A stretch of 64,000 nucleotides of DNA from Collinsella aerofaciens (GCF_015670745.1 NZ_JADPCH010000001.1:1-64000); one strand, 5' to 3'; numbered from the stretch's first letter, positions 1 to 64,000 are shown. Notes: generated from the letters alone by a model not told the origin. A program made the numbers and translations.

Positions 1-2
1 CG

Positions 3-44
3 ATATACGCCGTGATGCGCGACCGGGTGCCCTACCGGGAGTAG
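3..44 (+). pseudogene. C-terminal tail of an upstream gene cut by the window edge, possibly an IS110-type transposase
   Basis: Frame 3 reads IYAVMRDRVPYRE and then TAG at 42-44. The tail resembles the end of IS110-family transposases, which often finish with Y-A-(M/V)-(L/M)-R-D-x-x-x-Y. The bases just after it (ttgacaaaactataggaa, 53-70) look like sequence seen after such transposases. Only 13 codons are visible, so this could equally be the end of an unrelated gene. The family assignment is from memory of the motif and is tentative. Confidence 0.3.
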
Positions 45-102
45 CCCCGACGGTTGACAAAACTATAGGAACACCCAATGACTACCCCACCGCAACAGAA
101 AA

Positions 103-125
103 AGCCCGGGCAAAAGCACCGGGCT
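103..125 (-). terminator. Rho-independent terminator of the M20 dipeptidase gene
   Basis: The arms agcccgg and ccgggct form a hairpin. On the minus strand the hairpin is followed by a run of five T. It lies about 135 bases past the stop codon of the minus-strand dipeptidase gene. Confidence 0.65.
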
Positions 126-258
126 CGTAATGCAAGTTTGTATCCAAGCAGGATATAGGGGTTTCCCAGGTGCCCGAGATTACCCCGAAAGAGGAGCGCC
201 GCGTATTTTGGTACGCAAGCGACGGTTTGAGGGGCAAGGTCGGGTGCCTGGGGAAGCC

Positions 259-1695
259 CTACAGTTCAAGTTCGTTGAGGCGCAGGATCGCCACGATATA
301 AATCTTGAGCGCCTGCTTGAGCTGTTCCTCGTTGGCGCACTCGTTGGGACCGTGCATCTGGCCGCCCCACTCGGGCAGCTCCAGGCCGGTCTCTTCGGGG
401 CCAAACGAGACGGCGCGGGCAAAGTTGCGCGCATAGGTGCCACCGCCCATGGCAAAGGGCTCAGCATGCTTGCCCGTAAACTCGTTATAGGTATCAATAA
501 GCGCCTTCACGGCCGGATCGTCGGCAGACACCGAGAACGGCACCTTAGCGCGACCCAGCTGGCACGTCACGCCAAAACGGCCCACGAGCGGGTCGAGCTG
601 CTCGCGGATGGTATCGGCACTGGTGCTATCGGGGAAGCGGACGTCGATGACCTGCTCAATATGGCCATCCGCCACGCGGATGACGCCAGCGTTGCAGGTA
701 AGCGGGCCAAACGCCGGACTCGTCGCATCGATACCCAGGCCGCGGCCATAGGCATCCGCATGCACAAAGGCCAGGAACTTGACGAACTCGTGCTCGGCAG
801 GCGTCAGCAGGCGCTCGTCGCGTGCACCAAACGCGTCCTCGGCCTCGCGCAGATACGACACGATCAGGCCGACGGCGTTGATGGTGCCCTCAGGCATCGA
901 AGCGTGACCGCCAATACCGTGGGCGAAAATCTGCGCATGCCCGTTATCGAGTGTCGTGATCTCAAGGCGGTCGGCGTTCTCGACCGGCGCCGGCAGCTCA
1001 TCGGCGGCAATCGCGAGCTCGCAGATAGACTGCGACGGAATGGCGTTGCTCGCCTCGGCACCGCTCCACGACACGATGCGCCCGCCGTCGATCTTGGAGC
1101 TCACAAACGTCGCCCCGAACTGGCCCTTCTCGGCATTGCAGACCGGGAACTCGGCATCGGGCGTAAACAGAAAGTCGGGGTTTGCATAGTTCTCCAGATA
1201 ATGGTGAACGTCGGACATGCCCACTTCCTCATCGCAGCCCAGCAGCGCGCGGAAGGTGTAGCGCGGCACAATGCCGTGCTTGAGCAGGTACGCGCCGGCG
1301 TAGAGCGACAGCACCGCCGGACCCTTGTCGTCGATCACGCCACGGCCGAGCAGCCAGCCCTCACGACGCTCCATCGCAAACGGATCGGTATTCCAGCCGG
1401 GGCCGGCGGGCACCACGTCCACGTGGCAGATGGTCGCGAGCTGCTTATCGCCGCGACCCGGGATATCGGCAATACCCACGTAACCCTCGTCGTCGCTTGT
1501 CTGGTAGCCAAGCTTCTGCGCGATGCCGAGCGCGCAATCGAGCGCGTCACGGACCGGACGGCCAAACGGCGCGCCGGGCTCCGCATTGGCAGAAACCGCC
1601 ACGGACGGATAGCTCACCAGCTGCTCGATATCGGCGACGACATCCTCCCAGACCTCGTCGACATACTCGGTAACGCTCTGCTCCACCTGATTCAT
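259..1695 (-). CDS. Sapep-type M20 metallopeptidase (dipeptidase)
   Basis: 478-residue cytoplasmic di-zinc or Mn-dependent dipeptidase of the M20 family (PepV/Sapep type), likely releasing amino acids from imported dipeptides. The metal and catalytic motifs are in order: H91-x-D93 in ICHVDVVPAG, D122-D123 in GVIDDKG, the general-base pair E156-E157 in CDEEVG, a metal Asp in TPDAEFP, the dimer-domain GGHAS, and a C-terminal metal His in GGQMHGPNE. The ATG at 1695 is chosen because aaggaggt lies just upstream. A longer frame to 1740 would add 15 arginine-rich residues with no ribosome site. The HAD phosphatase gene precedes it on the same strand, so the two may be cotranscribed. Confidence 0.9.
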   Translation of the reverse strand: MNQVEQSVTEYVDEVWEDVVADIEQLVSYPSVAVSANAEPGAPFGRPVRDALDCALGIAQKLGYQTSDDEGYVGIADIPGRGDKQLATICHVDVVPAGPGWNTDPFAMERREGWLLGRGVIDDKGPAVLSLYAGAYLLKHGIVPRYTFRALLGCDEEVGMSDVHHYLENYANPDFLFTPDAEFPVCNAEKGQFGATFVSSKIDGGRIVSWSGAEASNAIPSQSICELAIAADELPAPVENADRLEITTLDNGHAQIFAHGIGGHASMPEGTINAVGLIVSYLREAEDAFGARDERLLTPAEHEFVKFLAFVHADAYGRGLGIDATSPAFGPLTCNAGVIRVADGHIEQVIDVRFPDSTSADTIREQLDPLVGRFGVTCQLGRAKVPFSVSADDPAVKALIDTYNEFTGKHAEPFAMGGGTYARNFARAVSFGPEETGLELPEWGGQMHGPNECANEEQLKQALKIYIVAILRLNELEL

Positions 1696-1749
1696 GGACG
1701 ACCTCCTTAGCAATGAGCGACGGGTACGCCCGCCCCTCATATCACGTCA

Positions 1750-2412
1750 TTAGATAGCGAAAAGTTTAGCAAGCTCGGCCACCGAATGCACCACTGCATC
1801 GGCACCCGCCGCCTCGTGCTCGCCCGGCGCCGCTGCGCCCGAATAGATGCCAATGCACGGCACGCCCATCGCGTGCGCACCCTCCACATCGTTAAAGCGG
1901 TCGCCGATCATCACGGCCTCGTCGGCAGTCGCGCCAAGCGCCGCCAGGGCATCGCGGACCGAATCGGCCTTGGTCTCGCGTCCCTGAGGCGGATTCATGC
2001 CGACCACGGCCTCAAACTGAGAAAGCCCCAGCTCATGCACCATGTCGATGCACTTTACCTCCATGCGCGACGTCGCCACGGCCATGCGATGACCCTGGGC
2101 GGCCAGCCCGTCGAGCAACTCGGGGATCCCGTCGAACACGGGATACTCCTCCGGTCCTAACTCATCAAAAAAGGCACGGTACTCGTCGGCCACCACCAGC
2201 GACTCCTCGCGCGAGAAGCCGTAAAAGTCGTGGAAGCTCTTCCACAGCGGAGGCCCGATCATACGGCGCAAATCACCCATCTGCGCCTCCGAAAACCCGC
2301 GCGCGGCCAACGTCTTGCGCGTCGAGGTCATCACCGCTCGACCCGTATCTGCCACCGTGCCATCGAAATCAAACAGCACGACCGGCCGCTTGCATATCTC
2401 CAGCGCCTCCAT
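1750..2412 (-). CDS. HAD-superfamily hydrolase, phosphoglycolate phosphatase-like
   Basis: About 220 residues. Motif I is FDFDGTVADTG with nucleophile Asp15 and acid/base Asp17. Motif II threonine is in VATSR, the motif III lysine is around TKADSV, and motif IV is GDRFND. The helical cap between motifs I and II fits subfamily IA (Gph/PgmB-like). The substrate cannot be read from sequence; a small sugar or glycolate phosphate is likely. Two ATGs lie six bases apart (2418 and 2412). The second has better spacing from the gaagaggg ribosome site. It ends 55 bases before the dipeptidase start on the same strand. Confidence 0.85.
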   Translation of the reverse strand: MEALEICKRPVVLFDFDGTVADTGRAVMTSTRKTLAARGFSEAQMGDLRRMIGPPLWKSFHDFYGFSREESLVVADEYRAFFDELGPEEYPVFDGIPELLDGLAAQGHRMAVATSRMEVKCIDMVHELGLSQFEAVVGMNPPQGRETKADSVRDALAALGATADEAVMIGDRFNDVEGAHAMGVPCIGIYSGAAAPGEHEAAGADAVVHSVAELAKLFAI

Positions 2413-2568
2413 CGGCATCCCTCTTCCCCAGTTGACGATTTCCACACCGACACTTCAAACTGTTGACTATTCAACAATTGAACCTATAAATGTGGAACGA
2501 CTCCACTATACTTGTCGCACTTTGCTCTCAGAAGGCGGCGCTGCCGCGCCCCAACGAAAGGTGCAATT

Positions 2569-3429
2569 ATGTCTTTTGCCATCATAACCGACTCCACGTC
2601 GGACATCTCCCCCGCCCGCGCCCAAGAGCTCGGCATTTACGTCATTCCGCTGCATGTGATTATCGAAGGCGAGGACCTGCTCGACCAGGTACAGATCACC
2701 GCCCAGGAGTACGTCGCCCGCATGGCCGGCTCCGAGCAGCTGCCGCATACCTCGCAGCCGAGTGCCGGCGAGTTCAAGGCGCTGTTTGACCGCGTGCGCG
2801 CCGATGGCCACGACAGCGCGATCTTTATCTCGCTGTGCAGCGAGTGGTCCGCCTGCTATTCCAATGCATGCCTGGTCGCCGAGACCCACGAGCTCGACGT
2901 GCGCTGCATCGATTCGCGCACCGGCTCGGGTGCCGAGGGCCTGCTGGTGGAGTACGCGCTCGCCATGCGCGAAGATGGCCGCAGCCTGGACGAGACCGAG
3001 GCGCAGATCCGCGCGACCCTGCCCGACGCGCACCTGCTGCTGATTCCCCGCACGCTCGAGAACCTCGTTAAGAACGGCCGCGCGCCCAAGCTCGCCGGCC
3101 AGCTCACGCAGATGCTCAATATTCGCCTGGCCGTTTCGCCGGAGTGGCAGTCGGGCGAGATCAAGGCAATCAAAAAGGGTCGCGGCGCCAAGCGCATCGT
3201 CGCCAACACTATGGCAGATTGCCTCGCGTTTTTGGACGAGCACCCGGGCTCAAGCGTGCGCGTGCTCACGACCGGCGCCGCCGAGGAGCAGGAGCTTGTC
3301 AACGAGGCACTCGCGGGCCAGGATTACGTAGACGCCGGCACCGGCCCCATCGGCTGCACCATCGCCACCCATGTAGGCGTCGACGCCATCGCCATCAGCT
3401 ACTGCCCCCGCTACCAGCCAACTCGCTAG
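2569..3429 (+). CDS. DegV family fatty-acid-binding protein
   Basis: 286 residues. The N-terminus FAIITDSTSDIS is the classic DegV signature. TSQPSAGEF and the later RTLENLVKNGR also match the family. DegV (FakB-like) proteins bind one fatty acid and present it to the kinase FakA for incorporation into phospholipid; no fakA is visible here. The start at 2569 follows gaaaggtg. A longer reading from 2512 adds a basic segment with no support. A second DegV gene lies at 17518-18408, so the organism probably has several carriers with different lipid preference. The gene ends 13 bases before a palindromic repeat. Confidence 0.92.
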   Translation: MSFAIITDSTSDISPARAQELGIYVIPLHVIIEGEDLLDQVQITAQEYVARMAGSEQLPHTSQPSAGEFKALFDRVRADGHDSAIFISLCSEWSACYSNACLVAETHELDVRCIDSRTGSGAEGLLVEYALAMREDGRSLDETEAQIRATLPDAHLLLIPRTLENLVKNGRAPKLAGQLTQMLNIRLAVSPEWQSGEIKAIKKGRGAKRIVANTMADCLAFLDEHPGSSVRVLTTGAAEEQELVNEALAGQDYVDAGTGPIGCTIATHVGVDAIAISYCPRYQPTR

Positions 3430-3442
3430 GGACGCCCACATC

Positions 3443-3509
3443 AGTTGCGGTGGAATAGGGACTGTTTTTGGCTTATTAGCCGCCAATCAATCCCTATTCC
3501 ACCGCAACT
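3443..3509. repeat. 19-bp perfect inverted repeat, copy 1 of the AGTTGCGGTG palindrome family
   Basis: The left arm (3443-3461) and right arm (3491-3509) are perfectly complementary over 19 bases. The outer ten bases, agttgcggtg, are identical in the copy at 9624-9689, whereas the inner nine differ but still pair. The 29-base loop begins ctg and ends ccaatcaa, as in the other copy. It sits between convergent genes (degV and the toxin) and may act as a bidirectional terminator. Confidence 0.85.
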
Positions 3510-3522
3510 TAGAAATCGGCAA

Positions 3523-3831
3523 TCAGCCCTGCGGACCCTGGAACAGCTCCTCATGAGAGCCCATTCTGACCAGCCGGATCACAGGATTAGTCTTATGCGG
3601 CAAGTAGAGAACGACCACGTCGACCAAGCCATCGGATAGATGGAAATCGATGTGGCCGTTGTAGTTGCCGCCCGGGTTTGAAAGCTCATGGGCGCCATAT
3701 TCCGCGGGAAGCGAGCCGTGAGCTGCAAGCTCTGCGACCGCCGCCCTAAACTCGGTTTTTAGCTGCGGATGGATGCGCATCGTCCGTTTGTAATCCGCCT
3801 TAAACTGAGCCTCGACTTTAATCTCAAACAT
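3523..3831 (-). CDS. YafQ family type II toxin (RelE superfamily mRNA endonuclease)
   Basis: 102 residues. The pattern matches YafQ: H48 in the HEL motif, H64 in IDFHLSDG, a beta strand VDVVVLYL, and the C-terminal H93 in GSHEELF, corresponding to the histidines that cleave mRNA on the ribosome in E. coli YafQ. The upstream antitoxin gene ends two bases before this start, so translation is probably coupled. The toxin is expected to be held inactive by the DinJ-like partner. The family call is firm; activity of this copy is inferred. Confidence 0.88.
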   Translation of the reverse strand: MFEIKVEAQFKADYKRTMRIHPQLKTEFRAAVAELAAHGSLPAEYGAHELSNPGGNYNGHIDFHLSDGLVDVVVLYLPHKTNPVIRLVRMGSHEELFQGPQG

Positions 3832-3833
3832 CG

Positions 3834-4133
3834 CTAGTCCTCATCGAGGAACGATATAAGCTCATCAGCGTTATTGAATGACGGGCTGTCGTCCGTCAAA
3901 ATCCCCAACTCATGAGCCTCGGCGATCACCATGGCGCGTCTCGTCGCCTCGTTGGGCACCTCTGCCCTTCCTACGATCTCAAAAGGAATCTTTCGCTGAT
4001 TTACCAGCTGCCGAACAGCAAGGTTGAGATACGAATTGAGACTTAGACCAACCGTATCCAAGAACTCAGTCGCCTGCTCCTTGAGCCCCTCTTCGATGCG
4101 AACCGTCGTAGGCTTAACCGTTGCAGTGGACAT
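3834..4133 (-). CDS. RelB/DinJ family antitoxin
   Basis: 99 residues. The N-terminal ribbon-helix-helix segment contains TTVRIEEGLKEQATEFLDTVG. This is followed by the DinJ-type LSLNSYLNLAVRQLV helix and an acidic C-terminal tail that would wrap the toxin. The ribosome site gaggagg is strong, the -10-like element tatact lies at 4164-4169 (minus strand), and a 14-bp palindrome lies just upstream. This layout fits autorepression by the DinJ-YafQ complex. Confidence 0.88.
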   Translation of the reverse strand: MSTATVKPTTVRIEEGLKEQATEFLDTVGLSLNSYLNLAVRQLVNQRKIPFEIVGRAEVPNEATRRAMVIAEAHELGILTDDSPSFNNADELISFLDED

Positions 4134-4179
4134 ACGCGACCTCCTCGCCTCGTCTTTTGCATCAGTATACCCAATTTAG

Positions 4180-4215
4180 ATGGCAGACTGATGTTAAATA
4201 GCATCAGTCTGCCAT
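4180..4215 (-). promoter_or_regulatory. 14-bp perfect palindrome upstream of the toxin-antitoxin operon, candidate operator
   Basis: The arms atggcagactgatg and catcagtctgccat flank an 8-base AT-rich loop. One arm covers the region expected to hold the -35 element, just upstream of tatact. Antitoxins of this family repress by binding such palindromes. It could instead be a weak terminator of the LOG gene, although there is no T run. Confidence 0.55.
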
Positions 4216-4246
4216 TCACAATACTACAACGACAGGCACGCTCGCC

Positions 4247-5005
4247 CTATATCAACCCGCTGAGCGCAATGTCGACGGACTCGTTGAGGTCATCGGTAAT
4301 GTGTACCAGATCCGGATCGAGCGGGCTGATCATACCGGCGCTCATCACCGGGCCGTTGAGCCAGTCGAACAGGCCCTGCCAGTACTCACTGCCCACCAGC
4401 ACGAGCGGCATGCGCTTGACCTTGTGCGTCTGCACCAGCGTGAGCACCTCGAACATCTCGTCGAGCGTGCCAAAGCCGCCGGGAAACACGATGGCGCCCG
4501 AGCTGTACTTAACGAACATGGTTTTGCGCACAAAGAAGTAGCGGAAGTCCATACCGAGGTTTACGTATTTGTTGAGCCCATGCTCGTGCGGAAGCTCGAT
4601 ACCCAAGCCGACCGACTTGCCGTTGGCACTCGCCGCTCCCCTATTGGCCGCCTCCATGACGCCGGGACCGCCGCCGGTGATAACCGCCACGCCGCGCTGC
4701 GCGATCTTGCGACCGACCGCGCGCGCCGCCTTGTAGAGCGGATCGGTCTTGGGCGTGCGGGCGCTACCGAAGATGGTCACCGCGGGCCCGAGCTCGGCAA
4801 GCGCGCCAAAGCCGTCGACAAACTCAGCCTGAATGCGCAGTACGCGCCACGGATCGGCATGCAACCAGTCGGTCGACTCCTCGGGCGCCAGCAGGTTGGC
4901 GTAGGTGTTGTCCTTGGGAATCATGGGACCGCGCATGACCACAGGACCGCGTCGGTACGTCTCGTCGTAGGCCGGCTCGCCCTCGACGTTCTCATTCTTA
5001 ATCAT
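4247..5005 (-). CDS. LOG family protein (TIGR00730 Rossmann fold)
   Basis: 252 residues. It carries both signature motifs of the Lonely Guy family: GGGPGVMEAANRGA, and PGGFGTLDEMFE with the PGGxGTxxE catalytic element. Family members hydrolyse nucleoside 5'-monophosphates to base and ribose 5-phosphate (cytokinin activation in plants, nucleotide scavenging in bacteria). The ATG at 5005 follows aggagtaccc; the upstream extension is ignored. The N-terminal 70 residues before the Rossmann fold place it with the longer bacterial group. The role here is inferred only. Confidence 0.88.
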   Translation of the reverse strand: MIKNENVEGEPAYDETYRRGPVVMRGPMIPKDNTYANLLAPEESTDWLHADPWRVLRIQAEFVDGFGALAELGPAVTIFGSARTPKTDPLYKAARAVGRKIAQRGVAVITGGGPGVMEAANRGAASANGKSVGLGIELPHEHGLNKYVNLGMDFRYFFVRKTMFVKYSSGAIVFPGGFGTLDEMFEVLTLVQTHKVKRMPLVLVGSEYWQGLFDWLNGPVMSAGMISPLDPDLVHITDDLNESVDIALSGLI

Positions 5006-5218
5006 GGGTACTCCTATCGAGAAAAAGAAAAGCGGGCGGGGTCGACGCCATGCGCCAAACACCCGCCCGAACATCAACTATTCGGTATGGTACCCACGTT
5101 GCATCAAGCGCTTGCAAGGCATCGGTCAGCGGTCGCGCAGCCGGCGTCAGCGAATGTGACGAGCGGCTGCCGCTCAACCTTTGCCGTTGCCCACGCTCTG
5201 CAAGCGTGCCTGTCGCCC

Positions 5219-6358
<1,140 letters not shown>

Positions 6359-6395
6359 AAACTGGAACTCCTTGGTTGCGGTTCATACGCAAACC

Positions 6396-6401
6396 ATTAT
6401 A
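6396..6401 (-). promoter_or_regulatory. -10 promoter element of tgt
   Basis: A perfect TATAAT on the minus strand, about 38 bases before the tgt start. No convincing -35 was seen at the expected spacing. Confidence 0.5.
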
Positions 6402-6440
6402 CGGGCAACCCGCAAGAAGCACCGACTCGACAGAAACTAG

Positions 6441-6470
6441 TGCAAAGGAAACCTGCCCCCCTGCACCAAT
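6441..6470. repeat. 30-bp dispersed repeat (tgcaa...tgcaccaat), copy 1
   Basis: It begins tgcaa and ends tgcaccaat, with the middle rich in a and c. It matches 9701-9730 at about 23 of 30 positions, with both ends conserved. Both copies lie in the same intergenic islands that hold the 145-bp repeat. Confidence 0.5.
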
Positions 6471-6482
6471 GCACCAGGATAA

Positions 6483-6519
6483 AAATGATCCGTTTTCCTC
6501 CGTCCCCAACGGATCATTT
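6483..6519. repeat. 12-bp perfect inverted repeat in the tgt upstream island
   Basis: Arms aaatgatccgtt and aacggatcattt flank a 13-base pyrimidine-rich loop. There is no T run on either side. It is one of several unrelated palindromes in this 380-bp gene-free stretch, which otherwise holds the tgt promoter and the 145-bp repeat. Confidence 0.6.
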
Positions 6520-6591
6520 CCGACGGCGAAAACCCGCCAGATCGAGCAAGGTGCCTTCAAGCAAAATGGCGCCGCAGGTTGAGCATAAGTC

Positions 6592-6736
6592 AGCGAGCGG
6601 GCCGCATTTGAGACAAGGTGACGTGAAACGAAAGGGCGCTGACCTTCTGGTCGCGCCCTTGAAGTTGAACGTCAGATTGTCCAAATGCGGCCCGCGCAGC
6701 GTCGAGCCGTTACGCGGTTTGGTAAAACCGCGTAAC
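6592..6736 (-). repeat. 145-bp structured repeat, copy 1, abutting the SDR stop codon
   Basis: Nearly identical to 9843-9986. Read on the minus strand it has an 11-bp hairpin (ttacgcggttt / aaaccgcgtaa), a short spacer, and then one long hairpin of about 100 bases. The long hairpin is closed by gcgggccgcatttg paired with caaatgcggcccgc, continued by gacaa/ttgtc and tgacgt/acgtca, and capped by aagggcgc gacc agaa ggtc gcgccctt with a few bulges. It starts two bases after the SDR stop. No T run is present, so it is not a standard terminator. Confidence 0.85.
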
Positions 6737-6738
6737 CC

Positions 6739-7539
6739 CTAAGGACGCTGGCCCATGCCACCCTCGAGGGTGACGGTCTCACCGTTCATGTACTTAAAGT
6801 CGGGACCGCAGAGCTGAACGACAACGCGGCCGATTTCCTTCTCGACGTCGCCGTAGTGACCCGCCGGCGGCATGTGGACGTTGGCCTTGAACGCCTCGGG
6901 ATAGGCATCTTGGAAGTTCTCGAGCGCAGCGGTCCAAGCAAGCGGGCAAACGATATTGACGTTGATGCCGTCCTTGCCCCACTCGTTGGCGGCAACGCGG
7001 GTCAGGCCGCGGATGCCCTCCTTGGCGGCAGCATAGCTGCACTGGCCATAGTTGCCAAACAGGCCGGCGCCCGAGGCAAAGTTGACCACGGAGCCCTTGG
7101 TCTCCTTCAGGTGCGGATAGGCCTTCTGCATGTACAGATAGGTAGCATACAGACCGGAGTAAATGGCCAGGTTAAACTGGTCCATGGTGTGATCGGCGAT
7201 GGTCACGCCCGAGGCGCTGGCCTGAGCATTGTTGACGACGGCGTCGATGCGGCCGAACTCCTCAATGGCCTTGTCGATGACGTTCTGGACGACGGCCTCG
7301 TTGTCCTGGCCAGCCGAGACATCGGCCTGAACAGGCAGAACCTTGACGCCGTACTCGGCCTCGAGGGATTCCTTGGCAGCCTCGAGCTTGGCGACGTTGC
7401 GGCCGGTGATGACGAGGTTCGCGCCCTCCTTGGCAAATGCGATATCGATGCCGTAGCCGATGGAACCAGCGGAGCCGTCCTTAAGCGTGGCCTTGCCGCC
7501 GCCGGTGACGATCACGGTCTTACCAGTGAAAAGTCCCAT
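6739..7539 (-). CDS. SDR family NAD(P)-dependent oxidoreductase
   Basis: 266 residues. Classical short-chain dehydrogenase: the nucleotide loop starts VTGGG, the NNA motif is present in VVNNAQA, the catalytic serine is in NFASGAG and the Tyr-Lys pair is in YAAAKEG. The glycine-rich loop is unusual, because about eight residues (KATLKDGS) are inserted before AGSIGYG. Substrate is not evident: 3-oxoacyl, sugar or steroid substrates are all possible for this family, and it does not resemble the known Collinsella 7-beta-hydroxysteroid dehydrogenase as I recall it. The ATG at 7539 follows gaaagga. Its stop codon is followed almost immediately by the 145-bp repeat. Confidence 0.85.
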   Translation of the reverse strand: MGLFTGKTVIVTGGGKATLKDGSAGSIGYGIDIAFAKEGANLVITGRNVAKLEAAKESLEAEYGVKVLPVQADVSAGQDNEAVVQNVIDKAIEEFGRIDAVVNNAQASASGVTIADHTMDQFNLAIYSGLYATYLYMQKAYPHLKETKGSVVNFASGAGLFGNYGQCSYAAAKEGIRGLTRVAANEWGKDGINVNIVCPLAWTAALENFQDAYPEAFKANVHMPPAGHYGDVEKEIGRVVVQLCGPDFKYMNGETVTLEGGMGQRP

Positions 7540-7827
7540 ACAAAGTCCTTTCAAATCGCGACGGGCACGCCCGCCGACTGCGCGTATCCAACTTCACGCG
7601 CCAAAAGCTGAGATGCAACTTTAGCGTGTTCAAGCGAAAATAAAAGACCGCGGTAGGCGAACGGCACCACGTCGTTCGGCGAAGGGATTGTCAAGTACAA
7701 ACTGGATAAAACGGCCGAGTTATTGTTATCAAATCGAGCCATCGAACACGTTTTGAAACTTTGCTGCGGCGCGTGGGATGTCGGCGCGAAACTTTATCAT
7801 AGGGTGACAAACAACGATGAGGAGCAC

Positions 7828-9597
7828 ATGCCTATGACAGACGAGCTGGACCCCCAGACTCAACAGCATATTGATGATTCCGCAGACGTCATCGCAGATA
7901 CTGACGTTGTAACCTGCGATGGTATCGACATCGACGACCCCATCTTGGACGAAAGCACTACGGCGGAAACCCCTGCCGCAGAAAACGCCGATGAGCAAAA
8001 CGACGATGCGCCCGCTCAGGACGACGCCCCTGTACAGGACGACGTCCCGCAAGCAGCGGGCCCCATCGAGGTCTCTTCGGAAGAAGAGCTCGATGCCGTC
8101 ATGGACTCCATGATGGATGCTGTCAAAGCGATGAAAGACGCCGTGGCCGATGCCGATATTGATGCCGAAGAAGAGGAGGCCGCCGAGGCGGCCTCGACCT
8201 TTGTGCCCGGCGAGACTCCGGTTGCCGACCAAGGCAGTACCATGCCCTCGTTTCTGCAGCTCGAACATCCCACGATTGGCGCCGATGCGGTCGATCCGCA
8301 CGCAGCAGGCTTTTCTGTGATCGAGGGCGGTACCGGCAATATCGCCGTGCCGCAGGCTGCCGATGCGGACGCTGCCGGCACCGCTCGCCCGACCGTCCCC
8401 CACTCCCCCGCCGCGAGTCGCGATCTGGGGACCGCTGTCTCGAACACCGCGAACGCCGTGGGCACCTTTATCGCCCAGGGCGCCTCGGCCATGCGCGAGA
8501 TGAACGCCGCGAAAAAGGCACTTGCCGATGCCCGCGCCCACCTGGCCGAACTTGAGCAGCGCATTGCCGATCAGGCCGAGGAGCTCGAGACGCGCCAGGA
8601 TATCGCTGGCCGCTACGACCAGATCGTCGCCGACCAGCGTCAGGCGATTGCCACGGCCCAAAAGACTGCAGCGGCCGCCGAGATTGACCGTGATGCCCAC
8701 GCCGCCAAAGCGACAGAGCTCAAGGGTCAGCTCGAACAAATGAAGACAGAGGATGACGCGACTGAGCTCCGCCTGAAGGCCGCACTCGACGCCGTGGAGG
8801 CCCGCGAGGCAAGCTCACGCGAGACTGGCAACCGCCTCGTTCGACGTCTTGAGGATTCCAAGCGCATCCGCGACAAGGTGAAGACAGAGCGAGACGCCGG
8901 CATTGCCGCCGCACAACAAACCGTCGACGCCACGCGCGCCCAGCTCGAGACGCTGCGTCATGAGTACGCCGAGCTGCAACGCAATCCCTCGGCAAATCCC
9001 GCCAACTATACGGTGCGCACCAGCGAACTCTCGATGCAGATCTCCGACACGGCAGATGCCCTGCGTAAAGCCGAAGAAGATGTCCCGCGCATCACCGCCG
9101 ATCTTGAGCACTCGCTTGCCGCAGCCGAGCAGGCCGTCGAACAGGCGCAAGCCCCCATCGCCGACGCTAAGCGAGCCCATCAGGCCGTGACGACCGAAGC
9201 CGATGCCGCGCGCGACGAGTTGCAGACGGCAAAGACTGCCGCCGCGACGCGCCAGCGCGAACTGCGCGAGAAAATCGCCGCCGAGGACAAGGCACGCCAC
9301 GACCAAGAGCAGACCATCGCCAACGCCCAAGCAGATGCCGCACACGCGCAGTCGATCATCGAACAGGCGACCGAGGTGCACGACCACCCAGAGATCACTG
9401 AGTCGCTTGCAGGATCCTTGGCCCGAGACAAAGCCGAACACGCCGAGACCGAGCGAGAGGTTACCCAGCTCGAAGCCACCGAGGACGCGGTGCGCGAGCG
9501 TACCCGCGACTCACGCATCAAATTCACCGGCGCCATCGTCTGCATCGTCGCCGCAATCCTGGTGATCATCCTGATCTGGCTGTTCGCGAGCAAGTAA
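7828..9597 (+). CDS. Large tail-anchored coiled-coil protein of unknown function
   Basis: 589 residues, no recognised enzyme domain. The first ~170 residues are very acidic (D, E, Q, A-rich). Residues ~230-560 are long heptad-rich helices full of A, E, Q, R and K, broken by a short NPSANPANY linker, and predict an extended coiled coil. The last 22 residues (IVCIVAAILVIILIWLF, then ASK) form one hydrophobic segment, so the protein is probably inserted C-terminus first with its bulk in the cytoplasm. No signal peptide is seen. ATG 7834 is an equally good start, with better spacing from gaggag. It stands alone between minus-strand genes. A role in envelope or division scaffolding is a guess. Confidence 0.8.
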   Translation: MPMTDELDPQTQQHIDDSADVIADTDVVTCDGIDIDDPILDESTTAETPAAENADEQNDDAPAQDDAPVQDDVPQAAGPIEVSSEEELDAVMDSMMDAVKAMKDAVADADIDAEEEEAAEAASTFVPGETPVADQGSTMPSFLQLEHPTIGADAVDPHAAGFSVIEGGTGNIAVPQAADADAAGTARPTVPHSPAASRDLGTAVSNTANAVGTFIAQGASAMREMNAAKKALADARAHLAELEQRIADQAEELETRQDIAGRYDQIVADQRQAIATAQKTAAAAEIDRDAHAAKATELKGQLEQMKTEDDATELRLKAALDAVEAREASSRETGNRLVRRLEDSKRIRDKVKTERDAGIAAAQQTVDATRAQLETLRHEYAELQRNPSANPANYTVRTSELSMQISDTADALRKAEEDVPRITADLEHSLAAAEQAVEQAQAPIADAKRAHQAVTTEADAARDELQTAKTAAATRQRELREKIAAEDKARHDQEQTIANAQADAAHAQSIIEQATEVHDHPEITESLAGSLARDKAEHAETEREVTQLEATEDAVRERTRDSRIKFTGAIVCIVAAILVIILIWLFASK

Positions 9598-9623
9598 ACC
9601 AGCCGCCAAAAAACGCTCAACGC

Positions 9624-9689
9624 AGTTGCGGTGAGATAGTTCCTGCCTAGCCCTCAAAAAGCCAATTCAAGAACTATCTCACCGCAACT
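9624..9689. repeat. 19-bp perfect inverted repeat, copy 2 of the AGTTGCGGTG palindrome family
   Basis: Arms 9624-9642 and 9671-9689 pair perfectly. The outer agttgcggtg equals that of the copy at 3443-3509; the inner nine bases (agatagttc) differ from that copy (gaatagggа-type, purine-rich) but remain complementary. The 28-base loop also starts ctg and ends with a ccaat..caa pattern. It follows the coiled-coil gene by 26 bases. Confidence 0.85.
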
Positions 9690-9700
9690 TATTAGATTGA

Positions 9701-9730
9701 TGCAAGGCAATCCATCCCTCTTGCACCAAT
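9701..9730. repeat. 30-bp dispersed repeat (tgcaa...tgcaccaat), copy 2
   Basis: Pairs with 6441-6470 (about 23 of 30 identical, ends conserved). Between here and 9843 the gap also holds two related segments, gtgtccccaggtgcc and cgtccccaagtgcc, that look like fragments of another repeat. Confidence 0.5.
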
Positions 9731-9842
9731 CTCTTGACATAAGGAGTGTCCCCAGGTGCCGGCACAAAAGGAACGTCCCCAAGTGCCAAGTGCCCAATGA
9801 CTACAGCGACAACCACGGCAACGCCGATGTTTTAGCAACGAC

Positions 9843-9986
9843 AGCGAGCGGGTCGCATTTGAGGCAAGGTGACGTGAAACGAAAGGGCGCTGACCTTCTG
9901 GTCGCGCCCTTGAAGTTGAACGTCAGATTGTCCAAATGCGGCCCGCGCAGCGTCGAGTAGTTACGCGGTTCGTAGAACCGCGTAAC
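9843..9986 (-). repeat. 145-bp structured repeat, copy 2, overlapping the queA stop codon
   Basis: Same structure as 6592-6736. The short hairpin is gttacgcggttc / gaaccgcgtaac with a 3-base loop; its inner pairs differ from copy 1 but stay complementary. One base of the outer long stem is changed (gcggccc to gcgaccc), giving a single mismatch. The repeat shares its last base with the queA stop codon. Copy 1 sits in the same position relative to its gene. Confidence 0.85.
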
Positions 9987-11203
9987 TAACAAATGAGCAT
10001 CGCGTCGCCAAAGCTGAAGAAGCGGTAGCGCTCCTCGATGGCAGCGGCGTAGGCATCCATGATCTGGTCGCGGGTGGCAAGCGCGCTTACGAGCATCATG
10101 AGCGTGGAGCGCGGCACGTGGAAGTTCGTGATCAGCGCGTCGACCACGTGATAGGTCGAGCCGGGCATGAGGTAGAGCTGCGTCGTGGCGTTCTCGCGTA
10201 CCACGATGTCGCCACGGCCGAGCGTATCAGCCCCGTCCTCGCGGCCCTCAAAATAGCGCGCCGTCACGGCTGGATCGGACACCGACGCCTCCGCGTCAAA
10301 CGCGCTTTCGAGCGAGCGCACCGCGGTGGTGCCGACGGCGATCACGCGATGTCCCTCGGCCTTGGCCTTGTGCACGGCGTCGACCACCTCCTGCGATACG
10401 TGGTAGCGCTCGGTGTGCATGACGTGCTGCGTAGGGTCGTCCTCCTCCACCAAGCGAAAGGTATCGATGCCCACCTCGAGCTCGACGGCGGCAAACTTCG
10501 CACCCTTGGCCTCGATGGCAGCCATGAGCTCGGGCGTGAAGTGCAAGCCAGCCGTGGGAGCAGCGGCCGAATGCTCCTCCTTCATGGCGTAGACGGTCTG
10601 GTACTTCTCAGGATCGCCCTCGTAATCGGTAATGTAGGGCGGCAGCGGCACGTGGCCGGCAGCATGGATGGCCTCGTCGAGCGTGCGCGGATCGCCGGCG
10701 GCATTGCAACCGGCCGGCTCAAAGCGCACCAGGCGGCCGCCGCGGCTATCGGTGACAAAGTCGATGACCTCGGCCGTCAGCACCACGGGCGCGCCCTCGG
10801 GCGCATGGGCACCGCCCGCACGATACTCAATCTGAGCACCGGGCTTCAGGCGCTTACCCGGCTTGACCAGGCACTCCCAAACGTGACCCAGCGGGTCAAC
10901 GTCCTCGCGGCGCTTGAGCAGCAGCGTCTCGACCACGCCGCCCGAGCCGGCCTTGCGACCGATCAGGCGGGCCGGCATCACGCGCGTCTTGTTGATGACG
11001 AGTACGTCGCCCGGCTCGATATAGTCGATGATGTCGCGGAAGATGCGGTGCTCAACGGTACCGCCGTGCTCCAACGGCGTTCCCGCCTGTGAGCCCTTGC
11101 GATCCACCACCAGCAGGCGGCAGGAGTCGCGCGGCTCGGCAGGAGCCTGGGCAATCAGTTCCTCGGGAAGGTTATAGTCAAAATCATCGGTACGCATAGA
11201 CAC
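9986..11203 (-). CDS. queA: S-adenosylmethionine:tRNA ribosyltransferase-isomerase
   Basis: 405 residues. Transfers and isomerises the ribosyl group of AdoMet onto preQ1-modified tRNA to give epoxyqueuosine. Family hallmarks: FDYNLPEELIAQ at the N-terminus, PGDVLVINKTRVMPARL, HSAAAPTAGLHFT, and LITNFHVPRSTLMMLVSA near the end. The length is about 50 residues above short homologues because of insertions around residues 30-45 and 150-200. The start is taken as GTG at 11203, eight bases after aaggag; the ATG two codons later is too far from it. queH is the next gene upstream on the same strand (65-base gap), giving two consecutive steps of one pathway. Confidence 0.95.
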   Translation of the reverse strand: MSMRTDDFDYNLPEELIAQAPAEPRDSCRLLVVDRKGSQAGTPLEHGGTVEHRIFRDIIDYIEPGDVLVINKTRVMPARLIGRKAGSGGVVETLLLKRREDVDPLGHVWECLVKPGKRLKPGAQIEYRAGGAHAPEGAPVVLTAEVIDFVTDSRGGRLVRFEPAGCNAAGDPRTLDEAIHAAGHVPLPPYITDYEGDPEKYQTVYAMKEEHSAAAPTAGLHFTPELMAAIEAKGAKFAAVELEVGIDTFRLVEEDDPTQHVMHTERYHVSQEVVDAVHKAKAEGHRVIAVGTTAVRSLESAFDAEASVSDPAVTARYFEGREDGADTLGRGDIVVRENATTQLYLMPGSTYHVVDALITNFHVPRSTLMMLVSALATRDQIMDAYAAAIEERYRFFSFGDAMLIC

Positions 11204-11267
11204 GTCGGATACTCCTTATATAGCTAAAGTCCGCTCTACATCCTAGCAGGCTGACGTCCCAAATGAA

Positions 11268-11843
11268 CTACTTTTTGGCGGCTTTGCGCTCGTCGCGGAT
11301 ACGGGCGCGGTCCATGGCCGCCTCGACAGCCGAGAAGCGGCAACCACAGTAGTTCTGCCGATACATGCCCAGCTCGCGCGAACGGCGCGTAGCCTCGGGA
11401 TAATACGGGCGAAAATCGCGGATCACCGGAGTGAGCCCACGTGCCGCCGCCAGGCGCTTGAGCACGTCATTGCAGGTATCGAACAGCTGATACGGCGAGA
11501 CGGCGAGCGTCGTGCCCACAAACTCAAACCCGCGCTCCTGGGCCACGCGGCACGCCTCGGCCAAGCGCAGGGCATAGCACGCGCGACAGCGACGAGGCCG
11601 ATCGGCACCCAGCGGTGCCACGCCGGTCTCCCAGTGATCGCGGTCCTCCCCTGCCTCAATGAGCTCGATGTCGCCATCGACACACCACCGGCGCAGCTCG
11701 TCCAAGCGGCGCTGCCATTCATCGCGCGGTTGAATATTGGGGTTGGTCCAGCAGATTGTGGGCTCAAACCCCTCCTCGCGCAGCAGGCGAACCGGCTCAA
11801 GCGAGCATGGTGCACAGCACGCATGCAGCAACAACGACTTCAT
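11268..11843 (-). CDS. queH: Epoxyqueuosine reductase QueH
   Basis: 191 residues of the former DUF208 family. Reduces epoxyqueuosine to queuosine in tRNA; this is the non-orthologous alternative to QueG. Diagnostic cysteines: HACCAPCS near the N-terminus (residues 7-12) and the C-terminal YRQNYCGCRFS, together with CRACYALRL in the middle, as expected for the iron-sulfur plus metal site. The start at 11843 is favoured because gaggag lies six bases ahead; the ATG at 11849 overlaps that site. It lies between the DUF3267 gene (10-base gap) and queA (65-base gap), so the three are probably cotranscribed. Confidence 0.93.
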   Translation of the reverse strand: MKSLLLHACCAPCSLEPVRLLREEGFEPTICWTNPNIQPRDEWQRRLDELRRWCVDGDIELIEAGEDRDHWETGVAPLGADRPRRCRACYALRLAEACRVAQERGFEFVGTTLAVSPYQLFDTCNDVLKRLAAARGLTPVIRDFRPYYPEATRRSRELGMYRQNYCGCRFSAVEAAMDRARIRDERKAAKK

Positions 11844-11853
11844 CGACATCTCC

Positions 11854-12420
11854 TCACCCAAAAAAGCGCACGCCAAAGGACGTATCCTCGCAGGCGACAA
11901 TGCGGCGGTCGCGCAAAATGGTCCGCACGTAATACCAGTCGCCTACACAGCCCGACAAATGCAAGCCGGCAGCCAGATAGCACAGCAGCGGATAGCCCGA
12001 AAACGCAAACCCCAGGGCAAGCGTTGTCGTCACAACAACCGTCGGCGCCAGGCAAACCGCCATGTACCGCCGGCGCGAATACACAACGCCTTCGGCGCAG
12101 GCATAGATCATCGCCGTCTCGCGATTCGCCCCAAAGGTCACCTTCGCGCCCGCAGGCGCCAGCAGCCTAAAAAACACACCGTGCACCAGCTCGTGCACGG
12201 CAAATGAAGCCGCCGAAACCGCAGTCAAGCCGACTATCCAGCCCAAGACGGCCATCCAGCCGCCCGCGTCAGCCGCATCCAGGTCCGCGGGTCCGCCCAG
12301 CAGCATAAACACCGGCACCAGGCACACGGCAAACACGCCGACTACGACCATCCCCCACACGAAGCAAGCGTGCAGAAAATCCTCGTCCTCAAACGCATGT
12401 ATGTTGGAAATCTCATTCAT
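11854..12420 (-). CDS. DUF3267-type membrane protein with HExxH metalloprotease motif
   Basis: 188 residues. Hydrophobic segments at about 18-42, 55-80, 120-145 and 145-165. A zinc-protease-like HELVHG motif sits at the end of the second segment, as in DUF3267 (YwmB/site-2-protease-like) membrane proteins. It could be an intramembrane metalloprotease, but no second metal-ligand motif is obvious. The start has no clear ribosome site. A tatcct element ends nine bases before the ATG, so the transcript may be leaderless. It heads a possible operon with queH and queA. Confidence 0.75.
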   Translation of the reverse strand: MNEISNIHAFEDEDFLHACFVWGMVVVGVFAVCLVPVFMLLGGPADLDAADAGGWMAVLGWIVGLTAVSAASFAVHELVHGVFFRLLAPAGAKVTFGANRETAMIYACAEGVVYSRRRYMAVCLAPTVVVTTTLALGFAFSGYPLLCYLAAGLHLSGCVGDWYYVRTILRDRRIVACEDTSFGVRFFG

Positions 12421-12552
12421 AGCATCTTAGGATAGCGCCCCTGCCACGTACCCGTCCGCATGTGCGATAATGTCGAACGATATGCACGAATTGACCACCG
12501 CGTCGCCAGGCCTTGTGCCCGGCCGCGCTCTCACCATATGCGAAGGAGTCCC

Positions 12553-14703
12553 ATGGCATCCAAATACTCCATGAACGACCGTCCCAGCTGGCCTCGCCGC
12601 GCCATCGTTACCGCCGGCGAGCCCTACGGCAACAAGGGCCTTCACTTTGGCCACGTCGGTGGCGTCTTTGTCCCGGCCGACTTCTTCGCCCGCTTCCTGC
12701 GCGACCGTCTGGGCCGCGAGAACGTCATCTTCACCTCGGGCACCGACTGCTATGGCTCGCCCATCATGGAGAGCTACCGCAAGCTCAAGGAGAACGAGGG
12801 CTACGACAAGTCCATTAGCGAGTATGTCGAGTCCAATCACTCCCGCCAGGCCGCGACCCTCAACAACTACAACATCAGCTGTGACATCTACGGCGGCTCG
12901 GGCCTTGAGCCGGCGGCCCAGATCCACAACGAGGTGACCGCTGAGATTATCGAGCGCCTGCACGAGCAGGGCACCATCTCCAAGCGCTCCACGCTGCAGT
13001 TCTACGATGCCAAGGCCGGCACGTTCCTCAACGGCCGTCAGGTGATCGGCCGCTGCCCCATCCAGGGCTGCAAGTCCGAGAAGGCCTATGCCGACGAGTG
13101 CGACCTGGGCCACCAGTTTGAGCCCGAGGAGCTCATCGCGCCTAAGAGCCAGCTCACCGGCGAGGTGCCCGAGCTGCGCCCGGTAGACAACCTCTACTTC
13201 GACCTGCCGGCCTACCTCGACTTTATGAAGACCTATACCGACAAGCTCGCCCAGAACCCGCAGGTTCGCTCCGTGGTCTCCAAGACCATGGAGGAGTGGC
13301 TGCTGCCGGCTCAGCTCTACATCCAGAACAAGTTCCGCGAGGCCTTCGATGCCGTCGAGGATCAGCTTCCCGAGCACACCGTGCTGGAGCCCGAGGGAAA
13401 CAAGAGCAGCTTTACCGTCACCTTCCCCAGCTGGAAGGAGCGCGACGACGCCCATGCGGTGCTCGCCAACGGCGGCGTGCGCTTCCGCAGCGGCAAGGCG
13501 CTCGTGCCTTTCCGCATCACCGGCAACATCGACTGGGGCGTTCCGGTGCCCCAGGTCGACGGCGTTTCCGACGTCACCTGCTGGTGCTGGCCCGAGAGCC
13601 TGTGGGCGCCCATCAGCTATACGCGTACCGTGCTCGCGCGCGATGCCAAGGCCGCCGGCGTGACCGAGGGCGTCGCCGCCCAGGATGCCGCCCTCATGGG
13701 CGAGCCCGCTGCCGACTCCACACAGGTGCCCGCGCCCACCTACCAGCACAGCTCGCTCGACTGGCGCGACTGGTGGTGCTCGGACGACGCACAGATCTAC
13801 CAGTTTATCGGTCAGGACAACATCTACTTCTACTGCATCGCGCAGACCGCCATGTGGGAGGCCCTAGGCTGGAACCTCACGCAGAGCACCGTCAGCGCCT
13901 GCTACCACCTGCTCTACATGGGCAAAAAGGCCAGCTCATCCTCGCAGACTCCTCCCCCGCCGGCAGACGACCTGCTCAACCACTACACCTGTGAGCAGAT
14001 GCGCGCGCATTGGCTGTCGCTCGGCCTGTCCGAGAAACCGGTGAGCTTTAGCCCCAAGGCATACGACACGCGCGTGACCGGCAAGGACAAGGACGGCAAC
14101 GAGGTGCGCGCCTGCGACGACAAGCGCGTTATCGACCCCGCCCTTAAGGAGAGCGCGCTGCTGACCGGCGTGTTCAACCGCCTGGCCCGCAGCTGCTTCT
14201 ACGGCGTCGCCGTCAAGGAAGGCGACGAGAGTCCCTATCGCAACGGCTGCATTCCCGCCGGTGCCGCCTCTGCTGCCGTGGTCGAAGCTGCCGAGCAGGC
14301 CGCCCTTGCCTTTGAGCAGGCCATGTACAAGTTCGAGACGCACCGCGCGCTCGCCGTGTGCGACGACTACCTGCGCGCCGCAAACAAGCGCTGGAGCGAT
14401 GCCTCCAAGGCCGCCAACAAGCTCGAGGGCGAGCCAGCCAACGCTGCCATGAAGCAGGCCCTGGTCGACGCCTTTACCGAGCTTCGCGTGGCGACCGTCC
14501 TGATGCACGGCATCGTGCCGGCCGGCTGCGAGCTCATCTGCGAGTACTTCGACGTCGACCCGGTCGCCTTCTTTAGCTGGGACAACATCTTTGCCTCCAC
14601 GGACGAGTTCGTGGAGATCCTGGGCGAGAAGCCCGGCGAGCACCGCGTGAAGCCGCTGCCCCCGCGCTTCGACTTCTTCAGCAAGCACGAGAGTCAGTAC
14701 TAA
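12553..14703 (+). CDS. Divergent methionyl-tRNA synthetase-like class I tRNA ligase
   Basis: 716 residues. The Rossmann catalytic domain begins PYGNKGLHFGH with the HIGH motif as HFGH (31-34), followed by FTSGTDCYGSPI, which parallels the MetRS GTDEHG segment. A zinc-knuckle-like CPIQGC and CDLGH pair follows. The KMSKS loop, expected near residue 460 after YHLLYMGKKAS, reads KASSSS, so the second lysine of KMSKS is missing. The C-terminal half holds a helical anticodon-binding-like domain. The start follows aaggag. It may be a real but diverged MetRS or a second copy with a different job; I cannot see whether another metG exists. It is followed by a long palindrome and an rRNA methyltransferase gene. 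Confidence 0.8.
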   Translation: MASKYSMNDRPSWPRRAIVTAGEPYGNKGLHFGHVGGVFVPADFFARFLRDRLGRENVIFTSGTDCYGSPIMESYRKLKENEGYDKSISEYVESNHSRQAATLNNYNISCDIYGGSGLEPAAQIHNEVTAEIIERLHEQGTISKRSTLQFYDAKAGTFLNGRQVIGRCPIQGCKSEKAYADECDLGHQFEPEELIAPKSQLTGEVPELRPVDNLYFDLPAYLDFMKTYTDKLAQNPQVRSVVSKTMEEWLLPAQLYIQNKFREAFDAVEDQLPEHTVLEPEGNKSSFTVTFPSWKERDDAHAVLANGGVRFRSGKALVPFRITGNIDWGVPVPQVDGVSDVTCWCWPESLWAPISYTRTVLARDAKAAGVTEGVAAQDAALMGEPAADSTQVPAPTYQHSSLDWRDWWCSDDAQIYQFIGQDNIYFYCIAQTAMWEALGWNLTQSTVSACYHLLYMGKKASSSSQTPPPPADDLLNHYTCEQMRAHWLSLGLSEKPVSFSPKAYDTRVTGKDKDGNEVRACDDKRVIDPALKESALLTGVFNRLARSCFYGVAVKEGDESPYRNGCIPAGAASAAVVEAAEQAALAFEQAMYKFETHRALAVCDDYLRAANKRWSDASKAANKLEGEPANAAMKQALVDAFTELRVATVLMHGIVPAGCELICEYFDVDPVAFFSWDNIFASTDEFVEILGEKPGEHRVKPLPPRFDFFSKHESQY

Positions 14704-14719
14704 GCCAACACCAAGGCAG

Positions 14720-14828
14720 AGTAGTCAATTTGGGACGGGGCTATTTTAGCTACCCCGTCCCAAATTTAACTGCAACGCCTGCCGAAACGGACGGGCAGCT
14801 AAAATAGCCCCGTCCCAAATTGACTACT
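14720..14828. repeat. 32-bp perfect inverted repeat with an alternative internal hairpin
   Basis: Arms 14720-14751 and 14797-14828 are exact reverse complements over 32 bases. The 45-base loop holds accccgtcccaaattt, which can instead pair with the left arm (aatttgggacgggg), so two mutually exclusive hairpins of about 14 and 32 bp are possible. It lies between the MetRS-like gene and the methyltransferase gene, and its right arm ends 26 bases before the latter's ATG. Confidence 0.85.
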
Positions 14829-14854
14829 TTTAATGGAATGGGAAGGAAAGACGG

Positions 14855-15958
14855 ATGTCCAAGCCGCGTCGTCGTAAGCAGAAAAAGCAGGTCAAGGCCG
14901 AGCTCAAGCTCAGGCAGTTTGCTGCTACCGAGCTTTCCGACCAGCTTGCCGCCCTTCCCTGCGCCGCCGACCTGCCGCGCTTTATGGTCGACACGGTCGC
15001 CGGCGCCTATGCGCCCGCCGATGCCAAGCTCATGATCGAGGGCTTCGGCGCCGCGGCCACACGCCCGGTCACGCTGCGCGCCAACACGCTCAAGGCGACC
15101 GCCGAGGACATCGCTGCGGCGCTCGATGCCGCCTGCATCGCCCACCAAACCGTTACCTGGTATCCGGACGCCTTTATCCTGCCCGAGGCCCAGGTTTCAG
15201 ATCTGTGGGATCTCGACATCTACCGCGACGGCAAAATCTACCTGCAGAGCCTGTCATCCATGATGCCGCCGTTGGTCCTGGGCGCCCAGGCAGGCGAGGA
15301 CATCCTGGACATGTGCGCAGCCCCCGGCGGCAAGACGACGCAGATCGCCGCCCTCACCCAGGGACAGGCGCACCTCACCGCCTGTGAGATGAGCATTCCC
15401 CGCGCCGAAAAGCTCGAGTCGAACCTCCATCGCCAGGGTGCCAAAAACGTGCCCGTCATGCGCATCGACGCACGCGAGCTCGACGAGTTCTTCCGCTTTG
15501 ACCGCATCCTGCTCGACGCTCCCTGCACCGGCACGGGCACCGTCATCAGTGGCAACGAGAAAAGCCTGCGCGGCCTCACCGAGCAGTTGCTGAGCAAGTG
15601 CGCCCGCTCGCAGCGAGCACTTCTGGACCGCGCCATGGGGGCCCTCAAACCGGGCGGCACGCTCGTCTATTCGACTTGTTCGATCATGCCGCAGGAAAAC
15701 GAGGACGCCCTGCAAGAGGCCCTCGACAAGCACATGGATTGCGAGCTTATCCCCCTCGACGGCACACCGAGCGAAAGTGAAGCGCGTCGCGCCCAGGATG
15801 CCGGCGAGGAGCCGCATATCGAGTGCAACGCCCTCACCGAGGCCATCGCCGCCGGCCATGTCTCGGCCATCGCCAACGGTATGCCCGGCACGCTGACCAT
15901 TCCGCCTAGCCGCGATTTTGAGGGCTTCTACATTGCCCTGATCCGAAAACGCAGCTAG
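14855..15958 (+). CDS. RsmB/RsmF-type 16S rRNA (cytosine-5) methyltransferase
   Basis: 367 residues. AdoMet site DMCAAPGGKTTQIA, catalytic motif IV DAPCTGTG and motif VI YSTCSI with the second cysteine of the m5C mechanism. A basic N-terminus (KPRRRKQKKQ) likely helps RNA contact. It has no NusB-like N-terminal domain and only a short C-terminal extension, which fits the RsmF/YebU-like or short RsmB class; the exact target cytosine cannot be read. The start follows ggaaggaaag. A palindrome that could control expression ends 26 bases upstream. Confidence 0.88.
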   Translation: MSKPRRRKQKKQVKAELKLRQFAATELSDQLAALPCAADLPRFMVDTVAGAYAPADAKLMIEGFGAAATRPVTLRANTLKATAEDIAAALDAACIAHQTVTWYPDAFILPEAQVSDLWDLDIYRDGKIYLQSLSSMMPPLVLGAQAGEDILDMCAAPGGKTTQIAALTQGQAHLTACEMSIPRAEKLESNLHRQGAKNVPVMRIDARELDEFFRFDRILLDAPCTGTGTVISGNEKSLRGLTEQLLSKCARSQRALLDRAMGALKPGGTLVYSTCSIMPQENEDALQEALDKHMDCELIPLDGTPSESEARRAQDAGEEPHIECNALTEAIAAGHVSAIANGMPGTLTIPPSRDFEGFYIALIRKRS

Positions 15959-15982
15959 CGCACGGATCAAAAACTCAACAAG

Positions 15983-16153
15983 CTATCTCTGTGCGCGTTT
16001 GCCCTGCTGGTCGCGATGCTGTTTAAGCATCGCGCGCTCCTTGCGTTCGGCCCTTTTGCCCTTAATGGCCGTGACCACAAAGTAGATAACCGCGGCGGCA
16101 ACGATTGCGCCCACGCACAGGCCAATCGAGCCAAACATTGCTGTCAATTCCAT
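15983..16153 (-). CDS. Small single-pass membrane protein, 56 residues
   Basis: Reads MELTAMFGSIGLCVGAIVAA, then AVIYFVVTAIKG and a strongly basic tail (KRAERKERAMLKQHRDQQ). This gives one transmembrane segment at about 8-30 with a positively charged cytoplasmic tail. The ribosome site agagaggtg lies eight bases ahead of the ATG. It is convergent with the methyltransferase gene and ends 24 bases from it. No family recognised. The codon pattern and a good ribosome site support it as real. Similar short basic-tail proteins often join membrane complexes, but the role here is unknown. Confidence 0.7.
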   Translation of the reverse strand: MELTAMFGSIGLCVGAIVAAAVIYFVVTAIKGKRAERKERAMLKQHRDQQGKRAQR

Positions 16154-16330
16154 ACCGCGTCACCTCTCTTTTAAACGGGACTTTCAAGATAGCACCTCGA
16201 TCCTCGCCACCACAGCTCCTTCACGTTCTCCCGCCCTTCGGTCTAACGGATGGTGCGGCGGGGAAAAATCAACTCGTCAAACGATTTAGCATTCGCAATT
16301 CCGGCTGCATCGCGCCGGCCACCATCGCAT

Positions 16331-16336
16331 AGAATC
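16331..16336 (+). promoter_or_regulatory. -10 element suggesting a leaderless transcript
   Basis: TAGAAT ends nine bases before the ATG at 16345, and no Shine-Dalgarno-like sequence lies between them. This spacing puts the transcription start at or within a few bases of the ATG. Confidence 0.4.
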
Positions 16337-16344
16337 GAGCCTCC

Positions 16345-17436
16345 ATGGATACCCTCAACGACCTAAACGAACGCGTCGACGCCTTTGTCGGCACCAGCTC
16401 CTTCGACACGCCTGCCGCGGCAAACGACCAAGCTCCCATCGATGTACCCGCCGAGGTTCACGAGGACATCGTCGCCTCGGTCGATTTCTCCGAGGTCGAG
16501 CTCGCAGACGAGTTCACCGAGCCCCAGGTAGCCGTGACCCCCAACGGACTGCTCCCCATGGAGCCCCTGCCCATCGACGGACGTCTGCGCAAGGCTGCTC
16601 TTCGCATGCCCGACGAGATCGAGGAGGCCAGCGGCTTCACGCTCTTCGGACGTCGTATCAAATCGCTCATCTACACCACCGACGTGGCCGTCATCCGCAA
16701 CTCCAACGCCGATGCCGTCTTTGCCGTTTACCCCTTCACGCCGCAGCCGGCCATTACGCAGGCGCTGTTGACCGTCGCCGAGTGCCCGGTCTTTGTAGGC
16801 GTGGGCGGCGGAACTACGACCGGTAAGCGCTCCGTACAGATGGCAGCCGTCTCCGAGATGCAGGGCGCGGCGGGCTGCGTGGTCAACTCCCCCGCCACTG
16901 CCGAGATGGTCGAGCACATCACCAACATCGCCGACATCCCCGTCATCGCCACAGTCGTACGTTGCGACGATGATGCGCATGCCAAAGTGCGCGCCGGTGC
17001 TAAGATTCTCAACATCGCCGCCGGCAAAAACACACCCCAGGTCCTGCGTGAACTGCGCGAGCACTATCCCAACCTGCCGCTCATCGCGCCGGGCGGCAAG
17101 ACACCCGAGAGCATCCGTGAGACCATCGCCGCCGGCGCCAACGCCATCATCTGGACGCCGCCTTCGGCCCAGCAGCTACAGACCGACATGATGCAGCGTT
17201 ATCGCAAGATGAAGGAAGACGCCACACCTGTCATCTCGCGCGACGATGTGCCCATTATCGACCAGGTCGCCGCCGCCGAGGTCAGCCAGGTCGAGAACAT
17301 GAATCCCGACGTGCCGATTCCCGACGAAGTCATCGAGCGTGTCGCTTCGATCCACGAGCGCGTCGAGGAGCATCGCGCCAACCGCGGCCTCAAGCCGTCA
17401 CTGCACGGCTTCTTCTTCCGCGGAAAGAAACGCTAG
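16345..17436 (+). CDS. TIM-barrel protein of unknown function
   Basis: 363 residues. An acidic, poorly conserved N-terminus (~1-80) precedes an alpha/beta barrel. The barrel contains strand-like segments VFVGVGGGTTTGK, CVVNSPATAEMV, IPVIATVV, AKILNIAAGK, LIAPGGKTPESI and ANAIIWTPPS. The last two resemble the phosphate-binding ends of PdxJ/ThiG/indole-3-glycerol-phosphate-type barrels. The C-terminus is helical and ends in basic RGKKR. No catalytic set is clear, and function is not assigned. The absence of a ribosome site with a -10 element very close upstream suggests leaderless expression. A strong terminator follows the stop. Confidence 0.7.
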   Translation: MDTLNDLNERVDAFVGTSSFDTPAAANDQAPIDVPAEVHEDIVASVDFSEVELADEFTEPQVAVTPNGLLPMEPLPIDGRLRKAALRMPDEIEEASGFTLFGRRIKSLIYTTDVAVIRNSNADAVFAVYPFTPQPAITQALLTVAECPVFVGVGGGTTTGKRSVQMAAVSEMQGAAGCVVNSPATAEMVEHITNIADIPVIATVVRCDDDAHAKVRAGAKILNIAAGKNTPQVLRELREHYPNLPLIAPGGKTPESIRETIAAGANAIIWTPPSAQQLQTDMMQRYRKMKEDATPVISRDDVPIIDQVAAAEVSQVENMNPDVPIPDEVIERVASIHERVEEHRANRGLKPSLHGFFFRGKKR

Positions 17437-17448
17437 CCGCAACAGCAA

Positions 17449-17481
17449 GGCCCGCCCCACAAACGTGAGGCGGGCCGTTTT
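17449..17481 (+). terminator. Rho-independent terminator of the TIM-barrel gene
   Basis: Perfect 8-bp GC stem (ggcccgcc / ggcgggcc) with a 12-base loop followed by gttttcgttt. It lies 12 bases after the stop, between convergent genes. Confidence 0.85.
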
Positions 17482-17517
17482 CGTTTGAGCAATCACGCAG
17501 CGACGTGATGAGCCAAG

Positions 17518-18408
17518 TTAATCCACGCGCTTGTCGCCCATAAAGAAGAGCGCCACCGTACCAGGTCCGGTATGCGAGCCAATCAGAGTACCGATGTCAT
17601 TGATCTCAATCTTGCCTTTAAGCTGCGGAACCTGTTCCTCAATCAGCGCCGCAACTGCCTCGGCATCCTCACGGCACGCCGAGTGCGACATGATGCACTT
17701 ACCCGAATAATCCACACCGTCCTGCACGTGTGCCATCATGGTCTTGGCCATCTCGGAAATCGCGCGCTTCTTAGTGCGAATCTTCTCACGTGGCGACAGC
17801 TTGCCATCGCAATCGACCGTCATAAGCGGGCAAATCTTAAGCGCCGTGCCGATGATCGCACTCGCAGCCGAAATGCGACCGCCTCGTAGGTAGCTCGACA
17901 GATCGGTCGAGAAGAACCAGTGGTGCAGGTTGAGTTTGTGCTCCTCGATCCAGGCAGCCGTCTCGTCGAGTGAGGCCCCGCTATCGCGCACGTCGGCGGC
18001 ATATTCCAGCAACAGGCCAAAGCCCGAAGACGCCGCCAGCGAATCGATGACGCGCACCTTGCCGCCCTGGGGATAGCGATCCGCGAGCATCTGCGCCGCA
18101 ACGCAGGCCGATCCATACGTGCCCGAAATACCCGACGACAACGTCAGGTGCAGCACGTCTTTACCCTCGGCAACAAACGGCTCCCAAAACTCCTCGTACT
18201 CACCCACGCTCACCTGAGACGTCTTGGGCATGGCGCCCGCGGCAATCTGGGCAAAAAACTTGTCCGGCGTAATCGACTGATACAGATCGTCCGTATGGAC
18301 AACATCGTCGATCTCGTAATGAAAACACACGACAGGGATATTGCGCGACGCAAAGAACTCACGGGTTCGGTCGGCGGCGGATTCACAGGTCAGGACAAAA
18401 TCACTCAT
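17518..18408 (-). CDS. DegV family protein, second copy
   Basis: 296 residues. The N-terminus DFVLTCESAADRT is a variant of the DegV TDSxxD opening with Glu-Ser in place of Asp-Ser. TSQVSVGEYEEF and the SGISGTYGSA motif are conserved lipid-site features. LSSYLRGGRIS matches the conserved L-x-x-GGR helix. Likely a fatty-acid carrier for the FakA kinase system. The start follows aaggag, and gataat at about 18436-18441 (minus strand) may be the -10 element. It is diverged from the DegV at 2569-3429, so the two likely have different ligands. Confidence 0.9.
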   Translation of the reverse strand: MSDFVLTCESAADRTREFFASRNIPVVCFHYEIDDVVHTDDLYQSITPDKFFAQIAAGAMPKTSQVSVGEYEEFWEPFVAEGKDVLHLTLSSGISGTYGSACVAAQMLADRYPQGGKVRVIDSLAASSGFGLLLEYAADVRDSGASLDETAAWIEEHKLNLHHWFFSTDLSSYLRGGRISAASAIIGTALKICPLMTVDCDGKLSPREKIRTKKRAISEMAKTMMAHVQDGVDYSGKCIMSHSACREDAEAVAALIEEQVPQLKGKIEINDIGTLIGSHTGPGTVALFFMGDKRVD

Positions 18409-18729
18409 ATGAGGCTCCTTACGTATTGCTGCGCAAATTATCGCACAGTGAGCCTACATACGGTACATATGTCCACTATTTACCAAATCGAACCAAAAAT
18501 AGCGAACATCTTTACCACCATCGTCTCCACCGACCCCACGCATAAATATCTGAGAAAACACCCTCTGTCGTCTCCACTCAACCGCCATATCTACCTCAAC
18601 TAAATCGATTTACCAAACCGTTCAGCCGACAATTCAGCCGCTGGCGCAAAATCGAAACAAAAGCGGCGCATACTGATAAACGTTTGACGCTGTTTCATCA
18701 GTTTTACCAGCCCCATCGGAAGGTGTTTC
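18409..18729. other. Divergent intergenic region between degV and fbp
   Basis: 320 bases, AT-richer than the flanks, with no gene seen on either strand. It must hold both promoters. A possible -35 (ttgacg) lies about 45 bases before fbp, but no good -10 was found at the right distance. Confidence 0.5.
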
Positions 18730-20646
18730 ATGGTCGCATTCGATCGCAACCCGCAAGACTTCAAGTATCTGCGCCTGCTGTCGAGACAGTTCCCCACCGA
18801 ACAATCCGCGTTTACCGAAATTATCAACCTCTCGGCCATCCTCAACCTACCCAAGGGCACCGAGCATTTTATGAGCGACGTGCACGGCGAGTACGAAGCC
18901 TTTATGCACATCCTCAATAACTGCTCGGGCGTCGTGCGCGAACATGTCGACGAGATCTTTGGCGACACGCTCTCCTTTGACGAAAAGGGCGAGCTGTGCA
19001 CGCTCATCTACTACCCGCGCGAGAAAATCGAGCTGGTCCGCAGCCAGCGCGAGGACTCGCCAACCTGGTACAAGACGATGCTTGACCAGCTCATCATGGT
19101 CGCTCGCTCGCTTTCAAGCCGCTACACGCGCTCCAAGGTGCGCAAGGCCATCCCGCGCGACTACGCCTATATCATCGACGAGTTGTTGCACACGCACCCG
19201 GACGAGAACAACTATCGCGTGCGCTATCACGAGCGCATCGTGGAGTCCATCCTGGAGACCGCAAGCGCCGACGACTTTATCGAGTCGCTCGCTTCGCTCA
19301 TCAAGCGCCTGGCCGTCGACCACCTGCACCTGGTGGGCGATATCTTCGACCGCGGCGGCGGCGCGGCCAAGATTATGGACCGCCTGCTCACCTACCATTC
19401 ACTCGACATCCAGTGGGGCAACCACGACCTGCTGTGGATGGGCGCTGCGGCCGGTGAGCCTGCCTGCATCGCCACGGTATTGCGCAACAACCTACGCTAC
19501 GACAACTACGAGATTCTAGAGAACGATTACGGCATCTCGCTGCGTGAGCTTGTTGCCTTTGCCGATGCCACCTACACCGCCGGCGAGTCCATCACTCCGC
19601 TGATCAAGGCCATCAACGTGCTGCTCTTTAAGCTCGAGGGCCAGATTATCCAGCGCCACCCCGAGTTCGATATGACCAACCGCCTGTTACTCGACAAGAT
19701 CGAACACGACACCGGCACGGTCACGCTCGCCGACGGCAGCGTGTGGCCGCTCACGACCAACGACTTCCCCACCGTCGACCCGGCGGACCCCTATACGCTC
19801 ACGCCCCAGGAGCAGCACATCATCGACAAGCTCGTGTCCGAGTTTGTCACCGCCGATCACCTGCATCGCCATATCGATTTCCTCTATTCCCACGGCTCGA
19901 TGTACAAGGTCGCCAACGGCAACCTGCTCTTCCACGGCTGCGTTCCGCTCAACGAAGACGGCACCTTTAGCAGCATGAACTGTCTGGGCACCTGGCACGC
20001 CGGGCGCGATTATCTCGATTTTTGCGACCACATCGCCCGCCGCGCCTGGCGCGTGGGCGACCGCGACGCTCTCGACTGGATGTGGTACCTGTGGATTGGC
20101 TTTAACTCGCCCGCCAGCGGACGCCTGGTGCGCACCTTTGAGCGCGCCTATATCGCCGATAAGAGCACCTGGGTCGAGCCGATGGACCCGTACTTTACGC
20201 TTACCAAGTCGCCCTCGGTCTGCGATGATATCATGCGCGAGTTTGGCGTCGCGCCCATGGCATGCTCGCCGACCGGCCACATCATCAACGGCCACACGCC
20301 CGTTAAAACCACCAAGGGCGAGCAACCCATCCGCGCCGAGGGCAAGCTACTGGTCATCGATGGCGGCTTCTGCCGCGCTTACCATCCCAAGACGGGCATC
20401 GCCGGCTATACGCTCATCTCGAGCTCGCGCGGCTGCCGCCTCAAGTCGCACCGGGCCTTTACGACGGTTGCCGAGGCACTCACGCGCAACGTGGACATCG
20501 AAAGCGAGACCAACCGTTTTGACCAAGCGGACCGTCGCCGCATGGTGAGCGACACCGATACTGGCGCCAAGATCCGCAGCCAAATCCAAGACCTGCGTCA
20601 GCTGCTCGATGCATATAGAAACGGTGCTATCGAGGAGCGCGCCTAG
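18730..20646 (+). CDS. fbp: Class III fructose-1,6-bisphosphatase
   Basis: 638 residues, the length of the Firmicute/actinobacterial FBPase III family. Calcineurin-type metallophosphoesterase motifs: FMSDVHGEYEAF, HLVGDIFDRGG, QWGNHDLLWMG and a later NGHTPVK. Hydrolyses fructose-1,6-bisphosphate for gluconeogenesis, normally Mn-dependent. The start follows aaggtg. It has no close functional neighbours; two GtrA genes lie downstream after a hairpin. The call is firm from motifs and length. Confidence 0.95.
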   Translation: MVAFDRNPQDFKYLRLLSRQFPTEQSAFTEIINLSAILNLPKGTEHFMSDVHGEYEAFMHILNNCSGVVREHVDEIFGDTLSFDEKGELCTLIYYPREKIELVRSQREDSPTWYKTMLDQLIMVARSLSSRYTRSKVRKAIPRDYAYIIDELLHTHPDENNYRVRYHERIVESILETASADDFIESLASLIKRLAVDHLHLVGDIFDRGGGAAKIMDRLLTYHSLDIQWGNHDLLWMGAAAGEPACIATVLRNNLRYDNYEILENDYGISLRELVAFADATYTAGESITPLIKAINVLLFKLEGQIIQRHPEFDMTNRLLLDKIEHDTGTVTLADGSVWPLTTNDFPTVDPADPYTLTPQEQHIIDKLVSEFVTADHLHRHIDFLYSHGSMYKVANGNLLFHGCVPLNEDGTFSSMNCLGTWHAGRDYLDFCDHIARRAWRVGDRDALDWMWYLWIGFNSPASGRLVRTFERAYIADKSTWVEPMDPYFTLTKSPSVCDDIMREFGVAPMACSPTGHIINGHTPVKTTKGEQPIRAEGKLLVIDGGFCRAYHPKTGIAGYTLISSSRGCRLKSHRAFTTVAEALTRNVDIESETNRFDQADRRRMVSDTDTGAKIRSQIQDLRQLLDAYRNGAIEERA

Positions 20647-20652
20647 CACCAC

Positions 20653-20695
20653 CCGCGGGGATTGGCTAAACATGCTGAGTTTGTCATCCCCGCGG
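20653..20695 (+). terminator. Hairpin after fbp, terminator or attenuator before gtrA
   Basis: 10-bp perfect stem ccgcggggat / atccccgcgg with a 23-base loop. No T run follows, so it may only reduce read-through into the GtrA gene that starts 29 bases later. Confidence 0.5.
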
Positions 20696-20724
20696 CGCTT
20701 CGGCGCCAGCTTAAGGCAGGTACC

Positions 20725-21120
20725 ATGCAAAAGCTCCTTGCGCAGATCATGAAATTTGGCGTCGTCGGTGTCATTGCCACGGTTATCGACTTTGGCATTA
20801 TGAATCTGCTCCACTACGGTCTCGGCCTCAACATCCTAATCGCCAACACCAGCGGCTTTATCATCTCACTCATCTTTAACTACCTCGCAAGCATGAAGTA
20901 CGTGTTTGCGCACAAGGAAGGCATGAGCCGCCGCCGCGAGTTCATCATCTTTGTCGTGCTGTCCGTGATCGGTTTGGTGCTCAACGACGGCATCGTGCTG
21001 GCGCTCAACGCCGGTCTGGGGCTCGAGGCCAATATCGCCAAGATTTGTGCCACCGCGCTTGTCATGGTCTACAACTTTGTGACCCGAAAAATCTTCCTGG
21101 AGGGCGACGAGACAAAATAG
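20725..21120 (+). CDS. GtrA family membrane protein, copy 1
   Basis: 131 residues with four transmembrane helices, the GtrA/PF04138 size. Typical elements: FGVVGVIATVIDFG in helix 1, the conserved FNYLASMKYVF after helix 2, and VYNFVTRKIFL at the end. GtrA-like proteins take part in moving polyprenyl-linked sugars across the membrane for surface glycan building. The ATG at 20725 follows aaggcagg; an upstream ATG at 20662 would place 21 residues inside the hairpin. A second GtrA gene follows after a 219-base gap, suggesting an old duplication. Confidence 0.88.
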   Translation: MQKLLAQIMKFGVVGVIATVIDFGIMNLLHYGLGLNILIANTSGFIISLIFNYLASMKYVFAHKEGMSRRREFIIFVVLSVIGLVLNDGIVLALNAGLGLEANIAKICATALVMVYNFVTRKIFLEGDETK

Positions 21121-21146
21121 CTCGAAACCCCTGCAGCATTACGGCG

Positions 21147-21186
21147 CCCACGGACGACGCGCACTCAGCGCAGTATCGTCCGTGGG
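21147..21186 (+). terminator. Hairpin after the first gtrA gene
   Basis: 11-bp perfect stem cccacggacga / tcgtccgtggg, loop 18 bases, with only a weak T-rich tail further down. Confidence 0.45.
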
Positions 21187-21339
21187 TGTCGCTCGTTTAC
21201 GGGCAAATTTTTAACGTTTGCGGATTAGCTCTTGAAAATTTGGCGAGTTCATATAGTTATTGGCAAAGACCTTACGTTTCCCTTGTAAAAGCTCTAAAGT
21301 ATCCTCTGCTCGATTCATCAACGCATTGGATGTGATTAC

Positions 21340-21747
21340 GTGCGCAAGGCGCTGGCACAACCTCATACCAAGCAGTTCCTCAAGTTTGCTGTCGTGGGTC
21401 TTATCTCCTTTGGCATCGACTGGGGCATGCTCATTGCGCTCGTCGAGCTGTTCCACCTCGACTTTTTGATGAGCACCACGGTTTCGTTTATCACGTCCGT
21501 CGTGGTCAACTACTGGCTCAGCATGAAGTACGTGTTCGACCACCGCGAAGGCATGAGCCGCAAGCGCGAGTTCACGATCTTCACCATCCTGTCGGTGATC
21601 GGCCTGGGCCTCAACGACCTGTATATGTTTGTGGGCGTCACGTTTTTGAGCATCGGCTACCAAGCCATGAAGGCCATCGCCACGTTCCTCGTCACCTGGT
21701 ACAACTACTTCAGCCGCCGCTTCTTCCTCGAGGGCGCACGGTCATAG
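21340..21747 (+). CDS. GtrA family membrane protein, copy 2
   Basis: 135 residues, four transmembrane helices. FAVVGLISFGIDWG, NYWLSMKYVFDHREGMSRKREF and YNYFSRRFFLEG align along their length with the first GtrA protein, including the shared (H/D)-x-x-EGMSR-(R/K)-REF loop. The start is a GTG with a weak ribosome site. It is followed by a strong terminator. Probably a lipid-linked sugar flippase component; a glycosyltransferase partner is not next to it. Confidence 0.87.
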   Translation: MRKALAQPHTKQFLKFAVVGLISFGIDWGMLIALVELFHLDFLMSTTVSFITSVVVNYWLSMKYVFDHREGMSRKREFTIFTILSVIGLGLNDLYMFVGVTFLSIGYQAMKAIATFLVTWYNYFSRRFFLEGARS

Positions 21748-21773
21748 TCGATTCACTATTTGCTTGAATGTAT

Positions 21774-21807
21774 AACCGGTTGGAATTCCCATTCCAACCG
21801 GTTTTTT
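21774..21807 (+). terminator. Rho-independent terminator of the second gtrA gene
   Basis: 13-bp perfect stem aaccggttggaat / attccaaccggtt with a four-base loop and a following T run. Confidence 0.92.
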
Positions 21808-21847
21808 GTTTGCCGAGAGACCCGGCGACCCAGTCCCATTCGCACGA

Positions 21848-21886
21848 AAAACGGGCGGCCCGGATGTTTGTCCGAACCGCCCGTTT
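21848..21886 (-). terminator. Rho-independent terminator of the DUF4430 operon
   Basis: Stem aaacgggcgg / ccgcccgttt with a smaller internal stem cgga / tccg. On the minus strand it is followed by TTTTTCG. It lies 21 bases after the stop of the last operon gene. Confidence 0.85.
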
Positions 21887-21906
21887 GGTGCGATATGTCG
21901 AGGTCC

Positions 21907-22824
21907 CTAGCCTGTAACGTAATACCAGACCACGTTGTCGCCATTGGAGAGAACGTAGTTACTGCAGGCCGTCATGGGTTGTGAGCCATTAACGGAATAA
22001 CACCAGCCACTAGTGCCGCCGTGTTCATACTCGGCAAGCCCACCAATTGCCTTCACGTATACGCCGTGATAAAGAGGCGAGTTTTCGGCATTAACAGAAA
22101 GGCCCAGCGCGCACAGGGCATCGTAGACGGTAGCGCCTTCGTTAAAGGTAAAGGTGCCACCAGAGGACACAGGATTGCCCACAGCGCTCGATGTGACCGA
22201 AACCGTCACCGTAACGTAGTTGGACTCCTGTGAGCCGCTCTGGCCGCCCGAGGAGGCGTTTCCACCATTAGAGGATGAGGCTCCATTAGACGACTGGCCA
22301 CCGCCCGAAGAAGCACCACCAGACACCTCGGAAGTATCGCCGGCGCCCGTATTCTGGGCAGCGGATTTATCGCCAGACTTCTTGCCGGCCTGGTCCTCGG
22401 ACTTCTTGCTATCCGAGTTTTTGTCCGATTCCTTGTCCGAAGACTCGGAATCGTCCTTGCCGTCGTTCGAACCCTTGGACTCGTCTTTTGCGTCATTCGA
22501 TGACTTGGAATCCTTGGAACTGGCCTCGCCCGAAGTCGTAGTCGAGCCAGATGCCTTGGTGTCCTTGGTGACGACGCTCTCCCCCGTCACGGTCTGAATG
22601 ATCCAGTCGATGGACCAGGCACCGCTTGTGGAAGGATGGACGAAACCCAGCGAGACGACGATCAGAATGGTGCACGCGGCAGTCAGAACGCCAAGGAGCG
22701 CCTTGCGACGAGAGGCGGACGCCGCCGAAGCGGCGCCCTGTTGCTTTGCATCGTCGAACTGAATGAACGAGGAATCCGGTTGCTTGGAGTCAGCGTCCTT
22801 GGATTTATTGGACACAGCCCTCAC
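21907..22824 (-). CDS. Membrane-anchored DUF4430 (transcobalamin C-terminal-like) protein
   Basis: 305 residues. About 40 cytoplasmic residues are followed by one transmembrane segment (LLGVLTAACTILIVVSLGF, ~43-62). A long linker rich in Ser, Lys, Asp and Gly (~85-195) follows, then a single C-terminal DUF4430 domain (~200-305) with the hallmark GGTSGWCYSVNG and a final VVWYYVTG strand. The domain belongs to the transcobalamin/intrinsic-factor C-terminal superfamily. The GTG start touches the stop of the large surface protein gene, so translation is coupled. Both genes lie downstream of the cobalamin riboswitch. Likely a membrane-side corrinoid-binding partner that receives ligand from the larger protein; direct evidence is lacking. 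Confidence 0.85.
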   Translation of the reverse strand: MRAVSNKSKDADSKQPDSSFIQFDDAKQQGAASAASASRRKALLGVLTAACTILIVVSLGFVHPSTSGAWSIDWIIQTVTGESVVTKDTKASGSTTTSGEASSKDSKSSNDAKDESKGSNDGKDDSESSDKESDKNSDSKKSEDQAGKKSGDKSAAQNTGAGDTSEVSGGASSGGGQSSNGASSSNGGNASSGGQSGSQESNYVTVTVSVTSSAVGNPVSSGGTFTFNEGATVYDALCALGLSVNAENSPLYHGVYVKAIGGLAEYEHGGTSGWCYSVNGSQPMTACSNYVLSNGDNVVWYYVTG

Positions 22825-25800
22825 CTACCGACGTTTGGTGAACACGAACACGCCGACGATGGCGAGACCGATGACGCCGGCGGCAACGCCAACAATGGCG
22901 AGCGGGTTGGTGCCAGTCTCCTGCTCGGAAGCACTAGAGGACTTCTTAGCAGTGGCCGTGGAAGCAGCACCCGTATCGGACTTGGAATCGGACTTCTTGT
23001 CGGACTTGTTTTCCTTGGTCTCGGCCTTGGTCGACACCGTCGTCTTGGTCACCGGCTTCTGACCCGGGGCGATAGCGCCGCCCTTCGAGCCGGAACCAGA
23101 ACCCGCGCCAGCGCCAGCGCCGGAACCAGTACCGGTACCAGAACCGCTGCCGCTATTGGAACCAGCGCCGCCATTACCGCCAGGGTTAACGGCATTCTTG
23201 GTCCACTTGGCATACAACGTCAGGTCGGCCGTCACCGGCGTACTGAAGTCGTACGCCTGCGTGCAAGGCTCATCGGTATACCAACCGCCGAAAGTGTAGC
23301 CATCGCGCATCGGATCGGCCGGCTTGACCAGCTTGCCATCGGACGTAGCAACAAACTTAGTGTCGCAAGCAGACCCGCCGTTGGAATTAAAGGCAACCGT
23401 CCAAGACTCAACGGCCCCAAGCTTGAACAGCGTGCCCGAGTCATTGATGTAGTACAGGTTGCCAGATGCATCGGCAATGACCGGAGAGTCACAGTACTGG
23501 TAATGGCCAGCCGCATCATAAATCTGCGTCGCCTCTGCATCGCCGAGCGTGTAGCGGTACACGCCACCACCGGCAGAGTAGTTGACGTGGTCCTTGTTAT
23601 CCACACTGTTAACGGTGAAGTACACATAGGTCTTGCCGCCCTGAACACTCACCAGCGGAGTAGCAGCAATACCGTTAAATCCGGCCGGTAGTTCTTTACC
23701 GTCAGCAGCGGTGACCATCGTGGTCTTACCGGTCTTCAGATTATAGAGAACCAGAGCAGATCCAGTAGCCGTCTGCCCACCGACAATCAAGTTGTCGCCA
23801 GACACCGCCGGGGCGCTCATGTTATTCGTAAGACCCAGGTCGACCGTCTTCTGCTCGCTCAGCACGCCCTTCGCCGAAAGCGAAATCACATGGAGCTTTC
23901 CGTCGTGCGTCATCTGATAGAAGGTCGAGCCATTGGACGGATCGGCGACGCAGTCAGCGTTCGCAAGGGCGCCGAGCTTCATGGTCGAAACGACATCACC
24001 CGTTGCCTTATCAATGCACTTAAGCGTACCCGCGCTCGTGGGGACGATGGCGTACTTATCCGTCAGGGCAGCGCCAGTCCAATAATAGCCCTCAGCTGCG
24101 TCGATGTTCTGCCAAGAGACTTCGCCTGTGGCGATCTTGATGCGCGTAAAGGAACCGTTGACGTATTTCTTCCCATCAGCCGTGCCTACATAGACGTACT
24201 CGCCGTCCGAAACGACGGTGCAGGAGCTCTGCGTCAAGTCCGTCAAACCAGGCGTCAGCCACTTGCAGATCAGCTTGTCTGCAGTAATCGCCTGGACCGC
24301 GCCGCCGTTGAGCGGAACGATGATAAGGCCATTGGTATAGATCGGACGAGAGGTATAGCTCACCTTGGAGGCAAGCGGCGCAGAGGCAACCTTTTTGCCC
24401 GTGGACGAATCAATCTTAATGAGCTCGTTCTCGGTCGCGATGTACACAAAGCCGTTAGCGATGACAGGCTCGCTGCAGTTGGCATACTGCTGACCAGACT
24501 CGGCCTTCCAATCGAAGGCCCACTTAAGACCGGCGGCCTGCGCAGGCGTCTTGGCATCCGTTACGGTCGAACCGTTGCCACTGTTGCCGTAGCCGGCCCA
24601 CTCGGCATCCCAATCAGGAGTCGTCGCGCTCGGATCCACGACAATCTTGTCGGGATCGGGCATGGGCGAATTATCGGTGGTATAGGCAAGCGTGACCTTA
24701 TCGCCGCTCTTGAGCGTAATCTGATTGGCGCAGAGTAAGGAGGGCTCTCCGTTGATATACAGATGCCAATATTTATTGGTCGCAGCATCCCAACCATACG
24801 GCTTGTGATCGAACGGCGAAGTAATGGAATTCAGGAACCAGTACTCACCACTCTGGGAGCCGTTGTACGCAACGCCCTTGGCCTTCAGAACTGCCTCAAT
24901 AAGGTTCTGGGCCGTGGAGCCTTCGGGCAGAGAAACATTGCTTGCCGTGCCCCAACGCGTATTGTTCCCGTTGACATCGGGACCGATAACATCGGCGGAT
25001 CCAAGCACCTGACCGGGGAGGGCATCGGCGTCAGCACCATACATAAAGGTGACGGCGTCACCCTCCTGGAGCTTGTAGGCACCGGCGCCAACGTCGGCGA
25101 ACTTGCCATTTACGTAGAAGCGCCAATAGCTCTTGGTCGCAGCATCCCAGCCATAGGACTTACCATCAAACGGCGAAGTAATGCCGTTGAGGAACCAGCC
25201 CCAAGACGATTCGCCAGCATCGAGAGTAAGGCCGGTCTGCTCAAGGAGATCCTTGGCAGTAGAGCCTGCCTTGAGACTCGTCTGGCCCGTCGAAGCCCAA
25301 ACCTGCTGCTTGCCGTCCTTGTCCTTGCCAAGCACCTGAACGGAAGCATGGACAGAATCGGACGGCAACTGGTCGCCCCAGCCACCGTAGAACCACGTGA
25401 CGGTATCGCCGGCATGGATGGTGACATTGTCCGCCGTATAGTCACTCGACTTGCCGTTGATAAACAGCTGCCAATAGGTCGAATAATCTTGGGGCGTACC
25501 CAGCTCAACACCGTTGTACTTAAGGCTCAGAATGAAGGAGCCCGCAGCAACGGCGTCAATATCATTCGCCTCAAGCGCGACCTTCGTAAGATCAAGCGCG
25601 CTCGAACCGGACGTCACCACATACTGCGCGTTGTCGACCCAGGTCTGAGTCTTGCCCTGGGCATCGCGACCAATGACGGTCACATTCGCAGCAAGCTGGT
25701 CCTTAACGACAGGGGACGCGCTACCAGCCGTATAGGCAAACTCAATCTTCTGCCCCTGGGTGAGTTTGACGCTGCTCGCGCCAACCGAGGAAGACGCGCC

Positions 25801-26502
25801 GTCGACGAACAGCTGCCAGTAGGCATGAGTCGTCGAATCGTAGGCAAGCGTGCGGCCATCGCTCGGGGAGGTGATGCTTTCGAGGTAGAAACCGTATGCC
25901 GTGTTCGGATCGTACTTCGCCTTGAAGCCCGTCTTCTCCTGCAGCTTAATGAAGGCATCCGCAGCCGTCGCGCCCTCGTCGAGCTTGAGCTGCGTAGGCG
26001 CCACCCAGGTCTGAGCCTTGCCGTCGGCATCGGTTCCGATAATCGAGAACGAGACCTCGATTTGCTTCTTGACGACATCGCCAGTTTCTGTCGGGTTCTC
26101 TGTCTGGACGGCAGCCGCGGCGGCAGATCCTGCTTGGCCAGCGGATGCCGTCGAAGACTGCTCGCTCGTGGCAGGGCTCTCCCCCGTCGCCGAGCCTTCG
26201 TCGCCAGTTGCTGCCTCTGTAGTGGCGGCACTAGCTGCAGGCGCGCTCCCGGAATCCGAAACCTCGGCGCCGCTCTGCTCAGCGGTACCGCCCGCAAGCG
26301 CTGCGTCCTCGCCTGGCGTCGTAGCCTGAGCCACAGCGTCGGTAATGCCCTCGGCACCCTCGGCCCACAGCTGAGCCGGCGTGGTGCCAAAGGCCATCGC
26401 GAAGGCCAGGAATGCCACCAGGCAGCGCTTTGCCACGCCGCGCGCGATTACGCCACGGCGACGAAGCGAGGCACGCTGGCACTCGTCCTCAAACATATCC
26501 AT
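22825..26502 (-). CDS. Large secreted surface protein with four DUF4430 domains, beta-propeller and InlB-type repeat
   Basis: 1225 residues. Signal-like hydrophobic segment at ~25-45 (CLVAFLAFAMAFGTTPAQLWA). A Ser/Ala/Thr/Glu-rich spacer precedes four tandem DUF4430 domains (~145-258, 270-373, 384-489, 501-608), each with a YW-x-(L/F)-x-(V/I)-(N/D)-G core (for example YWRFYVNG). A PQQ-type beta-propeller (~660-1040; GFVYIATENELIKIDSSTG and similar blades) and one Listeria-Bacteroides repeat (GYTFGGWYTDEPCTQAYDF, ~1070) follow. The Gly/Ser-rich tail ends in a transmembrane helix and KRR. The sorting signal is degenerate: EQETG stands where LPxTG is expected. ATG 26502 follows taggag; ATG 26583 is an alternative. 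It is preceded by a cobalamin riboswitch, so surface corrinoid capture is the likely job. Confidence 0.85.
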   Translation of the reverse strand: MDMFEDECQRASLRRRGVIARGVAKRCLVAFLAFAMAFGTTPAQLWAEGAEGITDAVAQATTPGEDAALAGGTAEQSGAEVSDSGSAPAASAATTEAATGDEGSATGESPATSEQSSTASAGQAGSAAAAAVQTENPTETGDVVKKQIEVSFSIIGTDADGKAQTWVAPTQLKLDEGATAADAFIKLQEKTGFKAKYDPNTAYGFYLESITSPSDGRTLAYDSTTHAYWQLFVDGASSSVGASSVKLTQGQKIEFAYTAGSASPVVKDQLAANVTVIGRDAQGKTQTWVDNAQYVVTSGSSALDLTKVALEANDIDAVAAGSFILSLKYNGVELGTPQDYSTYWQLFINGKSSDYTADNVTIHAGDTVTWFYGGWGDQLPSDSVHASVQVLGKDKDGKQQVWASTGQTSLKAGSTAKDLLEQTGLTLDAGESSWGWFLNGITSPFDGKSYGWDAATKSYWRFYVNGKFADVGAGAYKLQEGDAVTFMYGADADALPGQVLGSADVIGPDVNGNNTRWGTASNVSLPEGSTAQNLIEAVLKAKGVAYNGSQSGEYWFLNSITSPFDHKPYGWDAATNKYWHLYINGEPSLLCANQITLKSGDKVTLAYTTDNSPMPDPDKIVVDPSATTPDWDAEWAGYGNSGNGSTVTDAKTPAQAAGLKWAFDWKAESGQQYANCSEPVIANGFVYIATENELIKIDSSTGKKVASAPLASKVSYTSRPIYTNGLIIVPLNGGAVQAITADKLICKWLTPGLTDLTQSSCTVVSDGEYVYVGTADGKKYVNGSFTRIKIATGEVSWQNIDAAEGYYWTGAALTDKYAIVPTSAGTLKCIDKATGDVVSTMKLGALANADCVADPSNGSTFYQMTHDGKLHVISLSAKGVLSEQKTVDLGLTNNMSAPAVSGDNLIVGGQTATGSALVLYNLKTGKTTMVTAADGKELPAGFNGIAATPLVSVQGGKTYVYFTVNSVDNKDHVNYSAGGGVYRYTLGDAEATQIYDAAGHYQYCDSPVIADASGNLYYINDSGTLFKLGAVESWTVAFNSNGGSACDTKFVATSDGKLVKPADPMRDGYTFGGWYTDEPCTQAYDFSTPVTADLTLYAKWTKNAVNPGGNGGAGSNSGSGSGTGTGSGAGAGAGSGSGSKGGAIAPGQKPVTKTTVSTKAETKENKSDKKSDSKSDTGAASTATAKKSSSASEQETGTNPLAIVGVAAGVIGLAIVGVFVFTKRR

Positions 26503-26646
26503 TTGTCTCCTACTGTCTGTACTTGGAGCGTTGCCTTGAAGCTGCCCCACGTCATCGCGCATGTTGCGCTCGAGTTCCCCCATCGGGGTCCCCCTTCCCT
26601 CCAGAGCCCTATGCACACCGGCGGCATATGCCGCAGCCGCATGCAA

Positions 26647-26817
26647 GATGGGAGGCGATCCGACTTAACCTTAACGGCTCAGGCGCGTCGTCCGATCTGC
26701 GACGCAAACATCCCGAGCCAAGAGGAATTACGGTTACTGGTACAGCCGGGGACTTGCACCCCGATTCTCCCAAACGCGCAGGAAAACCGCGCGTTCGTGC
26801 GTCTCCGCACCACCATC
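26647..26817 (-). promoter_or_regulatory. Cobalamin riboswitch controlling the DUF4430 operon
   Basis: On the minus strand the B12-box region reads gggagaatcggggtgcaagt and then ccccggctgtacc (26744-26770). Further core pieces are agtaaccgtaattcc and the 3' end aagtcggatcgcctcc. The closing stem P1 pairs gatgg (26813-26817) with ccatc (26647-26651). A possible promoter is ttgcgt with taataa 16 bases on, at about 26830-26860. It lies 145 bases before the chosen start of the large DUF4430 gene, in the same direction. In this class, ligand binding normally turns downstream genes off. Confidence 0.88.
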
Positions 26818-26933
26818 TAGGCCATCGATTATTACCGTCAAAATGGTATCACGCAAAAGGGCCCCGCACACAGGCGAAGCCCAAGGTAAAAGCTATTGTT
26901 TGCGATAGGAAAATGCGGTGACGGTCGCAGCCT

Positions 26934-28697
26934 CTAGTGCTTGCCGCCGTGACTGTTGAGCCAGATATTGCGGCCCAGCATAAGCGCCAGCACCAGCGCG
27001 CTCACGTAGCCAAAGAAGCCGATGACCGGAATGCCGAGGACAACCGGCTCGATGCGCGCGTAGTACACCACCGACGAACCGATAAACAGGCCAGCGATAA
27101 CGATAGCCATCGACATACGGTCGATAATTCCGCCCAGCTGTCGCAGTGCCTTATCGCTGCTCATGATCTGCGTGTTCACCTTAAGCTGGCCGCGCGTGAG
27201 CATGCGCGAAGCCAAGCCCAAATACTCGGCCGCCTCGAGCGAGCCTTTTGCCGCGCGATAGCTGCTCGCGGCAAGATCGCGTCCCATATCACGCACGCGC
27301 GCATAGGTGCTTTTTTCGTTTTTGATGTGCGTCTGGATGATCTGGATCATGTTGACGTTGGGCATATACTCGGTCAGCAAACCCTCGAGCGTCACCATGC
27401 CGCGGGCGAACATCGTCACCACGCTCGGCAGCTCAACATCGTTTTTGCGCGCCAGGTTTAGCAGCGAGGTCAAAAACTCGCCGATATCCAGATCTTTAAG
27501 GTCAAGACCCGCAAAGTCGGCGACGATAAAGTCCAAGTCGGACAAAAAGGCCGAATGATCGAGCTCGGCCGAGTCGCCACGCGTCACGGCGAAGCGCATG
27601 AGCGAATCCTTGAGCTTGGGCACGTCACCCTCGGCCACGGCGAAAATCATGTCCTTAACGATGCCACGATCGTGGCTCGACATGCGTCCGACCATGCCCA
27701 AGTCGATAAAGTAAACGATGCCGTCCTTGAGAATGATGTTTCCCGCATGCGGGTCGGCATGGAAAAAGCCGTCGTCGAGCACCTGCGTCGAGTAGTCCTC
27801 GACAATCGCGGCACCGATCTTTTCCAAGTCATAGCCCTCGGCCACCAAGCGTTCAGGATCGGCAATCGAAATGCCGTCGACGTAGTCCATAACCACCACG
27901 TGCTCGGTGCACAGGTCCAGATAGGATTTAGGGCACGTCACGCCATGAACGCTCTTATGGAACTCGTAGAAGTCGTTGAGGTTTTTGGCCTCGGCCAAAA
28001 AGTTGGTCTCCTCGCGAAACGAGGTCCACAACTCCTCGACTACGCCGTGCAGGTCAACGAATTGATCGGTGTTGACGAACTTGGAAACGATACGCACCAC
28101 CGAGCGGATGATATCGATGTCCTGTGCCATAACCTGCTGCGCACCGGGGCGCTGCACCTTGACGGCCACGTCCTCGCCCGTCACCAGACGAGCGCGGTGT
28201 ACCTGCGCGAGCGACGCACTACCGAGCGGGTTGGGGTCGATCGCATCGAACATCTCCCCCAGGCGCAGGCCGTATTCTTCTTCCAGACAACTGAGTACGA
28301 CCTCGTACGGCACCGGTTCCACGTCGGAGCGCAGACGACGCAGCTCGTCGCAAAAGCGTTGCGGCAGAATCTCGGACCGGTTGGCCAAAATCTGCCCCAT
28401 CTTGACGAACATGGGGCCGAGTTCCTCGAGCAGGCGGCGCAAACGAACCGGCGTGAGGTTATCCCACACGCGGTACTTTTTGACCAGGCGAACAATCTGC
28501 CCAATGCGTTCGCGACGACCCGCCGGCGTGAGCTGGTATTCCTCGTCCGGCGCCATCGCGTCGGGCTCCTCGGGCACCATATCGACAGCGCGCGGCTTCT
28601 TGCGAGCGCCCGAGACGGCGGCATCGACCTCATCGACAACCGCCGCCTCGTCACCCAAGGGATCTAGATTGTTGTAATCGGTGGTGGAATCTGCCAT
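26934..28697 (-). CDS. ABC1/UbiB family atypical kinase (AarF-like)
   Basis: 587 residues. Family-specific KxGQ motif in FVKMGQILANRSEILP (99-102), the P-loop-like alanine/serine loop NPLGSASLAQVHRA, the ATP-site lysine K180 in VAVKVQRPG, the catalytic FFHADPHAGN and the metal motif IDLGMVGR. Two transmembrane helices lie at ~535-585. UbiB-type proteins are ATPases that help extract or move quinones and other isoprenoid lipids. The acidic N-terminal ~55 residues are not conserved. It starts eight bases after the stop of a phasin-like gene; such ABC1-phasin pairs recur in bacteria. Confidence 0.92.
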   Translation of the reverse strand: MADSTTDYNNLDPLGDEAAVVDEVDAAVSGARKKPRAVDMVPEEPDAMAPDEEYQLTPAGRRERIGQIVRLVKKYRVWDNLTPVRLRRLLEELGPMFVKMGQILANRSEILPQRFCDELRRLRSDVEPVPYEVVLSCLEEEYGLRLGEMFDAIDPNPLGSASLAQVHRARLVTGEDVAVKVQRPGAQQVMAQDIDIIRSVVRIVSKFVNTDQFVDLHGVVEELWTSFREETNFLAEAKNLNDFYEFHKSVHGVTCPKSYLDLCTEHVVVMDYVDGISIADPERLVAEGYDLEKIGAAIVEDYSTQVLDDGFFHADPHAGNIILKDGIVYFIDLGMVGRMSSHDRGIVKDMIFAVAEGDVPKLKDSLMRFAVTRGDSAELDHSAFLSDLDFIVADFAGLDLKDLDIGEFLTSLLNLARKNDVELPSVVTMFARGMVTLEGLLTEYMPNVNMIQIIQTHIKNEKSTYARVRDMGRDLAASSYRAAKGSLEAAEYLGLASRMLTRGQLKVNTQIMSSDKALRQLGGIIDRMSMAIVIAGLFIGSSVVYYARIEPVVLGIPVIGFFGYVSALVLALMLGRNIWLNSHGGKH

Positions 28698-28705
28698 CTG
28701 CGCTG

Positions 28706-29122
28706 CTACTCGGCCTCTTCGGTATCCTTCGCATCGTCGGGCTCAACGGACTCGAAGGGCACCGAGGTCACGTTGTCCTCGACCGAATCGACGATGTCGC
28801 GCACATGGGCCAGGAAGGCCGTGCGCTCGGGCGCGGTCATAACGCGGACGCGGGCAAGGATGAGTTCGTCGAGCACGCGCTGGGCCGCGGTCTCGCCCTG
28901 CATGCCCAAGCGCTCGGTCAGATCGGAGATGGTACCACCGGCCTGCTCGAACATGTCGGACACACTGCGGGCGATATCGGGGGTGGCGGTGTCCTTGCGG
29001 ACCTGCTCGCCCTTGGTGTTAAGGTCGTCGAGGACCTTCTTGCCGCCTTCGACAGCAACGGCGGCAGCGCCAAAGCCCACGTTAATGGCGCCGTTAACAA
29101 GCTGATCGAGTTTCATAACCAT
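28706..29122 (-). CDS. Phasin-like helical protein paired with the ABC1 kinase
   Basis: 138 residues, mostly amphipathic helix. The N-terminus MVMKLDQLVNGAINVGFGAA has a glycine/alanine-rich helix, followed by EGGKKVLDDLNTKGEQVRKD, the style of the PhaF/PhaI-like (phasin) superfamily. The middle (QVRKDTATPDIARSVSDMF) and C-terminal halves are charged helices ending in an acidic tail. The ATG at 29122 has ggag six bases ahead. Its position directly before the ABC1 gene suggests a shared lipid-associated role, inferred from co-occurrence only. Confidence 0.7.
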   Translation of the reverse strand: MVMKLDQLVNGAINVGFGAAAVAVEGGKKVLDDLNTKGEQVRKDTATPDIARSVSDMFEQAGGTISDLTERLGMQGETAAQRVLDELILARVRVMTAPERTAFLAHVRDIVDSVEDNVTSVPFESVEPDDAKDTEEAE

Positions 29123-29221
29123 GGTTGTCTCCAATCACAAACAACTGCATTGGCGTTCTTGTACCCAAGATTGAGCGAAAGCGACAAAGCGTTTTAGCGC
29201 TATTCAATCGACGGGAAATCC

Positions 29222-30745
29222 CTACCTCACGTTGTCGTTCATCGCGAAAGAGTTCTTCATGGCGCAGCTCGTGGTGTAGAGCACCTTGCCCAGCAGGGCA
29301 TCGGTCTCCACGCGGACACGCTCGGCAAAGGCCTCGTTGGCGCGTGCAAGCTCGGCAGGCACCTCGGCCTCGGGCAGAGCGGCTACGGCAGCGTCGACGT
29401 CATGGATCTGCTTGTGGCCCATGCCACCGACCTTCTCCTGATAATCCTCGACCGCGCGACCGCACTCATGGAAGCGGACGTCAGCCAGCGCGCCGATCAG
29501 GCGGTTGGCCCAGTAGAAGTTTTCGGACGTCACGCGAGCCTGCGTGTCGGCATAGTACTCGGGCATGGTCTCGACGTTGGCGTACAGCGGAACCAGCGCG
29601 TTAAACGAGTTGGAGCCAAACGCCATCCACTGCACGGCGCGATAGGCCGGCTGCGCATAGGGGCGCAGCTGCAACACGGCGAGCTGGCTGTTGCGGTTGA
29701 TGCCGATGGGGCGATATGCGCCACGTGTAGCGGGCGTGCCCTTGCTACCGTAGCAATCGTACTCCGTGCCCTGGTAGTGGCTCGAGAGTACGTACTTGAT
29801 GTCCTCGATGGTCACCTTGCGCTCGGGCACGCGGCTCCAGGGGATATCGTCGCTCTCGGGCGTGTAGTCGGCGTCGGGGCCATCCCACACGTCGCTGGGG
29901 TTGAGACAGCGCTGCATGTACCACGCGCGCGGCGTGTTGTAGACGTGGTCGCTGTCGCTGTGCGAGCCAAAGGCCTCGCGCGGGTTAAAGACCGCAGCCG
30001 GGCCGTCGCCCTCGACGCCCAGCGTCAGGTCCAGATGCCACTCGGCCATCCAGGCGCGCAAGTCGGCGGAGCACATGTGGTCGGCCTGGGCGCCCTCGGC
30101 GTCATCCAGGTCAAAACTGTCGATACCCAACTGGTTGGGCATGGTCACATAGGCGTCGTCAGGCACGCGCTTGGCAATCCAGTGGTGACCACCGATGGTC
30201 TCGAGCCACCAGATCTCGTCCACATCACTAAAGGCGATGCCGTTGTTCTCGTAGGTGCCGTAGCGCTCGAGCAGGTCGCCCAGGATACGAACGCCGTCGC
30301 GGGCGGACTTAGCGTACGGCAGGACCAGGGTCACCATGTCCTCCTCGCCCAGGCCGCCGGGCTGTGCCGGAACGTATCCGTCCTCGCCCTCGTTGCCCTT
30401 GGCGGGTACGTAGTCGACGAGCGGATCGGCGCCGCGGACGCGCTCGTTGGTGGTGAGCGTCTCGGTTGCGGACATGCCCACATTGAGCTCGTTGAAACCG
30501 GCCTCGGCCCAGATGCCGTGGCCCGGGACAACATCGGGGACACTCGTGTAGCGCATGGGGTTATCGGGCAGCTCAACGGTCAGGTGACTCAGGACGCTCG
30601 TGTAGACGCGCGGCTGCTCGTCGGGATGCACCACGCGCATACGCTTGGGCTCAAACACCCCGTTGGACGAGTCCTCGTTACGCGCGACCAGGGTCGACCC
30701 GTCGTAGCTCGCGTTCTTACCAACCAAAATCGTTGTGCACGGCAT
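29222..30745 (-). CDS. C69 family dipeptidase (PepD-like)
   Basis: 507 residues. An N-terminal-nucleophile hydrolase: the protein starts MPCTTILVGKNAS, so Cys3 becomes the catalytic N-terminal residue after short processing. Conserved blocks: YDGSTLVARNEDSSNG, GIWAEAGFNELNVGMSATET and VDEIWWLETIGGHHW. Cleaves a broad range of dipeptides in the cytoplasm (Lactobacillus PepD type). The second ATG (30745) is chosen because aaggagg sits six bases upstream and because it leaves Cys close to the terminus. It stands alone, with the 238-bp inverted-repeat element behind it. Confidence 0.93.
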   Translation of the reverse strand: MPCTTILVGKNASYDGSTLVARNEDSSNGVFEPKRMRVVHPDEQPRVYTSVLSHLTVELPDNPMRYTSVPDVVPGHGIWAEAGFNELNVGMSATETLTTNERVRGADPLVDYVPAKGNEGEDGYVPAQPGGLGEEDMVTLVLPYAKSARDGVRILGDLLERYGTYENNGIAFSDVDEIWWLETIGGHHWIAKRVPDDAYVTMPNQLGIDSFDLDDAEGAQADHMCSADLRAWMAEWHLDLTLGVEGDGPAAVFNPREAFGSHSDSDHVYNTPRAWYMQRCLNPSDVWDGPDADYTPESDDIPWSRVPERKVTIEDIKYVLSSHYQGTEYDCYGSKGTPATRGAYRPIGINRNSQLAVLQLRPYAQPAYRAVQWMAFGSNSFNALVPLYANVETMPEYYADTQARVTSENFYWANRLIGALADVRFHECGRAVEDYQEKVGGMGHKQIHDVDAAVAALPEAEVPAELARANEAFAERVRVETDALLGKVLYTTSCAMKNSFAMNDNVR

Positions 30746-30827
30746 GCGCATCCTCCTTGAGCGAAGAAATCAAACGATAACAGTGTATCGCTTCGGCGCA
30801 GAAAGGGCGAAACCACGGCCTCGGCAG

Positions 30828-31065
30828 CCCCGTGGTCAAAAAATGCCAAATATGAGTACTGTCACCAATTTAGTGGCAGCAAATTTCCCTGTAACGAGTG
30901 CCGAAAATCCCCATTTGCCCAAAAGCAAGACAACGTTATTCCCCATAAGTTCAATAAAATAGGCTTCCTAACGATAATGGATACCGTTAGGAAGCCAAAA
31001 AGACGTAAGACATATGTGACTATCTTGGCAACAGTACTCATATTTGGCATTGTTTGACCACGTGG
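30828..31065. repeat. 238-bp element with 39-bp terminal inverted repeats
   Basis: Left arm 30828-30866 and right arm 31027-31065 are inverted copies with 35 of 39 matches, sharing the core aatgccaaatatgagtactg. The interior is much more AT-rich than neighbouring genes and contains a 12-bp hairpin at 30962-30996 but no plausible gene. It occupies nearly the whole gap between folD and the C69 gene. It may be a non-autonomous mobile element or a large structured palindrome. Target-site duplications were not found by eye. Confidence 0.8.
30962..30996 (-). terminator. Terminator-like hairpin after folD, inside the 238-bp element
   Basis: 12-bp perfect stem ggcttcctaacg / cgttaggaagcc with an 11-base loop. 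On the minus strand it is followed by tattttatt. It lies about 100 bases past the folD stop. Confidence 0.65.
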
Positions 31066-31099
31066 TATATAGCTAACCCCCTCAAACAGCCCAAAACGC

Positions 31100-31954
31100 C
31101 TATTTCGATGCGCGCTCCGCCGCCTCAATCACGTGTTTGGCGAGAATCGCCGTTGTCACGGCGCCCACGCCGCCCGGCACAGGGGTGATGGCACCAACAA
31201 CCGGCTCCGCGGCAACAAAATCGACGTCACCCACCAGCTTGCCAGCGTCCTCATCCCAGTTAATGCCCACATCAATGATCGTCTGGTCCTCGCGAACGGC
31301 ATCCACGCCAATCGTGCGCGCGCGTCCAACGGCTGCGACCACAATATCAGCCGCACGACATTCGGCAGCCAAGTCGCGCGTATGCGTATGGCACGTCGTC
31401 ACCGTGGCATTGCGAGCCGTAAGCATGGCGGCAACGGGACGGCCAATCACCAGCGATCGACCGACGACCGCGACCTTGGCCCCATCCAGCTCAACGCCGT
31501 AATGGCCCAGCAACGCCAGCACGGCCTCGGCCGTGCAGGGAGCAAAACCCTCGCCGCGCCCCGAAAGCGTGGTAAGCAGCGAAGACGGCGTCATGGAGTC
31601 AACGTCCTTGGCGGGATCGAGCGCTGCGGCGACGGCGTTCTCGTCAAGGCCGGCGGGCAGCGGGCGGAACATCAGACAGCCATGAACAGCCGAATCAGTA
31701 TTGATGTCCTCGATGGCCGCCAGCAGCTCGTCCTGCGAAACATCGGCAGGAAGCAAAACGCGGCGCGCCTCAATGCCAACCTTCTCGCAGCGCTTGAGAG
31801 CGCCGCGCTCGTAGGATAGGTCGTCCTCGCGCTCACCCACACGCACGATAGCCAACGTCGGAACAACGCCCCGCTCGCGCAGGGCTGCGCAGCGAGCAGC
31901 AAGTTCCTCAGTCAAAGCGCGAGCAACGGGAGCACCCTTCAGCAGCTCGGCCAT
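31100..31954 (-). CDS. folD: FolD-type methylene-THF dehydrogenase lacking the cyclohydrolase lysine
   Basis: 284 residues with the FolD fold: KDVDSMTP, VVGRSLVIGRPVAAM (NADP site) and ITPVPGGVGAVTTA near the C-terminus. Aligned without gaps to E. coli FolD as I recall it (YVASKRKAC), this protein reads YERGALKRC: Tyr48 is kept, but the catalytic Lys54 position is Ala52. The nearby Gln98 position (VQLPLP) is Phe96 (MFRPLP). Lys54 is required for the cyclohydrolase reaction, so this enzyme is expected to retain dehydrogenase activity only. The gene directly upstream encodes FchA, a separate cyclohydrolase, with two bases between stop and ATG. fhs lies at 43-44.7 kb. Confidence 0.9.
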   Translation of the reverse strand: MAELLKGAPVARALTEELAARCAALRERGVVPTLAIVRVGEREDDLSYERGALKRCEKVGIEARRVLLPADVSQDELLAAIEDINTDSAVHGCLMFRPLPAGLDENAVAAALDPAKDVDSMTPSSLLTTLSGRGEGFAPCTAEAVLALLGHYGVELDGAKVAVVGRSLVIGRPVAAMLTARNATVTTCHTHTRDLAAECRAADIVVAAVGRARTIGVDAVREDQTIIDVGINWDEDAGKLVGDVDFVAAEPVVGAITPVPGGVGAVTTAILAKHVIEAAERASK

Positions 31955-31956
31955 GG

Positions 31957-32589
31957 CTATCCCCTCTTCCTGGCGGCATCGGCGGCACGGCGCGCCAGCG
32001 CATCGGCGCGCGGCAGCCACGTATCCAGCAGCTCATCGCACGCCGCCTCAAGCTCCTCAGCGCGTGCCCGATCTTTCATAGACGTAGTGTTGGCAAAGAG
32101 CGTCAGGCTCGCGCCCTGCATGGCGGCGCGGCAGAATACGGCGCCGCACGCCACGTCGGACAGCAGCTGTCGGGAGCCCTTGTCCGCCATGTCCTCGAGC
32201 AGCGCCAGCGCGCGCCCGCAGGCATCCATAATGCGATACGGTGGCATGGCGGCCACATGCAGCGCATCCTGAATCGCGGTCGCTCGAGCCGGATCGTCAC
32301 GCGGAATACCGTACGCCGCGGACACCTGCCCGTAGGCACGAACGTCCTCGGCAACCAGACCCACAAGTTCCTGCGCCAACTCATCCGCCTGGGCAAACGC
32401 GCGCGTCAGATCGTCTGCGCGATCGGCAAGCGCGGGGTTTGTCGCCCCATAGCGGGCAACCATTCCGCAAAGCGAGGCGCCCAGCGCACCTACAAAGGCG
32501 CTCGCGCTGCCACCACCGGGAACCGGCTCGCGCGCGGCCAGCGCCTCGGCAAAACCGCGACAGGTTTTATCCATCATCTCTTGGCTCAT
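31957..32589 (-). CDS. fchA: Cyclodeaminase/cyclohydrolase family protein (methenyl-THF cyclohydrolase)
   Basis: 210 residues. Characteristic VPGGGSASAFVGALGASL near the N-terminus, followed by an all-helical fold with VAEDVRAYGQVSAAYG and LLSDVACGAVFCRAA. This family (FTCD C-domain, FchA) opens methenyl-THF to formyl-THF. No formimino-transferase domain is attached. The ATG at 32589 follows aaggtg. Its pairing with a FolD lacking the cyclohydrolase lysine makes the cyclohydrolase assignment likely over the histidine-degradation deaminase. Confidence 0.88.
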   Translation of the reverse strand: MSQEMMDKTCRGFAEALAAREPVPGGGSASAFVGALGASLCGMVARYGATNPALADRADDLTRAFAQADELAQELVGLVAEDVRAYGQVSAAYGIPRDDPARATAIQDALHVAAMPPYRIMDACGRALALLEDMADKGSRQLLSDVACGAVFCRAAMQGASLTLFANTTSMKDRARAEELEAACDELLDTWLPRADALARRAADAARKRG

Positions 32590-32968
32590 ACGCACACGCA
32601 CCTTCAAGTCATATATATCGGTCGGGCGGCCGACGCCGGCCGACCGCATCGATCACGTAATGGTGCTAAGTCTAGCCCATAAGTACGCGAGCGTCAGCGC
32701 ATCTGGCCATCGCGGATTTCTATGGCACGCGATAGGCGTCGACAACGCAAGCATGGGACACATGGCCCATCTTTCGAGACTCCCGAGCAGCACAAGCTGG
32801 GGCATATCTATAAGTAAGGAACCCGTTGGGGAACGGCCGCACAACGGCCACAAGCGATGAACGGAGGCATAAGTCGCACAGTACACAGAGACATCCGCCG
32901 CCAGCGCAATCAGTACCCCAACAGCATGCGGCGCCGTGATGTCATCAGCAGACAAGGAGGACGCCACC
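32590..32968. other. Gap between fchA and the first lipoprotein gene
   Basis: 379 bases with no credible gene. It holds divergent promoters and one copy of a 17-base motif (see 32754-32769). A possible -10 (tataag) lies near 32810. The aaggagg ribosome site of the next gene is at about 32954. Confidence 0.5.
32754..32769 (+). promoter_or_regulatory. Shared motif upstream of the first lipoprotein gene, candidate operator
   Basis: tgggacacatggccca; also present exactly at 33719-33734 ahead of the paralogous gene (17 bases including the preceding a). The ends tggg/ccca are inverted. Lies about 200 bases before the lipoprotein start. Confidence 0.45.
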
Positions 32969-33567
32969 ATGATGAAAAAGACCCTATCAATCCTTTCCCT
33001 TTGCATCGCCCTCTTTGCCGCGCTCGCCCTTGTGGGCTGCGGCGGGAGCGCATCGGGCGGCGGCAGCGCCCCCAAGAGCGAGAGCAAGGAAAAGGCCCCG
33101 TCGCCAAGAAGACCGACTACATCTGGTTTAAGGTCGAGATGCCCGAGGGCGTCGGCGTAAGCGACTCTGCCGGCAAGAATGCCGACAGAGTCCAGCTCAC
33201 CTTCCCCGAAGACGAGAACGCCTCGGCCGATCGCTTTATCCCCGTTTGGAAAAAAGCGCTGACGGCCGAGGAATCCCACGCCGACCCGGCGGAAAAGAAG
33301 GGGGATACGTTCCAGTGGAAGGATGGCGGGTCCGTCGAGTATAACGGCAGGACGTGGCTCGTCGGAACATACGAGGACAACAGCGGCATCTCAACCATGC
33401 TTTTTACCGATGTTGAGCCGGGAAGCGTCTACGTCCTCATCTCGAACTTCGACCAGCACAAGAAAGAAGCCGAGACACTCCTCAACTCCATCGAGTTCCC
33501 CGATGACATGGAAGAGGCAGTTTCCGAGGCACGCGAAGTCGAGATTTCGAGCATCGAGATCAAGTAA
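32969..33567 (+). pseudogene. Lipoprotein gene with a one-base frameshift, paralogue of 33809-34402
   Basis: The start (ATG 32969 after aaggagg) encodes a lipoprotein signal, MMKKTLSILSLCIALFAAL followed by ALVGCGG, in one frame. The remainder, beginning AKKTDYIWFKVEMPEGV and running to the stop at 33567, is in another. The switch falls at the cccc run 33096-33099; adding one C restores a continuous reading (KAPVAKKTDYIWF) that aligns with the intact paralogue (KPAVDMRTDFIWF). Both halves look well preserved, so the break is recent, a sequencing slip, or phase variation in the C run. If repaired it would be a ~200-residue lipoprotein of unknown function. Confidence 0.8.
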
Positions 33568-33636
33568 CGGGACACCCGCACGCGCCTACGCGCACCCGCG
33601 CACATGCGCCCCATTAAAACAACGGGCGCCCAACCC

Positions 33637-33671
33637 GGGGAGGGCCGACAGCACCAGCCCTCCCCTCTTTT
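33637..33671 (+). terminator. Rho-independent terminator of the first lipoprotein gene
   Basis: Perfect 9-bp stem ggggagggc / gccctcccc followed by tctttt. Confidence 0.85.
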
Positions 33672-33718
33672 GCGCCCGAACATATTGCCACTTAACGGCG
33701 CAAATCCGGCCCTCAGAA

Positions 33719-33734
33719 TGGGACACATGGCCCA
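33719..33734 (+). promoter_or_regulatory. Shared motif upstream of the second lipoprotein gene, candidate operator
   Basis: Exact second copy of the motif at 32754-32769, 75 bases before the start of the intact lipoprotein gene. Flanking bases differ, so the shared block is not just residual duplication of the whole upstream region. Confidence 0.45.
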
Positions 33735-33808
33735 CCCTAGCGAGCCGTCCACGCGTACAGTAAAGACAGGTAATCCATGGGCGGTTACAGATCGAGGAGG
33801 ACACGACC

Positions 33809-34402
33809 ATGAAAAAGAAGGCCTTTGCGATTCTCACCCTCTGCATCAGTCTCTTTGCCGCAGTTGCCCTGGTGGGCTGCGGTGGCAGCGGCGACGCTAC
33901 CGGAAGTGGCGGTGGCGGCGGGGCAGAAAAGCCAGCCGTGGATATGAGGACCGACTTCATTTGGTTTAAGGTCGAGGTTCCCGAGGGCGTCGAGATCACC
34001 GACGTTGCCGGCGACACGGCCGATAGGACCCAGTTTAAGTTCACCGAGAGCGAGCACGCCAGCGATCGCTTCATCCCCGTCTTCGACTCTGACAAGAACG
34101 CCGATGAGCTGTTCGACTACGAGGCAAAGTGGAAGGCCAGCTTTGAGTGGACCGAGAATGACCCCGTCAAGTACAACGGCAAGACTTGGCGCAACGCTTC
34201 CTATACACACTCGGGCGGCGTGACGACTGAGTACTTCACCGAAGCCGGCGGCGGCAGCGTCTACGTGAGCATCGACAACGTCGAAGAGCACAAGGACGCC
34301 GTCGAGACCATGATGAAGTCCCTGGAATTTGCCGATGATATCGCCAAGGCCAAGACCGAGGCTATGGATGTTAAGCTCGACGATATCGAGATTAAGCGCT
34401 AA
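33809..34402 (+). CDS. Lipoprotein of unknown function
   Basis: 197 residues. Signal peptide II: MKKKAFAILTLCISLFAAVA then the lipobox LVGC (Cys at 24), and a Gly/Ser-rich spacer. The mature domain (~45-197) begins TDFIWFKVEVPEGVEITD, contains VKYNGKTWRNASY and VYVSIDNVEEHKDAVETMM, and ends DIEIKR; it looks like a mixed alpha/beta domain. It is a paralogue of the frameshifted gene upstream over its full length. No known family recognised. The start follows gaggagg, and a strong terminator follows the gene. Confidence 0.85.
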   Translation: MKKKAFAILTLCISLFAAVALVGCGGSGDATGSGGGGGAEKPAVDMRTDFIWFKVEVPEGVEITDVAGDTADRTQFKFTESEHASDRFIPVFDSDKNADELFDYEAKWKASFEWTENDPVKYNGKTWRNASYTHSGGVTTEYFTEAGGGSVYVSIDNVEEHKDAVETMMKSLEFADDIAKAKTEAMDVKLDDIEIKR

Positions 34403-34706
34403 GCGACTGGCGAGCGCAACGGGAAACACGAGCGCAGCGAAGCAAGCGACAGTAACCCAGCGCTTCGCACCAAGGGAGGGTCGGCTCACCGGCCCTCCCT
34501 TTCTTATGCCGGTAGCTGGCGAACGCGAGGATGCCGGACTCCAAAACTATCCCAAGCGCGCCAGTAGCACCAATAGACAAGCGCCTCAGCACGTCCGCCC
34601 GCCGATCAATAGCGCCATGCAGACAATTTAAGCCGACGCCTTTAAACATCTGGGCAGTATAGTATCCAAAACGAGCGCATAACCGCACCCTGCGAACGGA
34701 GGAGTT
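34403..34706. other. Gap between the second lipoprotein gene and the PI-PLC-like gene
   Basis: 304 bases. Holds the lipoprotein terminator (34473-34503) and presumably the promoter of the next gene. Nothing else recognised. Confidence 0.5.
34473..34503 (+). terminator. Rho-independent terminator of the second lipoprotein gene
   Basis: Stem aagggagggtcgg / ccggccctccctt (one mismatch) with a four-base loop, then a short T-rich tail. Confidence 0.85.
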
Positions 34707-37193
34707 ATGACCGAACACCACGCCATCAGCCGTCGAGCATTCACGTTGGGCCTAGGACTCGCAGCATTGTCGCCTTTTGTAAGCCTGCCCGAAACCGCGG
34801 GATTGGGCCTTCCCGTGCGCGCGGCATTTGCAGACGACGCTGCCACAGCGTCGGACAGCCTCCACAATTTCGTCATTCGCCTTCGCCCCGCGGGCTATTT
34901 TCGCACCGCGAGCGTCAACCAAGACGGCAACGTTCGCGGCAACGTCTGCCACCTGTTTAACGACGGCACGTCCAGCAAGCTCATCCTTGAGAACGTAACG
35001 ACCAAGAATGACGATACAAACTGGTATGCTATCCGCACCTTGCTCAATTTCGAAGAGCATAAAAAGACGGGCTACAGCATTTGGTCGGTCGACGACGACT
35101 CTGACAAAGATGGAAAGGTCATCCACGTATGGAGCGGCGAGTATGACAACAAGCCCAGCCGCGCTTTTGCGTTCGAGCGTCAATCAAACGGAACCTATAT
35201 CATCCGAGACCGCACGGTCGAGAAAGAAACCGAGAAAAAAGACATTAAGTACCTGGCAATAGAATCGAACGGCGAAGACCAGGACAACAATAAGATCTGC
35301 CATAAGAGTAAGAGCATTCCGTGGGAGCTCGAACTTATCGGTTACGACATGAAAAAGAACGATGCCACGGTTAGCAGCCTCGACTGGATCACGTACAGCA
35401 GCTACGTCGACGGACCATGTTGGATGAAATACGTCGACGACAACAAGTTCCTCGACGAGCTGAGCATCCCGGGTACGCACGATTCGGGCACCTGCAGCGT
35501 GGACAACGACACTGAGCCCCAATCCTCGCAAGTAAAATGCCAGCAGGATTACATTCCCACGCAGTTGCTCGAAGGCATTCGCTATTTTGATATCCGGCTC
35601 GGAAAGGGCGATGACCCCGGCATCGACCACGGGATTTTCTACCTACTCAAAAAAGACGGGAACTATCTGCATCTCTCCGATGTCATCGGGTACTTCAAAA
35701 CGTTTTTGAACGAAAACCCGTCAGAAGCGCTCATCATGCTCGCATCGCGCGGCAACGATGAGGCTACCGACGAAAGCATAACGACGGCCTTCGCCAAGGT
35801 TATGGCCGATAACCCCAACCTGTTCTACACGTCGAGCCACGTCCCCACGCTGGGCGAGGTGCGCGGAAAGATCGTCCTGCTGCGTCGATTTGGGCTCGCC
35901 GGCAACAGCGTAAGCGGCCACACGTGGGGCCTCGACCTCACCCAATGGGATGACAAGATCAAGGCGCATTCCGGGCAGTCGATGTGTCTCGTCCAAGACG
36001 CGCGGGGATTTGAAGCCATAGGGGAAACGGGCAATGAAGAGCCCTATTGCACCAAGGTATATGCCCAGGACAAGTACAAACTCACGGGAACCGACAAGCT
36101 CAGCTGGGTCGATAATGCGCTGAAGGAAACGACCGGGCGCACGTGCAACAAGGTGGACGTCGTGGACGATGCCGGGGCCGAGGTGCAAGTCCAGGAGCGT
36201 TGCTGGTCTATCAACTACACCAGCTGCACGGGCTTGTCGCACGGAGGCAATCCTTTTACCTCGGCACGAGTAGTCAACGAGCATCTGTACAAGAGCCCGT
36301 ACATCAATCCCAGCGGCACCGAGGATACAAAGTCAGATTACCTCAAGCACATTGGCATCATCGCATCCGACTTTGTTGATGCGGCGCTGGCCCGGAGCAT
36401 CTACCAGCGCAATTACAATTACGATACGAAGCACACGCAGTCGGCTTCGTGCTGCCTCCCGACCCGCATGCGCATGACGTACGGCGACTCGCTGAGCGAT
36501 GCCTCGCTCCAGGATGGCAAGACCGTTGGCGAGGGCCATTTCCGCCTTGTCGACAGCAGCAACGTACTCAACGTGGCGGCTTCGGGCCATGCGTTTACCA
36601 TCGAATACGTGGATGTCGACGCCTTGGGCAACGAGACCGTTACGGGGCTGCAGGGATCCGTACCCATCGATATCGATCCGCGCGCACTGACACCCCACTT
36701 TGAGGGGCTCGAAGGCCTTAAGGCCGGCGAGGATGTGCGCACAAAGGTCGAGGCGCTGCTCGAGGGCAAACTCGAAAACGATGCTTGCACGGCTCAGCTC
36801 GAGTTTGTGCACGACGCGGACGGCGCTCCGGGCACGGCAATGGTCGAGGGCGAGGCATTTACCGCGGGAACGTACTGGGTGCGCGCGAACGGTCTTTTGG
36901 GCGACGCGGCGCAAAACTACAAGCTTGCTAATGACGGAGCCGCGAGCTTTACCGTAGCGGCCTCGAGCAGTGCAGGCGGCACCGGCACCGACGGTGGCAC
37001 GGGTTCCAACGCAGGCAGCGCTGATAAGAACGGTAAGGGCAACAAGGGCAAGAACTCGGGCGGAAAACTCGCCGACACGGGCGACGGCTCCGGCATTGCC
37101 GCCGGGCTCGCTGCCGCCGCCGTAGCGACAACGGTCGCCGGCGCGGCAATGCTTGCCAACGACCGCGAAAACGCTGGGGACGGTAGCGAATAG
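34707..37193 (+). CDS. Tat-exported PI-PLC X-domain protein with sortase-like C-terminus
   Basis: 828 residues. Twin-arginine signal SRRAFTLGLGLAAL (8-21). Residues ~50-210 look like a beta-rich binding domain. A phosphatidylinositol-specific phospholipase C X-type domain follows (~245-560) with first catalytic histidine H258 in IPGTHDSGT, the YFDIRLG strand and second histidine H308 in IDHGIF. A beta-sandwich (~600-750) comes next, then a Gly/Asn/Lys-rich linker, LADTG, and a final hydrophobic helix. LADTG is a variant of LPxTG, so wall anchoring is likely. The start follows ggaggag. Substrate may be PI, glycosyl-PI or a bacterial lipid, which sequence does not settle. Confidence 0.85.
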   Translation: MTEHHAISRRAFTLGLGLAALSPFVSLPETAGLGLPVRAAFADDAATASDSLHNFVIRLRPAGYFRTASVNQDGNVRGNVCHLFNDGTSSKLILENVTTKNDDTNWYAIRTLLNFEEHKKTGYSIWSVDDDSDKDGKVIHVWSGEYDNKPSRAFAFERQSNGTYIIRDRTVEKETEKKDIKYLAIESNGEDQDNNKICHKSKSIPWELELIGYDMKKNDATVSSLDWITYSSYVDGPCWMKYVDDNKFLDELSIPGTHDSGTCSVDNDTEPQSSQVKCQQDYIPTQLLEGIRYFDIRLGKGDDPGIDHGIFYLLKKDGNYLHLSDVIGYFKTFLNENPSEALIMLASRGNDEATDESITTAFAKVMADNPNLFYTSSHVPTLGEVRGKIVLLRRFGLAGNSVSGHTWGLDLTQWDDKIKAHSGQSMCLVQDARGFEAIGETGNEEPYCTKVYAQDKYKLTGTDKLSWVDNALKETTGRTCNKVDVVDDAGAEVQVQERCWSINYTSCTGLSHGGNPFTSARVVNEHLYKSPYINPSGTEDTKSDYLKHIGIIASDFVDAALARSIYQRNYNYDTKHTQSASCCLPTRMRMTYGDSLSDASLQDGKTVGEGHFRLVDSSNVLNVAASGHAFTIEYVDVDALGNETVTGLQGSVPIDIDPRALTPHFEGLEGLKAGEDVRTKVEALLEGKLENDACTAQLEFVHDADGAPGTAMVEGEAFTAGTYWVRANGLLGDAAQNYKLANDGAASFTVAASSSAGGTGTDGGTGSNAGSADKNGKGNKGKNSGGKLADTGDGSGIAAGLAAAAVATTVAGAAMLANDRENAGDGSE

Positions 37194-37226
37194 GCAAGCC
37201 GGCCTTTTAGACACATCGACTCAATG

Positions 37227-37262
37227 GGGGGCGCAGGACACCGTTCTGTGCCCCCGATTTTT
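37227..37262 (+). terminator. Rho-independent terminator of the PI-PLC-like gene
   Basis: 10-bp GC-rich stem gggggcgcag / ctgtgccccc (one G-T pair), followed by gattttt. Confidence 0.88.
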
Positions 37263-37287
37263 ACCTTGGCCCAAACGCCGCCATAGG

Positions 37288-37557
37288 CTACATCACCATG
37301 TTCAGCGCGTTAACAAACTCCTGGGCCTTCGCACGGCTGCTCAGGCTAAAAACACAAGCAGTCAACAGCCTGTTACGCAGAAAAACATCGCGGCCCTTGA
37401 TCCTGTTGACCCCCGTAATGTCCTTAAGATAGACAATCTCGGTGTGCTTGCCACCAAAAGTGCCCTTCTTGAGCACCTCGATACGATTGGGGTAGATCTT
37501 AACGTCTTTAAACCTACCCGAACCTTTGTCCTGGAATAGCAGCGTGTTGTTGTCCAT
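37288..37557 (-). CDS. Small PH-domain-like protein
   Basis: 89 residues. Pattern of short bacterial PH-like folds: strands DNNTLLFQDKGSGRFKDVKI, NRIEVLKKG, TEIVYLKDITGVNRI, then the C-terminal helix RAKAQEFVNALNMV that packs on the barrel. Likely cytoplasmic. The ATG at 37557 follows gggagtg; 15 further residues upstream are out of range of a ribosome site. Ligand and role unknown. It is convergent with the PI-PLC-like gene and shares that gene's downstream hairpin region. Confidence 0.65.
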   Translation of the reverse strand: MDNNTLLFQDKGSGRFKDVKIYPNRIEVLKKGTFGGKHTEIVYLKDITGVNRIKGRDVFLRNRLLTACVFSLSSRAKAQEFVNALNMVM

Positions 37558-37725
37558 ACGCGTCACTCCCGTGGGGTTCGCTAAAACTGTCTCTATTGCC
37601 ACATTTTAGTCACCGCAAGGCTCCCATGCGAAGGTGCCAGACAGCAAAGCAATTCGTGTCCGCGCGAGGCTTTAAACTAAATGCAATCAAGATGCATTCC
37701 ACAAGAGGAAAGTGAGGCGACAGTG

Positions 37726-38775
37726 ATGGGCGAACTGGTAAACCGTGGAGAATCGGCAATCGTGCCCGAAGGTTTTTACAAGCAGGTCTCCTCAATTCTC
37801 AACGCCGCTCGCGACAAGGCCTATACCGCCGTTAACTTTGCGATGGTTGAGGCGTATTGGGAGATCGGCAAGAGCATTGTTGACGAGCAGGGCGGAGAGG
37901 AGCGCGCAGCATATGGGGAGGCATTGATTGCAGGCCTCTCCAGAAGGCTTACCGCGGATTTCGGAAGAGGCTTTGGCATCGCAAACCTTCGCAATATGCG
38001 TCAGTTCTTTCTTGCGTTTCCAATTCGCGACGCACTGCGTAGCGAATTGAGCTGGACTCATTACCGCAGGTTGATGCGCATCCCCGACCCTGATGCTCGC
38101 GCCTGGTACATGAACGAATGCGCCGATTCTCGTTGGAGCACGCGTCAGCTCGAGCGCCAGATCAACACCATGTTCCGCGAGCGCCTACTTGCCAGCAAGG
38201 ACAAAGAGGCCGTCACCCAGGAAATCCAAAAGAGCGCCCCGGCTCGTCGCCCCGAGGATATCATCCGCGACCCATATGTACTGGAGTTTTTAGGTTTCTC
38301 GGACGATGCTACGTTTCGTGAGAGCGATCTAGAGCAGGCGCTCATCACGCATCTTCAGAAGTTCCTGCTGGAGCTTGGCCGTGGCTTCGCTTTCGAGGCG
38401 CGCCAAAAGCGCATCACCTTTGATGGGCGCCATTTCTATATTGACCTTGTTTTTTACAACTATCTGATGCGCTGCTTCGTGCTCATCGACCTTAAGACCG
38501 ATGACCTTACGCATCAGGACCTGAGCCAGATGCAAATGTATGTGAACTACTACACGCGCGAACTCATGAACGAAGGCGACAATCCGCCCATAGGCATCGT
38601 GCTCTGCGCGGACAAAAGCGATTCGATCGTCGAGTACACGCTGCCCGAAGACAACGACCAAGTGTTTGCCGCCAAATACCTGCCATATCTTCCAAGCAAG
38701 GAAGAGCTGGCGCGCGAGCTGAGTGCCGAGTACCGCGCCATCAACGAAGCGACCAATGGCGAAACGCAAGGGTAG
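37726..38775 (+). CDS. DUF1016/YhcG family PD-(D/E)XK nuclease
   Basis: 349 residues. The N-terminal DUF1016 helical domain has WEIGKSIVDEQGGEERAAYG and RNMRQFF. The C-terminal nuclease domain has DPYVLEFLGF, FEARQKRITFDGRHFYIDLVFYN (with the Asp) and VLIDLKTDDLTHQD (Asp-x-Lys). Members are often carried near restriction-modification or other defence genes, but none is adjacent here. The start at 37726 follows gtgagg. A lone copy between unrelated genes suggests past mobility; a link to defence is only by family association. Confidence 0.88.
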   Translation: MGELVNRGESAIVPEGFYKQVSSILNAARDKAYTAVNFAMVEAYWEIGKSIVDEQGGEERAAYGEALIAGLSRRLTADFGRGFGIANLRNMRQFFLAFPIRDALRSELSWTHYRRLMRIPDPDARAWYMNECADSRWSTRQLERQINTMFRERLLASKDKEAVTQEIQKSAPARRPEDIIRDPYVLEFLGFSDDATFRESDLEQALITHLQKFLLELGRGFAFEARQKRITFDGRHFYIDLVFYNYLMRCFVLIDLKTDDLTHQDLSQMQMYVNYYTRELMNEGDNPPIGIVLCADKSDSIVEYTLPEDNDQVFAAKYLPYLPSKEELARELSAEYRAINEATNGETQG

Positions 38776-39170
38776 CAGCACGTTGCGACCGAAACCACCG
38801 CAGCCGTCGCAGGCGCACTCGCGGTTGCGACGCACGCTACGAAACAATACCGGTCATGGACGCCGGCAACGACATTCTAGCCGTGGCTGGCGAGCGTGAC
38901 CTGACAGGCAAAGACGCGGCCTTCGTCTGATGTTGGTCCATTGGCTGCCACAGAAAAGGGCCGGTTGCAGCCGGCCCTTTAGACGATAGCACCTGCGTTG
39001 CCCGCGCTTCCGAAGTGTGACTAACTGAGGAGCGGGTTCCGTGGCACAACCTGATCTTGCCCAGCGAGGCGGCCCTTTTGCAGCCGGTCCACCGTTTATT
39101 TACATCTACCCCCTGCCAAACTACCGGATGGCAGCCCCCATGCCTGCGAGCCGTCCCGTGCTGCGCTTCC
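38776..39170. other. Gap downstream of the DUF1016 gene
   Basis: 395 bases. Apart from a hairpin at 38955-38980, no gene or RNA recognised. Reading frames on both strands here look like spill-over from neighbours. Confidence 0.45.
38955..38980 (+). terminator. Terminator-like hairpin after the DUF1016 gene
   Basis: 10-bp perfect stem aaagggccgg / ccggcccttt with a 6-base loop. The stem ends supply short A and T runs on both strands, so it may work in both directions. It lies 180 bases after the stop. Confidence 0.6.
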
Positions 39171-40508
39171 CTACTTCCCAAAGATCGCAGCGAGCAAGCC
39201 CTTGCGTTTGGGCTTCTCCTCTCGGCAGGAACCCTCGGCAACCGCTGCAACCTGGCGCGGTTGCTCGCCGCCTCCACGGCGCACGATCTGGTATAGGAAC
39301 GGAGATTTAACATATTTGACCTCGACGGGCGTGGCGTGTACGGTGCTCTCACCGGACAGATGCAGGCTCGGGCTGAGCGGCGCCACGATATGCGTTTCGC
39401 GCTTGTCGCTAAACACCACCGCGGCCGCACGACCCGTCTGGCCGTTTACGGCAATGCGCACCTGCTCGCCATCGCGGCCATCCGTCGCCGGACGATCGAC
39501 AAAGTAGACCGGCACCATCACCAGGCCATCCTTATGCTTGCGGGCCTTGCGCGCCCAGGTTCGGATGCTCTTTTTATTGAGCCCCAGTACGGCCTCGGCA
39601 TCGTTGCCCGCAACGTCGAGCGCCAACTTATCAATGACCACCTGGTCCTTGGTAGATGCATCGACGGAGACAACGCGGAAGTCGCCTTCCTGCATGGCGG
39701 GATCGAACGGACCGACCTTGGCAAAGTCCCACGGCTCCAAAATGCCCATGAGGCGAACGTCCAGGTAGTTTGCTCTGGGGTATGCCCAGTCGAGCACCTC
39801 GTAGTACACCAGGGTTTCCTTGCTCAGGCCCTTGCCCGGGAAGCTCGCCATCATGCGCAGGTCCGCCAGCGCCATGGGGAAATAGAAGAGCATCATGTCG
39901 TTTTGGATCGCATCTTCCACGTCGTGCCCGGCAAAGGCATCCGGATACTGGCGCACCAGCTGCAGCGCGTTGGCACGTGCCTGCTGCGGCGAGATTTCGC
40001 AGGGAATACCCTGATCCGGCACATACTCCGCACCCACGCCCATGGTCAGACGCTTGCTAAACGTCCCTGGCTTGAGCAGGTCCGCAATGCCGATCTTATT
40101 GCCGCAGGACGGGCACTCAAACACGCGCTGGGTCGACTCGCCCTCAAAGGACGCACCACAGAAGGGGCAAGGAATGCTCACATGCGTGGCCTCTTGGAAC
40201 TCCTGCGCCGTGCCGCGATCCTCCCACAGCAGATGTTCCAGGACCGACTGATTGCGCCAGTGCGAATTGAAGAAATACCAGTCCGGGTCCTCCGGGCGCT
40301 CGAGTTGCGACACATGCGTGAGCTTGAGCAGTCCATTCACCACCGTCAGCGGCGTATGGCGAATGCCCAGGGCGCTCTTGGGCTCCCCCGCATCAGCCTG
40401 CCACGGAACGACCGTGCCGCAATAGGCGCACTCAAAGCTGCGCTTAGCCTGGTGCGAGTACATAGGGCCGCCGCAGTTTTGACATTTAATGGCAAACATC
40501 TCGTCCAT
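39171..40508 (-). CDS. Double zinc-ribbon protein of unknown function
   Basis: 445 residues. Two CxxC...CxxC zinc ribbons: C9, C12, C27, C30 (KCQNCGG, CAYCG) and C114, C117, C132, C135 (CPFCGAS, CPSCG). The following ~250 residues have helices and strands (FYFPMALADLRMMASFPG, VPVYFVDRP) and a basic C-terminus ending KRKGLLAAIFGK. The layout recalls TFIIB/primase-helper-type zinc-ribbon proteins often annotated in Firmicutes and actinobacteria, but no catalytic motif is seen. The start at 40508 follows aaggagg. No operon partner. Confidence 0.75.
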   Translation of the reverse strand: MDEMFAIKCQNCGGPMYSHQAKRSFECAYCGTVVPWQADAGEPKSALGIRHTPLTVVNGLLKLTHVSQLERPEDPDWYFFNSHWRNQSVLEHLLWEDRGTAQEFQEATHVSIPCPFCGASFEGESTQRVFECPSCGNKIGIADLLKPGTFSKRLTMGVGAEYVPDQGIPCEISPQQARANALQLVRQYPDAFAGHDVEDAIQNDMMLFYFPMALADLRMMASFPGKGLSKETLVYYEVLDWAYPRANYLDVRLMGILEPWDFAKVGPFDPAMQEGDFRVVSVDASTKDQVVIDKLALDVAGNDAEAVLGLNKKSIRTWARKARKHKDGLVMVPVYFVDRPATDGRDGEQVRIAVNGQTGRAAAVVFSDKRETHIVAPLSPSLHLSGESTVHATPVEVKYVKSPFLYQIVRRGGGEQPRQVAAVAEGSCREEKPKRKGLLAAIFGK

Positions 40509-40726
40509 GGAAACGTCCTCCTTTGCACAGGGGCTGTCGACATTAAGTATGTCGAGCAAGCAGGCACATGCCCATACCCATGTGGCCCAAAATGGACCAC
40601 CCAGGCAGACGAGAAGGCTCGCTCGTTAGCACCGGCAGACTATTGCTGCATTTTCTGAGCATCGGTGCACGGCGCCCCCGCGCGAGCTACACTATCCCCT
40701 TAAACATGATTGTGAGGACGACCGCT

Positions 40727-41908
40727 ATGCTATTTGTAAATCGGCTGGTACATACGCTTGTTCCCGGCAGTGAGAGCGAGCCGGTCGATGCATCTTGCCG
40801 CACCAACGCGGGCTTTTCCGCAAGCCTCGTCTGCATTGGCCTCAACATCACCCTGTGCCTAGCCAAGGGCATCGCGGGCCTGCTCGCCGGTTCCGTCTCC
40901 CTCATCGCCGACGCTTTCAACAACCTCTCCGATGCCTCGAGCAACATCGTGAGCCTGCTCGGGTTCCGCCTTGCCAGCCGCCCGGCAGACGAAGGCCACC
41001 CCTATGGCCACGGCCGCTATGAATACCTAGCCGGCCTATTCGTCGCCGTCCTGGTTTGCGCCGTCGGCATCAACCTGATCCTCGAGTCGGTCGCTAAGAT
41101 CATCAAGCCTTCCCCCACTGCATATTCGGTGCTCTCCTTAGCCGCCCTCGTCTTGTCCATGCTCGTTAAGCTCTGGATGGCAGCGTTCAACCGCACGCTG
41201 GGCAACCGCATCGATTCCGAGACGCTCATCGCCACGGCGCAGGACTCCAAAAACGACGTCATCACCTCGGGCTCGGTCTTGGTGGCGGCGCTTATTTCGC
41301 AGACGACCGGCTTTGATCTCGATGGCTGGGCAGGCCTGGGTGTGGGCGTCTTCATCTGCATCAGCGGTCTGGGCCTGGTGCGCGACGCCATCAGCCCGTT
41401 GCTGGGGCAAGCGCCCGACCCCAAGCTCGTCCAGGCAATCCGCGACAAGATCATGTCCTATCCGCAGGTCTTGGGCACACACGACCTCATGGTGCACGAC
41501 TACGGCCCCGGTCGTCAGTTTGCCAGCGCCCACGTGGAGATGCCCGGCGAGGGCGACGCGTTTGAGCACCACGAGATTCTGGACACCATCGAGCACGACA
41601 TCAAGCGCCAGATGGGCATTGGTATCACGCTGCACTGCGACCCCATCGCGACAACCGGCGATGACTTGCGCGGCTGGGTCAAGCGCGGCGTCATGCAGAT
41701 CGATCCCGCGCTCTCCATCCACGATCTGCACGAGCACGACGGGTTCGTTTCGTTTGACCTGGTGCGTCCCGACGGCTTTGACATATCCGACGAGGAGCTG
41801 CTGGAGCTCGTCACGCGCATCGTGCACGAGCGCCGGCCCGATGTCTCATGCGTCGTCACGTTTGATTCGGGCTTCAGCTCGCCCGAGCGTCCGGCCGAGC
41901 AGCTGTAG
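40727..41908 (+). CDS. Cation diffusion facilitator family metal exporter
   Basis: 393 residues. Six transmembrane helices in the first ~200 residues with metal-site motifs ADAFNNLSDASSN in helix 2 and AQDSKNDVITSG in helix 5, plus the loop EGHPYGHGRYEYLAG. The C-terminal cytoplasmic domain contains HDLMVHDYGPGR and HVEMPGEGDAFEHH, the usual regulatory metal-binding ferredoxin-like domain. About 90 residues after this form a second domain-like extension (MQIDPALSIHDLHEHDG). Exports Zn, Mn or Fe by proton antiport; the metal is not certain. ATG 40727 follows gagg; ATG 40706 is possible. Confidence 0.9.
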   Translation: MLFVNRLVHTLVPGSESEPVDASCRTNAGFSASLVCIGLNITLCLAKGIAGLLAGSVSLIADAFNNLSDASSNIVSLLGFRLASRPADEGHPYGHGRYEYLAGLFVAVLVCAVGINLILESVAKIIKPSPTAYSVLSLAALVLSMLVKLWMAAFNRTLGNRIDSETLIATAQDSKNDVITSGSVLVAALISQTTGFDLDGWAGLGVGVFICISGLGLVRDAISPLLGQAPDPKLVQAIRDKIMSYPQVLGTHDLMVHDYGPGRQFASAHVEMPGEGDAFEHHEILDTIEHDIKRQMGIGITLHCDPIATTGDDLRGWVKRGVMQIDPALSIHDLHEHDGFVSFDLVRPDGFDISDEELLELVTRIVHERRPDVSCVVTFDSGFSSPERPAEQL

Positions 41909-41926
41909 CCCCGCTCCGCTCGTCCG

Positions 41927-42895
41927 CTAGTTTCCCTGCGCGCCCGAGATGCCGTTTTGCAGGGCGTTCCAGGCATCCGTCGCCATGCCGCCCAAGTTCT
42001 GCGCGGTATCGCCCAGGTTCTGAGCGGTGTCGCCCAGCTCCTGCGCCTTGTTGCTCAAGTCCTCCAGCGTATTGGAGCTCGAGCTGTCGGTACCGCTTTG
42101 GCCGTCGGACGAGTTGCCCGAACTGTTCTTGTGCGTGAGTTGAATTTCGAGGTTGCCGTTGTCGTTATAGTAGGCAGAAGTAACGACCCAGTTGGCATCG
42201 ACGACGGGCGTTGAGCCATCATCAGTCAGGACCACGGCATTCGAAAGATCGGCGCCGCGCGACTTGAGGATCTTCTTGGCGTTGGACCAGTACTGCCCCG
42301 GGATATCACTCAAATCGACGGTGCTAGACGAGGCGGACTCGGTTTGCTCGGCAGTGGTATCGGCCGTTGAACTCCCTCGCTTGTTGAGCATGCCCGACAC
42401 GATGGCAAACACAACCGACAGCGCAAAGAAGATCGCCAGCACGATGAGGATCTTCTTAATCACGCTCGACGAACGCGACGGCGTCTCTTCCTCGTCCTCG
42501 CCATATTGCGGAATCGACTTGGGGTACTCGCGATACGGCTCGCGCGACTCGTAGCGAGGCTGCGCCGTGCGAGGCATATACGTCGTCTGCTGAGGCTGCG
42601 GAATGGGATTCTGCGGCAGGTCATCATAGGGATTCGGCGTCGAGGCGGCATAAGAATCCTGCGGCGCGTAATCAAACGGGTCTGCCGCCGCGTTGCCATA
42701 GGGGCTTTGCAAAGATGCAGCGTAAGGGTCCTGCGCCGCGTCGCCATAGCCCATAACTCGTGTGGGCTCGGCAGAAGGCTGCGTCGCGGCGGGGTCGACA
42801 TAACCGGGGTTGGGAACAACGCGGGTCGCATCGGCGCTATCGCCAGCCTGCGCGGAACCGCAGCCGCCCATCACGGTTGTCTTGTCCTGATCCAT
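41927..42895 (-). CDS. Single-pass membrane protein with proline/glutamine-rich cytoplasmic part
   Basis: 322 residues. A ~140-residue N-terminal region rich in Pro, Gln, Ala, Tyr and Asp precedes one transmembrane segment (ILIVLAIFFALSVVFAIV, ~148-165). An outside region with a small domain (~195-250; DLSDIPGQYWSNAKKILKSR, VVLTDDGSTPVVDANWVVTS) follows, resembling a compact PASTA/DUF-like fold. The tail ends in a repetitive LGDTAQNLGDTAQNLGG helix. The start follows aaagga. Function unknown. Confidence 0.8.
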   Translation of the reverse strand: MDQDKTTVMGGCGSAQAGDSADATRVVPNPGYVDPAATQPSAEPTRVMGYGDAAQDPYAASLQSPYGNAAADPFDYAPQDSYAASTPNPYDDLPQNPIPQPQQTTYMPRTAQPRYESREPYREYPKSIPQYGEDEEETPSRSSSVIKKILIVLAIFFALSVVFAIVSGMLNKRGSSTADTTAEQTESASSSTVDLSDIPGQYWSNAKKILKSRGADLSNAVVLTDDGSTPVVDANWVVTSAYYNDNGNLEIQLTHKNSSGNSSDGQSGTDSSSSNTLEDLSNKAQELGDTAQNLGDTAQNLGGMATDAWNALQNGISGAQGN

Positions 42896-43013
42896 GCAAC
42901 GATTCCTTTCCGTCGCCTGTAAGCATCAAGTTATCCATGCATTCTACCAGCGCAAAAGCCTATGATGGGCAGAGTCCGTCGGTATCTACAAGACATGCGC
43001 GGGCCTAAGGATC

Positions 43014-43050
43014 AAAAAGCCCCGCCGGGCCTTGGTAGGCTCGACGGGGC
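43014..43050 (-). terminator. Rho-independent terminator of fhs
   Basis: 9-bp stem gccccgccg / cgacggggc (one G-T pair). On the minus strand it is followed by TTTTTGA. It begins 26 bases after the fhs stop. Confidence 0.88.
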
Positions 43051-43075
43051 GGGCAAGCGGCTATGAGCAGCGAGC

Positions 43076-44743
43076 TTAGAACAGGCCGGTGATGTTGCCG
43101 TCGTTGTCGACGTCGATGTTCTCGGCCGCAGGGACCTTGGGCAGGCCCGGCATGGTCAGAACACTGCCAGTCAGTGCGACCACAAAGTGGGCGCCGGCGG
43201 AAACCTTGAGCTCACGCACCGTGATGCGGAAGTTCTCGGGAGCGCCCAGGGCCTTGGCGTTGTCGCTAAAGCTGTACTGCGTCTTGGCGACGCACACCGG
43301 CAGGTTGCCAAAGCCATTCTCGCGCAGCTCGGCGAGCTGGCGCTTGGCGGCCGGCGTAAAGTCAACGCCGTCGGCGCGGTAGACCTTGGTGGCAACGGCC
43401 TCGAGGGCATCAGCGACATCAGCGCCGTCCTCATAGGCAAACTTGAGCTCGCTCGGCTGCTCAATCAGACGCATGACCTCATCGGCAAGCTCGAGCGCGC
43501 CCTCGCCGCCCTTGGCCCAGACCTCGGAAAGCTTAACGTTGACGCCGAGCTTCTGGCACTCGGACTCAATGAGCGCGAGCTCGGCCTCGGTGTCCGTCGG
43601 GAAGCGGTTGATGGCAACCACGCAGGGCAGACCATATACGTTCTGGATGTTGTCGACGTGACGCAGCAGGTTGGGCATGCCAGCCTTGAGTGCCTCGAGG
43701 TTCTCCTCGTTGAGATCGGCCTTGGCGACGCCACCGTTGTACTTAAGCGCGCGAGCGGTGGCGACGACCACGACGGCGTTGGGACGAACGCCCGTCATGC
43801 GGCACTTGATGTCCAGGAATTTCTCGGCACCCAGGTCGGCACCAAAGCCCGCCTCGGTAATGGCGACATCGCCAAAACGCATAGCCATACGCGTGGCCAT
43901 GATGGAGTTGCAGCCGTGGGCGATATTGGCGAAGGGACCGCCGTGGACAAACGCGGGCGTGCCCTCGAGCGTCTGCACCAGATTGGGCTTGAGCGCATCC
44001 TTGAGCAGTGCGGCCATAGCTCCCTGGGCCTTAAGGTCGCGGGCGCGGACGGGCTCGCCGGCATAGCTATAGCCGACAACGATCTCGCCCAAGCGCTCCT
44101 TAAGATCGCTGATGCTCGTGGACAGGCACAGGATCGCCATGACCTCGGAGGCAACGGTGATATCGAAGCCGTCCTCGCGCGGCACGCCCTGGGCCTTACC
44201 GCCAATGCCGTCGATAACATGGCGCAGCTGGCGGTCGTTCATGTCGACAACGCGCTTCCAGGTAATGCGCTTAACATCGATACCGAGCTGATTGCCCTGC
44301 TGGATGTGGTTATCAAGCATGGCGGCCAGCAGGTTATTGGCGGCACCGATAGCGTGGAAGTCGCCGGTAAAGTGCAGGTTGATATCCTCCATGGGGATGA
44401 CCTGAGCCCAGCCGCCGCCGGCAGCACCGCCCTTAACGCCAAAGACGGGGCCGAGCGAAGGCTCGCGCAGGGCCACGGCACTCTTGACGCCGCGACGACG
44501 CAGGCCATCGGCCAGACCGATGGTCGTGGTGGTCTTGCCCTCGCCCGCAGGCGTGGGGTTGATGGCGGTCACGAGGACAAGCTTGGCCTGGTGATCAGTC
44601 GGCTCGTTGAGCAGTGAATAGTCGACCTTAGCCTTGTCGAAGCCGTACGGAATCAGGTGCTTAACGTCGACGCCGGCGTTCTTGGCCACCTCGGTAATAG
44701 GCAGTGGCGTGACAGAACGTGCGATTTCGATGTCAGTAGGCAT
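43076..44743 (-). CDS. fhs: Formate--tetrahydrofolate ligase
   Basis: 555 residues. ATP-dependent activation of formate to 10-formyl-THF. Motifs: [19 protein letters not shown] (P-loop), [19 protein letters not shown], and [16 protein letters not shown] 44743 follows aaagga; the 25 residues upstream are not part of the family. It supplies formyl-THF for purines and formylmethionine. With fchA and folD 11 kb away it covers formate to methylene-THF without needing a bifunctional FolD. A strong terminator follows. Confidence 0.97.
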
Positions 44744-44887
44744 GGGCGGTCCTTTCGTTACCGAATGAGAAAAAGACCAATTCAGCATAGCACGGGCGCG
44801 CAATAGTAAAACGCCCATAACCGATGAACGGCGATATGTTTACCCGATGCCCAGCGATAGTCCAACAGCCCGCCAAAACAAAGCGCC

Positions 44888-45955
44888 CTAAACGGTAGGT
44901 TCAATCCCCAGGTGCTCAAAGGTGCGAAGGGTTGCCTGACGGCCCTGCGGCGTACGAATCATCAACCCGCACTGCAGCAAATAGGGCTCATAGACATCCT
45001 CGAGCGTGCCCGGGTCCTCGCCCACCGCGCTGGCAAGGGTCGTAAGTCCCACGGCACGACCGGAGAACGTCTTGGCAAGCGTCTCCAAGATACGAATATC
45101 CATCCAGTCCAGACCGAGCTCGTCGATCTCGAAGAACTCGAGCGCCTGACGGCAGATATCGAGCTCAATGGGACCGTTGCCGCGCACCTGTGCATAGTCG
45201 CGCACGCGCTTGAGCAGGCGGTTGGCAAGACGTGGCGTACCGCGCGAACGCGAGCCGATCTCGAGTGCACTGGGATGATCGATCGTCACGCCCAGGATAG
45301 TCGCCGAGCGCGTCACAATCTGCGCGAGCTCCTCGACCGTGTAGTAATCCAGGCGATATGAAATGCCAAAGCGGTCGCGCAACGGGCCTGTCAACATGCC
45401 TGAGCGGGTCGTTGCCGCTACCAGCGTAAATTTGGGAATATCCAGGCGAATCGAGCGCGCCGCCGGACCCTTGCCAATCACGATATCGAGGGCAAAATCC
45501 TCCATCGCGGGGTACAGGACCTCCTCGACCGAACGGTTGAGGCGGTGGATCTCGTCGATAAACAGCACATCACCCGGCTGCAAGTTAGTAAGGATGGCCG
45601 CCAGGTCGCCCGTGCGCGCGATGGCAGGGCCACTCGTGGTCTTGATCTGAGCGCCCAGCTCGTTGGCGATAACGGTGGCCAGCGTGGTCTTGCCCAGGCC
45701 CGGAGGACCCGAGAAAATCACGTGGTCGAGCGTCTCACCACGGCTCTGCGCCGCTTCGATCAACACGCGCAGGCTCTGCTTGATGTGCTCCTGGCCACAG
45801 TAATCGTCCAGGCGCTGGGGGCGCAAAGTGCGGTCGACATCGAGGTCCTCGGCCGTCAGCTCCGAGCCCACCATGCGCTCGCCGTGCGCCATGGATGCCG
45901 CCGGCGAGTTGCCGGGCGTCGCCCACAGGTCCTGAGAGTCATCGGCTTCCCACAT
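44888..45955 (-). CDS. ruvB: Holliday junction branch-migration ATPase RuvB
   Basis: 355 residues. AAA+ motor: Walker [12 protein letters not shown], Walker [11 protein letters not shown], sensor [10 protein letters not shown], arginine finger region GPLRDRFG, and C-terminal winged-helix domain ending [16 protein letters not shown]. The N-terminal extension before [11 protein letters not shown] is about 25 residues longer than usual. The ATG overlaps the ruvA stop (TGATG), so the genes are translationally coupled. Last gene of ruvCAB. Confidence 0.97.
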
Positions 45956-46575
45956 CACGCATCCATTCCGAGTCGCTTAAGCGCCGCGCCGAGCAGATCC
46001 TCGACACGCATATTCTGCCCATCATACCCGCTCAGGGCAACATCGGTCTCCTGCGGGCTAAAGCCCATGGAAAGGAGTGCCGCACGGGCATCGTCGATCG
46101 CCGAGGGAGCGGCAGCGGGCACGGGCATCGCAACCTGTCCGGGAATCACGTCGACCGGCACAAAGCCCTTATCCTTGGCAAAGGTGCTCTTGAGTTCCAG
46201 GATCAGGCGCTGAGCTGTCTTTTTGCCCACACCGGGTACCTTGGCCATGCCCTTGTCGTCCTCGGCCATCACCAGCGAATACAGCTGCCCCACGGTATAG
46301 GTGGAAAGCACGGCAAGCGCCAGGCGCGGGCCAACGCCCGAAACGGACACGAGCCGGTCGAACATCGTGCGCTCATCCTTTGAGGAAAAACCGAAAAGTG
46401 TCATGGCGTCCTCGCGCACCTGCATACGCGTGTAGAGACGGACCTCGCCGCCGGGCGTCGGCAACGTGGCCGCAGTGCTGCCCGAGATGCCGAGTTCAAA
46501 GCCAACGCCCGACACATCGACGACAGCAGAGCTCATCGTGGACTCGACAAGCGTTCCGTGGAGCTGGGAAATCAT
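45955..46575 (-). CDS. ruvA: Holliday junction-binding protein RuvA
   Basis: 206 residues. N-terminal OB domain ([21 protein letters not shown]), two helix-hairpin-helix motifs ([14 protein letters not shown] and [17 protein letters not shown]), a flexible linker and the C-terminal RuvB-binding domain ([16 protein letters not shown]). The ATG overlaps the ruvC stop by one base. Confidence 0.97.
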
Positions 46576-47096
46576 CAGTATCCGGTTCCTCTCTGTTGAT
46601 AGAACTCGCCACCGGTGAGGGCGCGGGTGCGGCTGAGGTTTACGTGGCAGATGGCGCAGGCCAGGGCATCGGCGGCATGGTCGGGATGCGGGTCGTGGTC
46701 GAGCTGTGTTAGCGTGCGTACCATATAGGCGACCTGCCGCTTGTCCGCGGCGCCGGTGCCCACCACAGCCTGTTTGATCTGCATGGGCGTGTACTCGCCA
46801 ATCTCGAGCGCGCATTCCGAAAGCGCTACGAGTGCAGCACCGCGGGCATGCGCCGTGGGGATGGCCGAACGAACGTTGGCGCCAAAGTAGATGCTCTCGA
46901 CAGCAGCTGTGTCGGGTCGATAACGCTCGACGACATCCTTAAGGTCACGGGCGATATGCGACAGGCGCACCGCAAGCGGGCTGCCCGCGCTGGTCTCGAT
47001 GCAACCGTAGGCACGGCAGCGAACCTCGCCACGCCGCTCCTCGATAATCCCCCAACCCGTATGAGCCAAACCGGGGTCAATGCCCAAGATAACCAA
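46575..47096 (-). CDS. ruvC: Holliday junction endonuclease RuvC
   Basis: 173 residues. RNase H-like fold with catalytic acids in ILGIDPGLAHTG (Asp), AVESIYFG (Glu) and the C-terminal DHAADALACAICH (two Asp). The VVGTGAADKRQV loop is conserved. Translation probably starts at TTG 47096, five bases after ggaggt, giving MVILGIDPG. A GTG at 47117 lies before the ribosome site. An SOS-type box lies about 56 bases upstream of the start. Confidence 0.95.
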   Translation of the reverse strand: MVILGIDPGLAHTGWGIIEERRGEVRCRAYGCIETSAGSPLAVRLSHIARDLKDVVERYRPDTAAVESIYFGANVRSAIPTAHARGAALVALSECALEIGEYTPMQIKQAVVGTGAADKRQVAYMVRTLTQLDHDPHPDHAADALACAICHVNLSRTRALTGGEFYQQRGTGY

Positions 47097-47151
47097 GCCG
47101 ACCTCCCCTCGCCACAAGCACAGCGCAAGACAAGGCCCCGCGCATCATTCA

Positions 47152-47165
47152 CGAACGTCTGTTCT
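47152..47165. promoter_or_regulatory. LexA/SOS-type box upstream of ruvCAB
   Basis: cgaacgtctgttct, matching the Gram-positive consensus CGAAC-N4-GTTCG at nine of ten positions. It lies about 56 bases before the ruvC start, in the expected promoter region. Confidence 0.6.
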
Positions 47166-47233
47166 AGAATAACACAACGGGGCCAAGATGCTTAGTTGAA
47201 GTATCGGGGTTGGAAGCGAATCCTATCCCATAG

Positions 47234-49219
47234 TTAGTTCTGCGAGAAAAAGGGGAACTGCCTCGGATCTACTGGCGGGTGCGGCATCGGGCCACCCTGG
47301 GGACTACCTTGCGAGCCGCCCTGACCGCCCATCATCTTATCGATGGCGTCCTGAACCTCGCCCTCGAACTTTTTCATTCCCTCGTGTAAACGACGCTGAC
47401 CGTCCTCAGAGCGCAGCTCCTCCATCTGCTCGGGCGAAATGCCCAACAGGTCACCCAATATGCCCATCATCTCGCCACGCATGCGCTCGCTTGTATCCTC
47501 GTCGGCAAAGCGGTTCACCTCGGCGCGCGCCAGCGCATCGACCGTCATGCGTTCCTTGCCGCTCAGCCCCAGGTCGGACCACGCGAGCATGTACGGCCAG
47601 GCGCGCTCAACAAACGAACGGGCCGAGACGATCGGCGCCGTCGGCAGCATGCGGCGGGCGGCCTCGCCCTGACGCACGAGCATCAGCAGCAGCGAGCAAG
47701 CCTCGGGCTTGCCGGCGGCCATCGGGATGTCGTCGAAAGATCGATTGCGGTCCACGTGCGCCTCGAGCGCGCCATCGACCTCACCCGGCTCAAGCCCGCC
47801 GAGCAGCTGTGCCGCGCGGTCGAGCATATCGACCGGACCGTCGAGCGTCGAGAGCGCCTGCGCCAGCACGCGCTCCATACAATCTTCCACCGCGTTGAGC
47901 GTCACGAGCTCTTGGGGCACCACGGCAGACGTGCGGTTGCGCACACGCGCCACAAACTCAAGCGTCGACAGGTACACATCGCCAAAGGGCGCAAAGTCGC
48001 CCTGGTAACCGCCGCAAAGCGCCGGCGCCGCCAGCGCATACTCGGTTTTGGACAGCGGGCTCAGCGCCATCGCACCCAGCTCGAGCGCCGTGTCCTCCAG
48101 CATGAGGCCCAGCGTGCGCGAGCGCAGACGCTCGGCATCGCCCGCCGACACGTCGCGATCGAGCACACGCGCCGCATTCGGTGCATCGCGCTCGACGGTG
48201 CGAATGTGCAAACGCTCGGCGATGGCGCGGACGGCGGCACAGCGGGCAGCCTCGGCCTCTTCCTGCGCCGGCGTAAAGATACGGTTGCGCCCCAGCACCA
48301 GGCCAATCACATTGCGCGGACCCAGAGCGTCGACGGCCAGCGCCGCCAGCAGGGACGACGGCAAGTCACCCTCGAGTGCCACCACAGCACGCGACGCACC
48401 GTGGGCTCGGGCGTTGTCGCGCACGGCGAGCACCAGCGCCTGCCACAGCCACTCCTCGGAACGGAACTCGGGCAGTTCGTGATCTTCCAGGGCATCGAGC
48501 ATCACGCCACGCTGAATCTCCTGAACCAGCAGGCTCTCCTCAAAACACGGCGCCTGGGCCACCACGCGACCGCAGTCGTCGAGCACAAACGAACCGCCGG
48601 TATACACCGACTCGTCATAGGCACCGACCGGCGCCATGCAGGCAAACCACACGCTGCGCTTGGATGCGATCTTGCGGTAGGCGCCGCTGCGAACGGCGGC
48701 AATGGCGGCAGTCTCGCGGTCGGTCATGTCAAACGCGTTGAATTGGAAATACGCGATGAGGTCGACGCCGGTCGGCAACATCTCGAGCTCGCGGTCCAAG
48801 TCAAAAATCACGGCGATGCGCACGCCGTCCACGTCGAACACCGGCGGCGCCCAACGCGTGTCGTTGTTCTCGCCACGCTGCAAGGCAATGCTCGAACGCG
48901 CCGGCACCACATGACCGTCCTTGAGCATCATGTAGTCGAGCAGCGGCTGACCCTCAAACGAAACCGCCGCGGGCACGATGCAGATCATGTCAAGCTCCTG
49001 GATACGCTCGGCGACACCAGTCAAACCGGCAAGCACGTCGTGCTCAAAGTCGGCAGCGCCCACCAGGCCACCGGGCATGGCGCCCATAAAGAGCGGAGCC
49101 GGAACGCACAGCACGCGCGCCCCGCGCTCGTGGGCCAGACGAGCCTGGTCCTCGATGCGGCCGCAAATGCCCTCAATATCACCCAGGCGCATATCGATCT
49201 GTGCAAGCGCGAGCTTCAT
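47234..49219 (-). CDS. NAD+ synthetase-like protein with degenerate catalytic motifs
   Basis: 661 residues, organised like glutamine-dependent NadE: nitrilase-type N-terminal half (MKLALAQIDMRLGD) and synthetase C-terminal half (LLAALAVDALGPRNVIGLVL). The key residues are absent. In the nitrilase part, the Glu of FPEL is Ala (VPAPLF), the Lys region reads VVPARSSIAL, and the ICED cysteine segment reads VIFDLD. In the synthetase part, the SGGxDS ATP loop is EGDLPSS, and GNxSE and YGD are replaced by PLSKTE and CGG. A ~90-residue helical plus Gln/Gly/Pro-rich tail is added. Probably a pseudoenzyme; a working NadE is expected elsewhere in the genome. Confidence 0.8.
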   Translation of the reverse strand: MKLALAQIDMRLGDIEGICGRIEDQARLAHERGARVLCVPAPLFMGAMPGGLVGAADFEHDVLAGLTGVAERIQELDMICIVPAAVSFEGQPLLDYMMLKDGHVVPARSSIALQRGENNDTRWAPPVFDVDGVRIAVIFDLDRELEMLPTGVDLIAYFQFNAFDMTDRETAAIAAVRSGAYRKIASKRSVWFACMAPVGAYDESVYTGGSFVLDDCGRVVAQAPCFEESLLVQEIQRGVMLDALEDHELPEFRSEEWLWQALVLAVRDNARAHGASRAVVALEGDLPSSLLAALAVDALGPRNVIGLVLGRNRIFTPAQEEAEAARCAAVRAIAERLHIRTVERDAPNAARVLDRDVSAGDAERLRSRTLGLMLEDTALELGAMALSPLSKTEYALAAPALCGGYQGDFAPFGDVYLSTLEFVARVRNRTSAVVPQELVTLNAVEDCMERVLAQALSTLDGPVDMLDRAAQLLGGLEPGEVDGALEAHVDRNRSFDDIPMAAGKPEACSLLLMLVRQGEAARRMLPTAPIVSARSFVERAWPYMLAWSDLGLSGKERMTVDALARAEVNRFADEDTSERMRGEMMGILGDLLGISPEQMEELRSEDGQRRLHEGMKKFEGEVQDAIDKMMGGQGGSQGSPQGGPMPHPPVDPRQFPFFSQN

Positions 49220-49336
49220 GGCCCAGCCCTTTCCGTCGTAAACCATCGAAATCGTAGTAAAAGCGCCGGCCGCATAATGCAGCCGGCGCTTGCATGTGCA
49301 TATGCTAGCTATGATACCCCGAGCGGGGGCGCGCTC

Positions 49337-49699
49337 CTAGAATGTCGCGGACCACAGCCCGTGCAGGTTGCAGTAGGCATAGACGGTACCGGTCTTGGAG
49401 CCGCCCGCGAAAAACGTCGCGGGTTTCATGCCGGGCTCAAGGTAATGGACCTCTAAGCGGCCCTCGGCCTCAAGGGCGATCCACTCAATATAGTGCTCGG
49501 GCAGGCTGGGATGCTCGACCGAGCCCACGCGCGCACGGATCACGTGACCGTCGCGCTCGCTCTCGACAACAGGCACGTGCTTCTCGTGAGCCGCGTCCTC
49601 AGTGCTTGAAGTCAGTTCCGTGCAACCGGCAGGGGTCGCAACGCCGTCGCCAAGGGCGGCAACAAGCTTGCCGTCGGAGTCCTTAAAGAATTTCGCCAT
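49337..49699 (-). CDS. Superoxide reductase (neelaredoxin type)
   Basis: 120 residues. Reduces superoxide to hydrogen peroxide at a mononuclear His4Cys iron site. Ligand motifs: EKHVPVVE (His), the family hallmark GSVEHPSLPEHYIEWI (two His), and CNLHGLW (Cys, His). The N-terminal rubredoxin-like cysteines of full desulfoferrodoxin are missing, so it is the one-iron neelaredoxin form. The start at 49699 follows aaggag. Suits an oxygen-sensitive gut anaerobe. Confidence 0.93.
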   Translation of the reverse strand: MAKFFKDSDGKLVAALGDGVATPAGCTELTSSTEDAAHEKHVPVVESERDGHVIRARVGSVEHPSLPEHYIEWIALEAEGRLEVHYLEPGMKPATFFAGGSKTGTVYAYCNLHGLWSATF

Positions 49700-49849
49700 G
49701 ATGTTCTCCTTTGCTGATGTGCCAATATTCCTGATGCTTCTTATGCCCAAAGGCAGGCGAACCATCCACGGCATGGCAAATGAACACATAACGGGCGGGA
49801 ACGGTGAGGCGGCGCGTACTATCCGCCCTGGCGGCCCCACCCGAGCGGG

Positions 49850-52800
49850 TTAGCGCCCGTCGCCGCCGAGCAGCGCCAGAACATCCTCGCGCGTGAACAG
49901 CGCCGATGAGATGCCGTCGCCGCCGAGCACGCTGTTGACCAGATCGCGTTTGGACTCCTGCATCTGCATAATGCGCTCCTCGATCGTGTCCTTGGCGATG
50001 AGCTTGTACACGGTCACGGTGTGCTGCTGGCCAATGCGGTGGGCGCGATCGGTCGCCTGGTCCTGCGCGGCCACGTTCCACCACGGGTCGTAGTGAATGA
50101 CCACGTCGGCAGCCGTCAAATTAAGGCCCACGCCGCCTGCCTTGAGCGAAATCAAGAACACCGGCACCTCGCCCGCTTGGAACTGTGCAACCATCTTGGC
50201 GCGGCCCTCCTTGGACGATGCACCTGTGAGCTTAAGGAAGGCGATGTCCTCCTTGGCCAAGCGCCTGCCGATGATATCGAGCATGCCCGTAAACTGGCTG
50301 AACAGCAAAATGCGATGACCGCCGTCGAGCGCGCCGTGGACGAGCTCCATGCACGTATCGAGCTTGGCGCTTCCCGCCTTATAGTCCGCATAGTGCAGAT
50401 GCGGGTCGCAGCAGATCTGGCGCAGCTTGGTGAGCTCAGCAAGTACCTTGAGCTTGTCTTTCTTAAACTCCCCCGCCTCGCGGTGCTGCACTTGCTGGGC
50501 AATGCGATCCTGGTTGGCCAGGTAAAGCTTGCGCTGCTCTCCGGTAAGCTGCGCCATCACCGTATCCTCGATCTTCTCGGGCAGGTCGGCCACCACATCT
50601 TCCTTGACGCGACGCAGCACAAACGGCGATACGAGCGCCTGCAGACGAGCGGCACTGTCGCCCTCGGCATGCTCGACCGGGCTTTCGAAGCGCTTGGCAA
50701 ACGACTCGCGCGTGCCGAGCAGGCCCGGCATTAAAAAGTCGAAGATGCTCCAGAGCTCGGATAGGCGGTTTTCGATGGGCGTGCCCGTCAGGGCAAAGCG
50801 CACGCCGGCAGGCAGGCGCTTTGCGGCGCGCGCCACCTGGGTGAGCGGGTTTTTAATGTACTGGGCCTCATCGAGCACCACGCGGGCAAAGTCCCGCTCG
50901 GCATACTCGTCGATATCGCGGCGCATGAGGTCATACGACGTCACGACCACGTTATGCTCGTCGGCGCCTGCTATCTGCACGCGGCGTTGAGCCTTGGCGC
51001 CCACGATGGCGCACACATCCAGCGAGGGCGCAAAGCGCTCCAGCTCGGCAGTCCAGTTGTACACGAGTGAGGCCGGGCATACCACGAGCGTGGGCTTGTT
51101 GTCCCCCGCCTCCACGCGCACCAGGATATGCGCGATCATCTGGAGCGTTTTGCCCAGGCCCATATCGTCGGCCAAGATACCGCCGAGGCCCAGATGCTCA
51201 AGCGAGCCGAGCCACTGGTAGCCGTCGACCTGGTAGCCACGCAGCGTGGCCTTGAGCGAGGCGGGTACCGTAAAGTCCATCTTGCCGAGCGTGTCCAGGC
51301 GCTCGACGGTACGGCGGAACGCAGCGTCGCGATCGGCCTCGAGCGCGGGCGTGCGTGCGAGCATGCCATCGACGAACAGGGTACTCGACGCGGGAAGCGA
51401 CACGCCGTCGAGCAGGTCGACGGCATCGACGCCCAGGTCCTTGGCGAGGCCAAACGCGGCTCGAGCGCCCTCGTCCAGGCGAATGATGTCGCCGGACGTA
51501 AGGCGCGCAAACGTTTGATGGCGCTTGTAGGAGTCGAGGTAGATGGCAAGATCTGCCGCCGAAAGACCGCTCGCGCCCAGTTCAACATCGAGCAGGTTGC
51601 TCTTGACGGTGGCACGCACCGAAAGCTTGGGCGCAGGGCGCACCGAGATCTGGCGTAGGTGGTCGCTGAGCATGACCTCGCCCAGCTCGGACAGGGCAGA
51701 CAGGCCCTCGGTCAGCAAGCAGAACAGGCTCTCGTCGTCGCGCTCCTCAAACGCCAGGCCGCCCTCGTAAAAGTCGAAATACAGGGCCGCCGTGTCCATA
51801 ACGCGAAACTCTGCTATCTCGTCGCGCGGCGGCACGCCCGGGCGCTGTTCTTCGAAGGGGCTTCCCGGAGCACCCAGGCTAAAGAGATCTGCCGACCAGT
51901 CGCCGTAGGAAACCGTAATCTTGCAGGTCACGAGCCCGTCGTCGACACCGATTGCCATGGCAAAGCTCGGCTCGGGCGCCACGGTGTCGAGCACGGCGGG
52001 CGCGGTAAGGTCGGTGTAGTCGCGCAAAATGGGCAGCGCCATACGACAGAACTCCCCCACCTGGTCGACAGCGATATGGATCGGCGTGCGACAGGGCAGT
52101 AAGCGCGATAGGAACGGCGCCGCATGCTGGGCAAACGCTACATCGGCGCGGCGCGCACGGCGGGTGTCGACCAGATAGGCAACGTCGCCCGAAGCAAAGC
52201 AGTATGCATCGGCCGGCAGGCGTAGATCGTAGCTGCCGCCAGCCGCCGGCGCGATTTTGGCGGCAAGGAGCGGTGGGCGCTTAGACAGAGCCTCGTCCTC
52301 CCCTTCCGGAGGCATTTCAACCGCCACGTCATAGGTGCGATGCGTCGTCGTCCCCCGCGACCAGGCGGGCTCAAAGGAGATGGTCTGGCCACGCAGCAGG
52401 TCCAGCACATATACGATGCTATGCTCGGACAGCGGCAACTGACGCTCGGCGACAAAACCGCTGCGGGCAAAGTCGTACGACGCCGAACGCGAGCTTGTGA
52501 TGTCATCGAGATAGGCAACTGTCGTCACAACAAGGTTGAGCAGCTTTGTCGACACGTCCTCGAAGGCTTCGGGCGTATGGACAAACGTGAGCTTCTTGCC
52601 GTACGAGAAGGTGCCGCCTCGGACATAGGCGTCGGCCATGCCGTCGATATCCTTGACCACGTAGGAGACCGATCCACAACGAATGCGAAGCTCGAGCGCC
52701 CAGCTAAAGCGGTCGGCAAACAGTGGATTGTAGTACGGCACCAACGAGGGCTCCAACACCGCCTTGGGGGCATCGGGATCCACACTGCCAGCGAGCTTGC

Positions 52801-53314
52801 GGCGCATGCTCGCCAGCTCATCCATGCGTGCGTCCGAAAGATCGGAGAGCGCCGCCATGAGGCTGGGACTCGTGGGGACGGGCGCCGGAAAGGGAAAGTT
52901 GGGATTGACGGCCGGCGCTTTGAGCGCGGTGCGCGCGGGCTGTTTCGGCTGCGCCGTAAACGTGCGGACCGGTGTGCGCAGCCCCTCAACAGGTTCAACG
53001 CCGCTGGCGTCCAGATACGCCAGCGCTGTAGCGATGGCATGCTTGCACATACCGGGGTAACGATAGGCGGCGGGGCAATCGCAGTCGTAGTCGATCACCT
53101 CGTGCTCGTCCATGTCGAGCGCCACGTGCGTCTTGTACAGGTCGCCGCGCGAACCGCGCACCGAGCCCTCAACCGTCACGTTTTTGGAGAAGCGCGAGCC
53201 GCTGTCCTCGATCGACAGCACGGCGCCGTTGAGCATGAGCGAACGCCCCTTCATAAAGGTGCCGCTCAACGCCGCCTCTTTGCGAAGCGCCTGCACAAAC
53301 GTCCCCTGCGCCAT
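49850..53314 (-). CDS. SNF2-family DNA helicase with N-terminal SWIM zinc finger
   Basis: 1154 residues. SWIM motif CxCx9CxH at C78, C80, C90, H92 (YDCDCPAAYRYPGMCKH). A long middle region carries a helicase-associated SNF2_assoc-like domain. The SNF2 ATPase starts near residue 690: LADDMGLGKTLQ (~715), VLDEAQYIKNP, FALTGTPIENRLSELW, LISLKAGGVGLNLTAAD and DRAHRIGQQHTVTVYKL. Acts as a DNA translocase; partner and task are unknown, possibly repair or transcription. The start at 53314 follows ggagga. The dnaE stop lies 28 bases upstream, so cotranscription is likely. Confidence 0.93.
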   Translation of the reverse strand: MAQGTFVQALRKEAALSGTFMKGRSLMLNGAVLSIEDSGSRFSKNVTVEGSVRGSRGDLYKTHVALDMDEHEVIDYDCDCPAAYRYPGMCKHAIATALAYLDASGVEPVEGLRTPVRTFTAQPKQPARTALKAPAVNPNFPFPAPVPTSPSLMAALSDLSDARMDELASMRRKLAGSVDPDAPKAVLEPSLVPYYNPLFADRFSWALELRIRCGSVSYVVKDIDGMADAYVRGGTFSYGKKLTFVHTPEAFEDVSTKLLNLVVTTVAYLDDITSSRSASYDFARSGFVAERQLPLSEHSIVYVLDLLRGQTISFEPAWSRGTTTHRTYDVAVEMPPEGEDEALSKRPPLLAAKIAPAAGGSYDLRLPADAYCFASGDVAYLVDTRRARRADVAFAQHAAPFLSRLLPCRTPIHIAVDQVGEFCRMALPILRDYTDLTAPAVLDTVAPEPSFAMAIGVDDGLVTCKITVSYGDWSADLFSLGAPGSPFEEQRPGVPPRDEIAEFRVMDTAALYFDFYEGGLAFEERDDESLFCLLTEGLSALSELGEVMLSDHLRQISVRPAPKLSVRATVKSNLLDVELGASGLSAADLAIYLDSYKRHQTFARLTSGDIIRLDEGARAAFGLAKDLGVDAVDLLDGVSLPASSTLFVDGMLARTPALEADRDAAFRRTVERLDTLGKMDFTVPASLKATLRGYQVDGYQWLGSLEHLGLGGILADDMGLGKTLQMIAHILVRVEAGDNKPTLVVCPASLVYNWTAELERFAPSLDVCAIVGAKAQRRVQIAGADEHNVVVTSYDLMRRDIDEYAERDFARVVLDEAQYIKNPLTQVARAAKRLPAGVRFALTGTPIENRLSELWSIFDFLMPGLLGTRESFAKRFESPVEHAEGDSAARLQALVSPFVLRRVKEDVVADLPEKIEDTVMAQLTGEQRKLYLANQDRIAQQVQHREAGEFKKDKLKVLAELTKLRQICCDPHLHYADYKAGSAKLDTCMELVHGALDGGHRILLFSQFTGMLDIIGRRLAKEDIAFLKLTGASSKEGRAKMVAQFQAGEVPVFLISLKAGGVGLNLTAADVVIHYDPWWNVAAQDQATDRAHRIGQQHTVTVYKLIAKDTIEERIMQMQESKRDLVNSVLGGDGISSALFTREDVLALLGGDGR

Positions 53315-53342
53315 CACTTCCTCCAATCTCACCCGGGGTAGC

Positions 53343-56300
53343 TTAGATAACCGTCACGCGGCCTTGGTTGCCGACGATGGCCTTTGCCTCTGCCAGCAGC
53401 GGAATCGAGCGTGCATTGACCTTGGCCGGCACCTCAGCACGCAGCACGCGCCCGTCGACTTGCTCAATAAAGATCTCCACGCGGTCGCCGCCCGGGTTGG
53501 TGGTGAGCACCGTGGCCAGGCGCGCCATATTGCCCTGGCTAAATCGACTGTTGGGCACCATGACCTCAAAGACCTTGGGCTTGTTGTTCTCCTCGCTAAG
53601 CTCGAGCGGCACGATCTCCTGCGCGATGATCTGGTCGCCGCGGTCCGAGCGCTCGAGCTTGCCCTTAATGCGCACAAACGCATCGGACAGCTGCGCGCCG
53701 GTCTCGGGATCGACCTCGCCGTACAGGTACCCCTCGGCCTCCTTGTAGGTCTTGGGGAACACCACGACCGTGGCCTCGCCTTCCATGTCTTCGAGCTGCA
53801 CGATGCCCATGGGGTCGCCGTTTTTGGTCACGCGCTTGGACACGCTCGAGACCATGCCGGCCCACCACAGCGCCTTGCCCTCGGGAATCTCCTGGTTGAT
53901 GGTGCCGCCCGTAGGATTCTGAACTTCGTAGCCGGTGTCGATCTGCGAGAACGAGAAGTCGCGCGCTTTGCTAAGTGCATACTCAAACGGGCGCAGCGGG
54001 TGGTCCGAGACATAGATGCCCAGAACTTCCTTCTCCTGGCTCAGCTTAAGGTGGCGGTCCCACTCCTGGCCATCCGGATCGGGCACGCTCACCTCAAAGC
54101 CCGAGCCCTCAACGTCGCCAAACATATCGAAGAACGACGTCTGGCCGCTCGCGCGATCTTTCTGGCGCTTTACCGCGGCATCGATGATGTTCTCGGGGTT
54201 GTTCTTGTCCACAAAGTGCATCATCTGGCGACGCGGATACCCCGTGGAGTCGAAGGCGCCTGCCTTGATCAGCGATTCGATCACGCGGCGGTTGGCCTGG
54301 CTCGAGTCCACGCGCTCGACAAAGTCGTGCAGCGTCTTAAACGGACCGCCCGCCTCGCGCTCGGCGATAATCGCCTGCGCCACGCCGGTGCCCACGCCGC
54401 GGATGCCGGCCAGACCAAAGCGCACGCCCTCCTTGGTAGCCGTGAACTCGGTACCGGACTCGTTGACATCTGGCGAAAGCACGGGGATGCCGTCGTGACG
54501 GCATGCCGAGACGTAGTGCACGATCTTATCGGTCTTGCCCGTATAGGACGTCAGAACGGCCGCCATGTACTCGTGCGGATAGTGCGCCTTGAGCCATGCC
54601 GTCTGCATAACCAGAATGGCGTAGCCGGCGGAGTGCGACTTGTTGAAGGCGTAGGACGCGAACTCGAGAACATCGTCCCAAATCTTCTGGGCGACCTCGC
54701 GCGTGTAGTTGTTCTTGATAGCGCCATTCATCCAGTGGTCGTAAGTGGTCTCGTCCGAGCCATCCTCCCAGTGGAGCACCGTCGACGTGAGCAGCTTAAT
54801 CTTTTTCTTAGCCACGGGCTTACGGATACGCGAGTCCGATTCGCCCTTGGAGAAGCCGCACATCTCGACGGAGATGAGCATAACCTGCTCCTGGTAGACC
54901 ATGGTGCCGTAGGTTTCGCCCAGGATGTCGTCCAGACGGTCATCGTAGGAGACGGCCGGCTCCTTGCCGTTCATACGGTTGATGTAGGACGAAACCATGC
55001 CGGCGCCCAACGGGCCCGGGCGGTACAGAGCGATCAATGCCACGACGTGCTTGTACTCGGTGGGCTTCATGTTCTTGATCGTGGCCGTCATGCCGGCGGA
55101 CTCGACCTGGAAGACGCCGGCGGTGTGACCGGAGCCCATGAGCTTAAAGATCTCGGGATCGTCAAAGGGAATCTCTTCCTCTTTGATGTCGATGCCGAAG
55201 TTCTTCTTGATGTTTGCCTTGGCCTTGGAGATAACCGTCAGCGTGCGCAGGCCCAGGAAGTCCATCTTGAGCAGGCCCATGTCGGCGACGGTATGGCCCT
55301 CGTACTGGGTAATCTCGACGCCGCCCTTGGTGTCGAGCTTGGTGGGCACGTGCTCGTTGACGGGGTCGCGGCAGATCAGAACGGCGCACGCGTGCACACC
55401 CTCGCCACGGGTGAGACCCTCGATCGAGAGCGCCGTGTCGATGATGCGGCGGGCGTCGTCGTCCTTTTTATAGGCCTCGGCAAAATCGGGGTTAAACAAA
55501 TCCTCTTTGCCGGGTTGTTTGTCGAGCACCTGCTTGAGCTTGACCTTGGGGTCGCTCGAGACCATCTTGGACAGGCGCTGGCCCATGTAGACAGGATAGT
55601 CCAGGACGCGCGCGGCGTCGTTGATGGCCTGCTTGGCCTTAATGGTCGAGTAGGTGATGACGTGGGTGACCTTCTCGGGGCCGTAGAGCTGGCGAACGTG
55701 CTCCACGACCTCGAGGCGCCGCTCATCGTCGAAGTCCATATCGATATCGGGCATCTCGGTACGCTGCGGGGACAGGAACCTCTCGAACATCAGGCCGTTC
55801 TCGAGCGGATCGAACGCGGTGATGTTCATGGCGTAGGCGACGATAGCGCCGGCAGCCGAGCCACGGCCGGGGCCGACGCCAATGCCGTTGTCCTTGGCCC
55901 ATTGCACGTACTCAGCGACGATCAAAAAGTAGGCGGCAAAGCCCTTGTCGCAGATGACCTTGTATTCGTACTCAAAGCGCTCTTTGATGTTGACGCCACC
56001 GATCTCGCGCGTGGCCCAGTCGTCACCGTAGTGCTGGCGCAGGCCCTTCTCGCACTCGCGGCGGAACTGGCTCTCGTGCGTCTCGCCGGGGTCGAGCAGC
56101 GGGAAGCGCGGCAGGATGATGGAGTCCCAGTCCAGCTCCACGTAGCACTTGTCGGCGATCTCGAGCGTGTTGTCGCAGGCCTCGGGGCAATACGGGAACA
56201 TCGCCCGCATCTCCTCCTCGGTCTTCATGTAAAACTCCGAGCCGGTCATGCGCATGCGGTTGGGGTCGTCGACCTTGGCGTTCATGCCGATGCACATGAT

Positions 56301-57146
56301 GACGTCCTGCACGGGCGCATCCTCGCGGCGCAGGTAGTGGAAGTCGTTGGTGGCGATGACCTTGACGCCCACCTGCTTGGCGATATCAATGAGTGTGCGG
56401 TCCATCTGCTCGTCAGTCAGGCCGTTGTCGGTGGTGATGCCGTGTTCCTGGATCTCGATGTAGAAGTCGCCGGGCTCGAAGGTATCACGGAAAGTCTCGG
56501 CCCACTTGATGGCGCCTTCCATGTCGCCGTGGTCGATGTATTTGGGGATGATGCCCGCGATACAGGCGCTCGTGCAGATCATGCCCTTGGCATGGCGGCG
56601 CAGGTTGTCGAGCGTCACGCGCGGCTTGTAGTAAAAGCCCTGCACGGCGGCCTCGGAGACCGTCTGCATCAGGTTGACGTAGCCCTCCTGGTCCTTGGCC
56701 AGAAGGATCATGTGGTAGAGCTCGGGCTTGTGGTCGCGGGCAAGGGTCTCGTCCGGCGTAAAGTAGACCTCGCAGCCAAAGATGGGCTTGATGACCAGGG
56801 GCGGCTTGAGCTCGTCGATATTGCCTTTCTCGTCCCACATGGCCATGTCTTTGACGTACTGGGCATGCTCGCGCGGGTTGGACTCGGGATCGGGCTCCAC
56901 CAGCTCGTCGCGGCGGTCCTTTTCCAAGAAGGCCTTGTCGTGGCTCCAGGTTTTGTACTCGGGCGTGTTGTGATTGACGGCGTCGCAGGCCAGCGCCAAG
57001 TCGGGTACGCCGTACATGTAGCCGTGGTCGGTGATGGCCACGGCAGGCATGCCCAGCTCAACGGCACGGTTGACCATATCCTGGATACGGGTTGCGCCGT
57101 CGAGCATGGAGAAAACAGTGTGATTGTGCAGATGGACGAATGCCAT
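53343..57146 (-). CDS. dnaE: DNA polymerase III alpha subunit
   Basis: 1267 residues. N-terminal PHP domain (FVHLHNHTVFSMLDG, AITDHGYMYG), palm/catalytic acids in PDIDMDFDDERR, GVGPGRGSAAGAIV, finger motifs (FLGLRTLTVI), helix-hairpin-helix (FGLAGIRGVGTGVAQAI) and an OB-fold C-terminal region (MVSSVSKRVTKNGDPMG). This is the DnaE1 replicative type, with no exonuclease domain insert. The start follows ggag. It is transcribed with the SNF2 gene behind it. Confidence 0.97.
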   Translation of the reverse strand: MAFVHLHNHTVFSMLDGATRIQDMVNRAVELGMPAVAITDHGYMYGVPDLALACDAVNHNTPEYKTWSHDKAFLEKDRRDELVEPDPESNPREHAQYVKDMAMWDEKGNIDELKPPLVIKPIFGCEVYFTPDETLARDHKPELYHMILLAKDQEGYVNLMQTVSEAAVQGFYYKPRVTLDNLRRHAKGMICTSACIAGIIPKYIDHGDMEGAIKWAETFRDTFEPGDFYIEIQEHGITTDNGLTDEQMDRTLIDIAKQVGVKVIATNDFHYLRREDAPVQDVIMCIGMNAKVDDPNRMRMTGSEFYMKTEEEMRAMFPYCPEACDNTLEIADKCYVELDWDSIILPRFPLLDPGETHESQFRRECEKGLRQHYGDDWATREIGGVNIKERFEYEYKVICDKGFAAYFLIVAEYVQWAKDNGIGVGPGRGSAAGAIVAYAMNITAFDPLENGLMFERFLSPQRTEMPDIDMDFDDERRLEVVEHVRQLYGPEKVTHVITYSTIKAKQAINDAARVLDYPVYMGQRLSKMVSSDPKVKLKQVLDKQPGKEDLFNPDFAEAYKKDDDARRIIDTALSIEGLTRGEGVHACAVLICRDPVNEHVPTKLDTKGGVEITQYEGHTVADMGLLKMDFLGLRTLTVISKAKANIKKNFGIDIKEEEIPFDDPEIFKLMGSGHTAGVFQVESAGMTATIKNMKPTEYKHVVALIALYRPGPLGAGMVSSYINRMNGKEPAVSYDDRLDDILGETYGTMVYQEQVMLISVEMCGFSKGESDSRIRKPVAKKKIKLLTSTVLHWEDGSDETTYDHWMNGAIKNNYTREVAQKIWDDVLEFASYAFNKSHSAGYAILVMQTAWLKAHYPHEYMAAVLTSYTGKTDKIVHYVSACRHDGIPVLSPDVNESGTEFTATKEGVRFGLAGIRGVGTGVAQAIIAEREAGGPFKTLHDFVERVDSSQANRRVIESLIKAGAFDSTGYPRRQMMHFVDKNNPENIIDAAVKRQKDRASGQTSFFDMFGDVEGSGFEVSVPDPDGQEWDRHLKLSQEKEVLGIYVSDHPLRPFEYALSKARDFSFSQIDTGYEVQNPTGGTINQEIPEGKALWWAGMVSSVSKRVTKNGDPMGIVQLEDMEGEATVVVFPKTYKEAEGYLYGEVDPETGAQLSDAFVRIKGKLERSDRGDQIIAQEIVPLELSEENNKPKVFEVMVPNSRFSQGNMARLATVLTTNPGGDRVEIFIEQVDGRVLRAEVPAKVNARSIPLLAEAKAIVGNQGRVTVI

Positions 57147-57386
57147 GTGATGAGCTCCGATGCGGGTTCGTGTTCTGACTGAACGATTTTACCCCACGGC
57201 ACGGACAGCACCCGAACCTAGCCAAACCCACACGGGTAGTCTTTTTGGAACCTTCAAAAAGGGGAATGAGGGCATCCAGATATATCGAGTATTACTGGAA
57301 CCCCGGCGATGCGCGGAATGATTTGTGACGAATAGTCATGTCCATCAAGAAGGCTCGACGCTTCGGATGGCTCGTCAATCGATATA

Positions 57387-58586
57387 TCAATTCTTGGAGA
57401 CCTGCATTCCTACCATTTTTAATGAAACGACGGCGGTAATTGCTATCGCGATTGCGCCAATAATACCGAGCGCTATCTGAATGGGATATAACCCTAACAC
57501 ATGTCCAAATATGGAGAAAAACATTGCGGAAAAGAGAGCCCTTACCAGAGATGCGATGGAAAGGATCGTCGCGCGGAGATCGTCCGCTATCGCGTCTTGG
57601 ATTAAGTTTTCCGAAGTGATGTACACCACTTCTGGGAGAAAACAAAGCACCATGCTAAGGCCAAACAAACACAGCGGATTTGAAGCGAACCACGGAAGAA
57701 TCATGAAAAGGCCAGCCTCAATTAGCATCGAGCCGCGCATGGTATTTCTTTTCCCGAAACGCGATGAGAAGAAATCTGCTGCAATGTAGGCCGTCGCATT
57801 TACTGCATAGGATGCACCGAAAAAGATTCCTATTATGGAGACGGGAGCATCAAATGCGTCGAATACCAACTGATTCAAGTTGTAATAACTCCCGTAGAAT
57901 CCGTCGAGCATGCTTGTGCCGATGAGGAGAAGCAATACCGCAAAAGCGGATTCTCCAACGCGCCAGGTCTCGCGCCTGAACATCTTGGCTGCGTCAAACC
58001 TCCCCTTTTCTGATCTTTCAGAACGGGTCGTTTCCGTCCTCTCAATGGGATACAGAAGGAAAAGCTGCAGGAGATAGAAAACGGAGACACATACGTAGAG
58101 GGCACTCCAAGATACTTGGGCAATGAAAGATCCGAGCACAATTGCCATTCCCGTAGCGATTGATTGCGCGGCAAGCAGCCGAGCGTTGATGGTGAGGAAG
58201 CGCTCTCCTTGACCGGCATTTCGGGCAATTTCATATAAAAGTGCTTGTTCGGATCCCGATTGAAGGGAGTAGGCGAGTGCCTCAACAAGGGAAAGCACGA
58301 CAAGAAAGGGGCCTGAGAGCAACAGCATGCCGGCGGTATGGAAGAAAAGCAGCAGCACGCCCACTTGAATCGAAAACTTCTTTCCAAAGAAATCGCCTAT
58401 CAGCCCTGTTGGCAGCTCGAGGACGACCGTTGCTATGTTGAACAGGGCTTGATAAAGCGCGATTTCCGTAACAGACATTCCTTTCTCCGCAAGGAAAAGT
58501 AGAAACACTCCCCGATTTAAAACAAATCCCGTGAGAACGAAAAAGGCGGAATAGACGTGCAGTTGCGTAGTGGCATTCTTATTCAT
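57387..58586 (-). CDS. MFS transporter in an AT-richer segment
   Basis: 399 residues, about 12 hydrophobic helices, with the MFS loop GLIGDFFGKKFSIQ between helices 2 and 3 and a second related segment FFSSRFGKRNTM in the other half. Resembles drug or metabolite exporters of the Bcr/permease type; substrate unknown. Codons are visibly richer in A and T than the flanking dnaE and DUF3284 genes, and the ribosome site is weak. Both suggest recent horizontal gain. The downstream 200 bases are also AT-rich. Confidence 0.85.
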   Translation of the reverse strand: MNKNATTQLHVYSAFFVLTGFVLNRGVFLLFLAEKGMSVTEIALYQALFNIATVVLELPTGLIGDFFGKKFSIQVGVLLLFFHTAGMLLLSGPFLVVLSLVEALAYSLQSGSEQALLYEIARNAGQGERFLTINARLLAAQSIATGMAIVLGSFIAQVSWSALYVCVSVFYLLQLFLLYPIERTETTRSERSEKGRFDAAKMFRRETWRVGESAFAVLLLLIGTSMLDGFYGSYYNLNQLVFDAFDAPVSIIGIFFGASYAVNATAYIAADFFSSRFGKRNTMRGSMLIEAGLFMILPWFASNPLCLFGLSMVLCFLPEVVYITSENLIQDAIADDLRATILSIASLVRALFSAMFFSIFGHVLGLYPIQIALGIIGAIAIAITAVVSLKMVGMQVSKN

Positions 58587-58689
58587 TTGGCACTACCAAC
58601 AACTATTTTTGTCGGGCCGCTCGCTACTGATTCGAAGCCTGAAGTGTTCACAGTTGATGTGAAGAGCGGTAAAGCTTTTGCACAGGGTA

Positions 58690-59199
58690 TCAATGGAATA
58701 CATCCGAAGCGTTTTCGGCAGTATCATCGGCGAAGACGGGATTAGCCTTTACGCGGCGCTCACCCTCGATGTATTTGACGATTTGATCAATCGTCTGGTT
58801 GGCGTGGCTCTTGAGCTTGCGCTCATAGAAGAAGAGGCCAAGCTTGCCGCGCGTGCCAGACGTGTTGCCACCCACACCCTGAAAATCCTCGGTATAGGTG
58901 AGCTCGCAGGCACCATCGCCAGCAGGTGCAGCCTCATAGCGCATGGTATTGATGCCCGCCGCATACTGAAAACGGACCTCATAGAGGCACGGGTAGTCAA
59001 AGTGCTTGATCTTAACCTTGATCGCCGTGCCCTTGGCCTTGCCTTTTGCGGACTGGGCGCGCTTCTCGTACTTATAGCCGTTGAGCTTGTTGCGGCTGGG
59101 ACGCTTGCCCGTGGCGTTCTCGATATCCTGCATGATGGACCCCGCCAGAGCGTCAAAAAGCTCCTCCGGTGTCACCTTAAGCGTTTTGGTGAGCTGCAT
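58690..59199 (-). CDS. DUF3284 domain-containing protein
   Basis: 169 residues, a single DUF3284-like domain: VTPEELFDALAGSIMQDIENATGK at the start, IKHFDYPCLYEVRFQYAAG in the middle and a TRGKLGLFFYERKLKSHANQ helix. The fold is a START/SRPBCC-like helix-grip by analogy with the pattern, which would suit binding of a hydrophobic ligand, but nothing is proven. The start follows aaggag. Its role is unknown. Confidence 0.8.
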   Translation of the reverse strand: MQLTKTLKVTPEELFDALAGSIMQDIENATGKRPSRNKLNGYKYEKRAQSAKGKAKGTAIKVKIKHFDYPCLYEVRFQYAAGINTMRYEAAPAGDGACELTYTEDFQGVGGNTSGTRGKLGLFFYERKLKSHANQTIDQIVKYIEGERRVKANPVFADDTAENASDVFH

Positions 59200-59263
59200 G
59201 ATGGCTCCTTATTCGTTTGAACCGTTCGAGTCATTGTAACGCCCCAGGCTCTCCCATGCGTTG

Positions 59264-59327
59264 CGGTGCCATTTGGACGATTGAGGGCTTTACAGCCGCA
59301 AAACTAACCAAATAGCACCGTAAAGCC
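59264..59327 (-). other. Interleaved complementary segments after addA (pseudoknot-like)
   Basis: cggtgccatttgg (59264-59276) pairs with ccaaatagcaccg (59308-59320), 12 of 13. ggctttac (59286-59293) pairs with gtaaagcc (59320-59327), perfectly. The order is a-b-a'-b', the arrangement of an H-type pseudoknot or of two competing hairpins. The left segment begins ttgcggtg like the palindrome family at 3443 and 9624. Confidence 0.5.
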
Positions 59328-59335
59328 TGAGGTGG

Positions 59336-62300
59336 CTAGAGGTTGTAGGTGACCACTTGAGGTTCGGCGGGTTCGACGAAGATGGCTGGATTCGCCTGTT
59401 CCACGCGGACGAACTTGACGGTCACGGCCTCAAATCCCGCCTTGTGCAACGCATCGGCGTAGACGCGCGCCTGCAGGGCGTGCTTCTCGAGCAGCTGGTC
59501 CGGCGTCTCATCCGGCGTGCCACCCGTCTTGTAATCGATGACCAGTGCGCGCGACGGATCGGCCGGATCGGTGGCCAGTGCATCGATAGCGCCCTCAGCA
59601 TAGGCACCGTAACGAGCGATGTCCTCGTCCTCGCAGCCCAGCGAGAAGAACGGCACCTCGGCACGGATGCACGGCCACGCGAGCAGCTCGGCACGAACCG
59701 ACGACTTGAGCCAACGATCCAGAGCGACATCGAAGCGCTCGCGCTGTTCCGGCGTCAGGCGCCACAGGCGCGCCAGTGCATCGGCACGCTCAGCGGGCAG
59801 CGCATCGGCACCCATCTCGATGAGCCACTGGCAGGCAGCGTGGAAGGCCGAGCCCAGCGCCATGGGATTACCGGCGGGCTCGACAGCAGCCACGTCCGCA
59901 TCCGTCATCTCCGAGCCATCCGACTCCGCATCATCGCCAGCCTCGTCCATGGGCACGCGCGTCTCGGCGGCACGGTCCTCGGCCTCGGCATGCAGCGCCG
60001 CGGCAATCGACGAATAGCTGTACGAATCACGCGCCGGGAACGGACAGATGCCCATGCGCACGCCCGCCGCCTGGGGATATACGAGTTCAAACGAATCGGG
60101 CTTGGGATCGGCAGGACCAGGCACAGTTGAGTGCGCAGCATTATCGGCGACATCGGTATCGCCACGAACGAGCCTGCCCTCGGCATCCAGCGAAGCATTG
60201 GCCTCAAACGCCTGCTCGCCAAAGGTAAAGTCCGAAAGCGAAATGAGCTCGTAGTCGCCCGGCTGGGAGTTGTCGAACACCAGGCGGTCGGCATCGAGCT
60301 GCGGCATGTCCAGAGCGTCGGTCGGCAAAATACGGCGCAGCACGTCGTAGGTCAGATCGGTCTCGACGTCGAAGGTCGGCGCCGTCACCTTGCCACGGCT
60401 CACGCCGGCATCCATCGCCAAGATCACCAGCTCGCGCGCACGCGTCATGGCAACGTAGAGCAAGCGGGCCCGCTCCTCGAGCGAAAGCCGCAGGTCGTCG
60501 TTGCGCAGGTGAGCAAATGCCTCGGCGGGAGAACCCGTCGCACAGACGTCCTCCATGAGCTCCGGCGGCAGCCACAGCGACGTGCCCTTGCCCTTAAACG
60601 CGTGCTCAAACTGCTTTTTGACGTCGTCGCCCTTCACAAAGGTTCCGTCGGTGAGCTTAACGCCGTCGAAGCGTGCCGGCAGCGCCACGACCTGCGCTCC
60701 TCCCTCGACGCGACCCATCTGTGCCGCACCCGAGGACTTACGCACGCCAAAGCACTCGGCGACCGCCACGACCGGATATTCCAGACCCTTAGAGGCGTGA
60801 ACCGTCATGATGCGCACCGCGCCGTCGCCCTCCTCGTTGAGGGCACCCGGGGCTTCCTTGCCCGCCAAGAAGCGGTCGAAGGCCAGCGCGATGGAGCGCG
60901 GAGAATTGCCGAACTCGGCCTCCGCCTCGGCCACGGCGTCGAGCGCCTTGAGCACGTTGGCGGCAATGGCCTTGCCCTCGGGACCGCGCTGTGCCAGACG
61001 CACAAACCAGCCGGAGGCGTTGACCACGTCGCGCGCGATGGCGGCGAACGAATCGCGGCCCACGCGACGAAGCGCATACCGCAGCACCTCGCGGGCGCGC
61101 GTCACGAGCGGCAGATCTTGCAGACCCGGCACGTCGAAATCACTCATGATGCCCGCGTCGATATTCCGGCGCGAGGTCTCCCCCGTCTCGCTATCGAGCT
61201 TGGTCACCAGCGCCAGGAACTCCTGAGCGCCGAGCGCAAACATCGGCGAGGCGAGCAGCGGCATAAGGCCCTGCGCCGTATCGGCCGGATTGGCGAGCGC
61301 ACATACCAGGGCGCGCACCGTCTGCACCTCGGCTGCTTGGGCAAAGACCGAGCCGCCCGCGATGACGCAGTCGAGCCCCTGGTCGCGGAAGGCCTGGGCG
61401 TAGACGTCGGCGTTGGTCATGCGGCCCAGTAGCAGCACCATGCCGCCCTGAGGCTGGCCGGCATCGGCAAGCGCGCGGAAGCGCTCGGCGATCGCACGGG
61501 CCTTGGCCTGTGTGCGCTCCTGCGTACTGCCGCCGGCAACAAAGAGCGCCTGACGACGCGAGGCGTCTGCCACCAGCGTATCCTTGCGGCCGTCGCTCGC
61601 CTCAAGATCCAAAAAGCCCTGCATCAGGCCGCCGTCATCGCCGTCGAAAACGCGTGCCACATAACGCAGCACCTCGTCATGGCTGCGGAAGTTGCGCACA
61701 AGTTTGACGAGTTCGCCAGCAGGTGCGTCGGCCACTACAGTCGCCTCGGGCGCGGCAGACGAGCCCACCTTGCGCTCCTGGCGACGGAACACCTCGACCT
61801 CGGCGCCGCGGAAGCGATAGATGGACTGTTGTGCATCGCCCACGGTGCACAGCGCGCGCTCCCCCGCACCCGTCAGGTAACGAATCAGATCGACCTGCAT
61901 CTGGTCGGTATCCTGAAACTCATCGATCATGACCATCTTAAAGCGGCCCTCGTACGCAGCACGGATGGCAGGGTAATCGCGCAGGGCCTCGTAGGCCATA
62001 CGCAGCAGGTCGTTATTATCGAGGGCGGACTGGGCAGCCTTCAGTGCGCGATACTCGGCCTCGACGGAACGGGCCAGGCCCACCAGCGCATCGAGCGCCG
62101 GGCCACCGCAGGCAAGCACGATATTGATAAACGCATCGGCGGCCTCGGCCTTGAGCAGCTCGACCTGCTCCTTGGGGAATGCCTTGCTCGCGCGCGGCAT
62201 GGTGCACGACATCATGAGTCGCGCCGCATCGACCATGGTCTTGCCGCTCGCCTCGAACGCGTCGATGGCATCGAGCGCCGCCTGCGCCTTCTCGGTCGAG

Positions 62301-62962
62301 GACTTGCTTGCGCCCAGCGCCGCGCGATAGGCATCGGCGAGTGCCGAGGTATCGGCCTGGCCGCGCGCCACGCGCACGTCGTCCATACCGCCCGGCAACT
62401 GGCTCGACAGCTCCAGCAGGTCGCGCACCAGACCCTTGATGGTCGTACCGCCGCCAAAGGAACCGCCCTCGCCCGCCATGGGATACCAGGCATAGAGGGC
62501 CTTGAGCGATGCCGCGAGCTCGGGGGCGGCATCGGGTGCCGTCGCGCGACCCAGCACATGCTCAACAGCCTGGTCCATGAGCTCGTCGGTATCGGTGAGC
62601 ACCGTGAACTCGGGGTCGATGCCCAGCTCCAGCGCGTGCGCGCGCAGGATACGCGAGCACATGCCGTGAATAGTCGAAATCCACGCGTCGTCGACGGTCA
62701 GTGCTTCCTCGTCCATGCCCTCGTCGATAAGCGCACGGCGCACGCGGTCGCGAATCTCGGCCGCTGCATCTTTGGTAAAGGTAATGGCGAGCACCTGGTC
62801 CAGATGCTCAACGAACGGACCGGATTCGGGCGAGAGCGCATAGACGATGCGGCGCGTGAGGGTAAAGGTCTTACCCGAACCGGCGCCCGCCGAGACAAAC
62901 AGCGGGCGGTCGAGCGTTTTGACAATCTGCAGCTGTTGCGGCATCAAAGTCGAAAGATCCAT
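59336..62962 (-). CDS. addA: ATP-dependent helicase/nuclease subunit A (AddA)
   Basis: 1208 residues. UvrD-type superfamily I helicase: Walker A SAGAGSGKTFTL (K31), motif II MIDEFQDTD, motif III AQQSIYRFRGAE, motif VI YVAMTRARE. A C-terminal RecB-like nuclease domain has AIDALA and VIDYKTGG. With AddB it resects double-strand breaks to a recombination hotspot. The start follows aaggagg. The addB stop lies three bases upstream. Confidence 0.95.
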   Translation of the reverse strand: MDLSTLMPQQLQIVKTLDRPLFVSAGAGSGKTFTLTRRIVYALSPESGPFVEHLDQVLAITFTKDAAAEIRDRVRRALIDEGMDEEALTVDDAWISTIHGMCSRILRAHALELGIDPEFTVLTDTDELMDQAVEHVLGRATAPDAAPELAASLKALYAWYPMAGEGGSFGGGTTIKGLVRDLLELSSQLPGGMDDVRVARGQADTSALADAYRAALGASKSSTEKAQAALDAIDAFEASGKTMVDAARLMMSCTMPRASKAFPKEQVELLKAEAADAFINIVLACGGPALDALVGLARSVEAEYRALKAAQSALDNNDLLRMAYEALRDYPAIRAAYEGRFKMVMIDEFQDTDQMQVDLIRYLTGAGERALCTVGDAQQSIYRFRGAEVEVFRRQERKVGSSAAPEATVVADAPAGELVKLVRNFRSHDEVLRYVARVFDGDDGGLMQGFLDLEASDGRKDTLVADASRRQALFVAGGSTQERTQAKARAIAERFRALADAGQPQGGMVLLLGRMTNADVYAQAFRDQGLDCVIAGGSVFAQAAEVQTVRALVCALANPADTAQGLMPLLASPMFALGAQEFLALVTKLDSETGETSRRNIDAGIMSDFDVPGLQDLPLVTRAREVLRYALRRVGRDSFAAIARDVVNASGWFVRLAQRGPEGKAIAANVLKALDAVAEAEAEFGNSPRSIALAFDRFLAGKEAPGALNEEGDGAVRIMTVHASKGLEYPVVAVAECFGVRKSSGAAQMGRVEGGAQVVALPARFDGVKLTDGTFVKGDDVKKQFEHAFKGKGTSLWLPPELMEDVCATGSPAEAFAHLRNDDLRLSLEERARLLYVAMTRARELVILAMDAGVSRGKVTAPTFDVETDLTYDVLRRILPTDALDMPQLDADRLVFDNSQPGDYELISLSDFTFGEQAFEANASLDAEGRLVRGDTDVADNAAHSTVPGPADPKPDSFELVYPQAAGVRMGICPFPARDSYSYSSIAAALHAEAEDRAAETRVPMDEAGDDAESDGSEMTDADVAAVEPAGNPMALGSAFHAACQWLIEMGADALPAERADALARLWRLTPEQRERFDVALDRWLKSSVRAELLAWPCIRAEVPFFSLGCEDEDIARYGAYAEGAIDALATDPADPSRALVIDYKTGGTPDETPDQLLEKHALQARVYADALHKAGFEAVTVKFVRVEQANPAIFVEPAEPQVVTYNL

Positions 62963-62965
62963 GGT

Positions 62966-64000
62966 CTACACGTCCCTCCTTACAAACGTTCCTTCGTGGT
63001 TATACGAGCAGCGCGCATGCGCGGCCTGAGCCGACGCCGGGTCGACGGCGGCAACGTTGCCCGCCTCGAGTTCGCGCAAGCGCTCGGCGATGCCGGCCTC
63101 CACGCGATCGAGCAGTGCATCGAAGTCCATGTTGCCGCCCTCACCGGGAAAGCCCTTCTTAAGCCCCGGGATGCGGCCGTCACCACGCTCCTCCTCGAGC
63201 AACTCGGCGCTCGCCGCACCGCGCAGCGCGGGCTTGCCGCCCTTGGTCGAAAAATAGAGCGCTGCACGGGTATCCAAGCCCAGTGCCCGACGCATGGCCT
63301 GCGCGTAGATGAGCGTTTGGGTATGGGGCGGCAGCCAGCGCGGGTCGTCGATGGGAGCCTCGCCCGTCTCCTCGTCACGCACCGTGGGGTCGGCAAGCTT
63401 AAACTCCTCGACACCCGAACGATGCTTGTAGTCGATTACCACGGCGCGGTTCTCGGCGTCCACGTCCACACGGTCGATGCGCCCGCCGAGCGGCCAACCG
63501 GCATACTCGACCTGGAGCTCGTTGAACGCAAACTCCAGGTAGCGCGGGGCAAAGGGGGCAAGTGCCTCGGACTCGTAGGCAAGCACGCCCTCCAGCTGCG
63601 GCAAGATCTCGGCCGCCTGGCGCTCCTCCACCGCAGAGAGCGGCACCAGCGGGCCCTCCGTGCCGCGCTTGCCGGCGTGCTCGGCCAACGTCTCGTCAAA
63701 GACCTCGTGCAGCAGCTCCTGAGCACGCGGCAGATTCTCGGGCGTCACGCGCTCCATGCCTTCTTGGGGCAGACGGGCATGCAGATGCTCCAGCACGTCG
63801 TGGACAAAGTTGCCCTTCTCCATGTTGCCAAAGCCAGCGTCGATCGACTGGGGCTTGACGCGATACGAGACGAACCAGCATAGCGGACAGGTCGAATAGG
63901 CCTCGATCTGCGAGGCAGACGTCAAGCGCGGCACCAGCGGCGCATCCTCGCCCTCGCCATCGCGACGGCGCAGGACCAAATACGGCACGGCCTCGGCACT
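62966..64000 (-). CDS. addB: AddB-type nuclease subunit, 3' part only
   Basis: About 345 C-terminal residues; the gene runs beyond the right edge with no stop. The PD-(D/E)XK nuclease core is GGRIDRVDVD and VVIDYKHRSG. The iron-sulfur cysteines characteristic of AddB are visible as STCPLCW and ARCSYNHEG near the C-terminus. The length, position directly before addA and the Fe-S cysteines support AddB. The GTG at 63988 is not the true start. Confidence 0.9.
   Translation of the reverse strand, partial: SAEAVPYLVLRRRDGEGEDAPLVPRLTSASQIEAYSTCPLCWFVSYRVKPQSIDAGFGNMEKGNFVHDVLEHLHARLPQEGMERVTPENLPRAQELLHEVFDETLAEHAGKRGTEGPLVPLSAVEERQAAEILPQLEGVLAYESEALAPFAPRYLEFAFNELQVEYAGWPLGGRIDRVDVDAENRAVVIDYKHRSGVEEFKLADPTVRDEETGEAPIDDPRWLPPHTQTLIYAQAMRRALGLDTRAALYFSTKGGKPALRGAASAELLEEERGDGRIPGLKKGFPGEGGNMDFDALLDRVEAGIAERLRELEAGNVAAVDPASAQAAHARCSYNHEGTFVRRDV

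Follow-up and report, generated by a model that had tools for sequence, protein, structure and literature searches.

Organization of the operon

The window analyzed here is a 64,000-nucleotide stretch of the genome of Collinsella aerofaciens (G000; 2.11 Mb in 44 contigs). On its minus strand, a cobalamin riboswitch core is followed by a gene for a large surface protein, a small DUF4430 gene and a terminator. The features, with coordinates counted from the first nucleotide of the window, are as follows.

26645..26808, minus strand: cobalamin riboswitch aptamer, AdoCbl-II-like (permissive Rfam match, comparative structure, R1 model and kissing pair)
26581..26648, minus strand: leader after the aptamer, with the kissing partner CUUGC, a conserved hairpin, GGAGGG and the first possible ATG (26583)
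22825..26502, minus strand: large surface protein, 1225 aa, with a signal peptide and a C-terminal membrane anchor (ATG at 26502)
25729..25974, minus strand: DUF4430 domain 1 of the large protein (E = 1.3e-11)
25387..25608, minus strand: DUF4430 domain 2 of the large protein (E = 4.3e-11)
25036..25263, minus strand: DUF4430 domain 3 of the large protein (E = 4.3e-13)
24679..24921, minus strand: DUF4430 domain 4 of the large protein (E = 5.4e-12)
23401..24615, minus strand: propeller of about 400 aa, eight-bladed, PQQ/BamB/YxaL type, a conserved core across Coriobacteriia
23206..23400, minus strand: Listeria-Bacteroides repeat domain (PF09479; E = 6.5e-21)
21907..22824, minus strand: small protein, 305 aa, with an N-terminal membrane anchor, a Ser/Asp/Lys-rich linker and a C-terminal DUF4430 domain
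21910..22218, minus strand: DUF4430 domain of the small protein, with the transcobalamin beta-domain fold
21845..21886, minus strand: intrinsic terminator of the operon (-31.1 kcal/mol, fold z of -5.7, U run after the stem)

A sequence-only reading of this locus had described a 1225-residue surface protein with four tandem DUF4430 domains, a touching second gene for a membrane-anchored protein with a single DUF4430 domain, and a clean terminator after the two genes, and all three parts of that description were borne out. The large protein is exactly 1225 aa when counted from the ATG at 26502, a start preceded by an AGGAG site, although earlier in-frame starts are possible from the sequence at ATG 26583 and TTG 26646. 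The stop codon of the large gene (TAG) is followed directly by the GTG of the small gene, and the stable, U-tailed terminator hairpin closes the operon. As that reading expected, a Pfam search matched DUF4430 (PF14478) in both proteins, with four copies in the large protein (overall E = 6e-46) and one in the small protein (E = 7e-16). All five exceeded the curated cutoff, and they are the only DUF4430 domains in the host genome.

A cobalamin riboswitch core in the leader

The cobalamin riboswitch core reported by the sequence-only reading was upheld, with an Rfam match that lies below threshold and a structure conserved among relatives. Under permissive filters, the AdoCbl-II model (RF01689) matched positions 26654-26770 on the minus strand at 29.1 bits (E = 9.5e-5). 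The gathering score of this model is 36.5, which homologues from outside the family (L151, L153, L173) pass. No cobalamin riboswitch was called in a whole-window Rfam scan at gathering scores, so an annotation pipeline would miss it. The only match to any Rfam model at the gathering score within the window was a Collinsella-1 RNA (RF01700; 38958-39151, minus strand, 156 bits).

To describe the structure comparatively, 19 Collinsella leaders were aligned, and P2, P3, P5, P6, P7, P8, the downstream hairpin and the L5 kissing pair were named by hand. The leader structure was formed in 99.8% of cells, compared with 37-46% when the partners were slid by 1-3 columns. The L5 kissing pair (GCAAG:CUUGY) was conserved and kept in 97.9% of cells. 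In the window, L5 reads GCAAG and its partner CUUGC lies just 3' of the aptamer, completing an AdoCbl-II core with P3, P5, P6, J6/3 and a downstream L5 kissing partner. Two pairs were altered on both sides, one in P7 and one in the hairpin after the aptamer, where the double change is from U-A to C-G. Support from covariation is real but modest, because most of the remaining variation affects only one side of a pair and the sequence used to draw the structure belongs to the aligned set. A covariance model of the whole aptamer (R1) found a single copy in the host genome, at 26645-26808 on the minus strand. GGAGGG lies 3' of the kissing partner, and the second start, with its AGGAG site, follows at 26502. 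The leader is thus a real AdoCbl-II-type cobalamin riboswitch core, for which cobalamin binding and control of expression are predicted; by analogy with the usual behavior of its class, it would act as an OFF switch.

DUF4430 shares the fold of the transcobalamin beta domain

Searching the PDB with the last 85 residues of the small protein as a single sequence (phmmer) returned nothing at E ≤ 1, and a family profile was therefore needed. From an alignment of 39 domains, the DUF4430 profile reached the bacterial DUF4430 structure 3u7z in the PDB (E = 3e-6) and, weakly, human transcobalamin-1 (E = 0.05). An AlphaFold2 model of the domain (pLDDT of 95.9) matched 19 PDB chains in Foldseek at E ≤ 0.001, all of which were either 3u7z or transcobalamin, haptocorrin or intrinsic factor. 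Structural alignment (VIA-align) gave Z scores of 13.4-15.0 to the beta domains of haptocorrin, transcobalamin and intrinsic factor across the whole DUF4430 domain, with the next fold at 8.4. The beta-grasp fold is common to DUF4430 and the transcobalamin beta domain, as in the transcobalamin-like SLBB clade, and the placement of DUF4430 in the transcobalamin/intrinsic-factor superfamily, made earlier from sequence, is confirmed by fold. As the isolated human beta domain binds both cobalamin and cobinamide in crystals (PMC5599065), a lone DUF4430 domain is a plausible binder. Corrinoid binding by the domains of the window is likewise plausible, a shared fold being insufficient proof by itself.

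Conservation with riboswitches and ECF importers in Coriobacteriia

Among 67 genomes of the family, R1 found 60 copies in 59 genomes and DUF4430 was present in 60. Both occurred together in 59 genomes, DUF4430 occurred without R1 in one (G034), and seven had neither (Fisher p = 9e-9, a value that ignores relatedness and is not used here as a probability). An Rfam search around the small DUF4430 genes of 11 family loci returned no cobalamin switch, in flanks that end short of the region 5' of the large gene. In a related genus, an FMN riboswitch (89.9 bits; L062:1160-1353, minus strand) lies close to a DUF4430 gene.

Eight sister loci (L097, L098, L099, L100, L102, L103, L104, L105) have a compact arrangement in which the riboswitch is followed by a small DUF4430 protein, EcfT, a fused double EcfA and an S component; the small protein is, by eye, a lipoprotein in several of them (e.g., L099). 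We then considered 39 loci from other Coriobacteriia families, picked by DUF4430 score and by hand and not by riboswitch or ECF content. A same-strand cobalamin riboswitch lies upstream in 24 of the 39, in 16 cases over the gathering score and in the rest by R1. The 16 over-threshold riboswitches come from three Rfam families (RF00174, RF01482, RF01689), and the use of three cobalamin riboswitch families to head one gene set points to function rather than descent of a single leader. In 33 of the 39 loci, the strand of the DUF4430 gene also encodes an S component some 2.3-3.8 kb downstream, and 21 have both riboswitch and S component. The large DUF4430, small DUF4430 and ECF genes are consecutive on one strand in L147, L148, L149, L151, L164 and L173. 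In a profile search, the only clear solved relative of the S component was CbrT (ECF-CbrT, 6FNP; E = 5.7e-12, with the next match at 0.014). ECF-CbrT is a vitamin B12 transporter whose S component, CbrT, carries cobalamin and cobinamide (PMC5997447).

B12 genes elsewhere in the host genome

Targeted searches of the host genome for B12 genes located the orthologous ECF operon, with 64% identity in the S component, on another contig (C3; L115); it comprises a CbrT-related S component, EcfT and EcfA, adjoining a dihydropteroate-synthase-like gene, as in L105. This operon has no DUF4430 gene and no detectable riboswitch, including by R1, so that surface module and importer lie apart in this clade. 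A second candidate import operon lies on contig C8 (L031, 44-5762, minus strand), divergent from a cobalamin biosynthesis cluster. Its first gene encodes a CbiK-like cobaltochelatase that is exported and carries Tat and lipobox motifs; the genes after it encode a lipoprotein that fits no known family, a BtuF-like protein, a BtuC-like permease and a BtuD-like ATPase. A chelatase outside the membrane is unusual. The C8 permease is the only FecCD permease in the genome. The only protein found with a B12-binding domain was a short MetH.

These operons modify two statements of the sequence-only reading. No BtuCDF-like transporter lies beside the DUF4430 operon, as it said, but the implied lack of a transporter is not borne out elsewhere in the genome, given the ECF-CbrT-like and BtuCD-like operons on C3 and C8. 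The suggestion that the module acts in place of ordinary binding proteins is likewise unsupported or incomplete, as the genome also encodes the BtuF-like lipoprotein of C8.

Proposed function

We propose that the operon probably serves to catch corrinoids at the cell surface, under riboswitch control, for an importer of the ECF-CbrT type, as we infer from its regulation, its fold and the class-wide linkage to CbrT-like ECF importers; together these lend good support to the corrinoid-capture function predicted by the sequence-only reading. When corrinoids are scarce, the operon would be expressed, if the switch has the OFF direction usual for its class. The large wall-spanning protein, with its four transcobalamin-beta-type domains and propeller, would then capture cobalamin, cobinamide or related corrinoids outside the cell, and the small membrane-anchored DUF4430 protein may take over the captured corrinoid and pass it to an ECF importer whose S component is CbrT-like. 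The genes for this putative importer lie on a different contig in this genome; in most relatives they belong to the DUF4430 operon itself. Against corrinoid capture, the need for scavenging is not obvious in a genome with a cobalamin biosynthesis cluster. The window riboswitch scores below the gathering threshold, the genome's own ECF operon is riboswitch-less, no alpha/alpha toroid was detected in the window proteins, and DUF4430 occurs in Lactococcus lactis, where B12 use is not expected; these also count against it.

An alternative that we consider unlikely is that the same module captures corrinoids but delivers them mainly to the BtuFCD-like operon on C8. In its favor, a permease, an ATPase and a binding protein are encoded there, and a weak cobalamin riboswitch match (16 bits) lies upstream of that operon, compared to none detected at the ECF operon of this genome. 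R1, however, finds no riboswitch there, and the C8 leader occurs, nearly unchanged, in 18 close Collinsella genomes only, a uniformity too high for a structure test. The exported CbiK suggests handling of cobalt, tetrapyrrole or haem, and the DUF4430 genes share an operon with ECF genes in 33 of the 39 loci of relatives; both points speak against this alternative.

It is more improbable still that DUF4430 binds some other small molecule, such as a metal complex, a haem breakdown product or another cofactor, with the riboswitch providing a metabolic link only. The nearest solved bacterial DUF4430 structure, 3u7z, was deposited as a putative metal-binding protein, and the domain is found in Lactococcus lactis (our control) and in Methanosarcina. 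Yet the S component linked to DUF4430 is closest to a carrier of cobalamin and cobinamide (PMC5997447), the structural match to cobalamin-binding domains stands well above that to other beta-grasp folds, and cobalamin riboswitches of three Rfam families head the same gene set in different lineages.

The propeller as a conserved core

Besides DUF4430, Pfam finds a propeller fragment and the Listeria-Bacteroides repeat in the large protein. The propeller is its best conserved part, matching at E < 1e-100 in more than twenty Coriobacteriia operons, and it is kept in L158, L162 and L165, whose large proteins are without detected DUF4430. Residues R90, Q129, G176, Y178, W179, P269, N336, N391 and D392, numbered within the segment 23401-24615, are invariant. 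A model of the propeller (pLDDT of 90.7) aligned with eight-bladed propellers of the YxaL/BamB type at Z scores of 33-39; the structural matches listed included YxaL, BamB and designed eight-bladed propellers, and BtuG was not among them. At four Collinsella loci (L022, L024, L026, L027), N-terminal additions that include an atrophied Ig-like domain extend the large protein to 2200-2450 aa, while riboswitch and small gene are unchanged.

The sequence-only reading had suggested that the propeller could attach the cell to host or mucus, an idea unsupported beyond the general habits of propellers, in a domain that forms a conserved core even where no DUF4430 is detected. That the large protein is a host or mucus adhesin, and that B12 only signals to the cell where in the gut it is, is very improbable. 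The protein's size, its variable build across the wall, its Ig-like and Listeria-Bacteroides repeats and an N-terminal part that differs greatly among strains would fit an adhesin, but it matched no known adhesin domain, and its propeller, unlike a typical variable adhesin, is strongly conserved across families together with DUF4430 and ECF genes.

The alpha/alpha toroid is the fold of the other half of transcobalamin, and Pfam did not detect it in the proteins of the window. At three loci, an anchored protein with a weak match to this toroid replaces the propeller protein (L146:973-3072, L166:1255-3594, L172:5602-7752). There, in a riboswitch-headed operon, the toroid-like protein adjoins a DUF4430 protein in a split, transcobalamin-like arrangement. 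The presence of a toroid-like protein in the operon slot of the propeller suggests that the propeller may have a ligand-related job. We speculate, tentatively and with less than even confidence, that the propeller could be a second corrin-binding half that forms a transcobalamin-like clamp with DUF4430, replacing the alpha/alpha toroid. If so, these Gram-positive gut bacteria would have two interchangeable partners, propeller or toroid, for one beta domain.

Relation to known systems

The domain-level idea of scavenging is already published. Burroughs et al. (2007) predicted that Gram-positive surface proteins with transcobalamin-like SLBB domains scavenge B12, and described fusions to propellers, operons that encode a further, paralogous surface protein, and CbiO/CbiQ genes nearby (PMC1796856). 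The operon studied here and its relatives resemble those proteins in their extracellular DUF4430-type domains, propeller fusion, paired paralogous surface protein and CbiO/CbiQ-type neighbors. In contrast to that account, we describe riboswitch control and identify the importer as CbrT-like, and in this genome module and importer lie apart. Key B12 biosynthesis enzymes are usually missing in such bacteria (PMC1796856), whereas this genome has a B12 biosynthesis cluster and looks like an exception. The S component of the linked operons matches CbrT of the ECF-CbrT transporter (6FNP); in L. delbrueckii, CbrT was described with nrdJ, cbrS and pduO (PMC5997447), whereas here the ECF genes accompany DUF4430 capture proteins. 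With human transcobalamin, haptocorrin and intrinsic factor, the window proteins have the beta-domain fold in common; unlike these, the large protein carries several DUF4430 domains per chain and a propeller instead of a detected alpha/alpha toroid. In Bacteroides, surface B12 capture is the task of BtuG/BtuB, a Gram-negative outer-membrane system in which BtuG is a propeller. A role in surface corrinoid capture and the presence of a propeller would be common to both systems, although the propeller of the window aligns best, among the matches listed, with eight-bladed YxaL/BamB types.

Searches of part of the literature returned no paper pairing DUF4430 with a riboswitch, or Coriobacteriia with cobalamin and ECF. 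The riboswitch link, the CbrT identity, the Coriobacteriia-wide conservation, the propeller as conserved core and, in Collinsella, the separation of module and importer appear to be new. Surface capture of scarce corrinoids is much less well understood in Gram-positive gut bacteria than in Bacteroides. The operon offers a defined, riboswitch-marked and widely conserved gene set in Coriobacteriia, whose regulation and gene arrangement link bacterial DUF4430 to an importer of the cobalamin type. With single purified domains, the proposal of Burroughs et al. (2007) that transcobalamin's bacterial relatives scavenge B12 can now be tested directly.
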